Shown here in pieces: positions 1 to 59,781 of a stretch of DNA of 59,781 nt. The position numbers and the translations under genes were made by a program. Each line of letters starts with the position of its first letter. Within the stretch, counting starts at the first letter, position 1. The stretch spans positions 1 through 59,781 of IMG/VR virus record IMGVR_UViG_3300009419_000837. One strand, written 5' to 3'. Below the pieces are notes generated by a model. That model worked only from the letters and a program-made list of their open reading frames with translations, was not told the DNA's origin and did no database searches. The DNA is from a virus.

Positions 1-206
1 ATTCCATAAGCAGCGCCTGATGTCTTCTTAACGAATGTACGTGAAGGCTTGGCTTGCTTATATGGATCTGTTGCGCCCTTAATGTTGCCTGTCTTCTTTA
101 CAAGCGTACCCTTTTCAGGCTTTGCTGTGTGACTTGCAATTGGTGCAGAACCTGCACCCAATGAAGTAGGGGCGATTGGTGCTTTGTTCTTAGTTGAATC
201 AGTCAT
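1..206 (-). CDS. Hypothetical protein, 3' end cut by window edge
   Basis: An open frame starts at ATG 206 and runs off the left edge after 68 codons. AAGGAA lies just upstream of the ATG, which supports the start. The visible part is low-complexity, rich in Lys, Thr, Ala, Ser and Pro, with no membrane segment or recognisable domain. It follows the SpoVS-like gene by 44 bases. I do not recognise the family. Confidence 0.6.
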   Translation of the reverse strand, partial: MTDSTKNKAPIAPTSLGAGSAPIASHTAKPEKGTLVKKTGNIKGATDPYKQAKPSRTFVKKTSGAAYG

Positions 207-234
207 TGTGTTTCCTTCGGCCAAAGGTTGGAAA

Positions 235-259
235 AATAAATGTACCAGTATTAACTGGT
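235..259 (-). terminator. Possible weak terminator after the SpoVS-like gene
   Basis: A perfect 6-bp stem (ACCAGT/ACTGGT, 244-249 with 254-259) has a 4-base loop containing the stop codon of the SpoVS-like gene. On the minus strand it is followed by an A/T-rich run. The stem is short and the T tract interrupted, so function is uncertain. Confidence 0.3.
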
Positions 260-523
260 TTTTACCTCGAATACGATGGCAGATATCTGACCATCATGAC
301 TCTCGATAGTTGAAAATCCGGGAACGCAGACCAAGTCAATGCCTCTAGGAGCTGTATAGCCTCTAGCGATAGCGATTGCTTTTACTGCTTGGTTTACTGC
401 TCCCGCACCAACTGCTCTGATCTTGCATCCTCGTGTTTCATAAACACTATGGGCAATAGCAGACGCTACTGATTGCGGGTTTGAGCCAGCGCTTACACGC
501 AGGATTTGTTCTTCTGTAGACAT
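251..523 (-). CDS. spoVS: SpoVS-like protein
   Basis: The 90-residue product matches the SpoVS family along its whole length: LRVSAGSNP near the N-terminus, then GAGAVNQAVKAIAIARG (about residues 39-55), APRGIDLVCVPGF, and a C-terminal beta strand. SpoVS proteins are small Alba-like nucleic-acid-binding proteins known from sporulating Firmicutes and some other bacteria, where they affect septation and sporulation. The start ATG 523 has GAGG eight bases upstream, and a palindromic hairpin lies in the leader. The role in the phage is not visible; DNA or RNA binding, or interference with host development or division, is inferred. The family call is strong. Confidence 0.88.
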   Translation of the reverse strand: MSTEEQILRVSAGSNPQSVASAIAHSVYETRGCKIRAVGAGAVNQAVKAIAIARGYTAPRGIDLVCVPGFSTIESHDGQISAIVFEVKTS

Positions 524-538
524 TTAGTGCACCTCGGG

Positions 539-565
539 TTACGTATAGTGGGTCTCCCTACGTAA
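539..565. promoter_or_regulatory. Nested palindrome in the leader of the SpoVS-like gene
   Basis: TTACGTA (539-545) and TACGTAA (559-565) are perfect inverted repeats that enclose a second dyad, GGG (550-552) and CCC (556-558). The structure lies 16-42 bases before the SpoVS-like start, in a 72-base gap. It could be an operator for a dimeric regulator or an RNA hairpin controlling translation. Confidence 0.4.
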
Positions 566-595
566 ATTATGAGGGTAAATACAGAAGGTGTAAGG

Positions 596-772
596 CTAAA
601 TCCGATTATCTATTGGGGTGGGGGCTGTAGCCTGTGTGCCGCATAAATAACACTCCATATCCAGCATATACAGGGATATCTCCCCGTCCTCAAACATGGC
701 TTTAACGTTCCACAGGGTGGAGCCGCATATACAAACCTCTAGGGGCTTGTCCTTGTCTCTAAGATCAAACAT
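596..772 (-). CDS. Small zinc-ribbon-like protein
   Basis: A 58-residue protein with two CxxC-type pairs (CICG and CYLCG) about 25 residues apart, which suggests a zinc ribbon. I prefer ATG 772, which overlaps the stop of the preceding gene by 8 bases; an upstream in-frame ATG at 817 would overlap it by 53 bases. No specific function can be assigned. It is one of several small cysteine-pair proteins in this part of the genome. Confidence 0.6.
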   Translation of the reverse strand: MFDLRDKDKPLEVCICGSTLWNVKAMFEDGEISLYMLDMECYLCGTQATAPTPIDNRI

Positions 773-995
773 TCCACTTAGCCCTAAACTCGTCAATAAG
801 TTTGCGGTTTTTTTCAATCTCCTGCTCGATCAGCAACTGTTCTTCCTCGGACATCTTGTCCTTGTTGTCTTGGTAAAAACGAAGTCCAACCTCGAAGTTG
901 TTCTCAAACATTGTGATCTGAGCTTCTCGGCGTTGCTTTACAAACTCTTCTGCCTCGGCTTTACGAGCAGCTCTTTTGTCTTGAGTTTTACTCAT
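765..995 (-). CDS. Small helical charged protein
   Basis: A 76-residue, highly charged protein (Lys, Arg, Glu) predicted by eye to be almost entirely helical or coiled coil, with no cysteines and no membrane segment. ATG 995 overlaps the end of the preceding gene by 8 bases, consistent with translational coupling. Family not recognised. Confidence 0.6.
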   Translation of the reverse strand: MSKTQDKRAARKAEAEEFVKQRREAQITMFENNFEVGLRFYQDNKDKMSEEEQLLIEQEIEKNRKLIDEFRAKWNV

Positions 996-1155
996 TAACG
1001 TTCTCCTTTGACCAGTCTAGCCATTCAAAAATTAAATCATTAAGGTCGATTTCATCAACAAAACCTGATTCATGAAGATGCTCAATAAAGTCTTCATCTG
1101 CGACTACAACTGGCATATCTAAACCTACATCCATAAAACCTGAGTACTTTTTCAT
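988..1155 (-). CDS. Small acidic hypothetical protein
   Basis: A 55-residue acidic protein beginning MKKYSGF. ATG 1155 is chosen because it forms an ATGA overlap with the stop of the FmdB-like gene and follows GGAGGACAAGG. The longer frame from 1170 would place this ribosome binding site inside the gene. The C-terminal half is rich in Asp and Glu. No family recognised. Confidence 0.65.
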   Translation of the reverse strand: MKKYSGFMDVGLDMPVVVADEDFIEHLHESGFVDEIDLNDLIFEWLDWSKENVNE

Positions 1156-1322
1156 CCTTGTCCTCCCCATCCTCCGCCTTTAAAGTGAACTGCTGGTGGT
1201 GTCCACACCTTTGTCATAAAGTTTCCGCACTTAGAGCAGGTGGGTCTATCAGTAGCGCTAATAGACATGTGCATTTCAACGGTGCTATCACAAGGCACAC
1301 AAGTGAAGTCATACTTCGGCAT
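1152..1322 (-). CDS. FmdB-family zinc-ribbon protein
   Basis: This 56-residue gene fits the FmdB family: it starts MPKYDFTC, has cysteine pairs C-x2-C (CVPC and CSKC) and ends with the family signature PPAVHFKGGGW and a Gly tail. ATG 1322 overlaps the RuvC-like stop as TAATG, and its TGA overlaps the next start as ATGA. FmdB proteins are small putative regulators of unknown mechanism that are frequent in bacteria and in some phages. Family call strong, function unknown. Confidence 0.85.
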   Translation of the reverse strand: MPKYDFTCVPCDSTVEMHMSISATDRPTCSKCGNFMTKVWTPPAVHFKGGGWGGQG

Positions 1323-1894
1323 TACTTTTCCCTACCTTCTGCGGTTTGTAGTTTTTCGTAAATTTCTTTTTCGTACTCCATCTTACCCTTTCCAGAAACA
1401 ATATGCGCTAGCCCATAAGAGTCTGCGGCGTTGTCATCTGGAAACTCTACGCCCCACTTTTTGTATACCTGAAGTAGCATCTGGTTTTTTTGTACGCCGT
1501 TCCCTCTGCCAGTTACGTACTTCTTTAAACTGGTTGGGGCAACAATCATTGGGTGCTTGCCTTTGTTTAGGTTGTCCATGCCGTATAAAGCTAGTTTCAC
1601 AGCGCCACCTAGTTCACCTGACTGGGCTACTCCAAACTCTCTTCCATAGGCGTAGCCTTCTATGGCAACATCTGAAACGTCGCAACACTTAATAGCCTCG
1701 TTTAAAGTTCCCTTAACGTGCTCTTGGATTTCAAACAACCGCTCAACACCACTGCTTTCAAACTTAGCTACCGTGGTTTTGTACGAGTTATCTTCGCCTA
1801 ATAGGGTTATAGCAAATCCACTATAAGACTGATCTATGCCTACCCAACACTTTTTGTTGGGTGTAACACCATCACCAAATGTCTTTAGTCTCAT
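1322..1894 (-). CDS. RuvC-like Holliday junction resolvase
   Basis: A 190-residue RNase H-fold nuclease. The metal-binding acidic residues expected of RuvC are visible: D21 in GIDQSYSG, E79 in VAIEGYAYG, and D153/D154 and D158 in DDNAADSYGLA. The RuvC-like segment KKYVTGRGNGVQK lies between them. The family resolves four-way junctions; in phages it also trims branched DNA before packaging. ATG 1894 overlaps the preceding stop as ATGA. It sits with other recombination genes (Cas4-like, Hjc-like, RecA). Confidence 0.85.
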   Translation of the reverse strand: MRLKTFGDGVTPNKKCWVGIDQSYSGFAITLLGEDNSYKTTVAKFESSGVERLFEIQEHVKGTLNEAIKCCDVSDVAIEGYAYGREFGVAQSGELGGAVKLALYGMDNLNKGKHPMIVAPTSLKKYVTGRGNGVQKNQMLLQVYKKWGVEFPDDNAADSYGLAHIVSGKGKMEYEKEIYEKLQTAEGREK

Positions 1895-2391
1895 GGAAAC
1901 ATCCGACTACCACGAGTGGCTTGGTTAGACCCAGAAGTTCTACGGGTTAACTCACGACTTACTAACTGTGTGCTTCTATCAATGTTGTTAACCATAACTT
2001 CAATTAACTTACGATAAGCGTATTTTGCTGATAGACCTTCACGCAGGTAAGTAATGTCTGGATCTGACGCCATTCGAGCCTTGATTAACGTCACAGTATC
2101 TTTTTTGTTTTCTTCGTAAGAAAGGATGTACTTCTTACTCTCTGCTAAATCTAAATCTTGTTCTGCGTTCTTTTCATCTATTACAGCACAAGCGTACTGA
2201 GCAGATAAAAAGTTTGCATACGCAGTTAACTTACTAAATAACTGCATTAATCCTTCATCATCTAATTCTGTAATATCTTCTGGGACTTCTGGTAACTTCA
2301 ATTCCATTTTTGTTTGGAATTGAAAACCTTGAGTCTGCAAAGATTCGATTACCGTTTGACTGGTACCAGCATTAATCGCTAGTTGGCTCAC
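1891..2391 (-). CDS. Hypothetical helical protein between Cas4-like and RuvC-like genes
   Basis: GTG 2391 is chosen because AGGAG lies seven bases upstream; this gives 166 residues and a 20-base overlap with the Cas4-like gene. The open frame extends to 2523, but that part lies within the Cas4-like gene. ATG 2307 is an alternative without a good binding site. The product is mostly helical, with an acidic N-terminal third and a basic tail (RELTRRTSG). No family recognised; the neighbourhood suggests a recombination or repair role. Confidence 0.6.
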   Translation of the reverse strand: MSQLAINAGTSQTVIESLQTQGFQFQTKMELKLPEVPEDITELDDEGLMQLFSKLTAYANFLSAQYACAVIDEKNAEQDLDLAESKKYILSYEENKKDTVTLIKARMASDPDITYLREGLSAKYAYRKLIEVMVNNIDRSTQLVSRELTRRTSGSNQATRGSRMFP

Positions 2392-3256
2392 CTTGGTTCT
2401 CCTCTGTGTAATGGCTGCATTTTTTACATCCTGCCGCACCATTAATATTACAGAGGGGAGGGGTACCTTTGTCAATTGCTGAAATGATGTTAGCCGCTGC
2501 TTCAAACAGGTCAGCGACACCAAAATCGCTCTTTCGTACTACAAACTCTTTGATCTCATGCAAGCCTTTAGCCTCATAAATAAGAATGGCTTCTTGAGGA
2601 GCGTCTTTCAGCTCCATAAGTTCCATTAACTTCATATAAATCTGAGCTTGCATAATATGTTCTAGGAAAGGAGCTTTTACGTTAGCCCACATCTTTTTAA
2701 AGTCGTTTTCGCTTTCGTAGGCAATGTCTGGGGCATACCAGCGAATACTGCCTTCACCGATTGACTTAACCTCTAGCAGTAAAGAGTCGCCAAAATCCAC
2801 AAGCCATCCATCTGCTTTTCCAGAAATGCGTAAAGGTTTGTAATAAACAGGGACTTCTTTGTACTTTAAATCGCAAAAATCATCTGCTTCGTGGTCAGAG
2901 GCTAAACCAAACCAAGCGTCCTTGCAGGTACGGCATATCCATTCGCCTTTAATCTGATCCATCTCTGTGAACCAAGTCTGCCAAATATCATGGATGGCGT
3001 GACCATGTGCAAATATAAGTGCACGTCGAAGGCTCATAACTTCTGGTGCTGGGGCTTCGCCTTTTAGCCAGAAGTACTGGGCTCTGTGACACCAACTAGC
3101 AGATGCCATCTCTGATGGATGGATAACTGTTGTTGATCTATCATCTTTTGGTTTAGAAATAATGTGTCGCTCTACGGCGCCAATCACTCTGGTGCTCTTG
3201 TCAGTCTTTAAAAACGCTTTCAATGCACCAGTTGGTTTCACTTTTTGCGTACCCAT
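2372..3256 (-). CDS. Cas4-like PD-(D/E)XK exonuclease with Fe-S cysteines
   Basis: The 294-residue protein has the RecB/Cas4 nuclease core: D149 in GKADGW, E162 and K164 in LLLEVKS, and a QxQxY motif at 203-207 (QAQIY). One N-terminal cysteine (C56) and a C-terminal group (C269, C277, C280) match the four-cysteine iron-sulfur cluster of Cas4 and AddB-like nucleases. An extra CRTC pair lies at 108-111. Phage homologues are usually annotated as Cas4-family exonucleases in recombination or host DNA breakdown. No cas1, cas2 or CRISPR array is near, so a CRISPR role is not supported. Confidence 0.85.
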   Translation of the reverse strand: MGTQKVKPTGALKAFLKTDKSTRVIGAVERHIISKPKDDRSTTVIHPSEMASASWCHRAQYFWLKGEAPAPEVMSLRRALIFAHGHAIHDIWQTWFTEMDQIKGEWICRTCKDAWFGLASDHEADDFCDLKYKEVPVYYKPLRISGKADGWLVDFGDSLLLEVKSIGEGSIRWYAPDIAYESENDFKKMWANVKAPFLEHIMQAQIYMKLMELMELKDAPQEAILIYEAKGLHEIKEFVVRKSDFGVADLFEAAANIISAIDKGTPPLCNINGAAGCKKCSHYTEENQGEPTSD

Positions 3257-3558
3257 TCCTCTAATGTTTTTCCGTGTTTAGCAGCTTTGCGCTTCAGAGC
3301 GTTTCGCTCACGATGCGATAAGCCACCCCATATTCCGTGTTGTTCATCGTTACCTTCGGCATAGAGCAAACACTCTAACCTCACGGGACATTCTGCCTTA
3401 CCGTCTTTGCCAAAGCAAACTGACTTTGCGCGGTCGGCAATAGTTTTGTATTTAGTTTTGTCCCTAGGCGGAAACCAATCGTCGGTCTCTGGACTGTCGC
3501 ACATACCACGGCACTTAGCCTGATATCGCCACTTTTCTACGCCTTCGTCTTCGAACAA
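3238..3558 (-). CDS. whiB: WhiB-family Fe-S transcriptional regulator
   Basis: The protein has the WhiB layout: a first cysteine in CRGMC, a proline segment WFPPRD, further cysteines in CFGKDGKAEC and CPVRLEC, the GIWGG turn followed by LSHRER, and a basic tail. WhiB proteins bind a 4Fe-4S cluster and act with the primary sigma factor; they are essentially confined to Actinobacteria and their phages. The second and third cluster cysteines are separated by eight residues instead of the usual two. TTG 3558 is preferred because AGGAG lies five bases upstream; an in-frame GTG at 3564 overlaps that site. Confidence 0.9.
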   Translation of the reverse strand: MFEDEGVEKWRYQAKCRGMCDSPETDDWFPPRDKTKYKTIADRAKSVCFGKDGKAECPVRLECLLYAEGNDEQHGIWGGLSHRERNALKRKAAKHGKTLEEWVRKK

Positions 3559-3878
3559 GAGCACTCCTGAAGTTTCTGGCGCTGCTCTAGAAAGTCGTCC
3601 TCTAACTGCATTATGTAGTCTTCACCATTAAGGTGAAAGCCAAGGACAGGCATGCGACCGTCAAGAATTGCTTCAGTAACGATCTTTTCTAGAACCGCAG
3701 CCTTGATGGTCACGGATGCTTTGCCAGTCCACTTATGCTCTACGAGCAAATCTTTGGACCTGACATCGCCTTTTCGACTCCAAAAAGCACCGCTGGCAGC
3801 AGTGCGCTGACCATCGATGGCTTTTGCAAGCCTATCCTCATGCTTCCTTGACTCCTTTTGTCCTTTACTCTTCGTCAT
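3537..3878 (-). CDS. Hjc-like PD-(D/E)XK nuclease (Holliday junction resolvase type)
   Basis: A 113-residue protein with the small archaeal-type resolvase pattern: E14, a glycine-serine loop, GDV with D38, and LLVEHKW with E47 and K49. These form the metal site of the PD-(D/E)XK fold. It directly follows recA, overlapping its end by 14 bases, which supports a recombination role. Together with the RuvC-like gene it would be the second resolvase-type enzyme here. Substrate specificity cannot be told from sequence. Confidence 0.65.
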   Translation of the reverse strand: MTKSKGQKESRKHEDRLAKAIDGQRTAASGAFWSRKGDVRSKDLLVEHKWTGKASVTIKAAVLEKIVTEAILDGRMPVLGFHLNGEDYIMQLEDDFLEQRQKLQECSCSKTKA

Positions 3879-4950
3879 CTTCTGGCTCTACAACGTACTT
3901 AGATCCAGCCTTGACGGTTTCAAGAACATCCTTCTCCAGTGTTTCTCGCAGATCAATCTCTTCTTTGATGGAGCTAACCATAGCATCTGCGCCCTGCCAT
4001 TGCCTTTGCTCTCCGTTAAATGTGTAGCGGTAATAGGCACCAGCTCTAGTAATAACCTTGTTAATAATGCCTAGAGCAACGATTTCCTTAGCGAAATCAA
4101 AGTCGCCTGGCGGAACGGTTCCACCGTCAGCAAAGTAAAAGTCCATATATGCAACCTGTGATGGCGGGGCTGACTTGTTCTTAAGGGTTCTAGCCTTAAT
4201 AGTCTGACCTACACGGCGCTTGGCTTCTCCTGTTCCTACCTCAATCCATTCGTCGCGCTTGATCTCAACGCGAGTAAAGAATGCGTAGTTCTTACCTTTG
4301 CCACCCGGTGTTGTGCGAGGATCGCCGTACATAACGCCAACCTTGTCGCGCCATTGGTTAATCATCAAACCAATAAATGGTCGTTCATCCTCAATAAGAC
4401 TTCTCTTAGATGCCTTACCGACCTTACGGAAGAACTTGTTGGTCATAAGTGCGCCACGACCTACAGTGAATTCTTCCATTTCTTTCTGATCTTCTGCACT
4501 AGGTACGAGAGCAGGAAGGGAGTCGATAACAATGCAATCAACAGCCTTGCTTTCAATAATCTGGATAACCGCTTCATACACTTCCTCCATAATATTTGAC
4601 TCAATAATAAACAACCGCGATACGTCCACACCACACAGCTCAGCATATGAAGGCACCCACTGCTCAGCAGCAACCCACACAGCAGTCCAGTCTGGGTTTT
4701 TCTGTTGGTTAGCGGCGATAGTCTTAAACGCAATAGCAGTCTTACCGTTAGATTCTTCTCCAACAATTTCATGCCATTGATTAATAGGCCAGCCCCCACC
4801 AAGTGCTACATCTAGGGCTAGTGAACCAGTAGTAAAGCGTTCTGATAAGTCTCTGATGTCAGAGCCAATAACAATAGTGTCTTGACCAAACTTCTTATTT
4901 AATTTTGCTACGACTTTTAATAGATCCGAATTAAGCGCCACTTTAGTCAT
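3865..4950 (-). CDS. recA: RecA recombinase
   Basis: A 361-residue RecA with Walker A GEESNGKT (canonical GPESSGKT), Walker B CIVIDSLPAL, and the family segments MINQWRDKVG and TTPGGKGKNYAFF (loop 2 region). The tail ends in acidic residues like bacterial RecA. ATG 4950 overlaps the preceding stop as TAATG with GGAAAG upstream; an in-frame start at 4986 would lie inside the upstream gene. It should form nucleoprotein filaments and carry out strand exchange in phage recombination-dependent replication and repair. It lies with Hjc-like, RuvC-like and Cas4-like nucleases. Confidence 0.93.
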   Translation of the reverse strand: MTKVALNSDLLKVVAKLNKKFGQDTIVIGSDIRDLSERFTTGSLALDVALGGGWPINQWHEIVGEESNGKTAIAFKTIAANQQKNPDWTAVWVAAEQWVPSYAELCGVDVSRLFIIESNIMEEVYEAVIQIIESKAVDCIVIDSLPALVPSAEDQKEMEEFTVGRGALMTNKFFRKVGKASKRSLIEDERPFIGLMINQWRDKVGVMYGDPRTTPGGKGKNYAFFTRVEIKRDEWIEVGTGEAKRRVGQTIKARTLKNKSAPPSQVAYMDFYFADGGTVPPGDFDFAKEIVALGIINKVITRAGAYYRYTFNGEQRQWQGADAMVSSIKEEIDLRETLEKDVLETVKAGSKYVVEPEDDEE

Positions 4951-5324
4951 TAACCTAACTTTCCAATAATTGTTGTTGGATTCCATCCGCCTGTTGCTAC
5001 TTGTACTGCTGCTTGCGTAGGTCCAGAAGGTGTTGGACCTCCAGTAATTCCTTTACCCATACCGCTACCGCTTTGTACGATTGGATAACCGCATTCATAA
5101 CAACGTGGCTTTGTTCCTTCGATACTTCCGTAGTTACCTCCACCACAACTTGGGCAACGTGACGCCTGTGCAGACGCTGTTGGTCTAGCTCCTTGTTGTT
5201 GTTGAAAAGATGGAGCTGCGGAGGGAGGGGCGTATGTCATGGGAACTTGCGACGGAGGTAGTGGCATCTCTTGACGTGTAGTTTGAGGCTGACCTAATTT
5301 GTTTGCCCACCAGTTATTACTCAT
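4950..5324 (-). CDS. Pro/Gln-rich zinc-ribbon protein
   Basis: 124 residues: a Pro/Gln/Ala-rich N-terminal half, a central zinc ribbon (CPSCGGGNYG, then CYECGYP about 20 residues later), and a Gly/Pro/Thr-rich tail. Such a layout suits a flexible DNA- or protein-binding accessory factor. It lies directly before recA, TAATG-coupled to it. No exact family recognised. Confidence 0.65.
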   Translation of the reverse strand: MSNNWWANKLGQPQTTRQEMPLPPSQVPMTYAPPSAAPSFQQQQGARPTASAQASRCPSCGGGNYGSIEGTKPRCYECGYPIVQSGSGMGKGITGGPTPSGPTQAAVQVATGGWNPTTIIGKLG

Positions 5325-5766
5325 ACGCTATGTCTCCTTGGACTGTGTCTGTGCTGATAATACCCAATTCTAAGCCAGATGCAAAAGCGGCTATAAGAGC
5401 AGAATGACCTACTTGACGATACAACTCTTCTATATGTGCTTTCTCTTCTGTTAGGTCATTTGGGTCTAACTGACCGCTAGTGATGTAATGGTCAAACTGT
5501 AACTCGGTAATGCTTCTAGCGTTGATCTCAGTAATTGTTTCTATAAAAGGAAGCAAGGGAGCAACTCTAATTAACCGCTGGTCGCTGTCTTCTTCCTCTT
5601 TAGCGTCTCCTTCAAGACTTACTGGCATCATGCCGACTAAATCGGCTAACTTGTTTGGCTCTTCTAAACCTGCGTCGTAAAAATACCAACGAGCAATGAC
5701 AGCCATAGGGATTGCTGTACTAAAACTTTCTGGTTCTGGTTCGTTTTTCTTCCAAAACTTACGCAC
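5317..5766 (-). CDS. Hypothetical protein between polA and the zinc-ribbon gene
   Basis: GTG 5766 is chosen because it overlaps the DNA polymerase stop as TAGTG and has GAGAGG seven bases upstream; the longer frame from 5784 would start within polA. The 149-residue product is acidic and mostly helical, without cysteines or membrane segments. Being wedged between polA and recA suggests a replication or recombination accessory role. Family not recognised. Confidence 0.65.
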   Translation of the reverse strand: MRKFWKKNEPEPESFSTAIPMAVIARWYFYDAGLEEPNKLADLVGMMPVSLEGDAKEEEDSDQRLIRVAPLLPFIETITEINARSITELQFDHYITSGQLDPNDLTEEKAHIEELYRQVGHSALIAAFASGLELGIISTDTVQGDIAYE

Positions 5767-7721
5767 TATTTTGCCTCTCCCCAACGCTCTACAACCTTTA
5801 CATCAGCAATCAATGGGATATCTAACAGTTTGATATCTTCCATCGCGGTTCTGATTGCGGCCTCTGTCTCATCGACCAAATGGTCTGGAGTTAGGGTCAC
5901 AAGTTCATCGTGAACTGTAAGTATTAGTTTAGCCTCTTTGGGGATAAGTGCGTGTGCTCGAACCATAGCCAGCTTAATGATGTCCGCTGCTGATCCTTGA
6001 ATCTTGGTGTTGAACGCTTGGCGCTCTGCCCCTGCCCGGTCAGACTTATCGCCAGAGTTCATCTCAGGCAAGTACCTACGTCTTCCTAAGATAGTGGTTA
6101 CATATGGGATTGGCTTTTCTTTATTGCCAATTTTTTTAGTAGACACCAGTACCTTAAACTTGTAAGAACTAATGGAAGGGAAACGCTCGGAGAATCGATC
6201 CAGTAAGTCTTTAGCCTCTTGCTTTGTACAACCAATAGAACGAGCGATCTTTTCTGGACCTACTCCGTACGACATAGCAAGAACTAAAACCTTTCCAGCC
6301 TTACGATCTACACCCATTTCGTTTCCTACCGTGGTGTAAATGTCTCCGCCGTCTAAGTAGTTCTGCATCATAATTGGGTCTTTTGAAAAGGAAGCAATTA
6401 CTCGAGGCTCAATCTGTGAGTAGTCCGCTACGATAAATTTGTGACCCTCAGGCGCTCTGAATAAGTTACGAATAGCTTTACCGTGCTCTGTGTGAGGCGC
6501 AGGTACATTCTGCAAATTAGGGTTTCTACTTGAGAAACGGCCCGTTTCGGCTCCGTGCTGAATGAAGTCACAGTGAATGCGGTTATTTATAAGGAGACTG
6601 TCCTTATGCTCAATTCGTATCTTTCCAGCAGTAGTACGTGTAACCTCTCCGCCAAGATACGGAACGACGTAAGTGGTGTGTAACTTATTTAAATCAGCAT
6701 AGGTGAGGAGTGCGTCCACTAGTGGGTCTTGTCCTCTGTAAGCCTCAAGAGCCTCAGCTGATACAGAGTCTCCGCCCTTGGCTGTAATAATCTTAGGCTT
6801 AAGCCCACGACCGCCTTCAGACTTAGATCCGTACAGAATCTTTTGCTTATCTGCGTTCGAGTTAATGTTGAACTGCTGACCGGCAACCTTAAAGATCTCA
6901 GCCTTTGCGGTCTCAATGTCTTCTTTCAATCTAGCATCTAAAGACTCAAGAGCGCTCATGTCTATGGGAGCGCCAGTTAGCTTCATGTCGCAAAGAACCT
7001 TCAGAACGTCCATCTCAAGTTTCATAACACCAGTTACTTGGTTTTCTTCTAGTTTCTTTACAAGAATCTTCCAAAGCAAGAAAGTGTACTTAGCATCTAG
7101 GTAAGCGTATTTTGCAACTTCATTAAAGGAGTAGACCTCTACCTGAGCGCCAACGCCCTTCTCCATTACAAAACCAATCTCACGCTTCAAACAATCTGCT
7201 AAACCGCATCGGTTTTTATTACGGTTATCGTACAGAAATGATGCAATCATTGTGTCAAAGTAAGGACCTACTGGGTAGTTCCCGTCGTAGTATTTTGCTA
7301 CAGAAGTTAAGTCAAATACTAAGTTGTGACCAATCTTTAATATCTTGTCGTTAAACATAAGAGGTTTAAGGGAAGAAAAAACCTCTGCTGGAAACAACTG
7401 TGCCGGTGCCTCGCTAAAAACTTTAGTTGCTTTTTTAGAATCGCGTGAGTAATCACTTGGTCTAGCGGGAAGACCTTGCTCTACTCTTTTCTCGCCTTGA
7501 CCAGTAAGAGGATAAACAACCTCTAGTAAATCACCATTAGGGTGACCCATAGGAATAACGTCACACCTACCATGAGTAGCAAAAGTAATCCAAAGAACTT
7601 CATTAACAGGAGTATCACCTCGACGATCTCCGACCGTCTCAACGTCAAACGCAAAAGCATCTTGCTCAAGGTAATACGCAACCATTTCGTCTAGTTGATC
7701 GTTTGTAAGAATAATATTCAT
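5766..7721 (-). CDS. polA: Family A DNA polymerase with 3'-5' exonuclease domain
   Basis: The 651-residue enzyme lacks the 5' nuclease domain. The proofreading domain shows DVE (D26, E28), the HNLVFD segment and YLDAKYTF. The polymerase part has motif A (VADYSQIEPR, where DYSQIELR is usual), an O-helix motif B (RKAGKVLVLAMSYG) and motif C (VHDEL). By alignment with E. coli Pol I, the residue at position 762 is Leu rather than Phe. This is the replicative polymerase candidate, lying in one chain with primase, DnaB and an SSB-like gene. Confidence 0.95.
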   Translation of the reverse strand: MNIILTNDQLDEMVAYYLEQDAFAFDVETVGDRRGDTPVNEVLWITFATHGRCDVIPMGHPNGDLLEVVYPLTGQGEKRVEQGLPARPSDYSRDSKKATKVFSEAPAQLFPAEVFSSLKPLMFNDKILKIGHNLVFDLTSVAKYYDGNYPVGPYFDTMIASFLYDNRNKNRCGLADCLKREIGFVMEKGVGAQVEVYSFNEVAKYAYLDAKYTFLLWKILVKKLEENQVTGVMKLEMDVLKVLCDMKLTGAPIDMSALESLDARLKEDIETAKAEIFKVAGQQFNINSNADKQKILYGSKSEGGRGLKPKIITAKGGDSVSAEALEAYRGQDPLVDALLTYADLNKLHTTYVVPYLGGEVTRTTAGKIRIEHKDSLLINNRIHCDFIQHGAETGRFSSRNPNLQNVPAPHTEHGKAIRNLFRAPEGHKFIVADYSQIEPRVIASFSKDPIMMQNYLDGGDIYTTVGNEMGVDRKAGKVLVLAMSYGVGPEKIARSIGCTKQEAKDLLDRFSERFPSISSYKFKVLVSTKKIGNKEKPIPYVTTILGRRRYLPEMNSGDKSDRAGAERQAFNTKIQGSAADIIKLAMVRAHALIPKEAKLILTVHDELVTLTPDHLVDETEAAIRTAMEDIKLLDIPLIADVKVVERWGEAK

Positions 7722-7738
7722 AGTGTGTCCCCCAAAGG

Positions 7739-7775
7739 CTAGGAGGTGCTGGGGGGATCATCCAACACCTCCTAG
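7739..7775 (-). promoter_or_regulatory. Strong 14-bp hairpin between SSB-like gene and polA
   Basis: The arms 7739-7752 and 7762-7775 pair over 14 positions with a 9-base loop. The single mismatch on the plus strand becomes a G-U pair in the minus-strand transcript, so the structure favours the polA mRNA. No T tract follows, so it is more likely an mRNA-stability or processing element, or an attenuator, than a simple terminator. Confidence 0.55.
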
Positions 7776-7786
7776 ACAGTTATTGG

Positions 7787-8458
7787 TTAGAGCAGGCTAG
7801 CTGCAATGTCTGTTAGAACGGCAATGCTATCCTCGCGGATTTCAGAACGCTCAAATGGCTTGAAGTTAGCAATTGCTGCTTCTACTTCAGCCTCGTTAAT
7901 TCCGTAATCTTCTGCAAGATCACGACCCTTAACTGACATTAAATTGTAAACAGTCTGCTGCTTTACTCCTGTGCGACTAATCGCCCAGTAGTTGCGAGTC
8001 AAAGGTCCCTGTGGGGAAAACTCACCAGCATGCAAAGTCTTGTACAAACGAGGTGTTGCAATCAACATCTGGCGTTGGTAAGGCTTTGCTGAAAGATTAA
8101 CAATAGAAAACGCACGCTTTGTCTCTGGCTTATCGCCAAGCTTTACACAAAGTGGGCAGTTGTCGCCAATACAGACGTATGAACGTCGACCTTCGGTCTT
8201 TTCCTTAAGGAAGTGCTGGCGGTAATTAGCAAATGGTCCACCAGTATCAATAAAACGAATTAACTGGAATGACTCTGAGTGCTTGAACTCAGTCGGAAAC
8301 TCTGTAGGAGTTGTGACTAGTTGTTCGGCGGCTTCCCAACCTGATTGAACAGCGGTTGATGAAGTGGATTGAGTTGGACGATCTTCCACTGAGAAAGATT
8401 CGTCTTCTACCTGACCGTATGTTGTTGCATCCGGTGTATCTGTTGTGTTTACGCCCAT
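7787..8458 (-). CDS. Probable single-stranded DNA-binding protein
   Basis: A 223-residue protein with an acidic Ser/Thr/Gln-rich N-terminus, a central beta-rich core with C-x4-CPLC cysteines (CIGDNCPLC), and an acidic C-terminal region. The layout resembles zinc-containing phage SSBs of the gp32 type. It lies just before polA and after HTH and coiled-coil genes. The call rests on layout and position, not on a decisive motif; an unrelated replication accessory protein is possible. Confidence 0.5.
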   Translation of the reverse strand: MGVNTTDTPDATTYGQVEDESFSVEDRPTQSTSSTAVQSGWEAAEQLVTTPTEFPTEFKHSESFQLIRFIDTGGPFANYRQHFLKEKTEGRRSYVCIGDNCPLCVKLGDKPETKRAFSIVNLSAKPYQRQMLIATPRLYKTLHAGEFSPQGPLTRNYWAISRTGVKQQTVYNLMSVKGRDLAEDYGINEAEVEAAIANFKPFERSEIREDSIAVLTDIAASLL

Positions 8459-8494
8459 GGGCGGTTTTCTCCTTATCGCAGTTGTTTGCAGTTA

Positions 8495-8947
8495 TTAAGC
8501 AGTTTCCTCAGCTAAAGATTTCTCCCAAGCCTCGGCTATTTCATCAGTGACCTTGCGGTACTTCTCCCAGTCTATACGCTTCACGTGCAAAACGCCAAAC
8601 TTAGTAAATATCGCTACCGCTGATTCGATCATTGATCGGCTGTACAAGCGCCTACCTTGTCGTTCCTCACCGTTTTTGTCAATTGTTGTTGGCAAACGGT
8701 AAGGCGATGTTGGAAGTTGCCCTTCGCTCATCCATAGTTTTAGAGTAATAACTGGGCGACCTAACGCTTTTGCTAATGCTCCTATGGTGAACAAATCTAG
8801 TTCTTTTCCGTTAGGCATAACGGTTGGACGAGGATGTGAATCCCACTCAACCTGCTTAACTTCTTTTACTTTTTCCTCACGACGTTTGCGTTTACTACCT
8901 GGGTAGTTTAGATCGGCAAACGTTTGATCAATAAAATCTTCTGTCAT
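8495..8947 (-). CDS. MerR-like helix-turn-helix DNA-binding protein
   Basis: 150 residues: a basic N-terminal region (KRKRREEK), a central MerR/excisionase-like helix-turn-helix (FTIGALAKALGRPVITLKLW, about 73-92), a recognition wing with Pro and Arg residues, and a helical tail. It should bind DNA, as a transcription regulator or an origin-binding factor. It overlaps the preceding gene as ATGA. Confidence 0.65.
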   Translation of the reverse strand: MTEDFIDQTFADLNYPGSKRKRREEKVKEVKQVEWDSHPRPTVMPNGKELDLFTIGALAKALGRPVITLKLWMSEGQLPTSPYRLPTTIDKNGEERQGRRLYSRSMIESAVAIFTKFGVLHVKRIDWEKYRKVTDEIAEAWEKSLAEETA

Positions 8948-9333
8948 AGTACGAAAGCGAACGATACCTTTGCTGGGAACATTGCGTCAATATCTTCTTC
9001 TGTTAATTGACCTTTGTAAAACGCAGCCATAATTGCATCTTCGCTAACGGTTGGAATCATGATGATGCAGTCGTCTTTAATGCCACGTTCTGCTAGCAAT
9101 TGATCTGCTACATCCATGTTGAGTGCTTTTGATACTCGACGTTGATTTGTTACTTTAATATCTTCATCAAGCTCTAAAGTGATGTGTCCGCGACCATCTA
9201 CTTCGCCAAGTTCTTGCACGGCTTCGTTGAGACGCTTTTTAATTTCTGATTGACGATCAGATAGGAATTTAATTTGCTCTTTGAGAGCTAAGTATTGTTT
9301 TGCCTCATTAGTAAGGCTCTGCTTGTCTGACAT
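8944..9333 (-). CDS. Hypothetical coiled-coil protein
   Basis: A 129-residue protein with an N-terminal coiled coil (about 10-45) followed by an alpha/beta part. No cysteines, membrane segment or known motif. It is translationally coupled to the HTH gene that follows. Phage early regions often encode such proteins; function not assigned. Confidence 0.6.
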   Translation of the reverse strand: MSDKQSLTNEAKQYLALKEQIKFLSDRQSEIKKRLNEAVQELGEVDGRGHITLELDEDIKVTNQRRVSKALNMDVADQLLAERGIKDDCIIMIPTVSEDAIMAAFYKGQLTEEDIDAMFPAKVSFAFVL

Positions 9334-9406
9334 TGGGTCCCCTTCTGTTGTGGTGAGAAACTACACCTTACAGTGGGGCACTGACAAATCGAGGAACGAC
9401 ACGCCG

Positions 9407-9553
9407 TTATTCGGCTTTTAGGTAGTCCTCAAGGGCTGCGATAATAACGCTGGTGACTGTGACTTCCTGACTGGCAGCCTTCTTCTGGACAGCAATCCAG
9501 AGGTCGTCTGAGACGCGGATAGTACGCGTAGGGGTCTTAGGTGCGTTAGGCAT
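9407..9553 (-). CDS. Ribbon-helix-helix (Arc/CopG-type) DNA-binding protein
   Basis: A 48-residue protein of Arc/CopG form: a short beta strand TRTIRVSDDLW, then helix A (AVQKKAASQE), a VTVTSVI turn and helix B ending LEDYLKAE. These act as dimers that insert a two-stranded ribbon into the major groove, usually as repressors. ATG 9553 lies 9 bases after the SNF2 C-terminal stop with only a weak binding site, so translation may be coupled. No toxin partner gene is adjacent. 73 bases without a gene follow. Confidence 0.75.
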   Translation of the reverse strand: MPNAPKTPTRTIRVSDDLWIAVQKKAASQEVTVTSVIIAALEDYLKAE

Positions 9554-9562
9554 CCATCAAGT

Positions 9563-10699
9563 TTACACGGATTTAAGCATCAAGAACTGGTTTAGGCTAC
9601 TTATGCTGAAATCTATCCCTCCAGCCTCATTTATGCCCTCACCGTCGATTACAGCGCTTGCTACGGCGTTTTTATGCTGAAGCATCTCGTGCTGTCGGAC
9701 TTCAATAGATCCTGCTACTAGGAAGTCTTGGATGACTATAGACGGCCACTTTGAGGACGCTCGCATGATTCGTCCGTTTCGCTGTGTAGCGCCTCCCGAT
9801 GACCACGGTAGGTCGTAGTTGACGAGGAGGTTAGCGGCAGGAAGATCAACGCCATAACCGCCAGCATCTGAAGAAACAAGGACACGAACACTAGGGTCAG
9901 TGTTAAGAGCAATTTTATTCTCCTCTTTGGTCTTGGCGTCAAGGCGACCTGTGTAAGTTCTACAACCGTACTGGATCAGGGCTTCCGCGAGCTTGTCTGT
10001 CATGTCTACATAGGTAGCAAATATAACAACTTTGTTCTCTTCAGCTTGGTCTAAAAACTCTTTTACATATTGAACTAGGGCGTTTAATTTTGGAGATTGA
10101 TCAACACCCTCTAAATACCCAGCCTCGACTAACTCATTTGCATAGGCAGAGCCTTCCCCGCCAGTAGAGTTGTACTTAAGCGCACTGGTGCGTAGTAGGT
10201 CAGGATGTGAACAAAGCATCTTTAAACAACCAACCTTAGACATAATCTTTCCACGCCATTGGTTTTCTTCTTGGCTTCCTCCACCATTTTGTACCCCGTA
10301 ATGTGCAAAGACATTGAAGTTTGCACCAAACAATGCGGTTGCTTCCGCTAAATCATTTAGGAGGTCTGTTCTAATTCGTTCATATAGCTTGGCGCTTCGT
10401 CTATCGAGCGTGATAAGTAACGGTTCATTATGTATGGAATCTGGTAAGTGCGGCGCAACATCAGGATCTTTTTGCGACTTTCGGACACTTGATTCCTTAA
10501 GACGCTCGTGTAGAGTAGGAAGATTCCTATAACGCTGGACTCCACCCCAATTATTACGAACAATAAATGCTGAGTCAAAGATGTCAAACCTTCCTAGTAC
10601 GGAGTCGTCTACAAACTGCATGATGCTAAACAACTCTTCTGGTTTACCGTTTTCAATAGGTGTTCCAGTTAAAGCAAACTTAAAAGGAGCGTTTGCCAT
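9563..10699 (-). CDS. SNF2-family helicase, C-terminal part (downstream of in-frame amber)
   Basis: This 378-residue frame begins just before helicase motif III (LTGTPIENG) and has the second RecA-like domain: VVIFATYVDM, a TGRLD segment, VSSDAGGYGVDLPAANLLVNYDLPW (motif V region) and QRNGRIMRAS (motif VI). It lacks Walker A and B, which are in the gene just upstream. The two frames are in the same phase, separated only by TAG and one AAG codon. The product may arise by readthrough of the amber, by reinitiation at ATG 10699, or the gene may be broken. Confidence 0.85.
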   Translation of the reverse strand: MANAPFKFALTGTPIENGKPEELFSIMQFVDDSVLGRFDIFDSAFIVRNNWGGVQRYRNLPTLHERLKESSVRKSQKDPDVAPHLPDSIHNEPLLITLDRRSAKLYERIRTDLLNDLAEATALFGANFNVFAHYGVQNGGGSQEENQWRGKIMSKVGCLKMLCSHPDLLRTSALKYNSTGGEGSAYANELVEAGYLEGVDQSPKLNALVQYVKEFLDQAEENKVVIFATYVDMTDKLAEALIQYGCRTYTGRLDAKTKEENKIALNTDPSVRVLVSSDAGGYGVDLPAANLLVNYDLPWSSGGATQRNGRIMRASSKWPSIVIQDFLVAGSIEVRQHEMLQHKNAVASAVIDGEGINEAGGIDFSISSLNQFLMLKSV

Positions 10700-10702
10700 C
10701 TT

Positions 10703-11155
10703 CTAAACTGCCTTAGATCTTTTAGACTTAAAAGATTTAATTGCTGTGGCTTCGTCGCAAACTATAAAACCTCTAGGTAGTTTCTTTACTAAATCCCAAT
10801 CGTTGACAATCTGTTCGTAGTTCATCACTACGTAATCAACACCTGTCTCTCGCCAGTTGTACGCGTCTTCATATTGCTTAAGTCTTTGCTTAGGTGTTCC
10901 ATCAATAACTAATGCTTTAGAAGTACCTTCTGTAAACTTTTCAATTTGATTAGCCCACTGGTACTTAAGGCTGGAAAGACAGATAACCATTCCGGGCTCC
11001 CGGATTGAACCGCTGTCCATCAGCTGTTCGAGCGCTGCAATCGTTAGTACTGTCTTCCCGAGCCCTAAATCGTATGCCACTAAAACCTTGTGGCGATCAA
11101 TCATTTTTTCAACCGCCTCAGGTTGGTAGGGTAGTAGCGTCCCTTTGAAAGTCAA
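10703..11155 (-). CDS. SNF2-family helicase, N-terminal part (ends at in-frame amber)
   Basis: This 150-residue frame holds the first RecA-like domain: LLPYQPEAV (Q-like motif), Walker A DLGLGKT (29-35), motif Ia CLSSLKYQW, VMNYEQ, and motif II DEAT (134-137). It stops at TAG 10705-10703 after KRSKAV, where SNF2 proteins continue without a break to motif III. With the following frame the length would be about 530 residues, normal for compact phage SNF2 ATPases involved in replication or recombination. The next gene overlaps its start as ATGA. Confidence 0.85.
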   Translation of the reverse strand: MTFKGTLLPYQPEAVEKMIDRHKVLVAYDLGLGKTVLTIAALEQLMDSGSIREPGMVICLSSLKYQWANQIEKFTEGTSKALVIDGTPKQRLKQYEDAYNWRETGVDYVVMNYEQIVNDWDLVKKLPRGFIVCDEATAIKSFKSKRSKAV

Positions 11156-11364
11156 GCGTCTCTCCTCCAGTGTACGAACGACCGAATGTAGACGATAGCG
11201 TAAGCAACGGCAGAAACTATAAACCCGTATTGTTTAGTGGTTAGAGCGTAGGCAATCCAAATGACCTCGTTAGCCAAAAGAACTAGCCAGCCCCATATTG
11301 TTTTTCTACCGACAAAGTAAATGCCTAGTACGCCTATTGTCGCTAGTACCCAAGACCACATCAT
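11152..11364 (-). CDS. Small membrane protein
   Basis: A 70-residue protein with two to three hydrophobic segments (about 3-19, 22-42 and 47-62) and a basic tail (HWRRDA), so probably an inner-membrane protein. It sits between dNMP kinase and the helicase with ATGA overlaps on both sides. The composition resembles nicotinamide-mononucleotide-transporter-like small proteins, but too weakly to call. Function unknown. Confidence 0.6.
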   Translation of the reverse strand: MMWSWVLATIGVLGIYFVGRKTIWGWLVLLANEVIWIAYALTTKQYGFIVSAVAYAIVYIRSFVHWRRDA

Positions 11365-11912
11365 GCGTATGACATCATTCTTGTTGAGACCAAAACCTCT
11401 AGGTCTTCTAAAGTTCCATTGTTAACAAAGATCTGATCTACTGGGTACCCGTCCATTTCAGATTCAGAAACGTGATCGTTAACGGCATCCGTTCCAATTC
11501 GTTTAATGCGCCAAATCTTACCCTTGAACTCTTGAATCCAAATAGCCTCGTTCTCAAAACGAACATCAGAGACAACTACTTTATCTTGCGGTGCTACATC
11601 AGATAAGGCTTCGTTAATCCAAAAGGTGTCTCCAAATAATTTTCTAGCGCCAACTCCTAGTTCTTGAAGAAGGCGTCTAACTTCTGGAAAATCTACTTTT
11701 ACTTTGTCCCAGCCGTAGGAGTCTACTAAATCTTGAAGTCGGTAATTAATAATGCTATCGCCGTAACCCTTAGGGATTAGTGGGTCCATCTCGTAAAGTA
11801 ACTTACGAATTGGGTCAGCAAATGCAATTCTTCTGTACCCGTGCTTCTCAACAAGAATGTTAGCTACAGTGTCTTTTCCAGACTGTGCGTAACCTGAAAG
11901 ACCAATGATCAT
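11361..11912 (-). CDS. Deoxynucleoside monophosphate kinase
   Basis: A 183-residue P-loop kinase with Walker A GYAQSGKDT (7-15), the FADPIRKLL segment after the first helix, and VVVSDVRFENEA, typical of phage dNMP kinases of the T4 gp1 type and related adenylate-kinase-like proteins. It would convert dNMPs to dNDPs for phage DNA synthesis. It overlaps the primase gene as ATGA. Confidence 0.85.
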   Translation of the reverse strand: MIIGLSGYAQSGKDTVANILVEKHGYRRIAFADPIRKLLYEMDPLIPKGYGDSIINYRLQDLVDSYGWDKVKVDFPEVRRLLQELGVGARKLFGDTFWINEALSDVAPQDKVVVSDVRFENEAIWIQEFKGKIWRIKRIGTDAVNDHVSESEMDGYPVDQIFVNNGTLEDLEVLVSTRMMSYA

Positions 11913-12838
11913 GACAGTGCCTTCTCCCCATGTAGTGCGTGCTTAGCGTTTTCAATTCCGTAGACTATCTCAGCCTTACTCATTCCGCCAATATCCTTGA
12001 TACCGCTAGAGGCATAGTCGAAGAACCAGCACTCAAACCACATATCTACGGACTTCTTAAGAAAGTCTTGAGCGGCTTGGCGCCCAGCCTCATCGTTGTC
12101 CATCGCCACGATAACCCGCTCAGCGCCTTTAATTGCGCTCATCTGGTCTTTAGACACTGCTGTGCCGTAAGTAGAAACGCCACCTAGAAGCCCTACAGAA
12201 GCCATACGAGCCACGTCTAGCGGGGATTCGACTACTACCATTGGCCCGCCCGTGTACTGCTGGTACCCAAACAAAGAGTGGCTCTTTTGAATCCCAGCGG
12301 GGTAGTTTCTAAAGTATCTGCCCTTAGCGCCCTTCTCCTGCCAACCCAGTAACTTTCCAGATAGGTCGCGGATTGGAAGGATCCAACACTCCTTACGAGC
12401 ATCGTACAAAATTCCGTACAGTTCTGCGGCGGCTGGTGTTATTCCACGACTACGTAATAGTTCTACTGGCGGTGCGACATAAGCCGCCAAGTTAGCCTCG
12501 GTGATGTCAACTGATATCGCTTCAGTCTTTGGCTTCGGATTTAGTGCTCGCTCTAAACGCATTGATAGATCGCTAGTAGTTGTCTTGACCCACTCGTCAG
12601 CTTCTTCCATAGGAATACCATTGACGTATGAAACAAGGTACTGCAATCCTCCACGAAACCCGCAAGAGAAACAGTTATGCGCCCCTGTGTCAGCATTAAT
12701 TGACCAAGACGGATTGTGGTCTTCTTTTCCAGTTCTATCAAAGTGACCGGGGCATAATCCCTTTACCTCTGACCCACGTGCTCCGTAGGTTTCAACACCA
12801 AGACCTTTAAGAAAGTCTTCCATCTCTTCTACGGTCAT
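11909..12838 (-). CDS. DnaG-type DNA primase
   Basis: 309 residues with an N-terminal zinc finger (C29, H32, C56, C59 in LCPGHF and CFSCGFRGG) and a TOPRIM domain with VVVESPLDVARM (catalytic Glu) and VAMDNDEAG (DxD). This is the compact primase form found in phages. It should make RNA primers for lagging-strand synthesis with the DnaB-like helicase encoded just upstream, to which it is ATGA-coupled. Confidence 0.93.
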   Translation of the reverse strand: MTVEEMEDFLKGLGVETYGARGSEVKGLCPGHFDRTGKEDHNPSWSINADTGAHNCFSCGFRGGLQYLVSYVNGIPMEEADEWVKTTTSDLSMRLERALNPKPKTEAISVDITEANLAAYVAPPVELLRSRGITPAAAELYGILYDARKECWILPIRDLSGKLLGWQEKGAKGRYFRNYPAGIQKSHSLFGYQQYTGGPMVVVESPLDVARMASVGLLGGVSTYGTAVSKDQMSAIKGAERVIVAMDNDEAGRQAAQDFLKKSVDMWFECWFFDYASSGIKDIGGMSKAEIVYGIENAKHALHGEKALS

Positions 12839-14082
12839 GCGTCAAGCTCACCTGTCATTTCGCGGAACGTTCCTTCATCCCATGCCCATGTAAGGAATGT
12901 AGAACCAGGTCCTGAGTTACGGCTAGCAAGAACGCTAAGAATACGAGTTTGGTCATCACTTTCTTCTGGCTTTTCAAGACCAAACAAAACGTCAGCATCC
13001 TGAAAGAATGATGATGAGTAACCAATAGAGTTTGCTGTAAGTCGACCGCCCTTACCCTTCTTCCAATCTAAAGACTGAGTTGTAATAACAATAGGAATCT
13101 TAAAGGTCTGAGCCAATCGCTTGAAACCACGAGTTAAGTTAGTAAGAGCCTGAGGAGTGTTCTGCTCACCAGTCTGCTCATCTGTCATAAGGTACATACC
13201 ATCGATAAACAAAATACTTGGGCGGTGCAACTGCAACTTAGCAGTTACTCCGCTTAGTGTTGATCCAGAAGAAGAGTCAACAAGCCAAAACTTTTCCGCG
13301 TCCTCTCGCATCTTGTCAGTAACAAGTGTCTTGTAGCGACCTTCTTCATCAGGTCTCAAGGTTCCTGTAATCAAACGCTGATGAGAGATGCGGGCACGCA
13401 TAGAGTCATAACGATCTTCTTGCTCACGATTACTCATCTCAAATGAATAGAACATCGGCATAACCTCAGAATGAGTATGGATGTTAATCGCAACCTGCAT
13501 GGCAACGGTTGATTTACCTGTCTTAGGTGTAGCGGTAATAACAATCAACTGCTCATCTTGAAGTCCGTTAGTGACTTTATCAATAGTTGGAAAACCTGTT
13601 GGGTAACCAAGCAATCCGTCTGGGATTAACTTGCGCTGTTGATACCTATCCCAACGGCGGTCAAGTTCTTTGTCTTCTGTAATATCGATGTCGTTGGTTT
13701 CGCTGAAGCCAGCCTCGTCCATCTTAAGGACACCCGCTTGAAGAACCTGTAGTGCACCTTCGTGGTCTTGCTCACGATCAATCTTCTCAATTGCATCTCT
13801 AAGAATGTTGGCTGTGTAAATCTTACGACGAGCAGCTGACAAAGAATCCAGTAGATAATCAATCGAGTCATTTACTGGCACAACCTCATACGAAGGATAG
13901 TTGTCTTTTACAACGTCAAGGCTTGGACACTCGCCGTAGCGTGCGTAGTGCTCTCTGATGTAAACCCAAATCTTCTTGTCGTTCTCATCTGAGAACCAAG
14001 ACTGATTTACGTTACGGTCAAATAAAGGGGTTAGGTCTCTTTCTAAAAGAGCCTTGCTTAGTAATCTCTTCTCGTTGTTCAT
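12835..14082 (-). CDS. DnaB-like replicative helicase
   Basis: A 415-residue RecA-fold helicase with an N-terminal helical domain (about 1-125), Walker A ATPKTGKST (184-192), MFYSFEMSNREQ (motif 1a region), Walker B ILFIDGMYLM, and the C-terminal ITTQSLDWKKGKGG and FQDADVLFGLEK segments. It should form the hexameric helicase at the phage fork. Its neighbours are the helicase loader and DnaD-like initiator upstream and primase downstream. Confidence 0.93.
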   Translation of the reverse strand: MNNEKRLLSKALLERDLTPLFDRNVNQSWFSDENDKKIWVYIREHYARYGECPSLDVVKDNYPSYEVVPVNDSIDYLLDSLSAARRKIYTANILRDAIEKIDREQDHEGALQVLQAGVLKMDEAGFSETNDIDITEDKELDRRWDRYQQRKLIPDGLLGYPTGFPTIDKVTNGLQDEQLIVITATPKTGKSTVAMQVAINIHTHSEVMPMFYSFEMSNREQEDRYDSMRARISHQRLITGTLRPDEEGRYKTLVTDKMREDAEKFWLVDSSSGSTLSGVTAKLQLHRPSILFIDGMYLMTDEQTGEQNTPQALTNLTRGFKRLAQTFKIPIVITTQSLDWKKGKGGRLTANSIGYSSSFFQDADVLFGLEKPEESDDQTRILSVLASRNSGPGSTFLTWAWDEGTFREMTGELDA

Positions 14083-14489
14083 AGTCGTGTCATATCCATT
14101 CCCCAGTGCCCGTAACGTAACATTCGATCAGGTCTATCAATAACCCCAATTAATTCAGGGCGATATGGTAGCTGATTAATTAAGTCTTCGATAGTCGTGT
14201 AAGAAACGCAATACCTAAACGGATTGGTTCCGTACTCGTCTAGCGTGTCCATAACTTTTTGCAATTCTTCTTGGTTCAAGTTAAAAGACGCAAGTTCAAT
14301 TGTGTAAGGAGTTCTCATAGCCCACAAGTAAAGTTGGCTAAGAACTTCTTTTTTAAAAGATACTTTTTTTCTAGTTCTTTTAATTACCTTGTACTTCTTA
14401 GGAAGCTCCTCGGTCTCTAAAAGAATAAAGACATCATCCGTAACAATTATTCGTTGCGGTATGTCGTTGCTGATATCCCCGTTTCGCAT
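14079..14489 (-). CDS. Hypothetical protein upstream of dnaB
   Basis: ATG 14489 is chosen because it lies one base after the stop of the preceding gene (TAAAATG); an in-frame start at 14513 would overlap it. The 136-residue product is alpha/beta, begins MRNGDISND and ends with RPDRMLRYGHWGMD. It overlaps dnaB as ATGA, so it is part of the replication chain. Family not recognised. Confidence 0.6.
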   Translation of the reverse strand: MRNGDISNDIPQRIIVTDDVFILLETEELPKKYKVIKRTRKKVSFKKEVLSQLYLWAMRTPYTIELASFNLNQEELQKVMDTLDEYGTNPFRYCVSYTTIEDLINQLPYRPELIGVIDRPDRMLRYGHWGMDMTRL

Positions 14490-14490
14490 T

Positions 14491-14802
14491 TTAAAATACT
14501 TCGATCTTTGCAAATCTAATTACAAATTGTCTAAAGGCTTCTGGAGACTCTTTTGCTTTTTCGGTGTCTTCTTCCGTAGCAGCCTTAGAAACCTCTAGAG
14601 GGTAGTTACCGTTATTAGAGTCAATACGTGCTTTTACAAAACGAGTGTGCTTGCAAGTAGTTCGTCCTTTGTACCCAGAACAAGTGCAATACAAATCACC
14701 GTCCGCGCTTGAACTAACTTCAAAGATATTTGGACCAGGTGTAGCTGTTGGGCTTAGAAAAACCTGTATCAATCTCTTGTGCTCCACTGATGACTCCATC
14801 AT
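14491..14802 (-). CDS. SWIM-type zinc finger protein
   Basis: A 103-residue protein with the SWIM signature CxC-x8-CxH: C39, C41, C50 and H52 in CTCSGYKGRTTCKH. SWIM fingers bind DNA or protein and often accompany recombination proteins and SNF2 helicases. It lies between the helicase loader and dnaB. ATGA overlap with the loader stop. Confidence 0.75.
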   Translation of the reverse strand: MMESSVEHKRLIQVFLSPTATPGPNIFEVSSSADGDLYCTCSGYKGRTTCKHTRFVKARIDSNNGNYPLEVSKAATEEDTEKAKESPEAFRQFVIRFAKIEVF

Positions 14803-15479
14803 TGTCGTAAGTCCCCTTCCGTAGATTCTAGGTCAATATTGTAAAAAGCTTCGTGTGCAAAACTTCCAGTTGCCTCACCGTACCAGTCAGGCCAGTTATC
14901 TAGCAAAATATTGGAAGTAACGATGGTTGGAAGACCGTTGTTAAACCTAGTCCTCAAAACATGGTGAAGCATGCTTTTGTTCCAAGCAGAGGCGTTGTTA
15001 TGCTCTCGTCCAACATCATCGATAACAAGAATCTTTACATTTCGATGCTCGTCAGAACAAGCGCCCATAATTCCATCGTACAAAGTTTCGCGGGACTCTT
15101 CCACAGAGTCGTCCATCATCTCTCCCTTAAGATCTAAAAGACCTGCATAGGTGATGAAATAACAAGGGCGAACATCGTTCAAAGGAAAAACATCTAGTGA
15201 GAAAGTTCTAATAGCCTCTTGAATTATGGCTGAGGCAAGAGTCGTCTTTCCGTGTCCCGGTGACCCATAGAACGCCATACCTTTTCCGCAAGAGCGCTCG
15301 CCGATAGCGTTAATGATCTTGTTGTCTTTGACCTTTGTAAGCCAACCTTGTATGTCCTCAATAACATCAGAAGGTACGGCGGTGCAGTCGTTAAACTCCC
15401 AACCTTGAAGATGTTTAGGCAAACCAGCAGCCTTAATCCAAGTCTTGCGACGTAACTTTAAATCATCTGGCTTAAACAT
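14799..15479 (-). CDS. DnaC/IstB-like helicase loader ATPase
   Basis: 226 residues with Walker A YGSPGHGKTT (71-80), Walker B KILVIDDVGRE (149-159) and sensor-like IVTSN, the DnaC/IstB AAA+ pattern. It should load the DnaB-like helicase. It is immediately downstream of the DnaD-like gene with a TAATG overlap, which supports a replication-initiation role. Confidence 0.88.
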   Translation of the reverse strand: MFKPDDLKLRRKTWIKAAGLPKHLQGWEFNDCTAVPSDVIEDIQGWLTKVKDNKIINAIGERSCGKGMAFYGSPGHGKTTLASAIIQEAIRTFSLDVFPLNDVRPCYFITYAGLLDLKGEMMDDSVEESRETLYDGIMGACSDEHRNVKILVIDDVGREHNNASAWNKSMLHHVLRTRFNNGLPTIVTSNILLDNWPDWYGEATGSFAHEAFYNIDLESTEGDLRQ

Positions 15480-16402
15480 TATTCTCCCCTTAATTCACGA
15501 CGTGCTTTGTCTCTTGCCTTCTTTGCTGTTTCCTTTGCTTTTTCTGTAGGCATAGTCATCTTTGCCTGACCAACTAAACCAGGTAAGCGACTAACATACA
15601 ACCTCCAAAGAATTTCAGCGTCTTTGTACTCTTTAATATTTATTTGAGAAAAGAAAATCTCCATGGCTCTAACTTCAATCTCGCCATCGGTATCCAGCCT
15701 AGTTCTAGCCCCTGCTAGAGCGCCAGAGAACTGGCTCTGGGTAACTTCCCACGGAGCAATGTGAAAATGCTCAAGAAGTCGACTAGCAAACTCGTAGCAA
15801 ACGTCACGTACGCTCCACTCGTTACGCGGAGTTCCAGCTCGACCCTGCTTGCGACCGTAGTCTAGAACCGTCTTAGCCTCTTTGTACTTTTTCTTCCGAT
15901 CATCGGCAGCAGCCTTGTTGTCAGCCTTGCGCTTATCCCTAGCCTTCTGGATCTCTGCCGCTATCTCATCATCAGGTCCTGATACAGATTCGAAGATTCC
16001 GCCCCATGACATTTCACTCACCTCGATATTCATAACTTCGTATTCATCCCTTGACTTCGTCAAGGAAGGATTTTTACTTATAACAGTAGAATTAGTAATT
16101 CTGCTTATATGCTCATTACTGGTAACAGGGGTCACGTTATGTGACTCCACAACTTGTGCGCCCACACTTCCAAAAAACGCCCGATTCGCTTTTTCAGTGA
16201 GGACAGAAACGGTCATAATTTTATTGCCGATACGCTGCGGTCCAGTTCTAATATAGCCCTTGTCTCGTAACTCTTTTAGCCCACTCAGCGCTGAGCGCCT
16301 ACCCACATTAAACCTAAACATCATGGACTCAGCCGATATGTTCAAGTTGTGTTGATGGATCGCTAGTAAGAACCCATACGCTTTTGGGGACAGGTCAATC
16401 AC
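15479..16402 (-). CDS. DnaD-like winged-helix replication protein
   Basis: A 307-residue protein with an N-terminal winged helix (RFNVGRRSALSGLKELRDKG, about 29-48), a long charged helical linker and a C-terminal helical domain. This resembles phage DnaD-like or Rep-type initiators that recruit the loader and helicase. GTG 16402 overlaps the preceding stop as GTGA with AGG upstream. The role follows from domain layout and position directly before the loader. Confidence 0.6.
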   Translation of the reverse strand: MIDLSPKAYGFLLAIHQHNLNISAESMMFRFNVGRRSALSGLKELRDKGYIRTGPQRIGNKIMTVSVLTEKANRAFFGSVGAQVVESHNVTPVTSNEHISRITNSTVISKNPSLTKSRDEYEVMNIEVSEMSWGGIFESVSGPDDEIAAEIQKARDKRKADNKAAADDRKKKYKEAKTVLDYGRKQGRAGTPRNEWSVRDVCYEFASRLLEHFHIAPWEVTQSQFSGALAGARTRLDTDGEIEVRAMEIFFSQINIKEYKDAEILWRLYVSRLPGLVGQAKMTMPTEKAKETAKKARDKARRELRGE

Positions 16403-16977
16403 GCAAGCCCTGCCTCTTTAAGGGCTTCAAGGACTTTCTTAGTGATTAACTCCGTAAGGTCGTTAACGTTAGCCTTTACCTCAGGTTCCTTAGCCTTTAC
16501 CTTAGTCTCAGATTCTGAGATTTCGGCTGTAACGACCTCCTGGGACTCGCTGACTGGATTTCCAGCTGATACCTCGAACAGACCTATGCAAAGGTCGTAG
16601 CAGGGCACGCCAGCCTCTTTAAAGGCTGCTTGAACCACCATCGATGCTGGGTCAGAAGGATTCCATAGCAAAAGCCCTACCGCGTCCTCGCCCTTGATCA
16701 TTTCAACCGTTGCTTGGACAGGGTCTTCCGCATTATGGACACTTGAACTACCAAGGCTCATAACAACAGAGTTGGCAGGGCATATAACCGTGGTCGGTAT
16801 CTCTAACTCGCTAGATACCTGATGTGCCCATATCTGACCTTGGCTTGGTCTATCGTTGAAAGGTAAAACTAAAACAACGTCTTTACCTTTGCCACGATAA
16901 TAATCTTCAAGCAAAGCTTCTACGTTGACTCGGGTTGTTTCCCCGTTACCTGCTACAACTACAAATCTTGATCCCAT
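16399..16977 (-). CDS. Hypothetical Rossmann-like protein, first of the replication block
   Basis: 192 residues: an N-terminal alpha/beta part with strands FVVVAGN, DVVLVLPF, TTVICPA and GLLLWNPSDP, then an acidic Glu/Val/Lys-rich linker and a C-terminal amphipathic helix. The alternating strands suggest a Rossmann-like fold but no nucleotide-binding motif is clear. ATG 16977 has a strong AGGAGG site and lies 45 bases after the tail gene, with no terminator visible between. Confidence 0.6.
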   Translation of the reverse strand: MGSRFVVVAGNGETTRVNVEALLEDYYRGKGKDVVLVLPFNDRPSQGQIWAHQVSSELEIPTTVICPANSVVMSLGSSSVHNAEDPVQATVEMIKGEDAVGLLLWNPSDPASMVVQAAFKEAGVPCYDLCIGLFEVSAGNPVSESQEVVTAEISESETKVKAKEPEVKANVNDLTELITKKVLEALKEAGLA

Positions 16978-17022
16978 GTGAATCCTCCTAGGCGGGGGAT
17001 ACTACACAGGTTTCTAGATGGG

Positions 17023-19269
17023 CTACAAACCGGGTTGAGCCAAGAACACCGAGAAGGTCGTGCCTACCGTTAAAAAGTTAGGAAGTTGGTCAATTAAGCG
17101 TAACTGAGTGGCAACACGGTTCTTGTAGTAGTGGGATCGGCTGTCGTGTACAGCGCCTTCCCAAATCAAGTCGTTTGCTGACGAGAACCCAGTGCTTCCA
17201 TCAAAGTATGGTTTAGCGATAGTCGCTCGCTCAAACATAGTTGAGTCTATGTGCATTGTCTGACCTACGGCTGGGTTATTCCAAAAGAAATAAGGCTTAC
17301 CGTACGCAGCGGTTGCTGGTGACAAGACAGAGTAAGAGATTCGAGTGAAGTCTAACTTTAAGTCCTGTACAAAAGTATTAATAGTTCCCGGAGTTAAATT
17401 TATGTTTGCTCCCGGAGATGAAACTTGAAAGTATCTTCCAGAAACAACAACTACTTCGTAATCTCCATCTAGAGTTACATCAGTAAAACCAAGAAGACGA
17501 ACCTGTTGACCTACAACAAGGCTTGTTGTTTCAGTTGTTGATACCGTTAAAACTCCGTCAGTGCGGTAGTAATCTGTTACCGAGTAGAACTCAGTTAAGT
17601 TTTTAGCAGCAGATTCTGTGTTACTAATAAAAGACTCGTTAGCGTCATACCAGTCTATACCCCAGCCACCCAACAAGTCTTCAGATCGATCTCCAGTAAA
17701 TGCTGTTCTTACATATCCGCTAGCGCTGTACCAAAAACCGGGAAGCACTGGCGCAAGATCTGTGTATGAAAGAACAACTTCGTCAGTAGAGTCGGCTTCA
17801 ATCTTTAGAGACACATCACTGTTGTTAGCCTCGTCTTTGATAAGAAGGTCACGGGTCATTGTTGCGTTATCAATAGACCAGTAAGTTGTGTTCACTTCAA
17901 AGCTAGGGTTTTTAAACTCGTTAACACGGCTTGCCTTCAATGTAATCTTCACATCGCGGGCTTCTTCAAAAGAAGTCGGACCTTCTGAACTTTGCTCAAG
18001 TTGCGCTGCATCCATGTAATGAATCTCATTCGCTGGAACAGCGTCTACTCGAATGTACGGAACAGCAAAGTACGCATTAACAGGGGCAACGCTTGTTGAA
18101 GATACTCGCGTGTTCCAGTTAGTTGCGTTGTTAGTAGCAAAACCTTCACCAGCACGTGACAGCTCTTCACCGTTTCGGTCGTACCAAATAATGTCTACTG
18201 TTACTACGCGAGCATTTGTTTTTGCACGTGATCGTACTGAGAACGTGTAAGAGAAACCTTCTTTTACAGGGATACCTCTGGTTTTAGGGGCAGACTCTCC
18301 ACAAGCAATTTCTATAGCGCCAGTAGTTGTTGTTTTTGTAATCTTAAGTGAGCCCGAAATTTTATTTGGAAAGTCGGTCAGTGTAGGTTCTGAGTAGGCT
18401 AGCACTTCAGATGCTGGCGCAACCGCTAGCGTTCCAGTTCCAGCCACAACTGCCCATCGACCAACAGATTGCTCAAAAGATGAGTCGTTGTAGTCAAGCA
18501 TTAGGTTCTTACCCATTGCAGTTGATTCATCGTAACCAGTAAAGGCTTTAATAAAGTTCTTCAGTCCTTCAAGACTTCCCTTTGACTTATTTATATACAC
18601 CGCATTACGGAGCAGAATTCTAGATTGCTGTAGACCAAGTTCTGGTTCGTAAGCAATACCAAACTGCTGCATCATTACTGGAATAATTGGAGCGTACGAC
18701 ACAGATGTGTCATATGTGTTTAAAAGCAAATTTGCACTCGTCTTGTACTGGTCGTACTCAACTGCAAATATTTGTAAAAACTTTTGTAGGGCAGGGTTTT
18801 CAGAGTTGTCAGTTACAGCAGACAGGTTGCTTGTCTTATAGACAGTAGGTAGTGCATCAGACATACGAGCCAATGAGTTGAAGTCCTTAGACGAGATTCC
18901 AACAGCATCTCCAGCTTTGATCCACGTTCCAGTCTGTGTACTGAGAACAAAAAGGCTGTAGTGGTATCCAGAGGCTGGCTTAAGACCAATTCCTGCTGGA
19001 ACAGTTCCCTCGTCGATGTAGTAGCCAGTAGAAAAGTTCTTTGGTTCATCTGAAATGATAGTTCCATCATCTACGGAAAGTGGGAACCCGTACGTATTGC
19101 GAACCAAACGAATACGAGACCAGTCACCAGTTGGAGGTGTCCAAGTCAACTCGATTCTTTGGTAACCAACGGACCGCGCTTCAAAGGGAGATGCGTCAAA
19201 CTCAACAAACGCAACAGACCCAGCGCCGTACGAACCTACGCCGTAGTAATCAATACCGTAACGTGACAT
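17023..19269 (-). CDS. Baseplate/tail protein (gpI-like) with carbohydrate-binding-like domains
   Basis: 748 residues. After a short Gly/Tyr N-terminus comes a fibronectin-III-like domain (ELTWTPPTGDWSRIRLVR), then a helical P2 gpI-like tail domain (LPTVYKTS to LKNFIKAFTGY, about 138-245). Two beta-sandwich domains with NPSFE-type starts (SSFEQSVGRW and NPSFEVNTTYW) resemble carbohydrate-binding modules, and a small VGQQVRLLGF module lies near the C-terminus. gpI-like proteins close the baseplate wedge and anchor fibres. It is the last gene of the baseplate block. Confidence 0.75.
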   Translation of the reverse strand: MSRYGIDYYGVGSYGAGSVAFVEFDASPFEARSVGYQRIELTWTPPTGDWSRIRLVRNTYGFPLSVDDGTIISDEPKNFSTGYYIDEGTVPAGIGLKPASGYHYSLFVLSTQTGTWIKAGDAVGISSKDFNSLARMSDALPTVYKTSNLSAVTDNSENPALQKFLQIFAVEYDQYKTSANLLLNTYDTSVSYAPIIPVMMQQFGIAYEPELGLQQSRILLRNAVYINKSKGSLEGLKNFIKAFTGYDESTAMGKNLMLDYNDSSFEQSVGRWAVVAGTGTLAVAPASEVLAYSEPTLTDFPNKISGSLKITKTTTTGAIEIACGESAPKTRGIPVKEGFSYTFSVRSRAKTNARVVTVDIIWYDRNGEELSRAGEGFATNNATNWNTRVSSTSVAPVNAYFAVPYIRVDAVPANEIHYMDAAQLEQSSEGPTSFEEARDVKITLKASRVNEFKNPSFEVNTTYWSIDNATMTRDLLIKDEANNSDVSLKIEADSTDEVVLSYTDLAPVLPGFWYSASGYVRTAFTGDRSEDLLGGWGIDWYDANESFISNTESAAKNLTEFYSVTDYYRTDGVLTVSTTETTSLVVGQQVRLLGFTDVTLDGDYEVVVVSGRYFQVSSPGANINLTPGTINTFVQDLKLDFTRISYSVLSPATAAYGKPYFFWNNPAVGQTMHIDSTMFERATIAKPYFDGSTGFSSANDLIWEGAVHDSRSHYYKNRVATQLRLIDQLPNFLTVGTTFSVFLAQPGL

Positions 19270-19272
19270 AGA

Positions 19273-19749
19273 TTATGAACCAAAGATAGAAAGGATGGCT
19301 AACTGATCTAATTGCGGTGCAGATAGTCCGTTTGGAGCAGAAATAACTCCAGCAGAAGAAACGCTTGCTAAAACTGTGTTGCTACTGTTTGTCCAGTTTT
19401 GCAAGTTTGCAGACTGCGACGAAGCGCCCTTTACGGTAAACGCAACGTTAGAGGCTGTGGCGTTAGTAAGGATCTCATTACCAGTTCTCTTAATGTACTG
19501 GGTGTGAGTATCTGCAACGATACCTGTTTCAATATTAGCTAGACGCTGAACAATTGTTGAGAACTGTGTTGAGTTAGCAAACGTATTAGAAGAAGACGGT
19601 GTTGTAGACAACGCTGGGTTTAAGCCAATGGTTGTCTCTAGCGCGACTACTTCTTCCTGTAAGGAGTTAGGGTCAGCCGCATCTACAATGTCTAGTGCGT
19701 TTACCTTTGTTGTAAAAGGTCTGATGCTTAATGGATAACTTGCTGGCAT
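19273..19749 (-). CDS. Minor virion protein, fibre-like
   Basis: 158 residues rich in Ser, Thr, Asn and Ala, with a DADPNSLQEEV-type helical start, a trimer-like linker and a repeat-poor beta tail. It lies between the J-like and gpI-like baseplate genes, where short fibre or spike adaptor proteins are common. No catalytic motif. The call is by position and composition. Confidence 0.55.
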   Translation of the reverse strand: MPASYPLSIRPFTTKVNALDIVDAADPNSLQEEVVALETTIGLNPALSTTPSSSNTFANSTQFSTIVQRLANIETGIVADTHTQYIKRTGNEILTNATASNVAFTVKGASSQSANLQNWTNSSNTVLASVSSAGVISAPNGLSAPQLDQLAILSIFGS

Positions 19750-19758
19750 TTTCTTCTC

Positions 19759-21225
19759 CTAGTCCGCAATTCCGCCATTGACAGTGATTGTTATAGTTCC
19801 TGCCGATGGAATTTCATTTACTAAAAACACAGCGTCATCTGTGCCAGTTTGAGATTCATCTTCTCTAGCCAGTAGAGTCACATTTGAGTATGAGACACCA
19901 GAGGCTCCAGCTAACGCTTCGATAACGTAGTGAAGAGAAATACGATCAGCAAAGTTCACGTTGTCAAACGCTAAAATCTCTGCGAGCGCTGTTTCAGCGT
20001 TTCTCTTTACAACACTTTGCTTGTATTGAGGTAGCGCTTGAATAGTTGCAGTGATATTGACACCAACAAAAGTTGGGGGGAACAAAGTTAAGGTTACGTT
20101 AGGAGGTGTTTTATCAATAAAAAACTGACCAAGTCTGTTTGATAACTGGTTAAACACAGGAGTAAGAGTTCCGCTACCGTCCGCACCAGGGTCTCCGTAA
20201 GGAGCGATGTAAAGGTTTACGCTTGTGTAAACTTCAGAGGTAGCAATTGCTTTTGCTACTCCAGTTACTTGAACAGCTAAATCACCGTAGTCACGTAGTG
20301 ATACAGCACGGTTTACAGCGCGAATACTTGAAGGAGCGTTGATACGGATTGAATCTGTTGACTCTAGATCGGCTCCACCACTTGCTGCTTCTGTGTTGTT
20401 TACACTTAGACCAGCCGAGTAGTTTGTAAGAATATTAGTGATGGTGTTGGCGTTTACGTTACCCTGAGTTCCTCCACCAATTCGGTATGTAACAAGGATC
20501 TGCGAGTTTGCAGGCGGAATGCGACCACTTACCGCGTCACCAAACACAATAGATGTAACTTCATCTGCGTCAGTTTTACTATAGAAAACTGGGTCAGTTC
20601 CCGCAGCGTCGATAATGTAAGGGACTGCGTTGTACACAGTGTCATTTACTGTAACGCTGATGCTGTTGCTAATAACTGGACCGTTTAGGAGTACAAACTC
20701 TTGATCTGAAGTTCCATCTGAGTTGCCAACTACTTCTTCAATAATCGTAACGCCTTCAGTAGCCAACACGTCTGCTTGGCCAGGTGTTGCTCCGACAGCC
20801 GCAGGCACAGATAGGACGGCGTCTGTTTCAAAAATGATCTGGGTATTAGCGCCGTTTACAACAGTGGTGCTTGCAACCTGAGTAAGGGCTGGGACAATAA
20901 TTGCCGAGCCAGTAGAGTTTGAGAAGGTTAAAGTAGCTGTGGCTGGAACGCTATCTGTTGGGGTGTAGCCCAAAATGTTAGCGATTCGCAATACGCTTTC
21001 ACGCTGGCTTGCGGTAGTAAGAAACGACTCGTTTGCTGCTCGGTCGATGTAGTAGTTGAGGAGGTCTCCCATATAGGAAAACATCTCAAGCAAGATAATG
21101 CCAAAGTCAGCCGAGTCACGGCTAGTCCACTCAGGAGCATACAGCGGAATAAGGTTGAGTAGGTCTTCTCTGATAGACGCGTAATCACGAGATGTGTAGT
21201 CAACTTGCGGAATAAAGTTAGCCAT
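19759..21225 (-). CDS. Baseplate J-like protein
   Basis: 488 residues with the J-family N-terminus (PQVDYTSRDYASIREDL, LIPLYAPEWTSRDSADFG, and an LLEMFSYMGDLLNYYID segment), then a beta-rich middle and a GVKAIATSEVYT-type C-terminal half. J-like proteins (P2 gpJ, T4 gp6) form the inner baseplate wedge. It is encoded directly after the gp25-like wedge gene, the usual order in myoviruses. Confidence 0.92.
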   Translation of the reverse strand: MANFIPQVDYTSRDYASIREDLLNLIPLYAPEWTSRDSADFGIILLEMFSYMGDLLNYYIDRAANESFLTTASQRESVLRIANILGYTPTDSVPATATLTFSNSTGSAIIVPALTQVASTTVVNGANTQIIFETDAVLSVPAAVGATPGQADVLATEGVTIIEEVVGNSDGTSDQEFVLLNGPVISNSISVTVNDTVYNAVPYIIDAAGTDPVFYSKTDADEVTSIVFGDAVSGRIPPANSQILVTYRIGGGTQGNVNANTITNILTNYSAGLSVNNTEAASGGADLESTDSIRINAPSSIRAVNRAVSLRDYGDLAVQVTGVAKAIATSEVYTSVNLYIAPYGDPGADGSGTLTPVFNQLSNRLGQFFIDKTPPNVTLTLFPPTFVGVNITATIQALPQYKQSVVKRNAETALAEILAFDNVNFADRISLHYVIEALAGASGVSYSNVTLLAREDESQTGTDDAVFLVNEIPSAGTITITVNGGIAD

Positions 21226-21632
21226 TACTGGATCTCCTGAATGAGTTCACCAGCTCGAGTAAACGAGCCAATTTTTGCGGTTACGCTGTCTTTTTGTTTA
21301 TTAGGTAATAGATAGTCTACATAAATAACGAAACCTTCGTCACCTAACTCCCCATACTCCTTGACTACTTTTACAGATAGTAGGGATAGTTCTGGCAAGT
21401 ACTGGTTAAAAGCCGAAGTTACAGCTCGACGTACGTACTCACCTACAGCGCCCTCTGGCTCGAACACGGAAGACTTTGCAAGGCTTCCAAAGTTAGGGCG
21501 CATCACGCGTTCACTAGGTAGTGTGAAGATGACTCCAAGGACACGATCTGACCATGTCTTAGAGACCAAGTTAGTTGTGTTTACCCCACCAGAGACGGTG
21601 AAAGAAAACGGCAAGGAAATTACTGAACCCAT
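21225..21632 (-). CDS. Baseplate wedge protein, gp25/gpW-like
   Basis: A 135-residue protein with the gp25-like pattern: VLGVIFTLPSERVMRPNFG, then a helix with EYVRRAVTSAFNQYLPEL and a final beta hairpin. It initiates sheath assembly on the baseplate in related phages. ATG 21632 forms TAATG with the preceding stop and has GGAG seven bases upstream; an in-frame start at 21650 is less likely. Confidence 0.87.
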   Translation of the reverse strand: MGSVISLPFSFTVSGGVNTTNLVSKTWSDRVLGVIFTLPSERVMRPNFGSLAKSSVFEPEGAVGEYVRRAVTSAFNQYLPELSLLSVKVVKEYGELGDEGFVIYVDYLLPNKQKDSVTAKIGSFTRAGELIQEIQ

Positions 21633-22312
21633 TATGACGCTCCAATCCAAAGCGGGAAGTTTGGATCCCCGCCCTCAAACATTGCCCATACCGGAGTATT
21701 CGGCTGGGGTTTCCATTTTCCAACTAGGTTTATAGATGCAATCACTCCCGGAATAGCAGGCCCAGTATTGGCGGCGTAAGAAGTCACAGAGATGTTAGTA
21801 GCACTAGCAGAGCCGTAGAACTCTATGTACTCTCCTACTTTTAAATCCAAGATCAAACCAGCAGTCATAACTACTTCAGCGCCTTGACCAGAAACGGTTA
21901 TTCTTGTACCAGTCTTTGGAATATTGACACCATTTTTTCTAATCCATATGTCCGCTGTACCAGCACTTGAGTTGCTTTTTACAATTACAGCCGAGAACTG
22001 TAGAAAATAGTCGCCCGTTTCTTGAACGTAGATTCTGTTATTAGATAAGTACATTCTGTTAGTGTCATCTTCAGCAAACCCAGTTATTTTAGTTGCCGTA
22101 TTTACGCCAAGCGCTTGAGTACCAGATGTGGAGAAAGACCCGTAAGGGTATTTCGTCTGGCTAATAGCTCCGCCTACTGGCCATGCCCAGTTAGTCACAG
22201 ATTGACCAAGAACCTGAGGAACAATCAGGGTAACGCGACCCAAGTTCTCAGGATCGTTTGCATCCGCTACAACTGCTCGGTACATGCCATAAAATTTGTT
22301 TTCAGAGTACAC
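21632..22312 (-). CDS. Baseplate hub/spike OB-fold protein with inserted domain
   Basis: 226 residues from GTG 22312 (AAGGAG upstream). The ends carry the gp5/VgrG-type OB fold: DPENLGRVTLIVPQVLG near the N-terminus and PNTPVWAMFEGGDPNFPLW at the C-terminus. Between them (about 50-195) lies a beta domain with YFLQFSAVIV, IWIRKNGVNIP and VGEYIEFYG, resembling C1q/TNF-type jelly rolls. The hub spike would thus carry a second beta domain within its OB fold. Confidence 0.7.
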   Translation of the reverse strand: MYSENKFYGMYRAVVADANDPENLGRVTLIVPQVLGQSVTNWAWPVGGAISQTKYPYGSFSTSGTQALGVNTATKITGFAEDDTNRMYLSNNRIYVQETGDYFLQFSAVIVKSNSSAGTADIWIRKNGVNIPKTGTRITVSGQGAEVVMTAGLILDLKVGEYIEFYGSASATNISVTSYAANTGPAIPGVIASINLVGKWKPQPNTPVWAMFEGGDPNFPLWIGAS

Positions 22313-22372
22313 CTTTACTCCTTAACTTTTTAACGACAGTTTGAGGCCTTGTTTTAGTTTTGGTGATGTTGG

Positions 22373-23641
22373 TCAAGTTCCCGAAGGGCTAACCCACTTC
22401 TTAGCAATAATGACTTGGTTTGCTGTTTTTGGTTTTGTTCTGTTCTTAATGTTTCCAAAACCTACTTGAGCGTTTTTAGTTGGAGAAAGTGAGCCAGTTT
22501 TTAAAGTGGTCTTTGGCTTTTTGTTGGTCTGTCGTACGTTAGGAATAATCTTTCGTTTAGCGCGAGAGTTTGGCACTCTAACCACTTTATTATCGGCACC
22601 AGCAACTGCACTGCCCAATGAGTCTGTTCCTAGAGTTAACTCTGTTGTGTACATGAACTGTGTGTAGCCAGTTGATGTTAGTTTGTGTTCGGCTTCTAAG
22701 ATGACCCAAAAACCTGAGTAGTCCTCGTTCACTCCGTCGATAAAAACAGGAACATCGGGATGAAGCCCTGGGTCGCCTAACGCCTCTGCCTTAGCACGGT
22801 AAGGAAATCTATTACGTTGATCAGACGACTCAGATTCACTTTTAGCAACACTGTAATCGTTTGCGACAGTTGCGCTAGAAAATCTATCAAAAAATTCTGG
22901 TTCAGATCGTGTCTTTGTTGTTTTTGGGCGCAATTGGTTAGTCACTTGAATAACTTTACCTGTGTAAGCGTCCACGCCAGATACAGCAGTTGCAGACTTG
23001 TATTCCCCATCGTGCTCCAAGCTTTCACCAATTAAAGGGTTGAACGAGTACAGGGTGCTTCCCGCTGGGTCGTCTGCGTCTCTAAGGGTCAAGATTTGAG
23101 CGTTTTCTCTTCCTTCTTCGTACACTTTAAGCATTGGCTGAAAGTGAATCTCAGCGTTTTTAAATCTAGCAGAGTACCCGCACTGCTTAGCCAACTTGTT
23201 AATCATTTCCATGTCGGTAAGCCCAGCTTGAGATATTTGAGGATATACGCGTGGGTGCGGGGCTACTCGGTATGCAAAGTTGTTGCGTTTTGCAATTTCA
23301 ATAACAATTTCAGAAGCAGTTCGATTTTTATAGGTTGTTTGAGAAGTCTGCTTTAAGTAGTACGATGCTCCAATAAAGTGAACTTCTACATAGTTTTTTC
23401 CAGGAGTGAGGTTAGGCTTAATGTGGTGCACGTACCCACTAAAAGTCTCTACATTGTTATCGCCCTGAAGGGTGAACCGCATAGGAGTTCCCGGACGAAC
23501 GTTGTTGTAGGCAGGGTTCCAGTCACGAAACTTGAATGTTGCAAAATCGTGCTTGTATCTAGACTGCCAAAAGTTCATCTCTAGAACTTGCACAAGTTCT
23601 TCGTCTGCGTTTGGAAACTCAACACTTACAAAGTTATACAT
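22373..23641 (-). CDS. Baseplate hub protein, gpD/gp27-like
   Basis: 422 residues. The first 330 fit the late-control gpD fold: a tube-like beta start, PGTPMRFTLQ and FSGYVHHIKP, then the helix EIVIEIAKRNNF and the QCGYSARF region. The last 80 residues are basic and low-complexity (Lys/Arg/Asn/Pro). It should form the trimeric hub below the tube. It is encoded between the LysM gene and the OB-fold spike gene. Confidence 0.8.
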   Translation of the reverse strand: MYNFVSVEFPNADEELVQVLEMNFWQSRYKHDFATFKFRDWNPAYNNVRPGTPMRFTLQGDNNVETFSGYVHHIKPNLTPGKNYVEVHFIGASYYLKQTSQTTYKNRTASEIVIEIAKRNNFAYRVAPHPRVYPQISQAGLTDMEMINKLAKQCGYSARFKNAEIHFQPMLKVYEEGRENAQILTLRDADDPAGSTLYSFNPLIGESLEHDGEYKSATAVSGVDAYTGKVIQVTNQLRPKTTKTRSEPEFFDRFSSATVANDYSVAKSESESSDQRNRFPYRAKAEALGDPGLHPDVPVFIDGVNEDYSGFWVILEAEHKLTSTGYTQFMYTTELTLGTDSLGSAVAGADNKVVRVPNSRAKRKIIPNVRQTNKKPKTTLKTGSLSPTKNAQVGFGNIKNRTKPKTANQVIIAKKWVSPSGT

Positions 23642-23915
23642 TTGGTATCCTCAACACCTGTCCTGGCCGTATATTGTCTGGGTCAGAGATATCAGGATTG
23701 TGGTCAAGAATTGTCCACCACATGTCAGGGCGGTCGTAGTATCGCTGAGCGATGCTATCTAGTCTTTCTCCCTCGATGTAGGTGTGCTCTAGGTAAGAAA
23801 AAGTTCCTAATTCGTCAAAACTGTAAAACACAACAGCGTTTGCATCAGCATCCTGTGAGGTAGAAACGAAGTCAACAACAGAGTATTCGTATCTAGATCC
23901 TTGAAAGATTCCCAT
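23634..23915 (-). CDS. LysM-domain baseplate protein (gp53-like)
   Basis: A 93-residue protein with a C-terminal LysM fold (HTYIEGERLDSIAQRYYDRP, then WWTILDHNPDI and PGQVLRIP). In contractile phages LysM proteins of the T4 gp53 or P2 gpX type sit in the baseplate centre or wedge. It overlaps the hub gene by 8 bases. Confidence 0.82.
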   Translation of the reverse strand: MGIFQGSRYEYSVVDFVSTSQDADANAVVFYSFDELGTFSYLEHTYIEGERLDSIAQRYYDRPDMWWTILDHNPDISDPDNIRPGQVLRIPNV

Positions 23916-23922
23916 GGTTCTC

Positions 23923-25071
23923 CTACTTAGTTGGGGCTACTGGAGCCGCTGTACCGTCGCTTGCAATACCCGCAGATGCCATCAAGTTCATTGAGATCTG
24001 AACGTCTGTGCGGAATGGGGTCATATCTTGGCTAAAAGCTAAGTGATTAACAGTCAATCCGTTAATGTACCCAATGTATGAAGATGGACCAATGTCTACT
24101 CGAAGAAGCGTTGCAGACAAATAACCAATATCAGAAGTGTTTCTTCCACTGATGCTCTTCCAGTTAGGTCCGTTTACCGCTTTGTAGATGTATTCAATAT
24201 CAGCCAGAGTGCCTAGTTCTAAAAGTTCTCTGATCTTATCTCGCATACTTTCACCGGGAACTAAAGAGAACCCAGTAGAGTAATACTGCGCCATTTGATC
24301 GATTGCTGGACCCTCTGTTGAAGCAGCCAAGATACCTGCAAGAGTAGTTGTGTTTACTGAACCTGAACTTCCAGCAACCGCTAAAGATGCTGGAGAAATA
24401 AGGTTCAAAGAAGACGCGTAGTCTTTTTTAAGCAAGTTTCGTAAACAAGTAAAGTCGTTTGTTCTATCAACTCTGATTGTAAAACTGATGGTTTCTCCGC
24501 TAGGGAAGGCTCCAGCTACACCTACGAAACGATCCGCTGGTGTAGGAGTAACTTCTGTGTTTAAAGAAACAGATGTAGAAAACGTTTCTGGGTTCCATAA
24601 GAACTGGAATCCGTACTTTCGGTCATCTCCATCGATCTGATTTTTTGGATTACCCTTAACGTTACTTGCGTAACTGTTTTTGGTGTTTGCATACCACCAT
24701 AGACGACCGCGTCGGTATCTTTCATCTACCGTACCCAACTTAGGGTTCAACGGATCGACATACACATCTGGGTGCATATCTATCGCACGAACTGGCAAAC
24801 TCCACTTGTGTGGTGGAAGGTTCCAGCGGTAGTTTAAAGGTTCTGTAGGAGGTTGCTTATCAGCATCTACCTTAGGCTTCTTCTTAAGAGCCGCCGCCGC
24901 TTTAGCAGCAGCCTTTTGTGCTTCTGCTTCTTTTTTAGCTCTAGCAGCCGCTCCGCGCTTTAAGCGTTCGGTCTCTCCCGGAATTCTAGCAATTCGTGCT
25001 CGTTCTCTTTCAGAGGCCGCTGCTGCTGCGCGAGCAGAGTCCGGGCTACTGGTTACGATGTTCTGAGACAT
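23923..25071 (-). CDS. Tail/baseplate protein with Ala-Lys-rich N-terminus (CIS tube initiator-like)
   Basis: 382 residues: an Ala/Lys/Arg/Glu helical N-terminal region (10-70), a Pro-rich linker, then a beta domain with FLWNPETFSTSVSLN and SGETISFTIRVDR, which recalls tail-tube-initiator-type proteins of contractile injection systems, and a LSATLLRVDIGPSSYIGYI segment. It lies between the tape measure and LysM genes, the expected place for a tube initiator. Family call is tentative. Confidence 0.6.
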   Translation of the reverse strand: MSQNIVTSSPDSARAAAAASERERARIARIPGETERLKRGAAARAKKEAEAQKAAAKAAAALKKKPKVDADKQPPTEPLNYRWNLPPHKWSLPVRAIDMHPDVYVDPLNPKLGTVDERYRRGRLWWYANTKNSYASNVKGNPKNQIDGDDRKYGFQFLWNPETFSTSVSLNTEVTPTPADRFVGVAGAFPSGETISFTIRVDRTNDFTCLRNLLKKDYASSLNLISPASLAVAGSSGSVNTTTLAGILAASTEGPAIDQMAQYYSTGFSLVPGESMRDKIRELLELGTLADIEYIYKAVNGPNWKSISGRNTSDIGYLSATLLRVDIGPSSYIGYINGLTVNHLAFSQDMTPFRTDVQISMNLMASAGIASDGTAAPVAPTK

Positions 25072-27332
25072 TATCGGTTTACCGCCTTTTCACGAATATT
25101 ATCATCTGACAAAACACGACGAACTTCGTTAGCAATTGCTTTTACATCAGATGCAGAGTTCTCTGGCATATTAAATGTAATTGTAACTCCACCGTAGTTA
25201 ATAGTCTGAGCTTCGCTGTGGCTTTTGTTAAACATTCCATACGAAGTAGCAGATGTAGGACCTTCTCCGCCCATAGGTTGCAAAATTAAATTTCCAGCGC
25301 CTTTTTTTAAAGTCAAACTGTCACCGCTAGAAGGAACCGCGCCTCCAGTTAAAGTATTGGCGTTTGCTCCAGATAGATACGACATAGGATCTAACTTGTT
25401 TCCACCCTTGCGAACTTCAAAGTGCAGGTGTGGACCAGTAGATGAGCCAGAGTTACCGCTGTAACCAACAAGATCTCCAGCCTTAACCCTAGTGCCACCT
25501 TCAACTAATTTACGGCTTAGGTGACCAAAGAAGTTTTCAGCGCCATCTGAGTTTGATGTTTTAATGTAATTTCCAAAACCAGGTGCGTCATACCCAGTAG
25601 GCTCTACTACTCCGTCAGTAACCGCGTATACAGGAGTTCCTTCTGGAACACCGTAGTCAACACCTCCGTGAGGTTTTCCGTAAGAAGGGCTCTTCTGACC
25701 GTTGTTAAATGTAAGGTGACGGATCTTTCCAAACTCACTTGTAATTGGAGGCTTTCCAGAAAGAGGGTAAACCATTCCAAGAGAGGCCTCCGCAACATCA
25801 TCGCTTCCTCCGCCCTCGCCATAAGGATTCATGATAGATGCCGCTCCGCCAGCTACCGATCCAGCAATTGCAGCGTATGGGTTTTTAGTCGCAGCAAGTG
25901 TCGTTAACCCGCCTTGTAAAGTGTCAAAAGCAACGTTACCGCCAGTACGCAACCAGTCTGGTACATCCGCTTTATTTAAATAGTTTTGTAAAACTTCCAT
26001 TCCGCCGTACACAGCAGCGCCGCTAAGAAATCTTCCGCCAAATTTCTTAAGCCCACCCCATACGGATTTTCCAACAGACTTAACGCCAGTACCTAGTTTT
26101 CCAAAAGCTTTTCCACCAAATAAACTTCCAGCAAAACTTCCAAGCAATCCTCCAGCCATACCAAGACCAGTTGCTCCTGCTCCATTTCCAGAAGTTGCAA
26201 TGGTGTCTAAGAAGCCTTTTGATTCAAGAACTTTACGGAAAGCGTCTCCCATAATTCCAGCATCTCTAGCAAGATCAGCAACTTTATTACTTGCAGTAGC
26301 CAATAGTTCGTTGGCTTTTTCAAAACCTTTAAGGGTTGCTGGAGCAACTGCTTGAATTGCGTTAAGAGATGCGGCATTTCTGTCGCTCATAGAGGTAACA
26401 GCGCTAGTAGTTGCCCCAGATTTGTCTAACGATTCTTTTGTAAATGACCCTCCACCAGCCTTCTGGTAAAGAGCAGAAATAACACCTTGGCGAAGAACGG
26501 GGTCATTACCAAAGTACTGATCCATCATAGAAGCAAGAGCATTACCTGGTTGTAAAGAAAGAGACAAGTCTTGCTTAGTAATCTTGCTTGAGCCACTCTT
26601 TTGGCTATTAATATTTTTCCAAAGGTCGTTAGCGATGTCTTCAAAACTACGTTGTAGTCCGTCAGATCCTCGAACGTTAACGCCAATCATGCGGAGCATG
26701 TTTACGTTTCGACCTTGGTTAAGTGCGGCCATCGCTTGCATACCGCCAGATACACCGACTCCTGGCATAAGGTTAGAAATGGTTGCAGCACTTTGTGCAA
26801 TAGAGCTAAAGTTTTTAAGTCCCGGCATTAAGCCTTGGGTAGCGCCAATCATAGAGGCGCGAGCAGCGTCTAGAGGGTCAGTAGTTGTTCCCTGACGTGC
26901 CATCTGTAACTGTGTAGCATTGGCGTTTGCTCCACCATAGAAACCAAAACGCGAGCGCAGTAAGTCTTGTTCAAAAGATTGCTGAACAGTTGGCATCGCT
27001 TGCATAGCCATGCCGCCGACTTTTAGAGCGCCTTGAAGGATCTTTAATCCTAGGCTTGGACCGCCTCCACCGCTCTTACTTCCGTCGTTTTCTTCAGCTG
27101 TGTTGGTTCCAGTAGATTGTCCAAAACTTGAACCTAAAAGATTTCCAGAGCCACCACCGGGAAATGCTCCCTTTAAATTCTTAGAGATTTCTTCTGAGAG
27201 CTTTTTAGTTTTTTCTAGTTCCGCATTGAGGGTTTTAAATGCAGACGTCAGGTCAGCAACGAGTTCGGTCTTACGGCTAAAAATTCCGCCGCCACCACCG
27301 ACACCCATTGCTGATCCAGTATCTTTAGCCAC
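25071..27332 (-). CDS. Tail tape measure protein with M23 peptidase domain
   Basis: 753 residues from GTG 27332 (AGGAG upstream). After an N-terminal coiled coil (ELVADLTSAFKTLNAELEK) and long helical and Gly-rich stretches, the C-terminal part (about 515-660) is an M23 metallopeptidase domain: TSEFGKIRH, HGGVDYG (metal ligands H and D), and HLHFEV. Such tape measure proteins span the tail tube and cleave peptidoglycan crosslinks during DNA entry. A length of 753 residues predicts a tail of roughly 110 nm by the usual 1.5 Angstrom per residue. Confidence 0.88.
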   Translation of the reverse strand: MAKDTGSAMGVGGGGGIFSRKTELVADLTSAFKTLNAELEKTKKLSEEISKNLKGAFPGGGSGNLLGSSFGQSTGTNTAEENDGSKSGGGGPSLGLKILQGALKVGGMAMQAMPTVQQSFEQDLLRSRFGFYGGANANATQLQMARQGTTTDPLDAARASMIGATQGLMPGLKNFSSIAQSAATISNLMPGVGVSGGMQAMAALNQGRNVNMLRMIGVNVRGSDGLQRSFEDIANDLWKNINSQKSGSSKITKQDLSLSLQPGNALASMMDQYFGNDPVLRQGVISALYQKAGGGSFTKESLDKSGATTSAVTSMSDRNAASLNAIQAVAPATLKGFEKANELLATASNKVADLARDAGIMGDAFRKVLESKGFLDTIATSGNGAGATGLGMAGGLLGSFAGSLFGGKAFGKLGTGVKSVGKSVWGGLKKFGGRFLSGAAVYGGMEVLQNYLNKADVPDWLRTGGNVAFDTLQGGLTTLAATKNPYAAIAGSVAGGAASIMNPYGEGGGSDDVAEASLGMVYPLSGKPPITSEFGKIRHLTFNNGQKSPSYGKPHGGVDYGVPEGTPVYAVTDGVVEPTGYDAPGFGNYIKTSNSDGAENFFGHLSRKLVEGGTRVKAGDLVGYSGNSGSSTGPHLHFEVRKGGNKLDPMSYLSGANANTLTGGAVPSSGDSLTLKKGAGNLILQPMGGEGPTSATSYGMFNKSHSEAQTINYGGVTITFNMPENSASDVKAIANEVRRVLSDDNIREKAVNR

Positions 27333-27334
27333 AG

Positions 27335-27484
27335 TTATCTCCTACGTCCAGATCTTTCGATCCAATTTTTGCGTTCACGAAATGACAATGATCGGATATC
27401 CGTCAAAGTCCATCCAGTAAAGTGCCGAGTTAGTGCTTCAAATTGGTCCAAAAGATTTACGTAGTCCTCGTCTTTATACTCGAA
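27335..27484 (-). CDS. +1-frame extension of the tail assembly chaperone
   Basis: The +1 frame relative to the gp26-like gene is open for 48 codons from the shift site to TAA 27337-27335. It encodes a typical chaperone C-terminus: YKDEDYVNLLDQFEALTRHF, then GWTLTDIRSLSFRERKNWIE. It has no ATG or GTG near its start; the first usable codon is a TTG 15 codons in, without a good binding site. Upstream it is closed by TGA and TAG. A shift at TTT (27485-27483) to TTC, with CGA in the A site, joins the two frames. Expression only by frameshift is inferred. Confidence 0.75.
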   Translation of the reverse strand, partial: FEYKDEDYVNLLDQFEALTRHFTGWTLTDIRSLSFRERKNWIERSGRRR

Positions 27485-28271
27485 ACAACGCTGCTAAGGT
27501 CAACGGCATAGGAATATCCTCGCCGCATGCCTCGCAAGCCTTCTTCACCTCCCCAAGGCGTGGGCCTGGGTTACGTTCTAGAATTTGTTGCACGAGTATT
27601 TCACGATCTTTCCAGCTGAGCTTTAGCACTGATGTTGCTCCCATAGAAGGGCTTCCACCAATAGATGCTATGCACCCAGACAGTAAAATTGTATTCAATT
27701 CTGCTGCTGTTTTGTCGGAATTCTCAAGCAGTCTTCGTTGTGTAAGACCAGTTGGTAGACCAACAATTACAGTTCCAAGTTTTGACTGGTACTCCCATAG
27801 TCGATCTTCTACAGGATCTTCCAAAGTCTTAACTGGAATATCGTTATCTAAGTCCAAAATAATGGACTGTTCTGCTGAGCAAGTCGGGCATGACCCAGAA
27901 AACTCAATGTTTTTACCAAACGTTGCTTTACGAACTCCAATAAGGATCGCGTCTCGGTCTCCTGAAAGCAACGTATCTAAATCTTCTTTAGATGTTGACT
28001 CCATACCAAGGCTTACAAGTCCTCGTTGTAGCATCGTGTTAAGGGCACGTCCAGTACTTCCAGAACGAGCAATTGCTTCCTCGTCTGCACCGTTTAGTTC
28101 ACGTACTTCTGCGTACTTAACTAAGGCGCCTTCCCGGTTAATAAATCCTCCGGGAAGGGCGACCTCAGTATCAGACGGTGCCTGAGTAGTGATTGCTACT
28201 ACAGGCTCCGCTGTAAACTGCTTTGCGGCTTGTGCTAGGGATGATGGATCAGAGAGCATAGGCTCGGTCAC
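27474..28271 (-). CDS. Tail assembly chaperone / T4 gp26-like protein
   Basis: 265 residues with two CxxC pairs that could form one zinc site (SCPTC and ACEACG), GVRKATFGKNIEF, a DLDNDIP segment and a helical C-terminal half ending ALFRV. This matches T4 gp26-like proteins of myoviruses, encoded between the tube and tape measure genes where chaperones normally sit. The last codons TTG TTT CGA GTA TAA contain a likely +1 frameshift site leading into the extension described separately. Confidence 0.75.
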   Translation of the reverse strand: MTEPMLSDPSSLAQAAKQFTAEPVVAITTQAPSDTEVALPGGFINREGALVKYAEVRELNGADEEAIARSGSTGRALNTMLQRGLVSLGMESTSKEDLDTLLSGDRDAILIGVRKATFGKNIEFSGSCPTCSAEQSIILDLDNDIPVKTLEDPVEDRLWEYQSKLGTVIVGLPTGLTQRRLLENSDKTAAELNTILLSGCIASIGGSPSMGATSVLKLSWKDREILVQQILERNPGPRLGEVKKACEACGEDIPMPLTLAALFRV

Positions 28272-28296
28272 GATTAATTCTCCTTATAAAGTTAGA

Positions 28297-28905
28297 TTAT
28301 GCGCTTGCTAGTGGCTTGAAGTCTTTATCAGTATAGAACACAGACAGACCTTCGTGTACAACGCCCATGGTTTCAACCATAAGGTTGTTTCCACCTGCAT
28401 CTAGGTCAGAGTAGTTAAGAGTTGAGATCCATGCGTTGTGTACATGGAAACCCATCTTAGGAACGTTAGAACCGCCCTCACCAGTGGTTGTAGCAGTTGC
28501 GTTGCTAGCTGCTGGGTGATCCAAGACGTAAATCTTGATATCGCAACGGAAGTCGTTCTCGCCTAGGGCGATTCCGTCTCCTGCTGCTGCAGCGAACAGG
28601 TGCTTCATCCAGTTGATTGCCTGATCGTTCTTGTAGATAACTCCACGGTTAAATGAAATTGGGTTGAATGTTGTCATTCCAGGTACTTGGTGAATAGTGG
28701 TGTTGTATCCACCTTCACGGTACGCAATGCTCTGAGTGTTAATACCAAGACCAGAGATCTGAGTAAAACCACCGCTGAAGCCAGTGATCTTTGAGCTTAC
28801 CTTACTGCCCTGTTGTGGAGCAAGGAACTCTGCGTAGAACCGAAACGAACGAAGTGGATCGGTCGCCACGCTTGAGAAGCGATTGATTACGCTATCTGTT
28901 GCCAT
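28297..28905 (-). CDS. Tail tube protein, gp19-like
   Basis: 202 residues with the T4 gp19 pattern: DPLRSFRFYAEFL, GFTQISGLGINTQSI, YREGGYNTT, VPGMTTFNPISFNRG (the strand-loop typical of tube proteins) and a final HEGLSVFY. It stacks in hexamers inside the sheath. It follows the sheath gene by 16 bases with a purine-rich site. Confidence 0.92.
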   Translation of the reverse strand: MATDSVINRFSSVATDPLRSFRFYAEFLAPQQGSKVSSKITGFSGGFTQISGLGINTQSIAYREGGYNTTIHQVPGMTTFNPISFNRGVIYKNDQAINWMKHLFAAAAGDGIALGENDFRCDIKIYVLDHPAASNATATTTGEGGSNVPKMGFHVHNAWISTLNYSDLDAGGNNLMVETMGVVHEGLSVFYTDKDFKPLASA

Positions 28906-28921
28906 TTTTTATTTGTCTCCT

Positions 28922-30412
28922 TTACGCCACAGTAACGGTGGTGCCACCGTCAAACTGGCCGATCTTGATGATTATGAACTCTGCTGGACGTTGTAGAGCA
29001 ACACCAACTTCGATGTTTACCTGACCAGCGTCGATAGATGATTGTGGGTTGAGCTCAGTATCGCACTTAACGTAGAACGCTTGGCTTGGCACTGCTCCAC
29101 GTAGACCACCTTGACGCCAGAAGTCTGTTAGAAGACCTTCTAGAGTTGCGGTTAGTCGACGCCACAAAACTGCATCGTTAGGCTCAAAGATAGCGAACTG
29201 GCTTAGCTCTGAGAGCGCCTTACGCAAGTAGATGAGGGTACGACGTACAGGAACATACTTAGAAATGTATGAACCATCTAGAGTGCGAGAGCCCATAACT
29301 ACAATTCCTGAACCAGGTACAAACTTGATTGCGTTAACTGCAGCAGAGTTGCTGTTTAGGCTGTCAAGTTCTGAGTTAGTTAGAGCCGCTACTGAAACAG
29401 CGCCTCCAACACGGGCTGAAAGACCAGCAGGTGCCTTGAACACTCCACGAGAAGCGTCTGTAGCAAGGTAAAGACCAACAACCGCTCCGCCAGGGTTTGC
29501 AAGTGTTGTAATTCCCTGTGTGGTTACTGATGGGTCCTTAATTACGATCTGTGGGTAATATACAGCAGCATAAGAAGTTGCTGTATATGAATCCGCTGTT
29601 GTGATCTGGTTTGCTGCTGATCCAGAAATTGGGTCAATAACAACAAATACATCTCCACGGTTTTCAGCGTAGCTAGTGATTAGGTTAACCGCTGTAGCAT
29701 CTGTAACACCAGGCGCGTTTAGAACAAGCGAGCTTGGGATTACATCAAAAGCGTCAACAGCAGCAGAGATGTCAGAAGCATCAACGGCTGCGCCGTCAGT
29801 TCCTGCTGCTAAATCTGCGTTAGTGATTGTTACTGGTAGACGTGTTGCTCCAGTAGCGTTAGACCCTTCATCAACAGCTGATAGGTACTTAGACTGTGAG
29901 TTGATGACAGAAATTAAATAACGGTCATCTGTGGCTGTCATAGTTAGGTCTGTAAAACGCTCAACAATGTTAGTTGAAGCATCTCCGCCGTAGTAGACAG
30001 TTAGGTCAACTGCTCCTGCTGTATTAGCATTAGCAATTGTTACGTTGATGTTGTTACCCCATGCTCCAACGTTCTTAGCGTTTAGAGTTAGAGTTCCATC
30101 AGGTGAAACAGCGCGATCTGTAAAGCTACGTGTTGCTGTATCAGCAGCCACGTCAACTACGCGCTTAAAGTACGCTTGACTTCCTCCGTTTGAGAAGAAG
30201 AGAAGAGCAGCTACGTGCACTGCCTTGTTAGAAGTCCAACCTCCATAGAGGTTTACGTATTGACTCCAGGATGTAACCAGAGTGGGATCAACTGGGCCAC
30301 GATCCATAGAGCCAATAAATGCAGCGACTGACTGCGAGGTTGTGCTTTGAGCTGGTGGTACTAGGTTGAGGGATTCCGCAACATAGACACCAGGACGAAG
30401 GTATCCAGCCAT
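28922..30412 (-). CDS. Contractile tail sheath protein
   Basis: 496 residues. The N-terminus (LRPGVYVAE, then TTSQSVAAFIGSMDRGPVDP) and C-terminus (VPVRRTLIYLRKALSELSQF and NIEVGVALQRPAEFIIIKI) are the conserved sheath core; the middle (about 110-300) is the variable surface part. It contracts around the tube at infection. Its presence makes this a myovirus. Confidence 0.95.
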   Translation of the reverse strand: MAGYLRPGVYVAESLNLVPPAQSTTSQSVAAFIGSMDRGPVDPTLVTSWSQYVNLYGGWTSNKAVHVAALLFFSNGGSQAYFKRVVDVAADTATRSFTDRAVSPDGTLTLNAKNVGAWGNNINVTIANANTAGAVDLTVYYGGDASTNIVERFTDLTMTATDDRYLISVINSQSKYLSAVDEGSNATGATRLPVTITNADLAAGTDGAAVDASDISAAVDAFDVIPSSLVLNAPGVTDATAVNLITSYAENRGDVFVVIDPISGSAANQITTADSYTATSYAAVYYPQIVIKDPSVTTQGITTLANPGGAVVGLYLATDASRGVFKAPAGLSARVGGAVSVAALTNSELDSLNSNSAAVNAIKFVPGSGIVVMGSRTLDGSYISKYVPVRRTLIYLRKALSELSQFAIFEPNDAVLWRRLTATLEGLLTDFWRQGGLRGAVPSQAFYVKCDTELNPQSSIDAGQVNIEVGVALQRPAEFIIIKIGQFDGGTTVTVA

Positions 30413-30451
30413 TTATATATCTCCTTTGAGAGTTTCTAGGGTTGTCATTTT

Positions 30452-31081
30452 TTATACCGATTCGAATCCCGATGGGATGGTGGCAGGTGTTGTTTCGAGG
30501 TTTACTGTTTCCACAAGAGGTGTCGCTTGTGCTGCCTGATAAGGCGTCATTTCGCTAACCACTCTGATACTAAAGACGTTTCTGAAGAGACGTCTTCCAT
30601 CCTCGATGGAGTCGCGTTTTACGAACCCTTCGAGAAACATATGTCGAGCAACTGTTCCAACCCCATTGTCTTGTGGGATGAGAAGGTGCCCATACTTACC
30701 TGGTATTTTTTCGTTTAACATTGAAAACATAATGCTTCGGTCATGTCGAGGATGACGAGCGTAAGAACTTACTTGATAGAACAGATCGTAAGTTGTTGGA
30801 GCGTAGTAGGAGTACGCATCAGTATTACTAGGGGCTTGTGTGCCACGGTTGGTGTTGTCCAACCAAAAGCCAGAACTCTGTCGATCGTTTGCTGGTTGAA
30901 TGTCGTAAAGGTCAATAACCATATATGGGTAGTCCTGTGTACGGATTTCAACGTCAGGAAATCCAAACCAAACCTTTACAGGTCGAGATGGATTCTTTAG
31001 ATCCGATACCGAGATTCCCTGTAGGTGAGACTTTAGCGCCTTGTCTTCTGCAAATAAAAAGGCGTCATCTGAAATTGTCAT
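30452..31081 (-). CDS. Probable tail terminator/completion protein
   Basis: 209 residues, beta-rich, with VKVWFGFPDVEIRTQDYPYM and an RHPRHDRSIMF helix region. Its place between the connector genes and the sheath fits a tail completion (gp15/gpU-like) role. No decisive motif; named by size and position. Confidence 0.5.
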   Translation of the reverse strand: MTISDDAFLFAEDKALKSHLQGISVSDLKNPSRPVKVWFGFPDVEIRTQDYPYMVIDLYDIQPANDRQSSGFWLDNTNRGTQAPSNTDAYSYYAPTTYDLFYQVSSYARHPRHDRSIMFSMLNEKIPGKYGHLLIPQDNGVGTVARHMFLEGFVKRDSIEDGRRLFRNVFSIRVVSEMTPYQAAQATPLVETVNLETTPATIPSGFESV

Positions 31082-31389
31082 GGAAGGATTCCTTCCGAAA
31101 ATAGGAAGTCTATAGCCTCTTGCCCAATTGCAGTCTCAAGTTGCTTTTGAGACTCATTTAGAAATGGACGGACTACAGCATTTGGGCTTAGTCGAGGAGA
31201 GCCATACTCTGATTCAAAAATGTTATCTTCTTGCACAGATTCGTAAGAAAGATTAATCAAGCCATCTTTAGCAGATATGCGGACTACTTGATTCCAGTCT
31301 GCATTAGCCATGCGTTCTTGAAGATCACCGTCCAACTCATCAGAAAGTCTTTCGGCAAGGCGAGGCGCTCTGTTTAAAAAGTCACTCAC
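31078..31389 (-). CDS. Hypothetical neck/connector protein
   Basis: 103 residues from GTG 31389, which overlaps the preceding stop as GTGA. The product is acidic, beginning with an amphipathic helix (PRLAERLSDEL) and ending in a helical segment. Position suggests a neck or tail completion factor; an HK97 gp10-like role is possible but unproven. Confidence 0.5.
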   Translation of the reverse strand: MSDFLNRAPRLAERLSDELDGDLQERMANADWNQVVRISAKDGLINLSYESVQEDNIFESEYGSPRLSPNAVVRPFLNESQKQLETAIGQEAIDFLFSEGILP

Positions 31390-31550
31390 TTATTTTTCTT
31401 TTTCTCTGCCTTTTTGATGCCGTACATATACCCAAGTCCGACAGCGGCTAACGCTAAGGCTGAATCTTTTGCGTCAGGAGCTTGATCTGTTATGCCACGA
31501 ATGAAATCGACCTCTGTAGGGCCGTCTAACCATTCAGGTCTATTAGACAT
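31386..31550 (-). CDS. Small protein with one hydrophobic segment
   Basis: 54 residues from ATG 31550, with an acidic first half, an Ala/Gly/Leu stretch (ALALAAVGLGYMYGI, 31-45) that could be a membrane helix or glycine zipper, and a Lys-rich end. TGA overlaps the next start as GTGA. It is the first gene after the terminator at 31635-31657, so a promoter may lie in 31551-31634, but I cannot name one. Confidence 0.6.
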   Translation of the reverse strand: MSNRPEWLDGPTEVDFIRGITDQAPDAKDSALALAAVGLGYMYGIKKAEKKKNK

Positions 31551-31600
31551 AGCAGTCTCCAATCGGAATTCGCAGGTACATCACGCAAAAGGGCAAAGCC

Positions 31601-31617
31601 ACTCCCCGCATGGGAGT
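31601..31617. other. Short inverted repeat upstream of the neck/tail block
   Basis: ACTCCC (31601-31606) and GGGAGT (31612-31617) form a perfect 6-bp stem with a 5-base loop. It lies between the terminator and the first following gene, so it could be an operator or 5' leader hairpin. Confidence 0.3.
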
Positions 31618-31634
31618 TGATCCAATGGTAAATG

Positions 31635-31657
31635 AAAAAGCCCCCTTTGTGGGGGCT
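31635..31657 (-). terminator. Rho-independent terminator
   Basis: On the minus strand, AGCCCCC, a 5-base loop and GGGGGCT are followed directly by a T run. A 7-bp GC-rich stem with T tract is a classic intrinsic terminator. It ends the unit with the Lys-rich and DUF6496-like genes and separates it from the tail genes. Confidence 0.85.
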
Positions 31658-31663
31658 AAGTCA

Positions 31664-31927
31664 TTACTTCTTCTTTTTCTCTCGCTTGTCCTCTGCCTTT
31701 TCGCCTTTCTTGCCTTCCTTGGCTTCATGGCGCTTTTCAGCTGACTTAATCTTCTTTACAATCTTCTCGTCAATCTTACGATCAGCAGTCTGGGTCTCTG
31801 GCTTGTTTCGCTTGCCATGAGCCTTATCCATCTTTTCAAACTTTGCTTTCTCTTCTTTGTCTAAGCCTTTAGTGGTCTTAGCGTCCTGCTTCTTGTCGTT
31901 CTTCTCGTTATACGGCATGCGCTTCAT
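31664..31927 (-). CDS. Lysine-rich hypothetical protein
   Basis: 87 residues, about a third Lys, with many Glu and Asp, no hydrophobic core and probably disordered or helical. ATG 31927 overlaps the +1-frame stop of the preceding gene as TAATG. Such basic proteins may bind DNA in the head. The intrinsic terminator lies just after it. Confidence 0.6.
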   Translation of the reverse strand: MKRMPYNEKNDKKQDAKTTKGLDKEEKAKFEKMDKAHGKRNKPETQTADRKIDEKIVKKIKSAEKRHEAKEGKKGEKAEDKREKKKK

Positions 31928-32143
31928 TACTTGCCCTTCTTGTTAACTAGTCCATCATTTTTTTTGTTCATCAAACCTTTTTTAGACATACCCGCCTCAG
32001 ACATTGCTATGGCTACGGCTTGCTTCTTTGACTTAACCACAGGGGCTCTTTGGACCTTTTGGATCTTTTCCAGAATGAAGCGTTCCAGCCTTGTACTCTT
32101 TCATAACTTTTGCGACCTTTTTAGGGCCTTTAGTTGTTGCCAT
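31927..32143 (-). CDS. DUF6496-like small basic protein, read across a +1 shift
   Basis: ATG 32143 overlaps the preceding stop as TAATG. The first frame encodes 36 residues (MATTKGPKKVAKVMKEYKAG, LHSGKDPKGPKSP) and stops at 32033. The +1 frame, entered at AGC CCC TGT (CCC 32044-32042), continues VVKSKKQAVAIAMSEAG and ends at TAA 31929-31927, coupled to the next gene. Both halves together resemble one small basic family (DUF6496-type, KVMKEFK.. and KQAIAIALSEA). Either programmed frameshift or a one-base insertion in the CCCC run. Confidence 0.65.
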
Positions 32144-32682
32144 TAATGTATCTCATTCGCGTAGTCTTGGAACTGTTCATCATTGACCAGTTCATCTGGC
32201 ATTACCTGAATCATACGTACCTTAATAAGGGTACCTCGATCGTCCAAGTAACCGTCTGGCTGTACGCCGTATGGACGGTAGACCTGTTCTTTCCAAACAC
32301 AACGATACCTATTTGCTTCAGAAATCTTAGCCTTGAACGAACCACGCGTTTCAAATAACTCGGGGCTTACTTCTTGTAGGTCATCAATGTTAAGAGTGAA
32401 GTCCAAAGTATCGGCTGCGTAGTAACCGCGCTCGCTTGCCCTGACTTCTCCTTGGTTCCAGTTAGCGCTAATAACGTGAAGGCTCTTTGGACCTTTCCAT
32501 ACACGACCGCCAGAAATAGACTCTACGTCGTATACAGGGTCTAAGTTAATGCTGGTCTTGTCGTACTCCCACCAGTCAGCAAATGTTCCTACAGGGTTTG
32601 TTACATCCCAAGTAATACCGTCGCCAATAGCATTGAGTTCAAATTCAGTGGTAAAACGGCCACCGGGTGCGTGGGCTCTCAT
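32143..32682 (-). CDS. Virion structural protein, connector region
   Basis: 179 residues, beta-rich with many Trp and Tyr residues (ITWDVTNPVGTFADWWEY) and a final acidic helix. It lies between the glycosyltransferase and the neck genes and has GGGGGAG upstream of ATG 32682. No motif known to me; probably a virion component. Confidence 0.5.
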   Translation of the reverse strand: MRAHAPGGRFTTEFELNAIGDGITWDVTNPVGTFADWWEYDKTSINLDPVYDVESISGGRVWKGPKSLHVISANWNQGEVRASERGYYAADTLDFTLNIDDLQEVSPELFETRGSFKAKISEANRYRCVWKEQVYRPYGVQPDGYLDDRGTLIKVRMIQVMPDELVNDEQFQDYANEIH

Positions 32683-32691
32683 GACTCCCCC

Positions 32692-33738
32692 TTAACTCTT
32701 ATAGAACATAAGGTTACGCTGCAATCGCTCATCTGTCGGGTTGAGCTCGACTGCCTTCATCCCGTGCTCAAGAGCAGTAGATGTTTCACCCAAGTTATAC
32801 GCCGATATAGCCGCGTAGTCGTGTGGAGCATAACCCCATGCAAACTCCTCACATAGGTACTCCAAAGGCTTTTCCTTAATCTCTAAGGCTGAGGTTGCGT
32901 AGTGAAAACAGCGCTCCCAATTAGCGTTCTCGTAGTAGTACTGGGCCAAGTCAACCTGTGCCTCTCTACGATCTGGAGCTTCATCTACTGCTTTAAGAAG
33001 CCACGCCTCACGTTCCTGCCCACTAGACATCTTGGCAATGTAGCGCATAGAAGCAGCACGCTCAGGCTTCCACACAGCTCTAGGCAAACTTAAGTGGCGC
33101 TTAAACTCTTCAATAGATTCTTCCACCTTGCCGTAAAAGAAAAGTTCACGGGCGTAGTAAAAAGCGTTTCTGTCATCTGACTGATCTTCTTTAACAGACT
33201 GCGCTAGCAACGGCATGTACTGAGATCTAGGCTTTGTAGGATCTGCGTGATGATGAATCTCTAGTTCAATCCAGTTTTGTATTTCGGCTATGCGGTCAGT
33301 AACCATAACCTCATGGACAGGGTGCTTCCATCGGTAGCCATGTCTAGAGTGAATCTTGTCTCCGCCATATTGTAGACCGGGAGTTCCGTCCTCGTTCCAG
33401 TTCCACGTGTACTTATAGCGTGGTCTGGTTGTTTGTGTTGGTACGGCTTCTAGGGCTTCACGCCATCCCTCAATTAAAACTTCGTCCATATCAAGGGCAA
33501 TACAGTAATCAATATCGTTCGGGATACAAGCAAGAGATGCGTTACGTGCGTCATCAAACCGCCACGGTTTGATTGAGATATCTACTACATTAATCCCAAG
33601 ACTTTTAGCGAGGGCAACAGTGCCATCAGTAGAACCAGTGTCAGCAATAAGTAGGTAGTCAGCTTCTTTAGCAGAGTTGTACCACTTTTCTACGAACTGT
33701 TTTTCGTTTAGGGCAATTGTGTAGACGGCTATTTTCAT
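32692..33738 (-). CDS. Family 2 glycosyltransferase with TPR-like C-terminus
   Basis: 348 residues. The N-terminal 200 show the GT-A fold: AVYTIALNEKQFVEKW, IADTGSTDGT, DDARNASLACI and the ALDMDEV metal motif (DxD). The C-terminal 130 residues form helical pairs like TPRs (AQYYYENANWERCFHYATSA, YNLGETSTALEHGMKAVELN). Such GT2-TPR proteins glycosylate proteins or surface glycans. It lies directly after the collagen-like fibres, which makes those fibres candidate acceptors. No binding site precedes ATG 33738; a TAAACT hexamer lies six bases before it. Confidence 0.85.
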   Translation of the reverse strand: MKIAVYTIALNEKQFVEKWYNSAKEADYLLIADTGSTDGTVALAKSLGINVVDISIKPWRFDDARNASLACIPNDIDYCIALDMDEVLIEGWREALEAVPTQTTRPRYKYTWNWNEDGTPGLQYGGDKIHSRHGYRWKHPVHEVMVTDRIAEIQNWIELEIHHHADPTKPRSQYMPLLAQSVKEDQSDDRNAFYYARELFFYGKVEESIEEFKRHLSLPRAVWKPERAASMRYIAKMSSGQEREAWLLKAVDEAPDRREAQVDLAQYYYENANWERCFHYATSALEIKEKPLEYLCEEFAWGYAPHDYAAISAYNLGETSTALEHGMKAVELNPTDERLQRNLMFYKS

Positions 33739-33744
33739 AGCGTC

Positions 33745-33750
33745 AGTTTA
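33745..33750 (-). promoter_or_regulatory. Candidate -10 element for leaderless glycosyltransferase transcript
   Basis: TAAACT (minus strand) ends six bases before ATG 33738, and no Shine-Dalgarno sequence lies between. This spacing would place transcription start at the start codon, as in actinobacterial leaderless genes. The -35 region is not clear. Confidence 0.4.
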
Positions 33751-33752
33751 GC

Positions 33753-33878
33753 CTATTCGTCGATTGAGTCGGGAGCGACTATGTCGTGCCCAATAACTTC
33801 GCCAGTATCGGCGTTCTTTACCTCAAAAGTTTCAAAGCCACGAGCGTCTACTCCAAGACTTGTCTTAACTACGTTCAT
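33753..33878 (-). CDS. Small acidic hypothetical protein
   Basis: 41 residues from ATG 33878, overlapping the stop of the fibre gene as TAATG and ending TAG 33753. The product begins MNVVKTSLGVDARGF, is beta-rich and acidic, with no motif known to me. Tight coupling to the collagen-like fibre suggests a virion or fibre-related role. Confidence 0.6.
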   Translation of the reverse strand: MNVVKTSLGVDARGFETFEVKNADTGEVIGHDIVAPDSIDE

Positions 33879-35596
33879 TATGAGAACCTCGCCCAATATC
33901 CGTTAGATGTATTAACCAAAGGTACAGCAGATGAAGGCAGAGATGTTTGCGAGTCAAGATAGCCACGCATAACAGGGCTCAACGCGTTCAACGCTGCTGG
34001 TGGGTAACCGAATGCCAGGTAAGCAGTTCCGGGTGTTGTTGCTACAACAAGGATTGCAAATCCATAGCGCTGACCAGCAACAAAGGTTACTGGAGTGGTT
34101 AGGTTACGAGAGTAAACAGTGTTACGTGTTCCAAAGATTGTTGCATCATTTGCTGTTGATGAAAGCAGTGTTGCTGTCGTGTCATCAAAACTGTACACGC
34201 CCATAATAATTGTTGTTGCACCCGTTGTTGCTGTACCAGCAGAGGCAACCGCAACAGAGGTTGCTGTATGAGTGTGCATAGGTGAGAAGAATGTCCAGTA
34301 GACAGTTCCGCTTGTAAATGTTGCAGAACGGTTGTCATAGCGTGGTGCTACATCGATAACCTGATCTGATACTTCAAAGGCTGCTGAGACATGCTCTACA
34401 AGAGCAACAGTTCCGCTAGCATCTTGAATGGTTACAGTTCTATCGGCTGTTGGATCGTCTACGCTCAAAGTAGTTTCAAACGCATTTGCTGTAGCGCCTT
34501 CAAATACAAGACTAGAGCCAAGGTTTAGACCAGTAAATGTTGGAGCAGATAATGTTCCACCTAGAGATACAACGTCTGTTCCGATAGTAATCGAGGAGTT
34601 AGCCAACTTAGCATTAGTAACGTTTGCGTCAACAATCTTCCCAGTTGTTACAGAAAGATCGGCGGGAGTTCTTACATCAGAAAGGCGAGTGTCAGTTCCG
34701 TAAACTACTTGTGATGTAGACGCATCTCCAGTTGCTGGAATGTCCTTAACAGAAGATGTTCCAAGACCAGTTACCTGAGTGTTAGCAATAGAAAGAGTAG
34801 TTTGGTCAATACCCAGTACAGCAGCCGTAGATGTACCAGTATTAGTAACTGGACCAGTAACAGAGATTACGCCTGAAGGACCTGTAGGTCCTGTAGGTCC
34901 TGTAACCATACTGTCCGCACCTGTTGGACCTGTTGCGCCTGTAGGTCCTGTTGGACCTGTTGCTCCAACAATTTGTCCAGCGCTGTACCAAGAGGTACCG
35001 TTCCAAACATACACATCGCCATCTGCATCAACAATGTAAGCATCGTTAACATCATTGCCAGTAGATGGGAGTGAAGCAACATCTGCAACGCTACCAATTA
35101 AAGTAATTGGAACACCTTGCGGACCTGTTGCTCCCGTAGGACCTGTAGGTCCTGTTACTGTTGAATCTGCACCAGTAGGTCCGGTTGGACCAGTAGGTCC
35201 GGTTGGACCTGTGACTGTTGATGGTTCAGTAGAAACTGGACCAGTAGGGCCCGTTGGGCCAGTAGGTCCGGTTGGACCAGTAGCTCCTGTAGGACCAGTA
35301 GGTCCTTGAGGAATTGCAAAATTAAATACAGCTGCAGAAGAAGTTCCAGAGTTAGAAATTGCAGCAGAAGAACCTGGCGCACCAGTTGTTACTGTTCCAA
35401 CAGTTAATGTTGAACTTGGACCAGTAGGCCCTGTTACACCAGAAGAATAAGCAAGTGAGTTCCAAACTTGAGTACCGTTACCGACTTTAAAACGACCAGT
35501 ATCGTACTCGTAGCCAACCTCACCTTGTGAAAGAAGCGGGTTTGCGCTTGCCCAGTTAGCCGCAGTATCGCGTCTGTGTTGAATCTTTACAGCCAT
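33878..35596 (-). CDS. Collagen-like tail fibre protein
   Basis: 572 residues. The N-terminus (HRRDTAANW, LLSQGEVGYEYDTGRFKVGNG) is the short motif found at the start of many tail fibres. Several blocks of Gly-X-Y triplets rich in GPT, GAT and GPQ follow, split by a globular bead (ITLIGSVADV to SWYSAGQIVG, about 165-210). The C-terminal 330 residues are beta-rich and should form the receptor-facing part. Collagen blocks predict a trimeric rod. It is encoded near a prolyl-hydroxylase-like gene and a glycosyltransferase. Confidence 0.85.
   Translation of the reverse strand: MAVKIQHRRDTAANWASANPLLSQGEVGYEYDTGRFKVGNGTQVWNSLAYSSGVTGPTGPSSTLTVGTVTTGAPGSSAAISNSGTSSAAVFNFAIPQGPTGPTGATGPTGPTGPTGPTGPVSTEPSTVTGPTGPTGPTGPTGADSTVTGPTGPTGATGPQGVPITLIGSVADVASLPSTGNDVNDAYIVDADGDVYVWNGTSWYSAGQIVGATGPTGPTGATGPTGADSMVTGPTGPTGPSGVISVTGPVTNTGTSTAAVLGIDQTTLSIANTQVTGLGTSSVKDIPATGDASTSQVVYGTDTRLSDVRTPADLSVTTGKIVDANVTNAKLANSSITIGTDVVSLGGTLSAPTFTGLNLGSSLVFEGATANAFETTLSVDDPTADRTVTIQDASGTVALVEHVSAAFEVSDQVIDVAPRYDNRSATFTSGTVYWTFFSPMHTHTATSVAVASAGTATTGATTIIMGVYSFDDTTATLLSSTANDATIFGTRNTVYSRNLTTPVTFVAGQRYGFAILVVATTPGTAYLAFGYPPAALNALSPVMRGYLDSQTSLPSSAVPLVNTSNGYWARFS
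34877..35310. repeat. Collagen-coding short repeats
   Basis: Degenerate 9- and 18-base repeats (variants of GGACCTGTAGGTCCTGT) encode Gly-Pro-Thr triplets in two blocks on both sides of a unique 150-base segment. They are related to repeats at 35680-35850 and 43376-44900, offering homology for recombination or slippage between fibre genes. Confidence 0.8.
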
Positions 35597-35952
35597 TAAC
35601 CGCTCACATTCCCTGCGTCAATTGTTGGTGCACCACCATAAATTGTAGTTGCTCCACCGCCGTCTATGTTCTGAAAGATAGGACCAGTTGGGCCAGTGCT
35701 TCCAGTCGGACCTGTTGGTCCTGTAGATCCTGTAGGACCAAGAGGACCTGTAGGTCCCTGAGATCCAGTCGGTCCAGTAAATCCTTGGATACCCTGCGGC
35801 CCAGTTGGACCAGTTGGCCCGATCGGTCCTGTAGGACCAGTCTCACCTTGGGCTTCATTGATGCGCCAAACAGAACCATCCCAATACCAAGTTTGGTTAC
35901 CTACTGTGAACAGTTCGTTCAGGGCAGGAGAGTTTGGGAAGTCGATAGGCAT
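35596..35952 (-). CDS. Short collagen-like fibre protein
   Basis: 118 residues: a 35-residue N-terminal part ([20 protein letters not shown]), about 18 Gly-X-Y triplets, and a short tail ([17 protein letters not shown]). Possibly an adaptor or head/neck fibre. Its start has TATACT seven bases upstream and no ribosome binding site; the LexA-like dyad is immediately upstream. Confidence 0.8.
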
Positions 35953-35959
35953 AGCTGTC

Positions 35960-35965
35960 AGTATA
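35960..35965 (-). promoter_or_regulatory. Candidate -10 element for leaderless collagen-like gene
   Basis: TATACT (minus strand) ends seven bases before ATG 35952. GACAGCT between them has no binding-site character. The -35 region would overlap the GAAC-N4-GTTC dyad at 35975-35988, so a repressor bound there would block it. Confidence 0.5.
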
Positions 35966-35974
35966 AAGCATTTG

Positions 35975-35988
35975 AGAACGTATGTTCT
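35975..35988. promoter_or_regulatory. LexA (SOS)-box-like dyad
   Basis: AGAACGTATGTTCT contains GAAC-N4-GTTC with the RNRY centre of Gram-positive and actinobacterial LexA boxes. It lies in the 80-base divergent gap between the short collagen-like gene (minus) and the plus-strand gene at 36033. A GAAC-N4-GTTC match is expected about once per 65 kb by chance; the location is what makes it notable. Confidence 0.45.
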
Positions 35989-36020
35989 TCTAAAAATGAA
36001 GGACTAAGTCACTTGAATGG

Positions 36021-36026
36021 TAGAGT
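36021..36026 (+). promoter_or_regulatory. Candidate -10 element for plus-strand leaderless gene
   Basis: TAGAGT ends six bases before ATG 36033, with no Shine-Dalgarno sequence between. Same arrangement as at three minus-strand genes nearby. Confidence 0.4.
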
Positions 36027-36032
36027 TGTGCC

Positions 36033-36737
36033 ATGAGAAAGCCTTTACCAATATTAAAGTACGAGTCAGCCCATTCCGATATAGATCCTAATATGGTTAG
36101 ACCAGCTAAGGCTACTATCTCAAAATGGTTTAAGGACACCCCAAAGTGGCTTAGCCCATTCCCGCCTAGGTCCGCTCAAGAGGCTGTGCCCACAGTAAAA
36201 ATGTGCACACCTTTTTTAGAGGCTATGGCTTTGGGGTATTTAATCCATTTGCCTATGGACTTGGTTGTTTCCATAGAAAATAATGTTCAGCACCTTTCTT
36301 GGAGAATAGGTGGAGATTTAGTTGGGGTTAGAGAAGAAGATAAAATTTCTTATCTACCTTCTCCAATTGGGTGCTCACCTACGCATTACACGTGGAAGCT
36401 ACCTTTATCTTTTTCAGTCCCTGTAGGGTACAGCGTTCTTTACACTCAACCTTTTAATAGACCAGAACTGCCTTTTGTAACTTTAAGCGGAGTTATAGAC
36501 GGACCTTTTGTCACTTCAGCTGGTGGAAGCATTCCTTTTTATCTTAAAAAAGATTTTGAAGGAGTAATACCGCAAGGAACACCCTTAGCTCAACTAGTTC
36601 CTTTTAAAAACGAAAACTGGGAAGCCAAAGAAACTAAAGGATTAATCCAAGAAGGTGAACAAAACAGTCGTAAAAGTAAAGCTGTTTTATCTGGATGGTA
36701 CAAATCAGCCTATTGGAAGAAAAAATCTTTTAATTAG
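36033..36737 (+). CDS. Conserved phage protein, paralogue of 37372-38085
   Basis: 234 residues on the plus strand. It shares the pattern CxPFxxAMxxGY (CTPFLEAMALGY), THPFNR-like TQPFNRPELPFVTLSGVID, and KDFEGVIPQGTPLAQLVPF with the minus-strand gene at 37372-38085. The family occurs in myoviruses of aquatic bacteria; its function is not known to me. The C-terminus is Lys/Ser-rich. It ends overlapping the oxygenase gene tail-to-tail by 8 bases, and no terminator is visible between them. Confidence 0.75.
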   Translation: MRKPLPILKYESAHSDIDPNMVRPAKATISKWFKDTPKWLSPFPPRSAQEAVPTVKMCTPFLEAMALGYLIHLPMDLVVSIENNVQHLSWRIGGDLVGVREEDKISYLPSPIGCSPTHYTWKLPLSFSVPVGYSVLYTQPFNRPELPFVTLSGVIDGPFVTSAGGSIPFYLKKDFEGVIPQGTPLAQLVPFKNENWEAKETKGLIQEGEQNSRKSKAVLSGWYKSAYWKKKSFN

Positions 36738-37362
36738 GCTTTGGTTGATCGTGTAGCCACGTAACAACCGCGTACTTAGTTCCAGTTTTTACTGGGTGCG
36801 CTATGTGGCGGTACGCGTAACTTGCAGGGAACAACATTAAGGTACCAGCCTTAGGTTTAATTTTTATTCCAAAATTAACAAACTCAATTTCTCCGCCAGT
36901 GTAGTCATCGTTTAAGTACAAAATTGGAGATATAGATCTATGAGTGGCTGTTCCGCCATCGTAGTGGGCTTTATACTCTTGACCTGTTTGGTACTTAAGA
37001 AGGTTAAACTCTTCGACAAAAAATATGGACTCTGTTATACCTAGTGATTCGGTGTATCCATTCACAGCCGAGTAAGTTAGTTCAAAAAATCTATTATTTA
37101 AAATTCGTATGCTTTCATCTACTGGCGCGTAAGTTGAAATTGATAAGTGGCTATTGGTGCGGACATCTTCAGCAATCCTTTCCGTACCCGGAGTTTCTCC
37201 TCTAACACCAGCAGGCTTAAACTTAACTGATGATTCTGGATCAGATGTAACTCTCTCAATTGCATCAATAGTGGCTTGGGGAGAGTCCCAAACATTTTCG
37301 TATGCCGCAATGCAGCCCGCGTACACTGTAGTAGGTTCTATCGAAGAAGGTAGGATGTACAT
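36730..37362 (-). CDS. 2-oxoglutarate/Fe(II) oxygenase, prolyl 4-hydroxylase-like
   Basis: 210 residues with the metal triad and 2OG site: H133 and D135 (AHYDGG), H189 (RHIAHPV) and K196 (GTKYAVVTW). The surrounding pattern SPILYLNDDYTGGEIEF and PKAGTLMLFPA is that of prolyl-4-hydroxylase alpha-like enzymes, which hydroxylate proline in proteins including collagen. Collagen-like Gly-Pro-Thr fibres are encoded on both sides. Homologues are frequent in cyanophages with unknown targets, so the fibre as substrate is inference. ATG 37362 has AAAGGA upstream. Confidence 0.85.
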   Translation of the reverse strand: MYILPSSIEPTTVYAGCIAAYENVWDSPQATIDAIERVTSDPESSVKFKPAGVRGETPGTERIAEDVRTNSHLSISTYAPVDESIRILNNRFFELTYSAVNGYTESLGITESIFFVEEFNLLKYQTGQEYKAHYDGGTATHRSISPILYLNDDYTGGEIEFVNFGIKIKPKAGTLMLFPASYAYRHIAHPVKTGTKYAVVTWLHDQPKPN

Positions 37363-37371
37363 TTTTTTCCT

Positions 37372-38085
37372 TTACTTGTAGGACTTTTTAATCCAAAATT
37401 GTGATTGGTAAGATCGTACTAGTTTTGACATTATCATAAAACGTTCTTTTTCAGACTTCTCAAAAGAAAAAGGTTCTTTAACTTCATGCTCCCAGTTCTG
37501 TCTTATAAAAGGCATAACCTGAGCAATAGGAGTCCCTTTTTCTATAATACCTTCAAAGTTATCTTTAATGTATAGGTTAGCCACCAATGGTCGTATTGAT
37601 GTGTCAGTGTCTATAACCCCAGATAAAGTTAAAAATGGAAGGTCGTATCGGTTAAAAGGATGAGTTACTAAAACGCTAGATCCTTTTGGCGTTTTTATTC
37701 TTGGGTATAGCGCAACTCTCCAAACATCTTTTGCGTAGTTTTCAGGAATAGGTATTCCAGAACTTCTATGCGGAGGAGTATCTATATCAAAAGTTGCACC
37801 ATTTGATCGGTTAACGCCCCAAAAAACATGGGTAGATCCGTTAACTTTTCTAATTTCTATGTCTTGTGGGAGTAGCATCATGTAGCCACTAGTCATAGCA
37901 TCTACAAAAGGCATGCACTTTTTTACAGTAGATCGGTCTCTGGTGCTACCAATATGCTGTTCAATAGGAACTTCTGGTGGTATTTTTTTAAACCAATCTG
38001 GTAAAACTTGATAGGCTGGCTTAGGAGGATCCTCAGTCGCATAAATTTCTGGTGTCGCAGCTATAAACTCAATCTTTTTTGCCAT
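37372..38085 (-). CDS. Conserved phage protein, paralogue of 36033-36737
   Basis: 237 residues with CMPFVDAMTSGYMMLLPQDIEI, THPFNRYDLPFLTLSGVID and KDNFEGIIEKGTPIAQVMPF (quoted in parts), parallel to the plus-strand gene. ATG 38085 is chosen: TATGCT lies six bases upstream and there is no binding site; an in-frame GTG lies at 38100. It is the better match to the family consensus of the two. Function unknown. Confidence 0.75.
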   Translation of the reverse strand: MAKKIEFIAATPEIYATEDPPKPAYQVLPDWFKKIPPEVPIEQHIGSTRDRSTVKKCMPFVDAMTSGYMMLLPQDIEIRKVNGSTHVFWGVNRSNGATFDIDTPPHRSSGIPIPENYAKDVWRVALYPRIKTPKGSSVLVTHPFNRYDLPFLTLSGVIDTDTSIRPLVANLYIKDNFEGIIEKGTPIAQVMPFIRQNWEHEVKEPFSFEKSEKERFMIMSKLVRSYQSQFWIKKSYK

Positions 38086-38091
38086 GAGCAG

Positions 38092-38097
38092 AGCATA
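38092..38097 (-). promoter_or_regulatory. Candidate -10 element for leaderless paralogue gene
   Basis: TATGCT (minus strand) ends six bases before ATG 38085, no Shine-Dalgarno sequence between. Confidence 0.4.
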
Positions 38098-38108
38098 CAC
38101 CTAAAAAA

Positions 38109-39224
38109 TTAAGGGAGAGTAAACGACCCTGTAGAGGCTCCGACGTCTAGAACGAGCGTTCCCGCTTTCCAGATACGAAGTCCGCCTTGGTTTTGACCCT
38201 TACCTCGGTTAGCGTCTCCAAAGTAAGTGCTTCCACCTAGATCTGTTGCACCACTGATACCGCTGTTAGCTGCTCCGCCACCTTGGTTGTACAAAACATT
38301 TACGTTAGTTCCTAAGCCTGATGGGATGGATATCCAACCCGATCCGCCGCCGCCCGGAGTGCCGCCTTGGCCCTGCTGATCGCAAGCACCTCCGCCACCG
38401 CCGTAGTAGCCACCGCCACCGCCAGCGCCCCAAGAACATCCGTAACCACCCGTGTGACCAGAGCCTGAACTGTAGCCGCCTCCAGGACCTGACGTAGTGG
38501 CACCGCCTCCTACAGGAGAGCCAAATGGATCAACAGCAGTTCCGCCGTTACCGTTCATAGCTCCGCCATTTCCAGCCCAGTCGCTGTAATAACATCCACC
38601 ACCGCCACCGCCTACAGCAGCTGCAATGTTGTCCCATCCGCTAGAACCTGGGTAAGTAATCCATGTTCCTCCACCACCTGCGCCAGCTGGACCAGGTGAA
38701 CCGCCACCACCGCCAGGAGAACCTGGTGTAGTACCAGAAGCTGCGCCACCAACTACATACCCAATAACTTTTCCTGGGCTAGAGTCCATGGTGAAGACGC
38801 CGCATCCTCCGTGGCCTGTTCGACCCTGCTCAGAGTTTGGGTACGATCCTCCGCCACCCATAAGTGCAATCTGGTATGAAACTGCCAAAGTAACAGTATG
38901 AGAGATAGAAGGGCTAGTAGTAGTTCTTCCGTTAACGTCTGTTGCATTAATTGTGTATGTATAAGTACCACTAGTGTTAGCCGTTCCAGACAACACTCCA
39001 GCCGTTGATAAAGATAGCCCAGTAGGAACAGACCCACTAGCTAACGTGTAAGTAGGGTTATCTCCAGAGTCGTCAGACGCGACAAACGTATATGAATACC
39101 CAGTTGCGTTGGCAGTAGTAATTGCAGTAGGACTAAAAGTTGTCCAAACAGGGGCCAACGGTCCCTTAATAACTCTCTGTCCTTGAGGGCCATAAGCGCC
39201 TCTTCCACTTGCTCTAAAAGGCAT
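38109..39224 (-). CDS. Glycine-rich adhesin with Ig-like domain
   Basis: 371 residues. An Ig/cadherin-like domain (PTYTLASGSVPTGLSLS and GVLSGTANTSGTYTYTINAT, about 55-110) is followed by a 180-residue Gly-rich region with polyglycine runs (GGGGG) spaced by short Ser/Tyr/Pro segments, and a C-terminal cap (RIWKAGTLVLDVGAS). Polyglycine sandwich domains occur in receptor-binding tip adhesins of T-even phages (gp38). It follows the large fibre gene, so it may be its tip. Six cysteines sit in the Gly-rich part. Confidence 0.7.
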   Translation of the reverse strand: MPFRASGRGAYGPQGQRVIKGPLAPVWTTFSPTAITTANATGYSYTFVASDDSGDNPTYTLASGSVPTGLSLSTAGVLSGTANTSGTYTYTINATDVNGRTTTSPSISHTVTLAVSYQIALMGGGGSYPNSEQGRTGHGGCGVFTMDSSPGKVIGYVVGGAASGTTPGSPGGGGGSPGPAGAGGGGTWITYPGSSGWDNIAAAVGGGGGGCYYSDWAGNGGAMNGNGGTAVDPFGSPVGGGATTSGPGGGYSSGSGHTGGYGCSWGAGGGGGYYGGGGGACDQQGQGGTPGGGGSGWISIPSGLGTNVNVLYNQGGGAANSGISGATDLGGSTYFGDANRGKGQNQGGLRIWKAGTLVLDVGASTGSFTLP

Positions 39225-39234
39225 TTATTACTCC

Positions 39235-42200
39235 TTAGAAGTTCTGGTTAGCTGATGCGTATACAATCCAAGCGCCAGCGTTTGTACGATGGAACGAGAA
39301 TGTAAAGATATCAATCTTACCGGCACCATTTGTGCCTGTTGGAGTTAGGCTGTTAGCCCAACGAATAGTTTGACCAGCGCCATTAATGTTAACAGTCGAT
39401 GGGATACGACCGGTAGCACCTTGAGTAACAAAAACGTTTGTAGTCATGATGAAGTTGTTATCTGTAGGAACGTTTGTGAAGTTAAACGTCATGTTACCAG
39501 TAGGAGCAGAGGCAATGTAGAATACGTTATCAGCAGTCCAGTCAAGTGTTACAGCGTTAGATCCATCAAGAGTAACGTTTCCTACTTCTTCACGAAGTTC
39601 ACCGATTGTGGTTGTACCAGTGCTTGTAATTCCACCGTTAAATGTAGCTGCACCAGTAAATGTTGAAGTGCTGGTTACTGCTAAAGTTCCCTGTGTAGAA
39701 ACGTTACCAGTTGTTGCGTTAACAGTGAATTGGTTTGTGTTGATTGCGATATTAGACGCAGCTCCACCAGTAATGGTTGAAGAGAAGGTCGCTGCTGCTG
39801 CGGTTAGATTTCCTACACGTACAGCATCGTAAACAAGGCCTGCTTGAGCGTAATCAACTGTGGTTTCTGGCTTGACAATAATGTTAGAAGCAAGCTTCCA
39901 AGTGCTATCTGTAGCATCCTTTGACCAAGTGTTGTAGCGAGTACGGATAGGGTCTGCAACAAGTGCTGAAGATACCGACTGATTAACAACAGATGTACCA
40001 GTTGGGCTTACAGCCGTAGAGGAGACGTTTGTTGTTGTCTTAGCATAAGAGAAGGTGTTGCTTGTTACGGCAGTAATTGTGTAAGTACCGTTAAATGTTG
40101 AATCAACGTTAGTTACAACTACAGTTTCACCAACAAGGTAAGGGTGAGTTGCAGTTGTTGTAAGTGTCGCTACGTTAGATACAAGAGCCTTATTGTTGAT
40201 AGAGAATGTCTGATCACCAATACGTGCGCTCGGTACGTTAGTTGCTGTTTTAGCGTATGTAAATGATGTTGTGTTTGGAACAGTAGTAATTGTGTAGGTT
40301 CCGTTGAATGTAGAATCAATTGCGGCTACAACTACAGAGTCTCCAACTAAGAAGCCGTGAGCAACTTCTGTTTCTAGAGTTGCTACGTTAGATGTAAGAG
40401 CCTTGTTAACAACCTTACGGCTTGGCAAGAATCCAGATACTGTGTACTTACCTTCAACTACAATACCTAAATCGTTTGTAAGAGACGTTGACCCGTCACC
40501 AGTAAAGATGAATGGTGCTTCAACGGCAAGGTTAGCGGTACCTACCTGAGTACCTTCACCACCGAATACGATGTTACCTTGAATGTAAACATCACCTGAG
40601 ATACCAACGCCACCAACAACAGTTAGCGCACCAGTAGTAGGTGATGTAGAAGGTGTTGCAATTTCAATGTGTACGTTAACACCTGGTGTGATTTCCATCT
40701 GAGTATTGTCAGATGCTAGACCGCCTGCCGCAAAAATAATCTTGTTCTGCGAGCCTGTGTCGCCAGTAGCAAACACCAAGTTACCTTGGTCGTCTCCACC
40801 TTCCGCGCCAACAACAAAAATGTAACCGTCACCCTTACCAGTGATTGTAAACTCTGGGTCAGAGAAGTTAGAGGATGTGATACCCATATCGATGTAACCA
40901 GAAGAGTCGGTTCCATTGTTTGAGTACGCAATAAAGTCGGTAGAAGCATTAGCATTTGTGCTACGGTTCTGGAAAGCAATCTGTGAGTAGTCGTTAAGGT
41001 TTGTATCAACTACAACAACTGGGTTAGTAAGTGATGCTAAGAAGTTGTTAGCGTTTGAACCAATTGGGAGAGTTGTAACTCCAGAAAAGTCTACAGTTCC
41101 GTTCACATCAAGGTCACCCGCGATATTTACGTTACCCGCGCTACCAATACCGCCTGCTACTACAAGAGCACCTGTTGTTGAAGAGGTTGACTCTGTTTCA
41201 ATTTCAATGTGGACAGTCTCGTTTGGAATAATAATCATCTGTGTTGTTCCAGCGGTAAGACCGCCAGCGGCAAACACGATGTTGTTAGAAAGTCCAGTTT
41301 CTGTTGTTGCTAAAACAAGGTTACCGTCTCCAGCTGGAGCCCAAGTCAAGCCTGCTGGATCAAGGGCTGTTTCAGCTTCTGGAGAACCAGTGGTTGTAAA
41401 AGTGAATGTTACTGAGGTAGGTGCCCCAACAACTGTGCGCTTTCCATCATAGGCAGCACCAACGCCGGTTACTCGAACAACGTCTCCAGTTGTGTAACCA
41501 TGTGGGAGTGAGGTGGTTAGTGTTGCAGTTCCAGCGAGGGTCTTCTTAGAAACAACATCGTATGTGTCTCCTTGAGGCGCTGACATGAATACGTAACCAT
41601 CATGTGGGCCAGTGATTCCATAAGTCTCAGCATCAAAGTTGTTGCTGGTAATACCCATGTCAATCCAGCCGTTATCGTTTACGCCGTCTGCGGTGTATGC
41701 AATAAAGTCAGTTGATGCGTTAGCACCATTGTTTAGGTTAACGATTGGGAACTGAGCAAAGTCAGTTGTTGAGGCTGAGAACACAGACATAGCGTCTGTA
41801 AGACCAGCAGATGTTTCAAAGTTTACAGCACCTGTTCCTTGAGACCCACCTGTGTAAGTTTTAGTTAAACGAGTAGTGGCTGTCCAAAGAGAATCTGTAC
41901 CGTCTGTAGATAAAAGTTTGTATGCTTGACCTGATTGGTTTGGCAGACCTTCTTGACCCAAAGCAAAGAGTACGGTGTTATCGTTTGGAAGAGCACCTGC
42001 TGGAGTAGCTGAAGTATGTTGAACAGTTACGATAAATGTACTTGTTCCGTCTGTTACAAGATCATTTACATAATAAAGAGTATTTTGAGTATAAGTTCCG
42101 CGCCAGTCAGCACCTTCAACAATCAAAGCCCAATATGTAGCGTTAGATGGTGCGTTACCTGTTGTAGCAGTATTGCTTTTATATGCGTAAAGGTTAGGGC

Positions 42201-42297
42201 CGTACTTAGCAATGTCATTGTACGAGTACTCTGCTGAATCAGTGTACGTACCTGTCCAATTAAAGCGAAGCTTTCCTAAATCTAGGATCTGTGCCAT
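39235..42297 (-). CDS. Large tail fibre protein
   Basis: 1020 residues. The N-terminus has two carbohydrate-binding-like repeats (WTGTYTDSAEYSYNDIAKYG and WRGTYTQNTLYYVNDLVTDG). Two copies of a long block (ASTDFIAY... DMGITSNNFD... and DMGITSSNFS...) follow, then three copies of a beta module (TGDVVRVTG, FLVGDSVVVAAID, YLVGETVVVTNVD, two with FNGTYTIT), Ser/Thr-rich beta repeats, and a conserved cap (GNVTLDGSNAVTLDWT to AWIVYASANQNF). It should be the main long fibre. Confidence 0.85.
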   Translation of the reverse strand: MAQILDLGKLRFNWTGTYTDSAEYSYNDIAKYGPNLYAYKSNTATTGNAPSNATYWALIVEGADWRGTYTQNTLYYVNDLVTDGTSTFIVTVQHTSATPAGALPNDNTVLFALGQEGLPNQSGQAYKLLSTDGTDSLWTATTRLTKTYTGGSQGTGAVNFETSAGLTDAMSVFSASTTDFAQFPIVNLNNGANASTDFIAYTADGVNDNGWIDMGITSNNFDAETYGITGPHDGYVFMSAPQGDTYDVVSKKTLAGTATLTTSLPHGYTTGDVVRVTGVGAAYDGKRTVVGAPTSVTFTFTTTGSPEAETALDPAGLTWAPAGDGNLVLATTETGLSNNIVFAAGGLTAGTTQMIIIPNETVHIEIETESTSSTTGALVVAGGIGSAGNVNIAGDLDVNGTVDFSGVTTLPIGSNANNFLASLTNPVVVVDTNLNDYSQIAFQNRSTNANASTDFIAYSNNGTDSSGYIDMGITSSNFSDPEFTITGKGDGYIFVVGAEGGDDQGNLVFATGDTGSQNKIIFAAGGLASDNTQMEITPGVNVHIEIATPSTSPTTGALTVVGGVGISGDVYIQGNIVFGGEGTQVGTANLAVEAPFIFTGDGSTSLTNDLGIVVEGKYTVSGFLPSRKVVNKALTSNVATLETEVAHGFLVGDSVVVAAIDSTFNGTYTITTVPNTTSFTYAKTATNVPSARIGDQTFSINNKALVSNVATLTTTATHPYLVGETVVVTNVDSTFNGTYTITAVTSNTFSYAKTTTNVSSTAVSPTGTSVVNQSVSSALVADPIRTRYNTWSKDATDSTWKLASNIIVKPETTVDYAQAGLVYDAVRVGNLTAAAATFSSTITGGAASNIAINTNQFTVNATTGNVSTQGTLAVTSTSTFTGAATFNGGITSTGTTTIGELREEVGNVTLDGSNAVTLDWTADNVFYIASAPTGNMTFNFTNVPTDNNFIMTTNVFVTQGATGRIPSTVNINGAGQTIRWANSLTPTGTNGAGKIDIFTFSFHRTNAGAWIVYASANQNF

Positions 42298-42557
42298 TAC
42301 AATACCTCCAACAGTAGACGCCCGGTTTCTTGATCAAAGCTATAACGGAAGGTGTTGTAGCTCCACATCCAATTTAGATAACTGGTAGAGGTGACCTCAA
42401 ATTCGTCGGGCAAACGAATCGGAGCATCACCGTTAATGATATCGATATATGCCTGGCCTGTCTCAGTATTTTGCTTTAGGCCATAAAACGCCTTATCTAC
42501 AAGATCCTCAAGCGTTGAGGAAAATCCGTCATCAATATCTACTAGATCTTGTGCCAT
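42297..42557 (-). CDS. Small virion-region protein
   Basis: 86 acidic residues; helical start (FSSTLEDLVDKAFYGLKQ) and an aromatic C-terminal part (YLNWMWSYNTFRYSF). It overlaps the large fibre start by one base and the preceding gene by one base. Likely a fibre- or neck-associated structural protein; family not recognised. Confidence 0.55.
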   Translation of the reverse strand: MAQDLVDIDDGFSSTLEDLVDKAFYGLKQNTETGQAYIDIINGDAPIRLPDEFEVTSTSYLNWMWSYNTFRYSFDQETGRLLLEVL

Positions 42558-42979
42558 TACTTGATTGCCTCTCGTAGGTCAAGGGTTACATTTATAGCAT
42601 CTTCAATAGGGCATTTAGCCTTGATTGAGTCCCCTATCTGAAGGACAATCTCAGCGCCAATCTTATTAGCGGTCTCATCGATTGAAACCTCTGCAACACG
42701 GGTGTCTCCAGCTACTTGAGGAAACACCATGTACTTAGACTTTAGAACTCGAGTCTTCGATACAAAGTAGTCGTTTTCGTCTACTTCACGGTAGACATAT
42801 AGCTCTACTGGAAGAATAGTCCCAAGTGCGTTAGAGACTAGGACGGAGTTAAGACGAGTTTTGAATGTAGCTGTGAACAGAGTCACCAAGGAGTTCGCGG
42901 CTGTAATTTGCGCGGTTACGCCTTTGTTAAATCCTTTATCCGATACGAGCTTACTGCCCTGTATTTGCATGCCTGCCAT
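42557..42979 (-). CDS. Hypothetical virion protein
   Basis: 140 residues, beta-rich, with LVTLFTATFKTRLNSVLVSN and VELYVYREVDENDYFVSKTR. The neighbouring gene (42988-43326) has a similar YVYVIPEG-type strand after a surface part, so both may form related beta sandwiches. Position between the collagen-like fibre and the long fibre suggests a fibre attachment or neck role. Confidence 0.55.
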   Translation of the reverse strand: MAGMQIQGSKLVSDKGFNKGVTAQITAANSLVTLFTATFKTRLNSVLVSNALGTILPVELYVYREVDENDYFVSKTRVLKSKYMVFPQVAGDTRVAEVSIDETANKIGAEIVLQIGDSIKAKCPIEDAINVTLDLREAIK

Positions 42980-42987
42980 TTGGTCTC

Positions 42988-43326
42988 CTATGCCGCCTGT
43001 TCAATTCCCTGAACAAAATAACGAACTCCAGCTGTGCCCGCTACCCAGATTTCATCTGTAGCGTTAATTCCAAAACGAATTGTTTCAAATACATTATAGC
43101 CTTCGAGTTCTACCTTGTAAGCGATTTGCGCCCATTTTGTTTCGTCAGAGTAATTAACAGACCCTTCAGGAATTACGTAAACGTACACTTCCGCATCAAG
43201 TAGTTCGTAGTTAGAAATAATTACTGAACACAGGTATGAAGCATCAGCAGTAAAAGCCAAAAGTCCATCTTCGTAAGTTGTACCTGTAGCGTCATCTACA
43301 ACGCCAAGGTTTGCAATACCTGCCAC
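42988..43326 (-). CDS. Hypothetical virion protein
   Basis: 112 residues of beta type (SYLCSVIISNYELLDAEVYV, IWVAGTAGVRYFVQG). Its strand pattern resembles the neighbouring 140-residue protein. No enzyme motif. Likely virion component. Confidence 0.55.
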   Translation of the reverse strand: MAGIANLGVVDDATGTTYEDGLLAFTADASYLCSVIISNYELLDAEVYVYVIPEGSVNYSDETKWAQIAYKVELEGYNVFETIRFGINATDEIWVAGTAGVRYFVQGIEQAA

Positions 43327-43327
43327 G

Positions 43328-44971
<1,644 letters not shown>

Positions 44972-44973
44972 AG

Positions 44974-46035
44974 TTACTGAGTTACCTCTTCACTAAGGAA
45001 TACCTGACCACGAATGTAAGTCTTTCGGAAATCTGGATCGCTTAAAGATTCTGCTTGTAAATCCCAAAATGCTCTGCGTGGAATGTAACGAGACTTATCG
45101 CTTGGAAGTGACAGTCTTAGTTTCTTAGTTGGACCGTCTTCAATCGTAATAGTGAAGGTAGCCCAAATAGAAGGAGAATTTGGAAACGTTCTAATTTGTG
45201 ATTTAAAGACAAGATCGTCAAAGTCTGTATCGTCTGGGAAATCAAACAGTGCGTACCAAGAGTCTCCCTGATTTAGAACAATGTCGTATACGCCAACGTT
45301 AGTTGGAGGAGGAGTGCGACCAATAACATCAATAGGAGTGTAGACGCGCTCTGGACGGCGTGCGTCATCAATCTCTTGTGGAACATACACTGGAACAAGC
45401 TTGTTAGTAGTACGGCTTGTGCGGCGGAGTATGCCCATCTCAATGCGCCAAAGACCAATGTTTAGAGCAGAAGATAACTGCTTGTATTGATCCCAACGCT
45501 GTTGAATCATTGTGGTCAACTGAGAAAAACGTTGATCACGAGGAATCGTTACTCCGTCTGGAGCAAGGATGTTAATATCAAATGCTGCGTCTGTAGCAAG
45601 CGCCCAGAGGCATTCGATAACTGACAGGATTACTAGAGGGTAGTCTTCTACAGCGGGTAGGTTTGCAAGGGTGGTTGCGCTACCAGAAGTACTGCTTCGA
45701 TTGTGAAGGTGCTGCCCTACAGCAGTATTAACAAAAGTCTCAATGTCTGAATCAGAGAAGTATCGGTAGTGAGTTCCGGTCGCAACTACTACAGAGTTAG
45801 CTGCGGGTGCGCTGGTGAAGTGGATTATTCCGTGATCTTTTTCAAGGGTGTACCCGACTGGAGTTGGCACAGGGGTACCGTTAACTGTAATAGTTAGGGT
45901 GATTGGGTCAATTGGCTTGACCTTAAGATCAAAATCTTTTTTAGAACCAGTACCGGCTTGGGTTACTGTGAACTCTTTTGGCAGATCGCCAAGCTCCATA
46001 CGAACTCTAGAGACAAGGTCAGATAAAATAGCCAC
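44974..46035 (-). CDS. Probable neck/head completion protein
   Basis: 353 residues. The first 110 are beta-rich ([20 protein letters not shown]), the middle is helical ([20 protein letters not shown] and a Trp/Gln-rich helix) and the last 110 are beta ([20 protein letters not shown]). The gene follows the capsid block and precedes a collagen-like fibre gene. It starts after the UUCG terminator, so it may be expressed at a lower level than the capsid. Function by position only. Confidence 0.55.
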
Positions 46036-46102
46036 TCTTGCTCCTTATTTGTTGGCACACACTAGGTACATAATCCCATGCATGAACTAGAAAAGTCTTT
46101 AT

Positions 46103-46131
46103 AAACGAAAACAGCGGGCCCGAAGACCCGC
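46103..46131 (-). terminator. Intrinsic terminator with UUCG tetraloop
   Basis: On the minus strand GCGGGTC-TTCG-GGCCCGC folds into a 7-bp GC-rich stem (one G-U pair) closed by the very stable C(UUCG)G loop, followed by TGTTTTCGTTT. It lies between the small head gene and the neck gene and would limit read-through from the capsid region. Confidence 0.8.
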
Positions 46132-46151
46132 CGTCACGTTGAAGATTAGTC

Positions 46152-46514
46152 TTAGATTACTCCTGCGAGATAACCCTTTTCTTTAAGGTGATTCGCAACA
46201 GCCGTGGTGACCTGATACTTCTGACCCGCTTTAAACGAGTAGACATTACCTGCACCAAGAGTCATTGACTCTACGTCAACAATGACGCGAATTTCTACTG
46301 TATCTCCGTCTTGACTGCCGACCTTGGTTACCTTATCTACAACTACTGTTGGTCGATTAGGCTTGGTTGCATCAATAACTTCAGTTTCTAACTTAATCTG
46401 TGCTTCAGCTGTAGCAAGGGACATGCTCTCGGCGCTCTTATTGATTGCATCAATATTTGCCGCTGCTAGCTCGTCGCGTCTACGACCTGTTACGTCAGTT
46501 GGGTTCTTAGCCAC
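46152..46514 (-). CDS. Small head protein downstream of the capsid gene
   Basis: 120 residues from GTG 46514 with GGAGG upstream. A helical, Ala-rich N-terminal half is followed by a beta domain with DTVEIRVIVDVESMTL and AGQKYQVTTAVANHLKEKG. A decoration or head completion protein would fit its place between capsid gene and UUCG terminator. Family not recognised. Confidence 0.55.
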   Translation of the reverse strand: MAKNPTDVTGRRRDELAAANIDAINKSAESMSLATAEAQIKLETEVIDATKPNRPTVVVDKVTKVGSQDGDTVEIRVIVDVESMTLGAGNVYSFKAGQKYQVTTAVANHLKEKGYLAGVI

Positions 46515-46550
46515 TTTCTATCCTCCGATGTATTGTCTGGGTTTAATAGA

Positions 46551-46572
46551 AGGGGGGCGGTTAAGCCCCCCT
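46551..46572 (-). terminator. Strong hairpin after the major capsid gene (attenuator-like)
   Basis: AGGGGGGC (46551-46558) and GCCCCCCT (46565-46572) form a perfect 8-bp GC-rich stem with a 6-base loop, 20 bases after the capsid stop. The following minus-strand bases TTCTATT are only a weak T tract, so partial termination or 3' end protection of the capsid mRNA is likely. Confidence 0.55.
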
Positions 46573-46591
46573 CCCCTCTGCTATTAAGTTT

Positions 46592-47659
46592 TTAGTTGGT
46601 TTCTGCAATAACAACAGACTGGTCAGTAATTAGACCAAGACCGAAGATTGAGTACCAAGCAAGAGCGTGCTCACGACCGAAGTCTAGAATACCGCCATCG
46701 CGGAGTTCTACTGGAAGTGAAATAGCGTGACCGAATGCGTTATCTCCGATGAAGATAGCTGAATAACGATCTGCTGCTCCGTTACCTGTCTTTGTTGCTG
46801 GAGTGATGTAGCCTCCACCAGGTGTGATAACAGGTGTTACGTTGGTGTCAGTTGTGTAGTTAAGACCAGCACCACCAGCGACCTTTTCAACCTGTGTTGT
46901 TTCGATGAATACGCAGTCGTATAGACGACCGATCTCACCTAGCATGAAGTTACCTGGAGCTGCGTACTTTGTTACTTCGATGAACTCTGGGTTGTCACGA
47001 AGCTTACGGCTCTGGTGTGGGTGAACGAAAGCAACATATGTCTCACCTAAGCGAGGGATGTTCTTGGTTGCTAGTGTTTCGACTGCATCCTTGACAGTGT
47101 GAGTTGTCATGTTGAATGAGCCTGTCATAGCAGCACGGTTTGCAGCGGTTGTACCATCTGCGTACCAGTTGTTAACTGCTGATAGGGCTGAGCGATCTTC
47201 ACCGTAAATTGTTGAAGATGCTGCCATAAGTGTGTCGCGTGAAAGGTTATCTAGGTAGATAGCCATGTTACGACCGAGAAGACGTGAGGCTGAAGCCATT
47301 ACGTCATCGAATGATGCGTTAAGCAATAGTTCTGACACAGCAAGAGCATAACCATGCTCTGTTACTGTGATTGAGAACTGCTGTGCTGTAAGCGCGTTTG
47401 TCTGCATACGAACACCTTCGACAAGCGCTGAAGCGAAGCCAAGGTTGTTGTAACGCATGAAGTTGATCTGTAGACCAGGTGCAACACCAAGTTCAGTCTT
47501 CTTGACTGCGAACTGCTCGAAGCGAAGGATTGGTAGAGCCTGGAAAAGGATTTCCTTTGACCAGATCTGCTGAATCGCCTGAGTTAGTTGGGTGTTTGTG
47601 CCTGAGTAAGCTGTTGGGGACGCAGCAAGGTTGCCGGTACCCGTGATTCCAGATGCCAT
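46592..47659 (-). CDS. Major capsid protein, N4-gp56-like
   Basis: 355 residues with the N4-gp56-type pattern: LQINFMRYNNLGFASALVEG, TVTEHGYALAVSELLLN, RDTLMAASST, YVAFVHPHQSRKLRDNPEF and GEIGRLYDCVFIET, ending AWYSIFGLGLITDQSVVIAETN (quoted in part). It should form the HK97-fold shell. It follows the scaffold gene, the usual order. Confidence 0.92.
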   Translation of the reverse strand: MASGITGTGNLAASPTAYSGTNTQLTQAIQQIWSKEILFQALPILRFEQFAVKKTELGVAPGLQINFMRYNNLGFASALVEGVRMQTNALTAQQFSITVTEHGYALAVSELLLNASFDDVMASASRLLGRNMAIYLDNLSRDTLMAASSTIYGEDRSALSAVNNWYADGTTAANRAAMTGSFNMTTHTVKDAVETLATKNIPRLGETYVAFVHPHQSRKLRDNPEFIEVTKYAAPGNFMLGEIGRLYDCVFIETTQVEKVAGGAGLNYTTDTNVTPVITPGGGYITPATKTGNGAADRYSAIFIGDNAFGHAISLPVELRDGGILDFGREHALAWYSIFGLGLITDQSVVIAETN

Positions 47660-47689
47660 TTAAATGTATCTCCTAAGTTGGATTTTGGA

Positions 47690-48508
47690 TTAAGGGTTGC
47701 CGAACATGCCCTGTGAGATCCCACGAGCTTGAGGACTCATGAGTTTATCTCGGTATTGTGCGTATTCTTGAACAGACATGGCTGCAATTTCTTGAGCCGT
47801 AAAGTTACGTTGCGCCGTATTAGTTTCCAATGGTCCGGATGGAGGCAAGGTTGCCCTTGTCCCCGTCATATCTCGACGTGCAGTTTGCATTGCTTGCTGC
47901 GCCGATTCGAGAATTCTTGCTGAGCGCTCCTTCAATCCTTCGATACTTGCTTCAACCTCTTCAGGAGTATTTCCTGATAGAAGATCCACAAGTTCTGGAA
48001 TGATTGCTTCGCGCTCTTGTTCTAACCGCGAGTTGCGGTAATTTTGGAGGTCCGTAAAAGCACGTTCCTGCTCCAGAAGAGCGAAGGCTCGTTCGCGTTC
48101 TTGACGCTCACGCTCCAACTGCTCCTGCCACTCTTGCTCTTTAACCTTAAGAAGCTCACGAACCTCAAGTTCGGATTCCTTTTGTTCTTTTTGCATTGCC
48201 ATCTCTGCGGCTTCTTTCTCCGCAGCAGCTGCTGCTAAGCGAGCGGCTTCTTCTTCACGTTCTTTTCGAAGAGAAGAAACTTCGTCTTTCAACTGCTCGA
48301 TCTGAGGATAAAGCTTATCTTTTTCCTGTGAGCGAACCTTTGCTAGATCTTCTTCTGTGTAAAACTTTGAGTTCACAGCAGTAGAAGAAGTTGTGCTATT
48401 TGTTGTAGTAGCAGTTGACGCGTCAGCGCCAGACATGTTTACAACTGGAGTAGTTCCTGTTTCGCCTGCAAATGCAGCCGCGACAGTAGCTTCTAAACCT
48501 TCCGACAT
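47690..48508 (-). CDS. Capsid scaffold protein
   Basis: 272 residues: a disordered Thr/Ser/Asn-rich start, a 110-residue Glu/Lys/Arg/Gln coiled coil (EDLAKVRSQEKDKLYPQIEQ to EREREAIIPEL region, about 50-170), a short helical domain and a C-terminus with TAQEIAAMSVQEYAQYRDKL, typical of phage scaffolds. Encoded between portal and capsid genes. AAAGGAA precedes ATG 48508. Confidence 0.82.
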   Translation of the reverse strand: MSEGLEATVAAAFAGETGTTPVVNMSGADASTATTTNSTTSSTAVNSKFYTEEDLAKVRSQEKDKLYPQIEQLKDEVSSLRKEREEEAARLAAAAAEKEAAEMAMQKEQKESELEVRELLKVKEQEWQEQLERERQERERAFALLEQERAFTDLQNYRNSRLEQEREAIIPELVDLLSGNTPEEVEASIEGLKERSARILESAQQAMQTARRDMTGTRATLPPSGPLETNTAQRNFTAQEIAAMSVQEYAQYRDKLMSPQARGISQGMFGNP

Positions 48509-48540
48509 AAGTAATTCCTTTGCATCCTAGGGGTCGTTTT

Positions 48541-48570
48541 ACGAATGGGCTAAAGCCCGTAGCACGAATG
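48541..48570. other. Dyad flanked by direct repeats in the portal-scaffold gap
   Basis: GGGC-TAAA-GCCC (48547-48558) lies between two direct copies of ACGAATG (48541-48547 and 48564-48570) in a 124-base gap. No T tract follows on the minus strand. The gap is otherwise A/T-rich and may carry a promoter for scaffold and capsid, but I see no clear -35/-10 pair. Confidence 0.3.
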
Positions 48571-48632
48571 ACCAAACATTTTTATTCAGTATTAATTTTT
48601 CTATCAAGTACAAGAAATGTCAGCGTAAACGC

Positions 48633-50348
48633 TTATTTTTCGTACTCTTCCGGTACACGTCTCTGAGGGAGTTGCGTACCGTAAGCCTCTGTTACCAAGC
48701 GGGTTCTTAGGTCTTGCTCACCCGAAGCGATCATGGCAGTTGCCTGATCGACGATAGGGGTAGCGGCACTTGGTTGACCGCCCTGTGGAGCACCTGTTGC
48801 AGGATCCATAATTGGCTGACCTGGGGCTCCATCTGGGCCTGTAGTCATACCAGTAAGTTTCATAATCTCTCCAGCAATCTCATTCTTGAGCATCTGTAGA
48901 GCGCCATCAGCCTTGGCATCATCCATAAGTTCTTGACGAATCTCTTGAATCTTCTCAGCTGGGAACTCTTCACCAAGTGAGCGCAAGGCGCCTTCTTTGG
49001 ACTCAAGCCCTAGTGACATTAACGACTGAACTTCGTTAAGAGCAATGAGCTTATCTAGTGGAAGTGGCTGAGGGAATTGAACAACTGAACGATAAGTAAT
49101 TGGGTCATTAGGATCTAACTGCTGTACCTGACCTGGCTTAATAGGGGTGTTGAACTGAGGGTTCCAAGTAAACATCTCTGGCTCTTTAACAGCCAAGTTC
49201 AAAAGGATAAGTTCGTTGATGCGCTCAAGTCCGTATGCGTACTGAACGATCTTCTGGTGGTAACGGTTCATCAAAGGCTGGAACATAATAGACAACGCCA
49301 CGCCTGAAGTGTTAGACACTGGCATAGCCTGTCCTAGAGCAGACTCTGGAACACCAATCATTTCGTGCATAGACTTCTTAAGTAGTTCCATGAACTCCAT
49401 GGCACCCTTTAATCCTTGCGCTCCACCTTCAAGATTTTCAACACGTGCTTCTTTAGGAAGTCCGCCCCATACCTTGTTAGCGCCCTTTTCTAGTTGTGAA
49501 GCCTTCGCTCCAATAATGACTGTAACTGGCGCAGCGTGGTAATTAACAATATCGGCAACGTCAGTAGCAACCTCATTGTAAGTACGATTAATGCTAATAA
49601 TGTCGTTGCAATCAGACAAGCCCCAAGGAGAACCAGAGATGCGGACATTCGGAATATGTACAACAGGAATAGTGCCGAGCGGGTTAGGGCGTGAATCAAT
49701 AAGTTCATCATTGATGTATTCCTCGATAATGTCGTCTGTAAGAATTTCTGTGTACGTAAATACTTGACGAGTTCCTTCAAGTGATGTGCCCCAGAAACGA
49801 TACTTAAGCTTAAAGCGAATCAAGCGCTCGCGGTCATGTGGGTGGAACTCTGGAAAACAAAATGATGAGTTAAGAGGCAAGATACGAACACGACCAGGGT
49901 GGGTACGCCCAGCGGGATCTTTGTACTCTTCTTCGTAAGCAACCTTGATAAAGCAATCTCCAGAGACAGTTCCCTGTTGACCGATTTCCCAAAGTACTGT
50001 TGCTTTGTTGTTGTCGACTTCCCACACTCGCTCCAGCAAATCAGGGACAATCGCTTCTGTCTCCTTTGGTGAGCGGAACTGCACGCCTTTTCCAAAGGTA
50101 AAGTTAATTACGAAATCTGTAAACGCTCTGTAGTAATTTAGAGCAATTTGACTTTCGCCAGTCTGACGGCGGTATGAATAGTGATGACCTAGATACATAG
50201 CCCAGTTCATCGAGTAACGGTTTAGTCGCGGACCGTGTACTTCAAACTCTTCGTCTGCTAGTTCTACAAGACCTAGGGGAGAAATTGAGATTGTTAAATC
50301 GCTTGACGCCGCCCTATAACTTGGCGGTGAAAAGTCAATTGAACTCAC
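48633..50348 (-). CDS. Portal protein
   Basis: 571 residues. The portal pattern is visible: YYRAFTDFVINFTFGKGV, GTVSGDCFIKVAYEE, VVHIPNVRISGSPWGLSDC, MIGVPESALGQAMPVSNTSG and QPLMNRYHQKIVQYAYGLER. The last 90 residues are Pro/Gly/Ala-rich. It makes the dodecameric DNA gate. It is encoded after terminase and before scaffold and capsid. Confidence 0.93.
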   Translation of the reverse strand: MSSIDFSPPSYRAASSDLTISISPLGLVELADEEFEVHGPRLNRYSMNWAMYLGHHYSYRRQTGESQIALNYYRAFTDFVINFTFGKGVQFRSPKETEAIVPDLLERVWEVDNNKATVLWEIGQQGTVSGDCFIKVAYEEEYKDPAGRTHPGRVRILPLNSSFCFPEFHPHDRERLIRFKLKYRFWGTSLEGTRQVFTYTEILTDDIIEEYINDELIDSRPNPLGTIPVVHIPNVRISGSPWGLSDCNDIISINRTYNEVATDVADIVNYHAAPVTVIIGAKASQLEKGANKVWGGLPKEARVENLEGGAQGLKGAMEFMELLKKSMHEMIGVPESALGQAMPVSNTSGVALSIMFQPLMNRYHQKIVQYAYGLERINELILLNLAVKEPEMFTWNPQFNTPIKPGQVQQLDPNDPITYRSVVQFPQPLPLDKLIALNEVQSLMSLGLESKEGALRSLGEEFPAEKIQEIRQELMDDAKADGALQMLKNEIAGEIMKLTGMTTGPDGAPGQPIMDPATGAPQGGQPSAATPIVDQATAMIASGEQDLRTRLVTEAYGTQLPQRRVPEEYEK

Positions 50349-50412
50349 TTTTACTCCCTATCTAAAACTGTTAGTACGCTTATCGTAGCAGTGCCAAACT
50401 TACTTTGGATTT

Positions 50413-50718
50413 CTACTTGCGTGACTCGCCCTTAATAAGGCCTCTGCCTACAGGTTTTGTAACCTTCTTGGCAATCTTCTTTTCTTCTTTTTCTTTCTTT
50501 TCTTCTACGTAGTCTCTATTACGAGGATCAATATCCTTTTTTGAAGTTACGTATTTTCCACCCATTTGATTATATTTAGTATGGATCCAGTGACCTTTTG
50601 ATGGAGACTCTTTTGAGAACCGAGCGGAGGCTTGCACTCGAACCATGTTGTAAAGGCGTGGGTTAGCGGGGATCTGTTTAGGACCTTCTTGAACCGCTTT
50701 ACCTTGGATGTATGCCAT
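50413..50718 (-). CDS. Basic hypothetical protein
   Basis: 101 residues, very basic, with a Lys/Glu-rich tail (EEKKEKEEKKIAKK). ATG 50718 is chosen with AAGGA six bases before its spacer; a TTG lies one codon upstream. An intrinsic terminator is just upstream, so it may be expressed apart from the gene before it. Function unknown; a head-internal DNA-binding protein is possible. Confidence 0.6.
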   Translation of the reverse strand: MAYIQGKAVQEGPKQIPANPRLYNMVRVQASARFSKESPSKGHWIHTKYNQMGGKYVTSKKDIDPRNRDYVEEKKEKEEKKIAKKVTKPVGRGLIKGESRK

Positions 50719-50734
50719 CAATAATCCTTTTTAG

Positions 50735-50770
50735 AAAAGCCCCACCAGTCCTATTGCTAGGACGGTGGGG
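50735..50770 (-). terminator. Rho-independent terminator
   Basis: A long, near-perfect hairpin: CCCCACC with GGTGGGG, then TCCTA with TAGGA around a 4-base loop, followed on the minus strand by CTTTTC. It lies 14 bases after the gene ending at 50785. Confidence 0.8.
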
Positions 50771-50784
50771 AGCTAATCTGATTT

Positions 50785-51183
50785 TTAGTCGTGTACTACT
50801 GCTGGGTTAGCGGCTTCTTGGTGCGCTCCGCTACGGAACTCACGCTCGAACTCGTTTGCACCGTGATCAGCAAATGCACCCTTTGAGAACTCACCGAGAT
50901 GGTCTGGTGCTTCTACCCAAGCTGCAGAACCGACGTGAGCGCGTTCACGCATTGTCTCTTCAGCAGTCTTAGTGAATACATTAGCGTTGCGGTTAGGACG
51001 GCCAGCTGCAGGCTGATATCCCTGCATAGCGCCCTTTGAGAATTCCTGTGGAACATCAGTATCGGTTGCGATACCTTCTTCGAAGCGAAGTGGTCCACGC
51101 TGTCCTGGAAGAGCCGCTGCATATTTACGATCGTAAACCTTGTCAGCAACTTCTGGGAACTTAGGGTTTGGTGAAATTGTCAT
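50785..51183 (-). CDS. Hypothetical protein with EFSKGA repeats
   Basis: 132 residues, Ala/Gly/Pro/Asn-rich, with two copies of EFSKGA (about 47-52 and 98-103) that suggest a duplicated unit. AAGGAG precedes ATG 51183. It lies between terminase and portal with its own terminator, which points to strong separate expression; an abundant head component is possible. Family not recognised. Confidence 0.6.
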   Translation of the reverse strand: MTISPNPKFPEVADKVYDRKYAAALPGQRGPLRFEEGIATDTDVPQEFSKGAMQGYQPAAGRPNRNANVFTKTAEETMRERAHVGSAAWVEAPDHLGEFSKGAFADHGANEFEREFRSGAHQEAANPAVVHD

Positions 51184-51262
51184 TTATGACTCCTTATATA
51201 AGGTTGAGGCCTCGGTTTAAAGTATCCATCAGTACCAGAAAAATCTCATAGTAAAGTCGAAA

Positions 51263-52846
51263 TTATCTTCCATAGAATGGGGAAGAAGACATCTCCGCCT
51301 GAACCATAGTTAAGTCCATGGTAAGGGCACAGGCAATGGCTAAACTGTCCGCGTAGTCATCATGGGCGTGGGCTTCCTCTGGCGCATGGGCTAGGAAGTT
51401 AGGTCCCTGAAACTTAGTTTCTAGGTCAGTCATTTGTTGGTAAAAGCGCTTCCACGAACGAAGTCTGCGGGTTTTTGCATGTGCAGGCCACCCGACCATA
51501 CGACGGTCAATTAAGGCTTTTAAGTGCTTCCAACGCTTAGATTGTTCTTGCTGGCTACTGCCGATTGAATGAACCTCGGCTCTAGGTAGCAGGAGCTTAA
51601 GGCGTTGCGCCACAGCATCGCCTACTCCATTTGCATCTACACCTACGGCTAGTACATCGTAGTTCTGTAAGAAGTTAACGATCTGGAAGTACTGATCTTC
51701 CCAGTCATCTCCTTGAATTTCTAACCAGTTCAAAACTCGGTGGTCGTAGTAACCAAACTCATCTGGTCTATCCCAGTCAACCCATACAACCGTTACGACC
51801 GTTGAGTCCATCTTACGAGCAGGGTCAATTCCAACAACCACTGGTGTTCTGTGCCACGCCTTAACAGTCTCTTGAGAAGTGTCTCCGAGCTCGTCCATGA
51901 TTGCAGAGGTTACGAACATTCCTCGTTCAAGCAACCACTTGTTAGAGTACGACATCTGGAACTCATCGGAGTCCTCACCGATGCGTAGCATTTCTTTCTT
52001 AATAAACTTTGCGTAGTTGGTGTTGCACTTTGCAACGTCTCGCCAATCCCACTCAATGTGGTTTTGCTTAGACCCGCGCCCAGTTTGGCGTCTCTTGTTT
52101 AACTGAATGGATCGGTAGAAGTTATTCTTGTGCGTTGTGGGGGTACCAGTCTTAACCATCGTTCCCGAGTAGTAAGCAAGCATCGGAGAGATTGATTTAG
52201 ATACTACGAAGTCATCTGCCTCTTGGCACTCATCAATAACAATCAAATGGAAAGACTTAGATTCAATTTTTGCGCGAGGGTTTGCAGTCATCATTGTTAA
52301 AGTAGAACCAGAGTTCTTAAGTTTAATCTGACGAGTAACTCCAGCAACTTTTCCTAGGGAATCATCAATCTCTGGGTCACCTAAAATTTCTAAAGCACGG
52401 TCGCTAGTTAAACGCGTTACGGATCGACCGAATAAAGTTTCTACCTGTCCCTCAACTGGAGCAAACATACCTACCCATAAACCATTCTTAAACTTACCGA
52501 GTAAGTCTGGGTACATACGCGCTAGGCGTGGTAGTAGAACCATCAATGTAACAACTGTGTTTGCAACAGTTTCTGACTTACCTGACTGACGTGCAGCAAG
52601 GGCTGTAATTTCTTCACCGTCATTAATAAGAACTGACTCAATGATTCTTCGTGCCAAAGGCTTTTGATAAGGGTGCAGATCGTGACCTACAAGGGCTTCC
52701 ATGAACTGCATGGTTTTTTCTATAAGCTTGTCTACGAATTCCCGAGAGAGTTCGTCTAACCCGTCGTCCTCTTCTTCGGGCAGGCCGTTCTCGTCTTCCT
52801 CGTCATCAAGGATGTCTTCTTCGTCAATAAATTCAATATCGCTCAT
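51263..52846 (-). CDS. Terminase large subunit
   Basis: 527 residues. An acidic N-terminal tail (1-35) precedes the ATPase: Walker A ARQSGKSE (85-92), Walker B LIVIDECQEAD (201-211) and the KTGTPTTHKNNF coupling motif. The nuclease domain has GIDPARKMDST, VGVDANGVGDAV and HDDYADSLAIA with catalytic Asp residues. It packages and cuts concatemeric DNA. The small subunit is not recognised here. Confidence 0.95.
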   Translation of the reverse strand: MSDIEFIDEEDILDDEEDENGLPEEEDDGLDELSREFVDKLIEKTMQFMEALVGHDLHPYQKPLARRIIESVLINDGEEITALAARQSGKSETVANTVVTLMVLLPRLARMYPDLLGKFKNGLWVGMFAPVEGQVETLFGRSVTRLTSDRALEILGDPEIDDSLGKVAGVTRQIKLKNSGSTLTMMTANPRAKIESKSFHLIVIDECQEADDFVVSKSISPMLAYYSGTMVKTGTPTTHKNNFYRSIQLNKRRQTGRGSKQNHIEWDWRDVAKCNTNYAKFIKKEMLRIGEDSDEFQMSYSNKWLLERGMFVTSAIMDELGDTSQETVKAWHRTPVVVGIDPARKMDSTVVTVVWVDWDRPDEFGYYDHRVLNWLEIQGDDWEDQYFQIVNFLQNYDVLAVGVDANGVGDAVAQRLKLLLPRAEVHSIGSSQQEQSKRWKHLKALIDRRMVGWPAHAKTRRLRSWKRFYQQMTDLETKFQGPNFLAHAPEEAHAHDDYADSLAIACALTMDLTMVQAEMSSSPFYGR

Positions 52847-52864
52847 GTCAACCTAAGTGTAGGA

Positions 52865-52900
52865 GAAAACACAAAGCCCTGGTTTTTATACCAGAGCTTT
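52865..52900 (-). terminator. Likely intrinsic terminator upstream of terL
   Basis: AAAGCTCTGG and CCAGGGCTTT (minus strand, 52900-52891 and 52882-52873) pair over ten positions with one U-G pair; GTGTTTTC follows. It separates the lysis/small-gene unit from terminase, with 118 bases between genes. Confidence 0.6.
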
Positions 52901-52965
52901 ATGTGCCGCACAGGGAGAAGGAAGTGAGGTAGTAATAGTGTAGGGGAATTGTCGATAAAGTGTTT

Positions 52966-53205
52966 TTACGCTTTTGTCATTCTGGTATGAAGTTCGTCCA
53001 CAACCGCATGGATTGCCTCGGCACCAGTCAGCGCCTCACCTAAAAGGTAAGGGTCTCTGCTTCTTTCATACTGGCTTATACAGCGACCAAGATCTAGCAT
53101 GGCTTGATCTATCCACATAGTTAATTCACCTGTAGGTATCTTTTTAACCCTTTTAGCAATTTTTTCAGAGAAGGGTTTGTTCCAAACTTCTTTTTTCTTA
53201 AACAT
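52966..53205 (-). CDS. Small hypothetical protein
   Basis: 79 residues. ATG 53205 is chosen because GAGGAG lies four bases upstream; an in-frame ATG at 53217 would lie further into the preceding gene. The product is helical with a basic start (MFKKKEVW, AKRVKKIP) and acidic end. Last gene before terL; a small terminase subunit is conceivable but unsupported. Confidence 0.6.
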   Translation of the reverse strand: MFKKKEVWNKPFSEKIAKRVKKIPTGELTMWIDQAMLDLGRCISQYERSRDPYLLGEALTGAEAIHAVVDELHTRMTKA

Positions 53206-53488
53206 TCCACTCCTCAATATCGTCTGGGGTAAGACCCATGTCTCTTATGCCAAGTGCCTTAGCCAGTCTATCTTCGGCTCCAGCCTCGTCGTATTCTGCC
53301 ACCTCTGAGCCTTTATGCCAAAAGCCAATATAAAATCCGGGGAGGGTTTTAGGGAAGCGGAAGACTAAGCAACTTCCTTTTCTAAATGGAAGTTCAGACT
53401 CTTGAGTCCATCCCTTTTCGATTACAGGGAGAAGGTTGCGGTGGTAGTACTGAAGTGTTCCTACGTATAGTGGTCCGTATGATTTCAT
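53198..53488 (-). CDS. Hypothetical protein
   Basis: 96 residues, alpha/beta, with LVFRFPKTLPGFYIGFWHKG in the middle and an acidic C-terminus (LTPDDIEEW). Adjacent genes are coupled on both sides (8-base and 1-base overlaps). No known motif. Confidence 0.6.
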   Translation of the reverse strand: MKSYGPLYVGTLQYYHRNLLPVIEKGWTQESELPFRKGSCLVFRFPKTLPGFYIGFWHKGSEVAEYDEAGAEDRLAKALGIRDMGLTPDDIEEWNV

Positions 53489-53928
53489 TAGCTGTTAAAT
53501 ATAACCCTTATCTCTGGCGGCATCCCTGAAGGATCGAAGGGTCCCATATTATCGTGAGTATCAAGACCTGAGTATTTCAAGAACTTACCTGTAGAGTCGC
53601 TAGCCTTTAGGTTAGTCCACATAGCAGGAGGGATTTCGTTGTACTCCCACCAAGTACCATCTCTAAACTTAACAACCAACTTTTGAGCCTCTTTGCTGTA
53701 CGCCAGTTTTAAGGCTCGTGGTCGAGCGGGATTAGTAGTTGGTGCAGGCTGGTTTCTAAATGTAATAGGCTCTTTTGCAGGCTCCATTTCCCAGTCAGTC
53801 CACTGGGAGTTTATGCGCTCATCAAAGCCAGTCTTTTCAGCCATACGCATGGCTATGTTGAACTTCTTATTAGCCTCGTCTTGGCGGTTTAACTCTGCAC
53901 GGCTGATGCCGTTTCTTGACCTAGCCAT
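53488..53928 (-). CDS. KTSC-domain protein
   Basis: 146 residues. The C-terminal half fits the KTSC domain: LKLAYSKEAQKLVVKFRDG, WWEYNEIPPAMWTNLKASDS and TGKFLKYSG. KTSC is a small beta domain found fused to lysyl-tRNA synthetases and as single proteins in phages; its role is unknown. The N-terminal half is basic and helical. Confidence 0.75.
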   Translation of the reverse strand: MARSRNGISRAELNRQDEANKKFNIAMRMAEKTGFDERINSQWTDWEMEPAKEPITFRNQPAPTTNPARPRALKLAYSKEAQKLVVKFRDGTWWEYNEIPPAMWTNLKASDSTGKFLKYSGLDTHDNMGPFDPSGMPPEIRVIFNS

Positions 53929-54191
53929 TATGCCTCACACTCGTGATCACCAGTTTTGTTCTCGCTAACTCTTGCGTTGCACAGAGAACAGATCATCACT
54001 CTAAAGCCTTTAAAATTATTTTGAGAAGTAGAGCCTGCCACAAAGTTACCGCCATCTTCAGCGTACTGTGGTTCGTAGTCAGAGACTACTGGCTTCTCGT
54101 TAAACAGTTCTCTAGGGAATGGTCCTTGTGGACTCATTACCGATTTAGGTACTGGGTGCGCTTGAAGCGCATCAACCCTTGTTATCTTCAT
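53928..54191 (-). CDS. Small protein with C-terminal zinc-binding motif
   Basis: 87 residues; a Pro-rich N-terminal part and a C-terminal CSLC-x12-HEC motif (CSLCNARVSENKTGDHEC), which could bind one zinc. It overlaps the preceding gene by 20 bases, and no good binding site is seen for ATG 54191. Function unknown. Confidence 0.6.
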   Translation of the reverse strand: MKITRVDALQAHPVPKSVMSPQGPFPRELFNEKPVVSDYEPQYAEDGGNFVAGSTSQNNFKGFRVMICSLCNARVSENKTGDHECEA

Positions 54192-54417
54192 CTGAAACTT
54201 CTGGCTCTAGAACGACATCACTGTCTTCTGGCGCTGTGTCATCTTTCTTAGATGATTTCTTTTTAGTTTGTGTTGGAGCTTTAGGAAGGTCTAACTGCCC
54301 AGCCTGAGCACGTGCGTACAAACGTGTTGGTAAGCACTTACGGCAATAGAACACGGCGCTAACACCGGGTTCGTTTACTGTGTATAGGGCAGGGGATGGG
54401 CAGTTAGAGCACTTCAT
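54172..54417 (-). CDS. Small zinc-ribbon protein with acidic tail
   Basis: 81 residues with a zinc ribbon (CSNC at 3-6 and CRKC at 25-28), a Lys/Ser stretch and an acidic tail. Together with its neighbour it makes a pair of cysteine-rich small proteins between the lysis genes and terminase. Family not recognised. Confidence 0.62.
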   Translation of the reverse strand: MKCSNCPSPALYTVNEPGVSAVFYCRKCLPTRLYARAQAGQLDLPKAPTQTKKKSSKKDDTAPEDSDVVLEPEVSDEDNKG

Positions 54418-54419
54418 AA

Positions 54420-54689
54420 TTACTTAGCCTTCTTCGCAGTCTTCTTCGCTGGAGCCTTGTCTGCTTCTGCAAGCTTAGCAAGAGCATCAGTTGCGACCTT
54501 TGCCGCAATACCGAAAGCTGGATCCTTAGGATTGATTGCGCGGATTGCTACTGGAAGAGTAGCTGAAAGCGCCGCGATAATTACAGACTTCACATCGTTG
54601 TTTCCAGTTGCGCTAACAGCGATTACTGCCGCACCGAATGAACGAGCGTAAGAGGCGAGCATCGCCTTATACTTTTTATTGATCTTCAT
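54420..54689 (-). CDS. Holin-like membrane protein
   Basis: 89 residues: a basic start (KINKKYKAM), two hydrophobic segments (about 15-28 and 35-50; SFGAAVIAVSATG and VIIAALSATLPVAIRAI), the NPKDPAFG motif seen after the second helix in phage holins of this type, and a strongly basic tail (AKKTAKKAK). It lies in a lysis cluster with a lytic transglycosylase and another membrane protein. It would permeabilise the membrane at lysis. Confidence 0.65.
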   Translation of the reverse strand: MKINKKYKAMLASYARSFGAAVIAVSATGNNDVKSVIIAALSATLPVAIRAINPKDPAFGIAAKVATDALAKLAEADKAPAKKTAKKAK

Positions 54690-54738
54690 TGTTCTCCTTA
54701 TGTAGCGGGTCAGTGACCCTGCTAATAGTGTAGCAGTA

Positions 54739-54975
54739 TTACTTATCGCCTTCTTTGAGATGCTGATCTAGGCGACCCTTCATCTCGGCAACGTCTGCTT
54801 TAATCTCACCTAATAGAGGCAGAATCTCAAGCCTGATCTTGTCAGATAGGCTGTCCCCACCATTAGGCTTTAGTTCGCTTAAAAATGATTTAACGATCCA
54901 CCGGGTAAACATACCTACCCCCGTAAGAGTTGCGGTAACAGCGGCGGCAAAACCTGCCCAATCAAGTGCGCTCAT
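54739..54975 (-). CDS. Single-span membrane protein with coiled coil (lysis cluster)
   Basis: 78 residues: one N-terminal membrane segment (WAGFAAAVTATLTGVGMF) and a C-terminal coiled coil (LPLLGEIKADVAEMKGRLDQ). This layout occurs in actinophage lysis cassettes (DUF2746-like or spanin-like proteins). It is the first gene after the divergent promoter region. Confidence 0.6.
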   Translation of the reverse strand: MSALDWAGFAAAVTATLTGVGMFTRWIVKSFLSELKPNGGDSLSDKIRLEILPLLGEIKADVAEMKGRLDQHLKEGDK

Positions 54976-55043
54976 TTAAGAATCTCATCCTAATGTAGTC
55001 GGGGATACCAGATGTGTGAGTTACATCACATTTACATAACCTA

Positions 55044-55073
55044 TTTATACTGTATGGCTCTTTAAATTGTCTA
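55044..55073 (-). promoter_or_regulatory. Candidate sigma-70-type promoter for the leftward operon
   Basis: On the minus strand TAGACA (55073-55068) and TATAAA (55049-55044) are separated by 18 bases and match the -35 and -10 consensus at five of six positions each. Transcription would start about 60 bases before ATG 54975 and drive the lysis and perhaps head genes. Confidence 0.6.
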
Positions 55074-55096
55074 CTTATATACAAATAAATAAAAGT

Positions 55097-55125
55097 TTGA
55101 GTTCAATTTGCTATTCGTGTGTAAC
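55097..55125 (+). promoter_or_regulatory. Weak candidate promoter for the transglycosylase gene
   Basis: TTGAGT and TGTAAC are 17 bases apart on the plus strand. Each matches consensus at four of six positions. A rightward promoter must exist between 54976 and 55192; this is the best pair I see. Confidence 0.35.
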
Positions 55126-55150
55126 TCTGTGATACCGTAGGAAATGACAG

Positions 55151-55172
55151 AGGCGCTCACAAGGCGCCTTTT
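55151..55172 (+). promoter_or_regulatory. Leader hairpin of the transglycosylase gene
   Basis: AGGCGC (55151-55156) and GCGCCT (55164-55169) form a 6-bp GC-rich stem followed by TTTT, 21 bases before the start codon. It looks like a small intrinsic terminator inside the 5' leader and could attenuate lysis-gene expression. Confidence 0.5.
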
Positions 55173-55192
55173 GCCAACTGAGAGGAGCAGAA

Positions 55193-55732
55193 ATGCTTAA
55201 TATCAGAATCAACTTCCAAGTTGATCTAAAGAAAGTAGGAGCGGTATGGATGACAATGTTCTTAATGTTCTCCCATCTAGTGGTTCCACCAACGGCTGCG
55301 GCGCTAACTGTGCCTGCACCTGCGGAGAAGCCGATAACGGTGAGCCTGACCTACTTGAAGGTAACAACGACTAAAACAGCAGCCAAGGCCGCCTTGGCAA
55401 GTGACACCGTCAAATACTTTGACGCTGAAGCGCTCGCTTTCTTAACAGTTTACGCAAGTGACTGGCCTATGAAAGAGTGGAAGTGTCTCCGAGCCATCTG
55501 GGATCGAGAGAGCAACTTCAACCCTAAAGCAGAGAACAAGAGCTCTGGCGCATATGGAATTGCCCAGTTCATGCCATCTACTTGGGGTAACTACAAAGTA
55601 GAAAAGACAGCTGAAGCCAAGCTTCAGATTAAATACGGACTTCGCTATATCTTTAAGCGGTATGGCTCAGAAAACGATCCGCATGGCGCATGCAACGCGT
55701 GGGCCTTCTGGCAAAAAAATAAGTGGTACTAA
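55193..55732 (+). CDS. Secreted lytic transglycosylase (SLT-like)
   Basis: 179 residues. A basic start and hydrophobic segment (GAVWMTMFLMFSHLVV) followed by AAA at 36-38 look like a signal peptide. The C-terminal domain has the SLT pattern: CLRAIWDRESNFNP with catalytic E106, GAYGIAQFMPSTW (119-131), and a final YIFKRYGS and AWAFW. It cleaves peptidoglycan. It is one of only two plus-strand genes, with an AGGAG site and a terminator of its own. With the holin-like gene opposite it probably forms the lysis module; a host Rpf/SLT-like cell-wall enzyme origin is possible. Confidence 0.85.
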   Translation: MLNIRINFQVDLKKVGAVWMTMFLMFSHLVVPPTAAALTVPAPAEKPITVSLTYLKVTTTKTAAKAALASDTVKYFDAEALAFLTVYASDWPMKEWKCLRAIWDRESNFNPKAENKSSGAYGIAQFMPSTWGNYKVEKTAEAKLQIKYGLRYIFKRYGSENDPHGACNAWAFWQKNKWY

Positions 55733-55735
55733 AGC

Positions 55736-55769
55736 AAAAAGCCCCCTGCTATATGCAGGGGGCTTTTTT
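55736..55769. terminator. Bidirectional intrinsic terminator
   Basis: A perfect 9-bp stem, GCCCCCTGC (55741-55749) and GCAGGGGGC (55755-55763), flanked by AAAAA on the left and TTTTTT on the right, so it has a T tract on either strand. It separates the convergent transglycosylase gene and the gene ending at 55779. Confidence 0.92.
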
Positions 55770-55778
55770 GTTTAACTA

Positions 55779-56615
55779 TCAGTCTGTGTTAAGTACGCGG
55801 ATGTCAACAGTAGTTTCTACGTCAACAATGCTTCCCGCAGCTGTGTCCTGTGCAACGATAAAGCGGTTAGAAGAGTTAACCCATGCAAATCCTGATGCAC
55901 CAGATTGAACATCAAGTTCTGGGTCATAGGCTGTAGGAACCTCAAATCGAACTGCGTCCGGGTCTGTAACTTCTACAATCTTTACGTTAGACCAAGTTCC
56001 ACTAAACCCATCCCCATCGTTGTAGTCAATGTTAATAACATCCCCTACAAGAAGCTCATGGTTTTCTGTAAACTGAACGGTTACAAAGTTGTCTTGGCTA
56101 TAGAATGAATTAACGTCGTAGTTTACGTAAGTACGGTTGTAGTTAAGGTTTGCTGCCAAGAGCAGGTTCTGTCCCGGAGTACGGAGCATTCCGCGAACGT
56201 TAGGGACAACAGTCTCTAGGCCAGCGTCTCCATCGCCTGCGTAGTTCTCAATGTAGCCAGGGAAGTTTGAGTAACCAGTTGTAGCGATTGTGTGGCTATC
56301 TGCTGGTGTACGAACAACAGCATCAAAGAGATCCTGCCATGCTTCAGTGTAGTTGTAAGGCGTTGTCTGTAGGGTGTCGCTTGAAATTGTCCAAGTGCTA
56401 TCCCAGCCTACATCGCCATTACCGCCACCAAATGAGGTGTAGGTGTCTGTGCGATCATCGTTTGGCTGCATTGGGATATTTCCCCATACGCGATCTACTT
56501 GAACGTTGCCAGTTACAGTGCCTTCACCCGTTGGGTACCAGCCTGAACGAAGAACACCGTTCTCATCAGTAAAGACTTGGAAAGACTTTTCTTCCCACTC
56601 TTCTCTATATGTCAT
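55779..56615 (-). CDS. Virion-type protein with shared N-terminal block and split PASTA-like domain
   Basis: 278 residues. The N-terminus (EEWEEKSFQVFTDENG, RSGWYPTGEGTVTGNVQVD, WGNIPMQPNDDRTD) recurs in the next two genes. After HTIATTGYSNFPGYI comes VPNVRGMLRTPGQNLLLAAN, the first half of a PASTA-like fold, then a small beta module (LLVGDVINIDYNDGDGFSG), then VAQDTAAGSIVDVETTVDI, the second half. PASTA domains bind peptidoglycan or muropeptides. A cell-wall-binding surface role is inferred. Confidence 0.6.
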   Translation of the reverse strand: MTYREEWEEKSFQVFTDENGVLRSGWYPTGEGTVTGNVQVDRVWGNIPMQPNDDRTDTYTSFGGGNGDVGWDSTWTISSDTLQTTPYNYTEAWQDLFDAVVRTPADSHTIATTGYSNFPGYIENYAGDGDAGLETVVPNVRGMLRTPGQNLLLAANLNYNRTYVNYDVNSFYSQDNFVTVQFTENHELLVGDVINIDYNDGDGFSGTWSNVKIVEVTDPDAVRFEVPTAYDPELDVQSGASGFAWVNSSNRFIVAQDTAAGSIVDVETTVDIRVLNTD

Positions 56616-56663
56616 TTCTTTCCTATCTATAGATTGGTTAAGACCCTTACGTCTAAGGGAATG

Positions 56664-57698
56664 TTAAACGTTCTTTGTCCAGGTTCCGCCATTGCCTGTA
56701 GTGTTGGTTGATACTGTGATGTTACGGATAACTACCTTAGTTCCACCAGTGTTGTAAGCATCATCATTTACTACTGAGATTACTTCCCAGTTGCCGTTGT
56801 AGTCAGTTCCGCCATTGCCAGCGATGTTAATGCTCCAACCGACAGCAGGCTTAATTGTGCGACCTAGTAGGAACATGTTGTAATCTCCAGCAGGCAATCC
56901 TGAGTCAAATACAATTGCTTGAATAGAGCCTGTTACATGAATGTGGTTGTACATCACATAGGCTACGGTGCTTCCTGGAGCAACAATTGTTCCAGCGGCA
57001 ACAGCCTGTGACTTAACTGTTCCATTGTTTAATAAAGTTGCGCCATCGCTAGACAAGCTAGCTGAGCCTACAAGTCCAACGGCTGTTAATGCGTTACCAA
57101 TCTGAATTGTGTTCATTCCAAGAAGGTTAGGAACAGCCACACCTGCTTGGAAATAGGTTGCAGTTACAGTGCTTCCATCGTTTACTATTGTTCCAGCGGC
57201 TGGATTTTGAAGTTTAAATGTTCCATCGTTATCTTCAGTCGCTCCACTGGTTGAGTTGGCTCTTACAAAAGAAAGCCCTAGGCTTTCAATAAGTGCTTCA
57301 GCGGCTGTATCGGTTAGAGAACGAAGATCTGGAACTGCAAGTTCAAATTCGATATCCCCATCGCCTGAATAGTCAGGGATATACGCTGGGAAGTTGTTGT
57401 AGCCCGTCTTAATAATGTCGTGAGTTGAAGGTACTACTACTAGACGCTCAGTTACATCGTCCCAAGAAGCGCCAGCGCCATCTTTATCGCCTACTGAAAG
57501 ACCTTGATCGTATGTAGTGTTAAGCGTGTCGCTAGTTGCTCCTTGTGAAGGCGCTGTCCAACCACGGTCTCCCGGCTGGTTGTAGTTATTATTCCAGTCC
57601 GCACCATCATCTGTGCGTTGTTCATCTGGTTGCATTGGGACGTTGCCCCATACAAAATCTACACGGATGTTTCCGTTGTCATCTAATGGATATGGCAT
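56664..57698 (-). CDS. Virion-type protein with two PASTA domains
   Basis: 344 residues. It has the shared WGNVPMQPDEQRTDD block and GYNNFPAYIPDYSGDGD, then two clear PASTA domains (VPDLRSLTDTAAEALIESLG to PAAGTIVNDGSTVTA, and VPNLLGMNTIQIGNALTAVG to VAAGTIVAPGSTVAY), and a C-terminal beta module (GWSINIAGNGGTDYNGNW). PASTA domains are typical of Gram-positive penicillin-binding proteins and Ser/Thr kinases that sense cell wall. ATG 57698 overlaps the small gene's stop as TAATG. Confidence 0.72.
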   Translation of the reverse strand: MPYPLDDNGNIRVDFVWGNVPMQPDEQRTDDGADWNNNYNQPGDRGWTAPSQGATSDTLNTTYDQGLSVGDKDGAGASWDDVTERLVVVPSTHDIIKTGYNNFPAYIPDYSGDGDIEFELAVPDLRSLTDTAAEALIESLGLSFVRANSTSGATEDNDGTFKLQNPAAGTIVNDGSTVTATYFQAGVAVPNLLGMNTIQIGNALTAVGLVGSASLSSDGATLLNNGTVKSQAVAAGTIVAPGSTVAYVMYNHIHVTGSIQAIVFDSGLPAGDYNMFLLGRTIKPAVGWSINIAGNGGTDYNGNWEVISVVNDDAYNTGGTKVVIRNITVSTNTTGNGGTWTKNV

Positions 57699-57823
57699 TA
57701 TCGGCCCCTTGTCTTAGTTACTTCTACGGTTACTTTAGAGCCACCGTTTTTTAATGCCTTAAGTGCATCAATAGCAGAAACGTTAGTCTCTACTCCTTCT
57801 TCGCTTTTTACTTTGATTTCCAT
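57698..57823 (-). CDS. Small hypothetical protein between the paralogues
   Basis: 41 residues (MEIKVKSEEG...ending VTKTRGR) from ATG 57823, just after two TAA codons of the preceding gene (TAATAATG), and coupled as TAATG to the PASTA gene. Beta-alpha-beta-like with a basic end. No family recognised. Confidence 0.6.
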   Translation of the reverse strand: MEIKVKSEEGVETNVSAIDALKALKNGGSKVTVEVTKTRGR

Positions 57824-57825
57824 TA

Positions 57826-58764
57826 TTACCACCATCCAGCGTTATTTTTGCGAGAGTCATTAGAAAAAACAACTACCATGTAGTCTTCCGCCATGCCATC
57901 AGCGCTAAGGATGTCTCCTGCGTCAAACGCAAGAGAAGCAGCGATTACGCCGTCTAGGTCTGAGCCGTAGACAGGCACACCTTGAATATCATCGTAGATA
58001 TAAACATCTGCTGGAATGTAGCTGTAAAGAACACATCCGTCCTCGTTGTAGGTTCCAGACTCGTCCCACTCATCTTCAACTTCGCCTGAGAAGGTTGCAT
58101 CTCTAAAGAAAGCTGGGTTTACGCCCATTGAACGTAGGTAGTCGAAGTAATGCGTAACTTTAGCCTCTTCAAGTGAGGCATTGTTAAACAAGCCAACTCG
58201 TGGAGCGTAGTACTCTTCTCCGTTTTCAAGAACCATACCTGTCCAAGGCTCATTAACAACATCTACTCGGCCATAATAAAGACCAGTTAATTCACCTGTA
58301 GAAAGCTCATCAGAAATTCTAAATTTTGTTGCATCTGCGTAGAGTACTTCTCTGTTACTAGTGTTGAAGTTTTTGGTAAGGTCATCGCATCCAGTGATGG
58401 TTACGAAGTCTCCAACTTGAAGGTTATTTTGCGATGTGTACTCATAATCATCGCCACCTAGATACTTAACAGCGGTCACCTTATAGTTGCGGGAACCGGC
58501 TGTTGGACCATCCTTAAGTGGGTATGCGTTCCACTCAGTGGCAGCAATCTTGTGGCTATCTAGAACGCCAAGCTTCTGTGAAAGAAACATTCCAGCGCGG
58601 TCTTCATCTGGCTGAATAGGGAAGGTACCGAACGCGAAGTCAATTGCTACGTTACCGTCAACAAGACCTTCACCAGTTGGGTAGTATCCAGAGCGAATAG
58701 TTCCGCCCATGTCTTCAAATACTTGGAAAGATACTTCTTCCCATTGTTCTCTATCGTACGGCAT
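57826..58764 (-). CDS. Virion-type protein with shared N-terminal block
   Basis: 312 residues. The N-terminus (EQWEEVSFQVFEDMGG, SGYYPTGEGLVDGNVAIDF, FPIQPDEDRAG) is homologous to the genes at 55779 and 56664. A beta module follows (LQVGDFVTITGCDD to ATKFRISDE), and the rest is acidic and Tyr-rich, with YAPRVGLFNNASLEEAKV and a repeated-aspartate C-terminus. No PASTA domain is visible. GAGAGGG precedes ATG 58764. Likely a surface or tail accessory protein. Confidence 0.6.
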   Translation of the reverse strand: MPYDREQWEEVSFQVFEDMGGTIRSGYYPTGEGLVDGNVAIDFAFGTFPIQPDEDRAGMFLSQKLGVLDSHKIAATEWNAYPLKDGPTAGSRNYKVTAVKYLGGDDYEYTSQNNLQVGDFVTITGCDDLTKNFNTSNREVLYADATKFRISDELSTGELTGLYYGRVDVVNEPWTGMVLENGEEYYAPRVGLFNNASLEEAKVTHYFDYLRSMGVNPAFFRDATFSGEVEDEWDESGTYNEDGCVLYSYIPADVYIYDDIQGVPVYGSDLDGVIAASLAFDAGDILSADGMAEDYMVVVFSNDSRKNNAGWW

Positions 58765-58805
58765 GGCTGCCCTCTCTTACTAGGTGTCTCTAGTATCCAA
58801 GAGGA

Positions 58806-59771
58806 TTAGGAAATTGTCAGCGCTACTTGCTCTTCGATCCATTTGTAAGTTTTAGTAAGACCTGCTTTGAGGTCCTCATCTACCGACCAACCCATGACTG
58901 ACTTAAACAAAGTGTTGTCTGATGTGCGTGCATGTACACCTATAGGACCGTCGATGTGCTTCTTTGTTAGTTGCTTTCCAGCAATCTCTGAAACGATGTC
59001 TACTAACTCATTGATAGACACATGCTTTTCAGATCCGATGTTGATTGGCTCGAAGAACTTTGCCTCTCTGTAGAACTCCACAGTTGCACGGATGCACTCA
59101 TCTATATACAAGAAAGAGCGGTGCTGGTTGCCGTCTCCCCAAATCTCAATCTCATCTGTAGCCTTTGCTACTTTACGGCAGATAGCCGCTGGAGCCTTTT
59201 CCTTACCGCCGTCCCATGTGCCGTAAGGTCCAAATACGTTGTGGTATCTAGCGATCTTGTTCTTCATCCCGTGGTTCTTGTTGTAGGCAGTGTAGAGGCG
59301 CTCGCTGAATAGCTTCTCCCAGCCGTACTCAGTATCTGGAGATGCTGGGTAAACGGTCTCTTCTTTGCAGTTAATACTGGAAGGATCCATCTGGTTGCAC
59401 TCTGGGTACACGCAGGCAGTAGAGGAGAAGAACACGCTCTTAACGCCAATATCCTGAGCCCTCTTTAGAACGTTTACATTTATAAGAATTGAGTTGCCCA
59501 TGACATCTGCGTCATTATCTCCAGTGTTGATGTAGCCAGCGCCACCCATATCAGCAGCTAGTTGGTACACCTCATCGAACGCCTGATCTAAAGTAGCAGC
59601 GACTACATTGACGTCCCGTAGGTCTCCAATTACAAAGTCATCTGCAAAGGTATCCCAATGCTCTGGGTGCTTTAAGTCCACGCCACGAACCCACATGCCG
59701 TCCTCTTTAAGGCGCTTTACTAAATGGCTTCCAATGAAGCCGCCTGCTCCTAGAACTAATGCTTTTCTCAT
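58806..59771 (-). CDS. GDP-mannose 3,5-epimerase-like SDR epimerase
   Basis: 321 residues, extended SDR: NAD-binding GAGGFIG (8-14), YQLAADMGGAGYI, SSTACVYPE, YGWEK (catalytic Tyr and Lys), YHNVFGPYGTWDGGKEKAPA and WGDGNQHRSFLYIDEC. These segments match GDP-mannose 3,5-epimerase of plants and bacteria closely, which forms GDP-L-galactose or GDP-L-gulose. In a phage it may feed glycosylation of virion or host glycans, together with the glycosyltransferase at 32692. GDP-fucose-type relatives are possible alternatives. The gene's promoter lies off the right edge. Confidence 0.82.
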   Translation of the reverse strand: MRKALVLGAGGFIGSHLVKRLKEDGMWVRGVDLKHPEHWDTFADDFVIGDLRDVNVVAATLDQAFDEVYQLAADMGGAGYINTGDNDADVMGNSILINVNVLKRAQDIGVKSVFFSSTACVYPECNQMDPSSINCKEETVYPASPDTEYGWEKLFSERLYTAYNKNHGMKNKIARYHNVFGPYGTWDGGKEKAPAAICRKVAKATDEIEIWGDGNQHRSFLYIDECIRATVEFYREAKFFEPINIGSEKHVSINELVDIVSEIAGKQLTKKHIDGPIGVHARTSDNTLFKSVMGWSVDEDLKAGLTKTYKWIEEQVALTIS

Positions 59772-59781
59772 ATTGATATAC

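What the first reader, a model, noticed from the sequence alone, without database searches (positions are those of the whole stretch)
32692..38085. Prolyl hydroxylase, glycosyltransferase and collagen-like fibres in one locus: a possible fibre-modification system
A prolyl-4-hydroxylase-like oxygenase with a complete Fe/2OG site lies within 11 kb of three collagen-like genes rich in Gly-Pro-Thr, and a GT2-TPR glycosyltransferase follows the fibres directly. Animal collagen is hydroxylated on proline and then glycosylated in the same logic. An epimerase for GDP-sugars at the right edge could supply a sugar. Modified fibres could be more stable or escape receptor mimicry or host recognition.
Basis: inference. 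Interest (0 to 1): 0.78.

Follow-up and report, generated by a model that had tools for sequence, protein, structure and literature searches.

The report
Phage enzyme likely glycosylates collagen-like fibres
A freshwater phage carries, right behind its collagen-like tail-fibre genes, a sugar-adding enzyme that is a full-length distant relative of the bacterial enzyme proven to put sugars on threonines of collagen-like spore proteins, while the neighbouring proline-hydroxylase-like gene shows no lasting link to the fibres.

Summary
The genes named are all present. The P4H-like oxygenase has a complete, conserved Fe/2OG site, the glycosyltransferase (GT) directly follows two Gly-Pro-Thr collagen genes, a third collagen gene lies 6 kb away, and the edge gene is a GDP-mannose 3,5-epimerase. 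Comparison splits the proposed system. The GT-collagen half holds: relatives of this GT (phrog_13126) lie within 6 kb of a collagen-like gene in 39 of 60 viral and 22 of 35 cellular clusters, against 2 of 102 random viral loci. Linked collagens carry Thr at position Y (median 0.65-0.71) against 0.11 in an unbiased sample. The predicted fold best matches peptide glycosyltransferases SunS/ThuS. The GT aligns end to end with Clostridioides difficile SgtA, a proven Thr O-GlcNAc transferase for the adjacent GPT collagen BclA3. P4H instead accompanies a Trp-halogenase-like flavoprotein and DUF6065, and the fibres have almost no Y-position proline, the usual collagen P4H site. Best reading: an SgtA-type Thr O-glycosylation pair on phage tail fibres, plus a separate oxygenase cassette. 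Activity and donor sugar are untested.

The parts
32692..33738 (-). GT2 + TPR glycosyltransferase, 348 aa, phrog_13126; proposed fibre Thr O-glycosyltransferase (SgtA-like)
   Evidence: DTGS-D and D-x-D positions invariant among 36 relatives
33878..35596 (-). tail fibre: Mtd_N N-terminal domain, 28 GXY triplets (21 with Thr at Y), C-terminal domain; proposed main acceptor
   Evidence: collagen gene directly upstream of the GT in many relatives
35596..35952 (-). short collagen-like fibre protein, 118 aa, 19 uninterrupted GXY triplets (13 Thr at Y); proposed acceptor
43328..44971 (-). large collagen-like fibre, 547 aa, 105 GXY triplets (70 Thr at Y); possible acceptor, distant from the GT
32143..32682 (-). 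conserved protein of unknown function directly after the GT (9 bp gap); marks the conserved flank of the pair
   Evidence: no Pfam or PHROG match
36730..37362 (-). P4H-like 2OG-Fe(II) oxygenase, complete HxD...H...K site; probably part of a separate cassette
37372..38100 (-). DUF6065/phrog_7084 protein, predicted dUTPase-like fold; recurrent neighbour of the oxygenase
36033..36737 (+). second DUF6065/phrog_7084 paralogue, opposite strand; lacks the second Asp of the xIDxD motif
58806..59771 (-). GDP-mannose 3,5-epimerase at the contig edge; no demonstrated link to the GT
   Evidence: (E=2e-89)

Best explanation
The GT at 32692-33738 is a cytoplasmic protein O-glycosyltransferase that adds a sugar, most likely a hexose or N-acetylhexosamine from a UDP-sugar, to Thr at position Y of the Gly-X-Thr triplets in the collagen-like tail fibres encoded just upstream. 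The TPR half would hold the repetitive chain while the GT-A half modifies successive threonines. Y-position glycosyl-Thr probably stabilises the triple helix without hydroxyproline and coats the fibre shaft. The P4H-like oxygenase belongs to a separate, mobile cassette (with DUF6065 and often a Trp-halogenase-like flavoprotein) inserted in the same fibre island; its substrate is unknown. Shown: gene content, homology, conserved adjacency, Thr bias. Inferred: enzyme activity, acceptor sites, effect on the fibre. Unknown: donor sugar.
For: Collagen-like gene within 6 kb of the GT in 39 of 60 viral GT clusters and 22 of 35 cellular GT clusters (clusters at 80% identity), against 2 of 102 random viral loci. 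In the larger set, 21 of 63 viral and 12 of 35 genome clusters have the collagen gene within 400 bp; in 19 and 8 of these the GT lies just downstream on the same strand. Cellular cases include Dongia, Bacilli, Planctomycetes, Sphingomonadales and Caulobacteraceae. Thr at Y: median 0.65 (viral) and 0.71 (genomes) for collagens within 1 kb of the GT, against 0.11 in an unbiased sample of 124 (p=5e-14 and 2e-6); still p=3e-4 and 2e-3 when GTs are clustered at 65% and 50%. AlphaFold model pLDDT 94.5; best PDB folds are the peptide glycosyltransferases SunS/ThuS (E about 1e-14), then GmaR; profile hits GmaR 9e-9 and SunS 1e-4. SgtA, located by the primer printed in PMC7157674, aligns end to end: 24% over 356 aa, E=1e-24, family HMM E=3e-44, with a GPT collagen gene next to it. 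SgtA is a GT-A + TPR enzyme shown to put beta-O-GlcNAc on Thr of collagen-region peptides.
Against: Identity to SgtA is low. One related phage clade (L114-L127) keeps the GT without any collagen repeat. Among 24 sheath relatives with enough upstream sequence, GT and collagen presence are not clearly linked (9 of 17 versus 2 of 7). Many Thr-rich phage collagens have no GT neighbour: among 74 neighbour proteins of Thr-rich collagens only one matched GT2. Some GT relatives lie among other apparent sugar-transfer genes (L087, L090, L092; by eye), and PHROGs labels the family a beta-1,4-glycosyltransferase, so glycan acceptors remain possible. No experiment.
Confidence: 0.75

Rival explanations
1. 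Animal-like fibre maturation as first proposed: the P4H-like oxygenase hydroxylates proline in the collagen-like fibres and the GT glycosylates the hydroxyproline or the threonine, with the epimerase supplying a sugar.
For: All genes are present in one island; the P4H site is complete and its nearest solved relatives are named prolyl 4-hydroxylases. L100, L412 and L415 also carry P4H, GT and collagen; in L047 a collagen gene lies 15 bp from a cluster of four P4H paralogues.
Against: Collagen within 6 kb of P4H in only 2 of 34 clusters, not above random. Only 2 of 152 window triplets have Pro at Y, the site of collagen P4H; GPT has Pro at X. Most GT-collagen phages and all 35 cellular GT clusters lack P4H nearby.
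Confidence: 0.1
2. The GT modifies host surface glycans or phage DNA (superinfection exclusion or genome protection) and sits beside fibres only because both lie in a host-recognition island.
For: These are the roles usually proposed for phage GTs, for example in Nanopelagicales phages and pelagimyophages (PMC10202952, PMC7029224); a clade keeps the GT without collagen.
Against: The same GT sits beside GXT collagens in bacterial genome assemblies of several phyla; the Thr-at-Y bias marks the linked collagens; fold and sequence relatives act on proteins or peptides.
Confidence: 0.15
3. The oxygenase, DUF6065 and halogenase-like genes form a cassette that modifies a non-collagen tail fibre or a host target. 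This concerns P4H only and is compatible with the best explanation.
For: P4H clusters have a halogenase-like gene (13 of 34), DUF6065 (12 of 34) or another P4H (11 of 34) within 6 kb, none of these families in 102 random loci; L100 carries all three in a row against the structural strand.
Against: No substrate evidence; no halogenase gene was seen in the window; partners differ between phages.
Confidence: 0.4

Closest known systems
C. difficile SgtA - BclA3 (spore collagen glycosylation)
   Same: Single GT-A + C-terminal TPR enzyme of 348 versus 358 aa, full-length sequence homology, adjacent GPT-rich collagen-like surface protein (PMC7157674)
   Different: 24% identity; phage tail-fibre operon rather than spore; GT downstream rather than upstream of the collagen gene; acceptor carries an Mtd_N domain; donor sugar unknown
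SunS / ThuS peptide S-glycosyltransferases and GmaR
   Same: Best structural matches, GT2 catalytic domain acting on peptide or protein acceptors
   Different: Acceptors are a bacteriocin Cys or flagellin (own knowledge); only about 15-20% identity in the structural alignment
Phage virion glycosylation (mycobacteriophages Che8, Rita)
   Same: Phage-encoded GTs thought to decorate the virion's own proteins (PMC11256854, citing Freeman et al. 2023)
   Different: Major capsid protein rather than collagen fibres; GT family not compared here
Animal collagen hydroxylation and glycosylation (C-P4H, LH3)
   Same: Oxygenase of the same superfamily in the window (one search lists LH3 weakly)
   Different: Hyp at Y and sugar on hydroxylysine there; here Thr at Y, almost no Pro at Y, and no conserved P4H-collagen link

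Membership tests
SgtA-type collagen Thr O-glycosyltransferase | GT-A domain followed by TPRs in one protein of about 350 aa | tested here: met
SgtA-type collagen Thr O-glycosyltransferase | End-to-end sequence homology to SgtA with DTGSTD and DxD motifs kept | tested here: met
   blastp E=1e-24 over 356 aa, HMM 3e-44
SgtA-type collagen Thr O-glycosyltransferase | Gene next to a GXT-rich collagen-like gene | tested here: met
SgtA-type collagen Thr O-glycosyltransferase | Transfers GlcNAc from UDP-GlcNAc to Thr of collagen peptides | not testable with these tools
   needs an enzyme assay
Collagen prolyl 4-hydroxylase | 2OG-Fe(II) domain with HxD...H and K/R 2OG ligand | tested here: met
Collagen prolyl 4-hydroxylase | Candidate substrate with Pro at Y (X-Pro-Gly) | tested here: not met
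   2 of 152 window triplets have Pro at Y
Collagen prolyl 4-hydroxylase | Genetic association with collagen-like genes | tested here: not met
   2 of 34 clusters versus 2 of 102 random, p=0.26
Trimeric dUTPase superfamily (for DUF6065) | dUTPase beta-fold | tested here: inconclusive
   Foldseek top hits all dUTPases, E=2e-4, TM 0.73 by target but 0.40 by query
Trimeric dUTPase superfamily (for DUF6065) | Catalytic motifs I-V | tested here: inconclusive
   G-Y...D, xIDxD and GTPxxQ columns conserved; not a full motif set

The most novel reading that the evidence does not exclude
Some phages carry a composite fibre-tailoring island in which the P4H-like oxygenase puts Hyp at X and the SgtA-like GT glycosylates Thr at Y of the same Gly-Pro-Thr triplets, giving doubly modified fibres, perhaps with DUF6065 and halogenase-like partners acting on the same fibres.
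Probability: 0.1. Interest if true: 0.82.

Novelty: new variant of a known kind. Interest (0 to 1): 0.56.

Why it matters
Phage collagen-like fibres are common, yet it is unclear how they form stable triple helices in bacteria without hydroxyproline. A dedicated Thr O-glycosyltransferase travelling with GPT-rich fibres would give a concrete, testable answer, would re-annotate a phage family now filed as a beta-1,4-glycosyltransferase/moron as a virion-modifying enzyme, and would link phage fibres and bacterial collagen-like surface proteins through one enzyme family. The library searched held no paper describing this pairing in phages, though subscription literature was not searched.

Tried and rejected
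P4H as fibre partner: rejected on co-occurrence and on Pro position. Epimerase as sugar supplier: identified as GME but 25 kb away, with no evidence of a link; left open. Generalisation that all Thr-rich phage collagens have a GT neighbour: tested by Pfam on neighbours of Thr-rich versus Thr-poor collagens and not supported. Within-group GT/collagen test on sheath relatives: not significant, underpowered. DUF6065 literature: no paper. DUF6065 profile against PDB sequences: no hit. Promoter/terminator scan of the island: at chance level. Triple-helix stabilisation by galactosyl-Thr in Riftia collagen is from my own knowledge; the paper search found no direct source. Freeman et al. 2023 was not held.

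Full report
What is there. The window is a 59.8-kb linear viral record of a myovirus with sheath, tube, baseplate, capsid, portal and terminase genes, most on the minus strand (gene names of the core by sequence reading). Read in the direction of transcription, the island holds: a large collagen-like fibre (43328-44971), a 1020-aa fibre-like protein, a Gly-rich protein, DUF6065, the P4H-like oxygenase, a second DUF6065 gene on the other strand, a short collagen gene, the Mtd_N-collagen fibre, the GT2-TPR glycosyltransferase and a conserved small protein. The oxygenase has a complete active site: H133, D135 and H186 in 54 of 55 aligned sequences, and K or R at 196 in 54 of 55. The edge gene is a GDP-mannose 3,5-epimerase.

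Testing the oxygenase. Of 58 viral loci found with the oxygenase, uninterrupted collagen runs of 8 or more triplets occurred only in a near-identical phage (L055) and in L047. After clustering at 80% identity and scoring within 6 kb, collagen occurs in 2 of 34 clusters, a Trp-halogenase-like gene in 13, DUF6065 in 12, another P4H in 11 and the GT in 1. In 102 random viral loci, drawn with an arbitrary 14-mer, collagen occurs in 2 and none of the four families at all; P4H versus random for collagen gives p=0.26. An unbiased collagen sample had a P4H hit in 4 of 110 loci, a weak excess at most. In the window's fibres 2 of 152 triplets have Pro at Y, while 78 have Pro at X and 104 Thr at Y, so the usual collagen P4H site (own knowledge: Pro at Y) is almost absent. 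In L100, a close relative, halogenase-like gene, DUF6065 and P4H stand together against the structural strand, which suggests an inserted cassette.

Testing the glycosyltransferase. GT relatives at 61-100% identity usually lie directly downstream of a GPT/GAT collagen gene. A wider scan of viral contigs and of cellular genomes shows the same: 39 of 60 viral and 22 of 35 cellular clusters have collagen within 6 kb, and 11 of 15 cellular clusters with at least 3 kb on both sides do. The linked collagens are strongly Thr-biased at Y. An isolated phage, DSL-LC01, has two collagen genes, a hypothetical gene, a gene annotated Trp halogenase and then the GT. The AlphaFold model is confident and matches SunS/ThuS best; at sequence level the non-TPR relatives are GmaR and SunS/ThuS.

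The known relative. PMC7157674 shows that C. difficile SgtA, a 358-aa GT-A + TPR enzyme encoded immediately upstream of the GPT collagen gene bclA3, adds beta-O-GlcNAc to Thr of collagen-region peptides. Using the primer printed there I found an exact match in a held (unnamed) genome, at the start of a 358-aa GT-A + TPR protein next to a GPT collagen gene. The window GT aligns with it end to end at 24% identity (E=1e-24; family HMM 3e-44), including DTGSTD, ARN, the DxD region and HEV. This makes Thr O-glycosylation of the fibres the best-supported function; the sugar remains unknown.

Limits. A GT-bearing clade has no collagen repeats, Thr-rich collagens often have no GT neighbour, and a small within-group test is not significant. 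Relatives are not fully independent, though the signal persists in coarse clusters and across bacterial phyla. No activity was measured.

Side result. DUF6065/phrog_7084, filed as unknown, is predicted to fold like dUTPase (Foldseek E=2e-4; model pLDDT 84.9) with conserved G-Y...D, xIDxD and GTPxxQ columns, and recurs beside the oxygenase and beside collagen genes.

Noticed in passing
window 37372-38100 (-) and 36033-36737 (+): DUF6065/phrog_7084 proteins are predicted to have a dUTPase-like fold with partly conserved motif-like columns; family of unknown function, no paper found.
   Followed up: partly
L100:938-4591; P4H loci L001-L058: Recurrent phage cassette of P4H-like oxygenase, DUF6065 and Trp-halogenase-like flavoprotein (PF04820), often in or near fibre islands; substrate unknown.
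   Followed up: partly
window 36033-36737: A lone opposite-strand gene inside an otherwise minus-strand structural operon, a diverged paralogue of 37372-38100 lacking the second Asp of xIDxD.
   Followed up: partly
window 58806-59771: GDP-mannose 3,5-epimerase (E=2e-89 to the plant enzyme) at the contig edge of a phage; any neighbouring sugar genes lie beyond the window.
   Followed up: no
L450, L452, L453: Clusters of four or five P4H-like oxygenases directly upstream of the same GT family, with no collagen within 6 kb.
   Followed up: no
L489, L490, L492, L504, L509, L516: Bacterial genome contigs where a homologue of the phage GT lies within about 1 kb of collagen-like genes with mostly 90-100% Thr at Y; candidate cellular collagen glycosylation pairs.
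   Followed up: partly
window 33878-35596: Fibre with an Mtd_N (major tropism determinant N-terminal) domain followed by collagen repeats.
   Followed up: no
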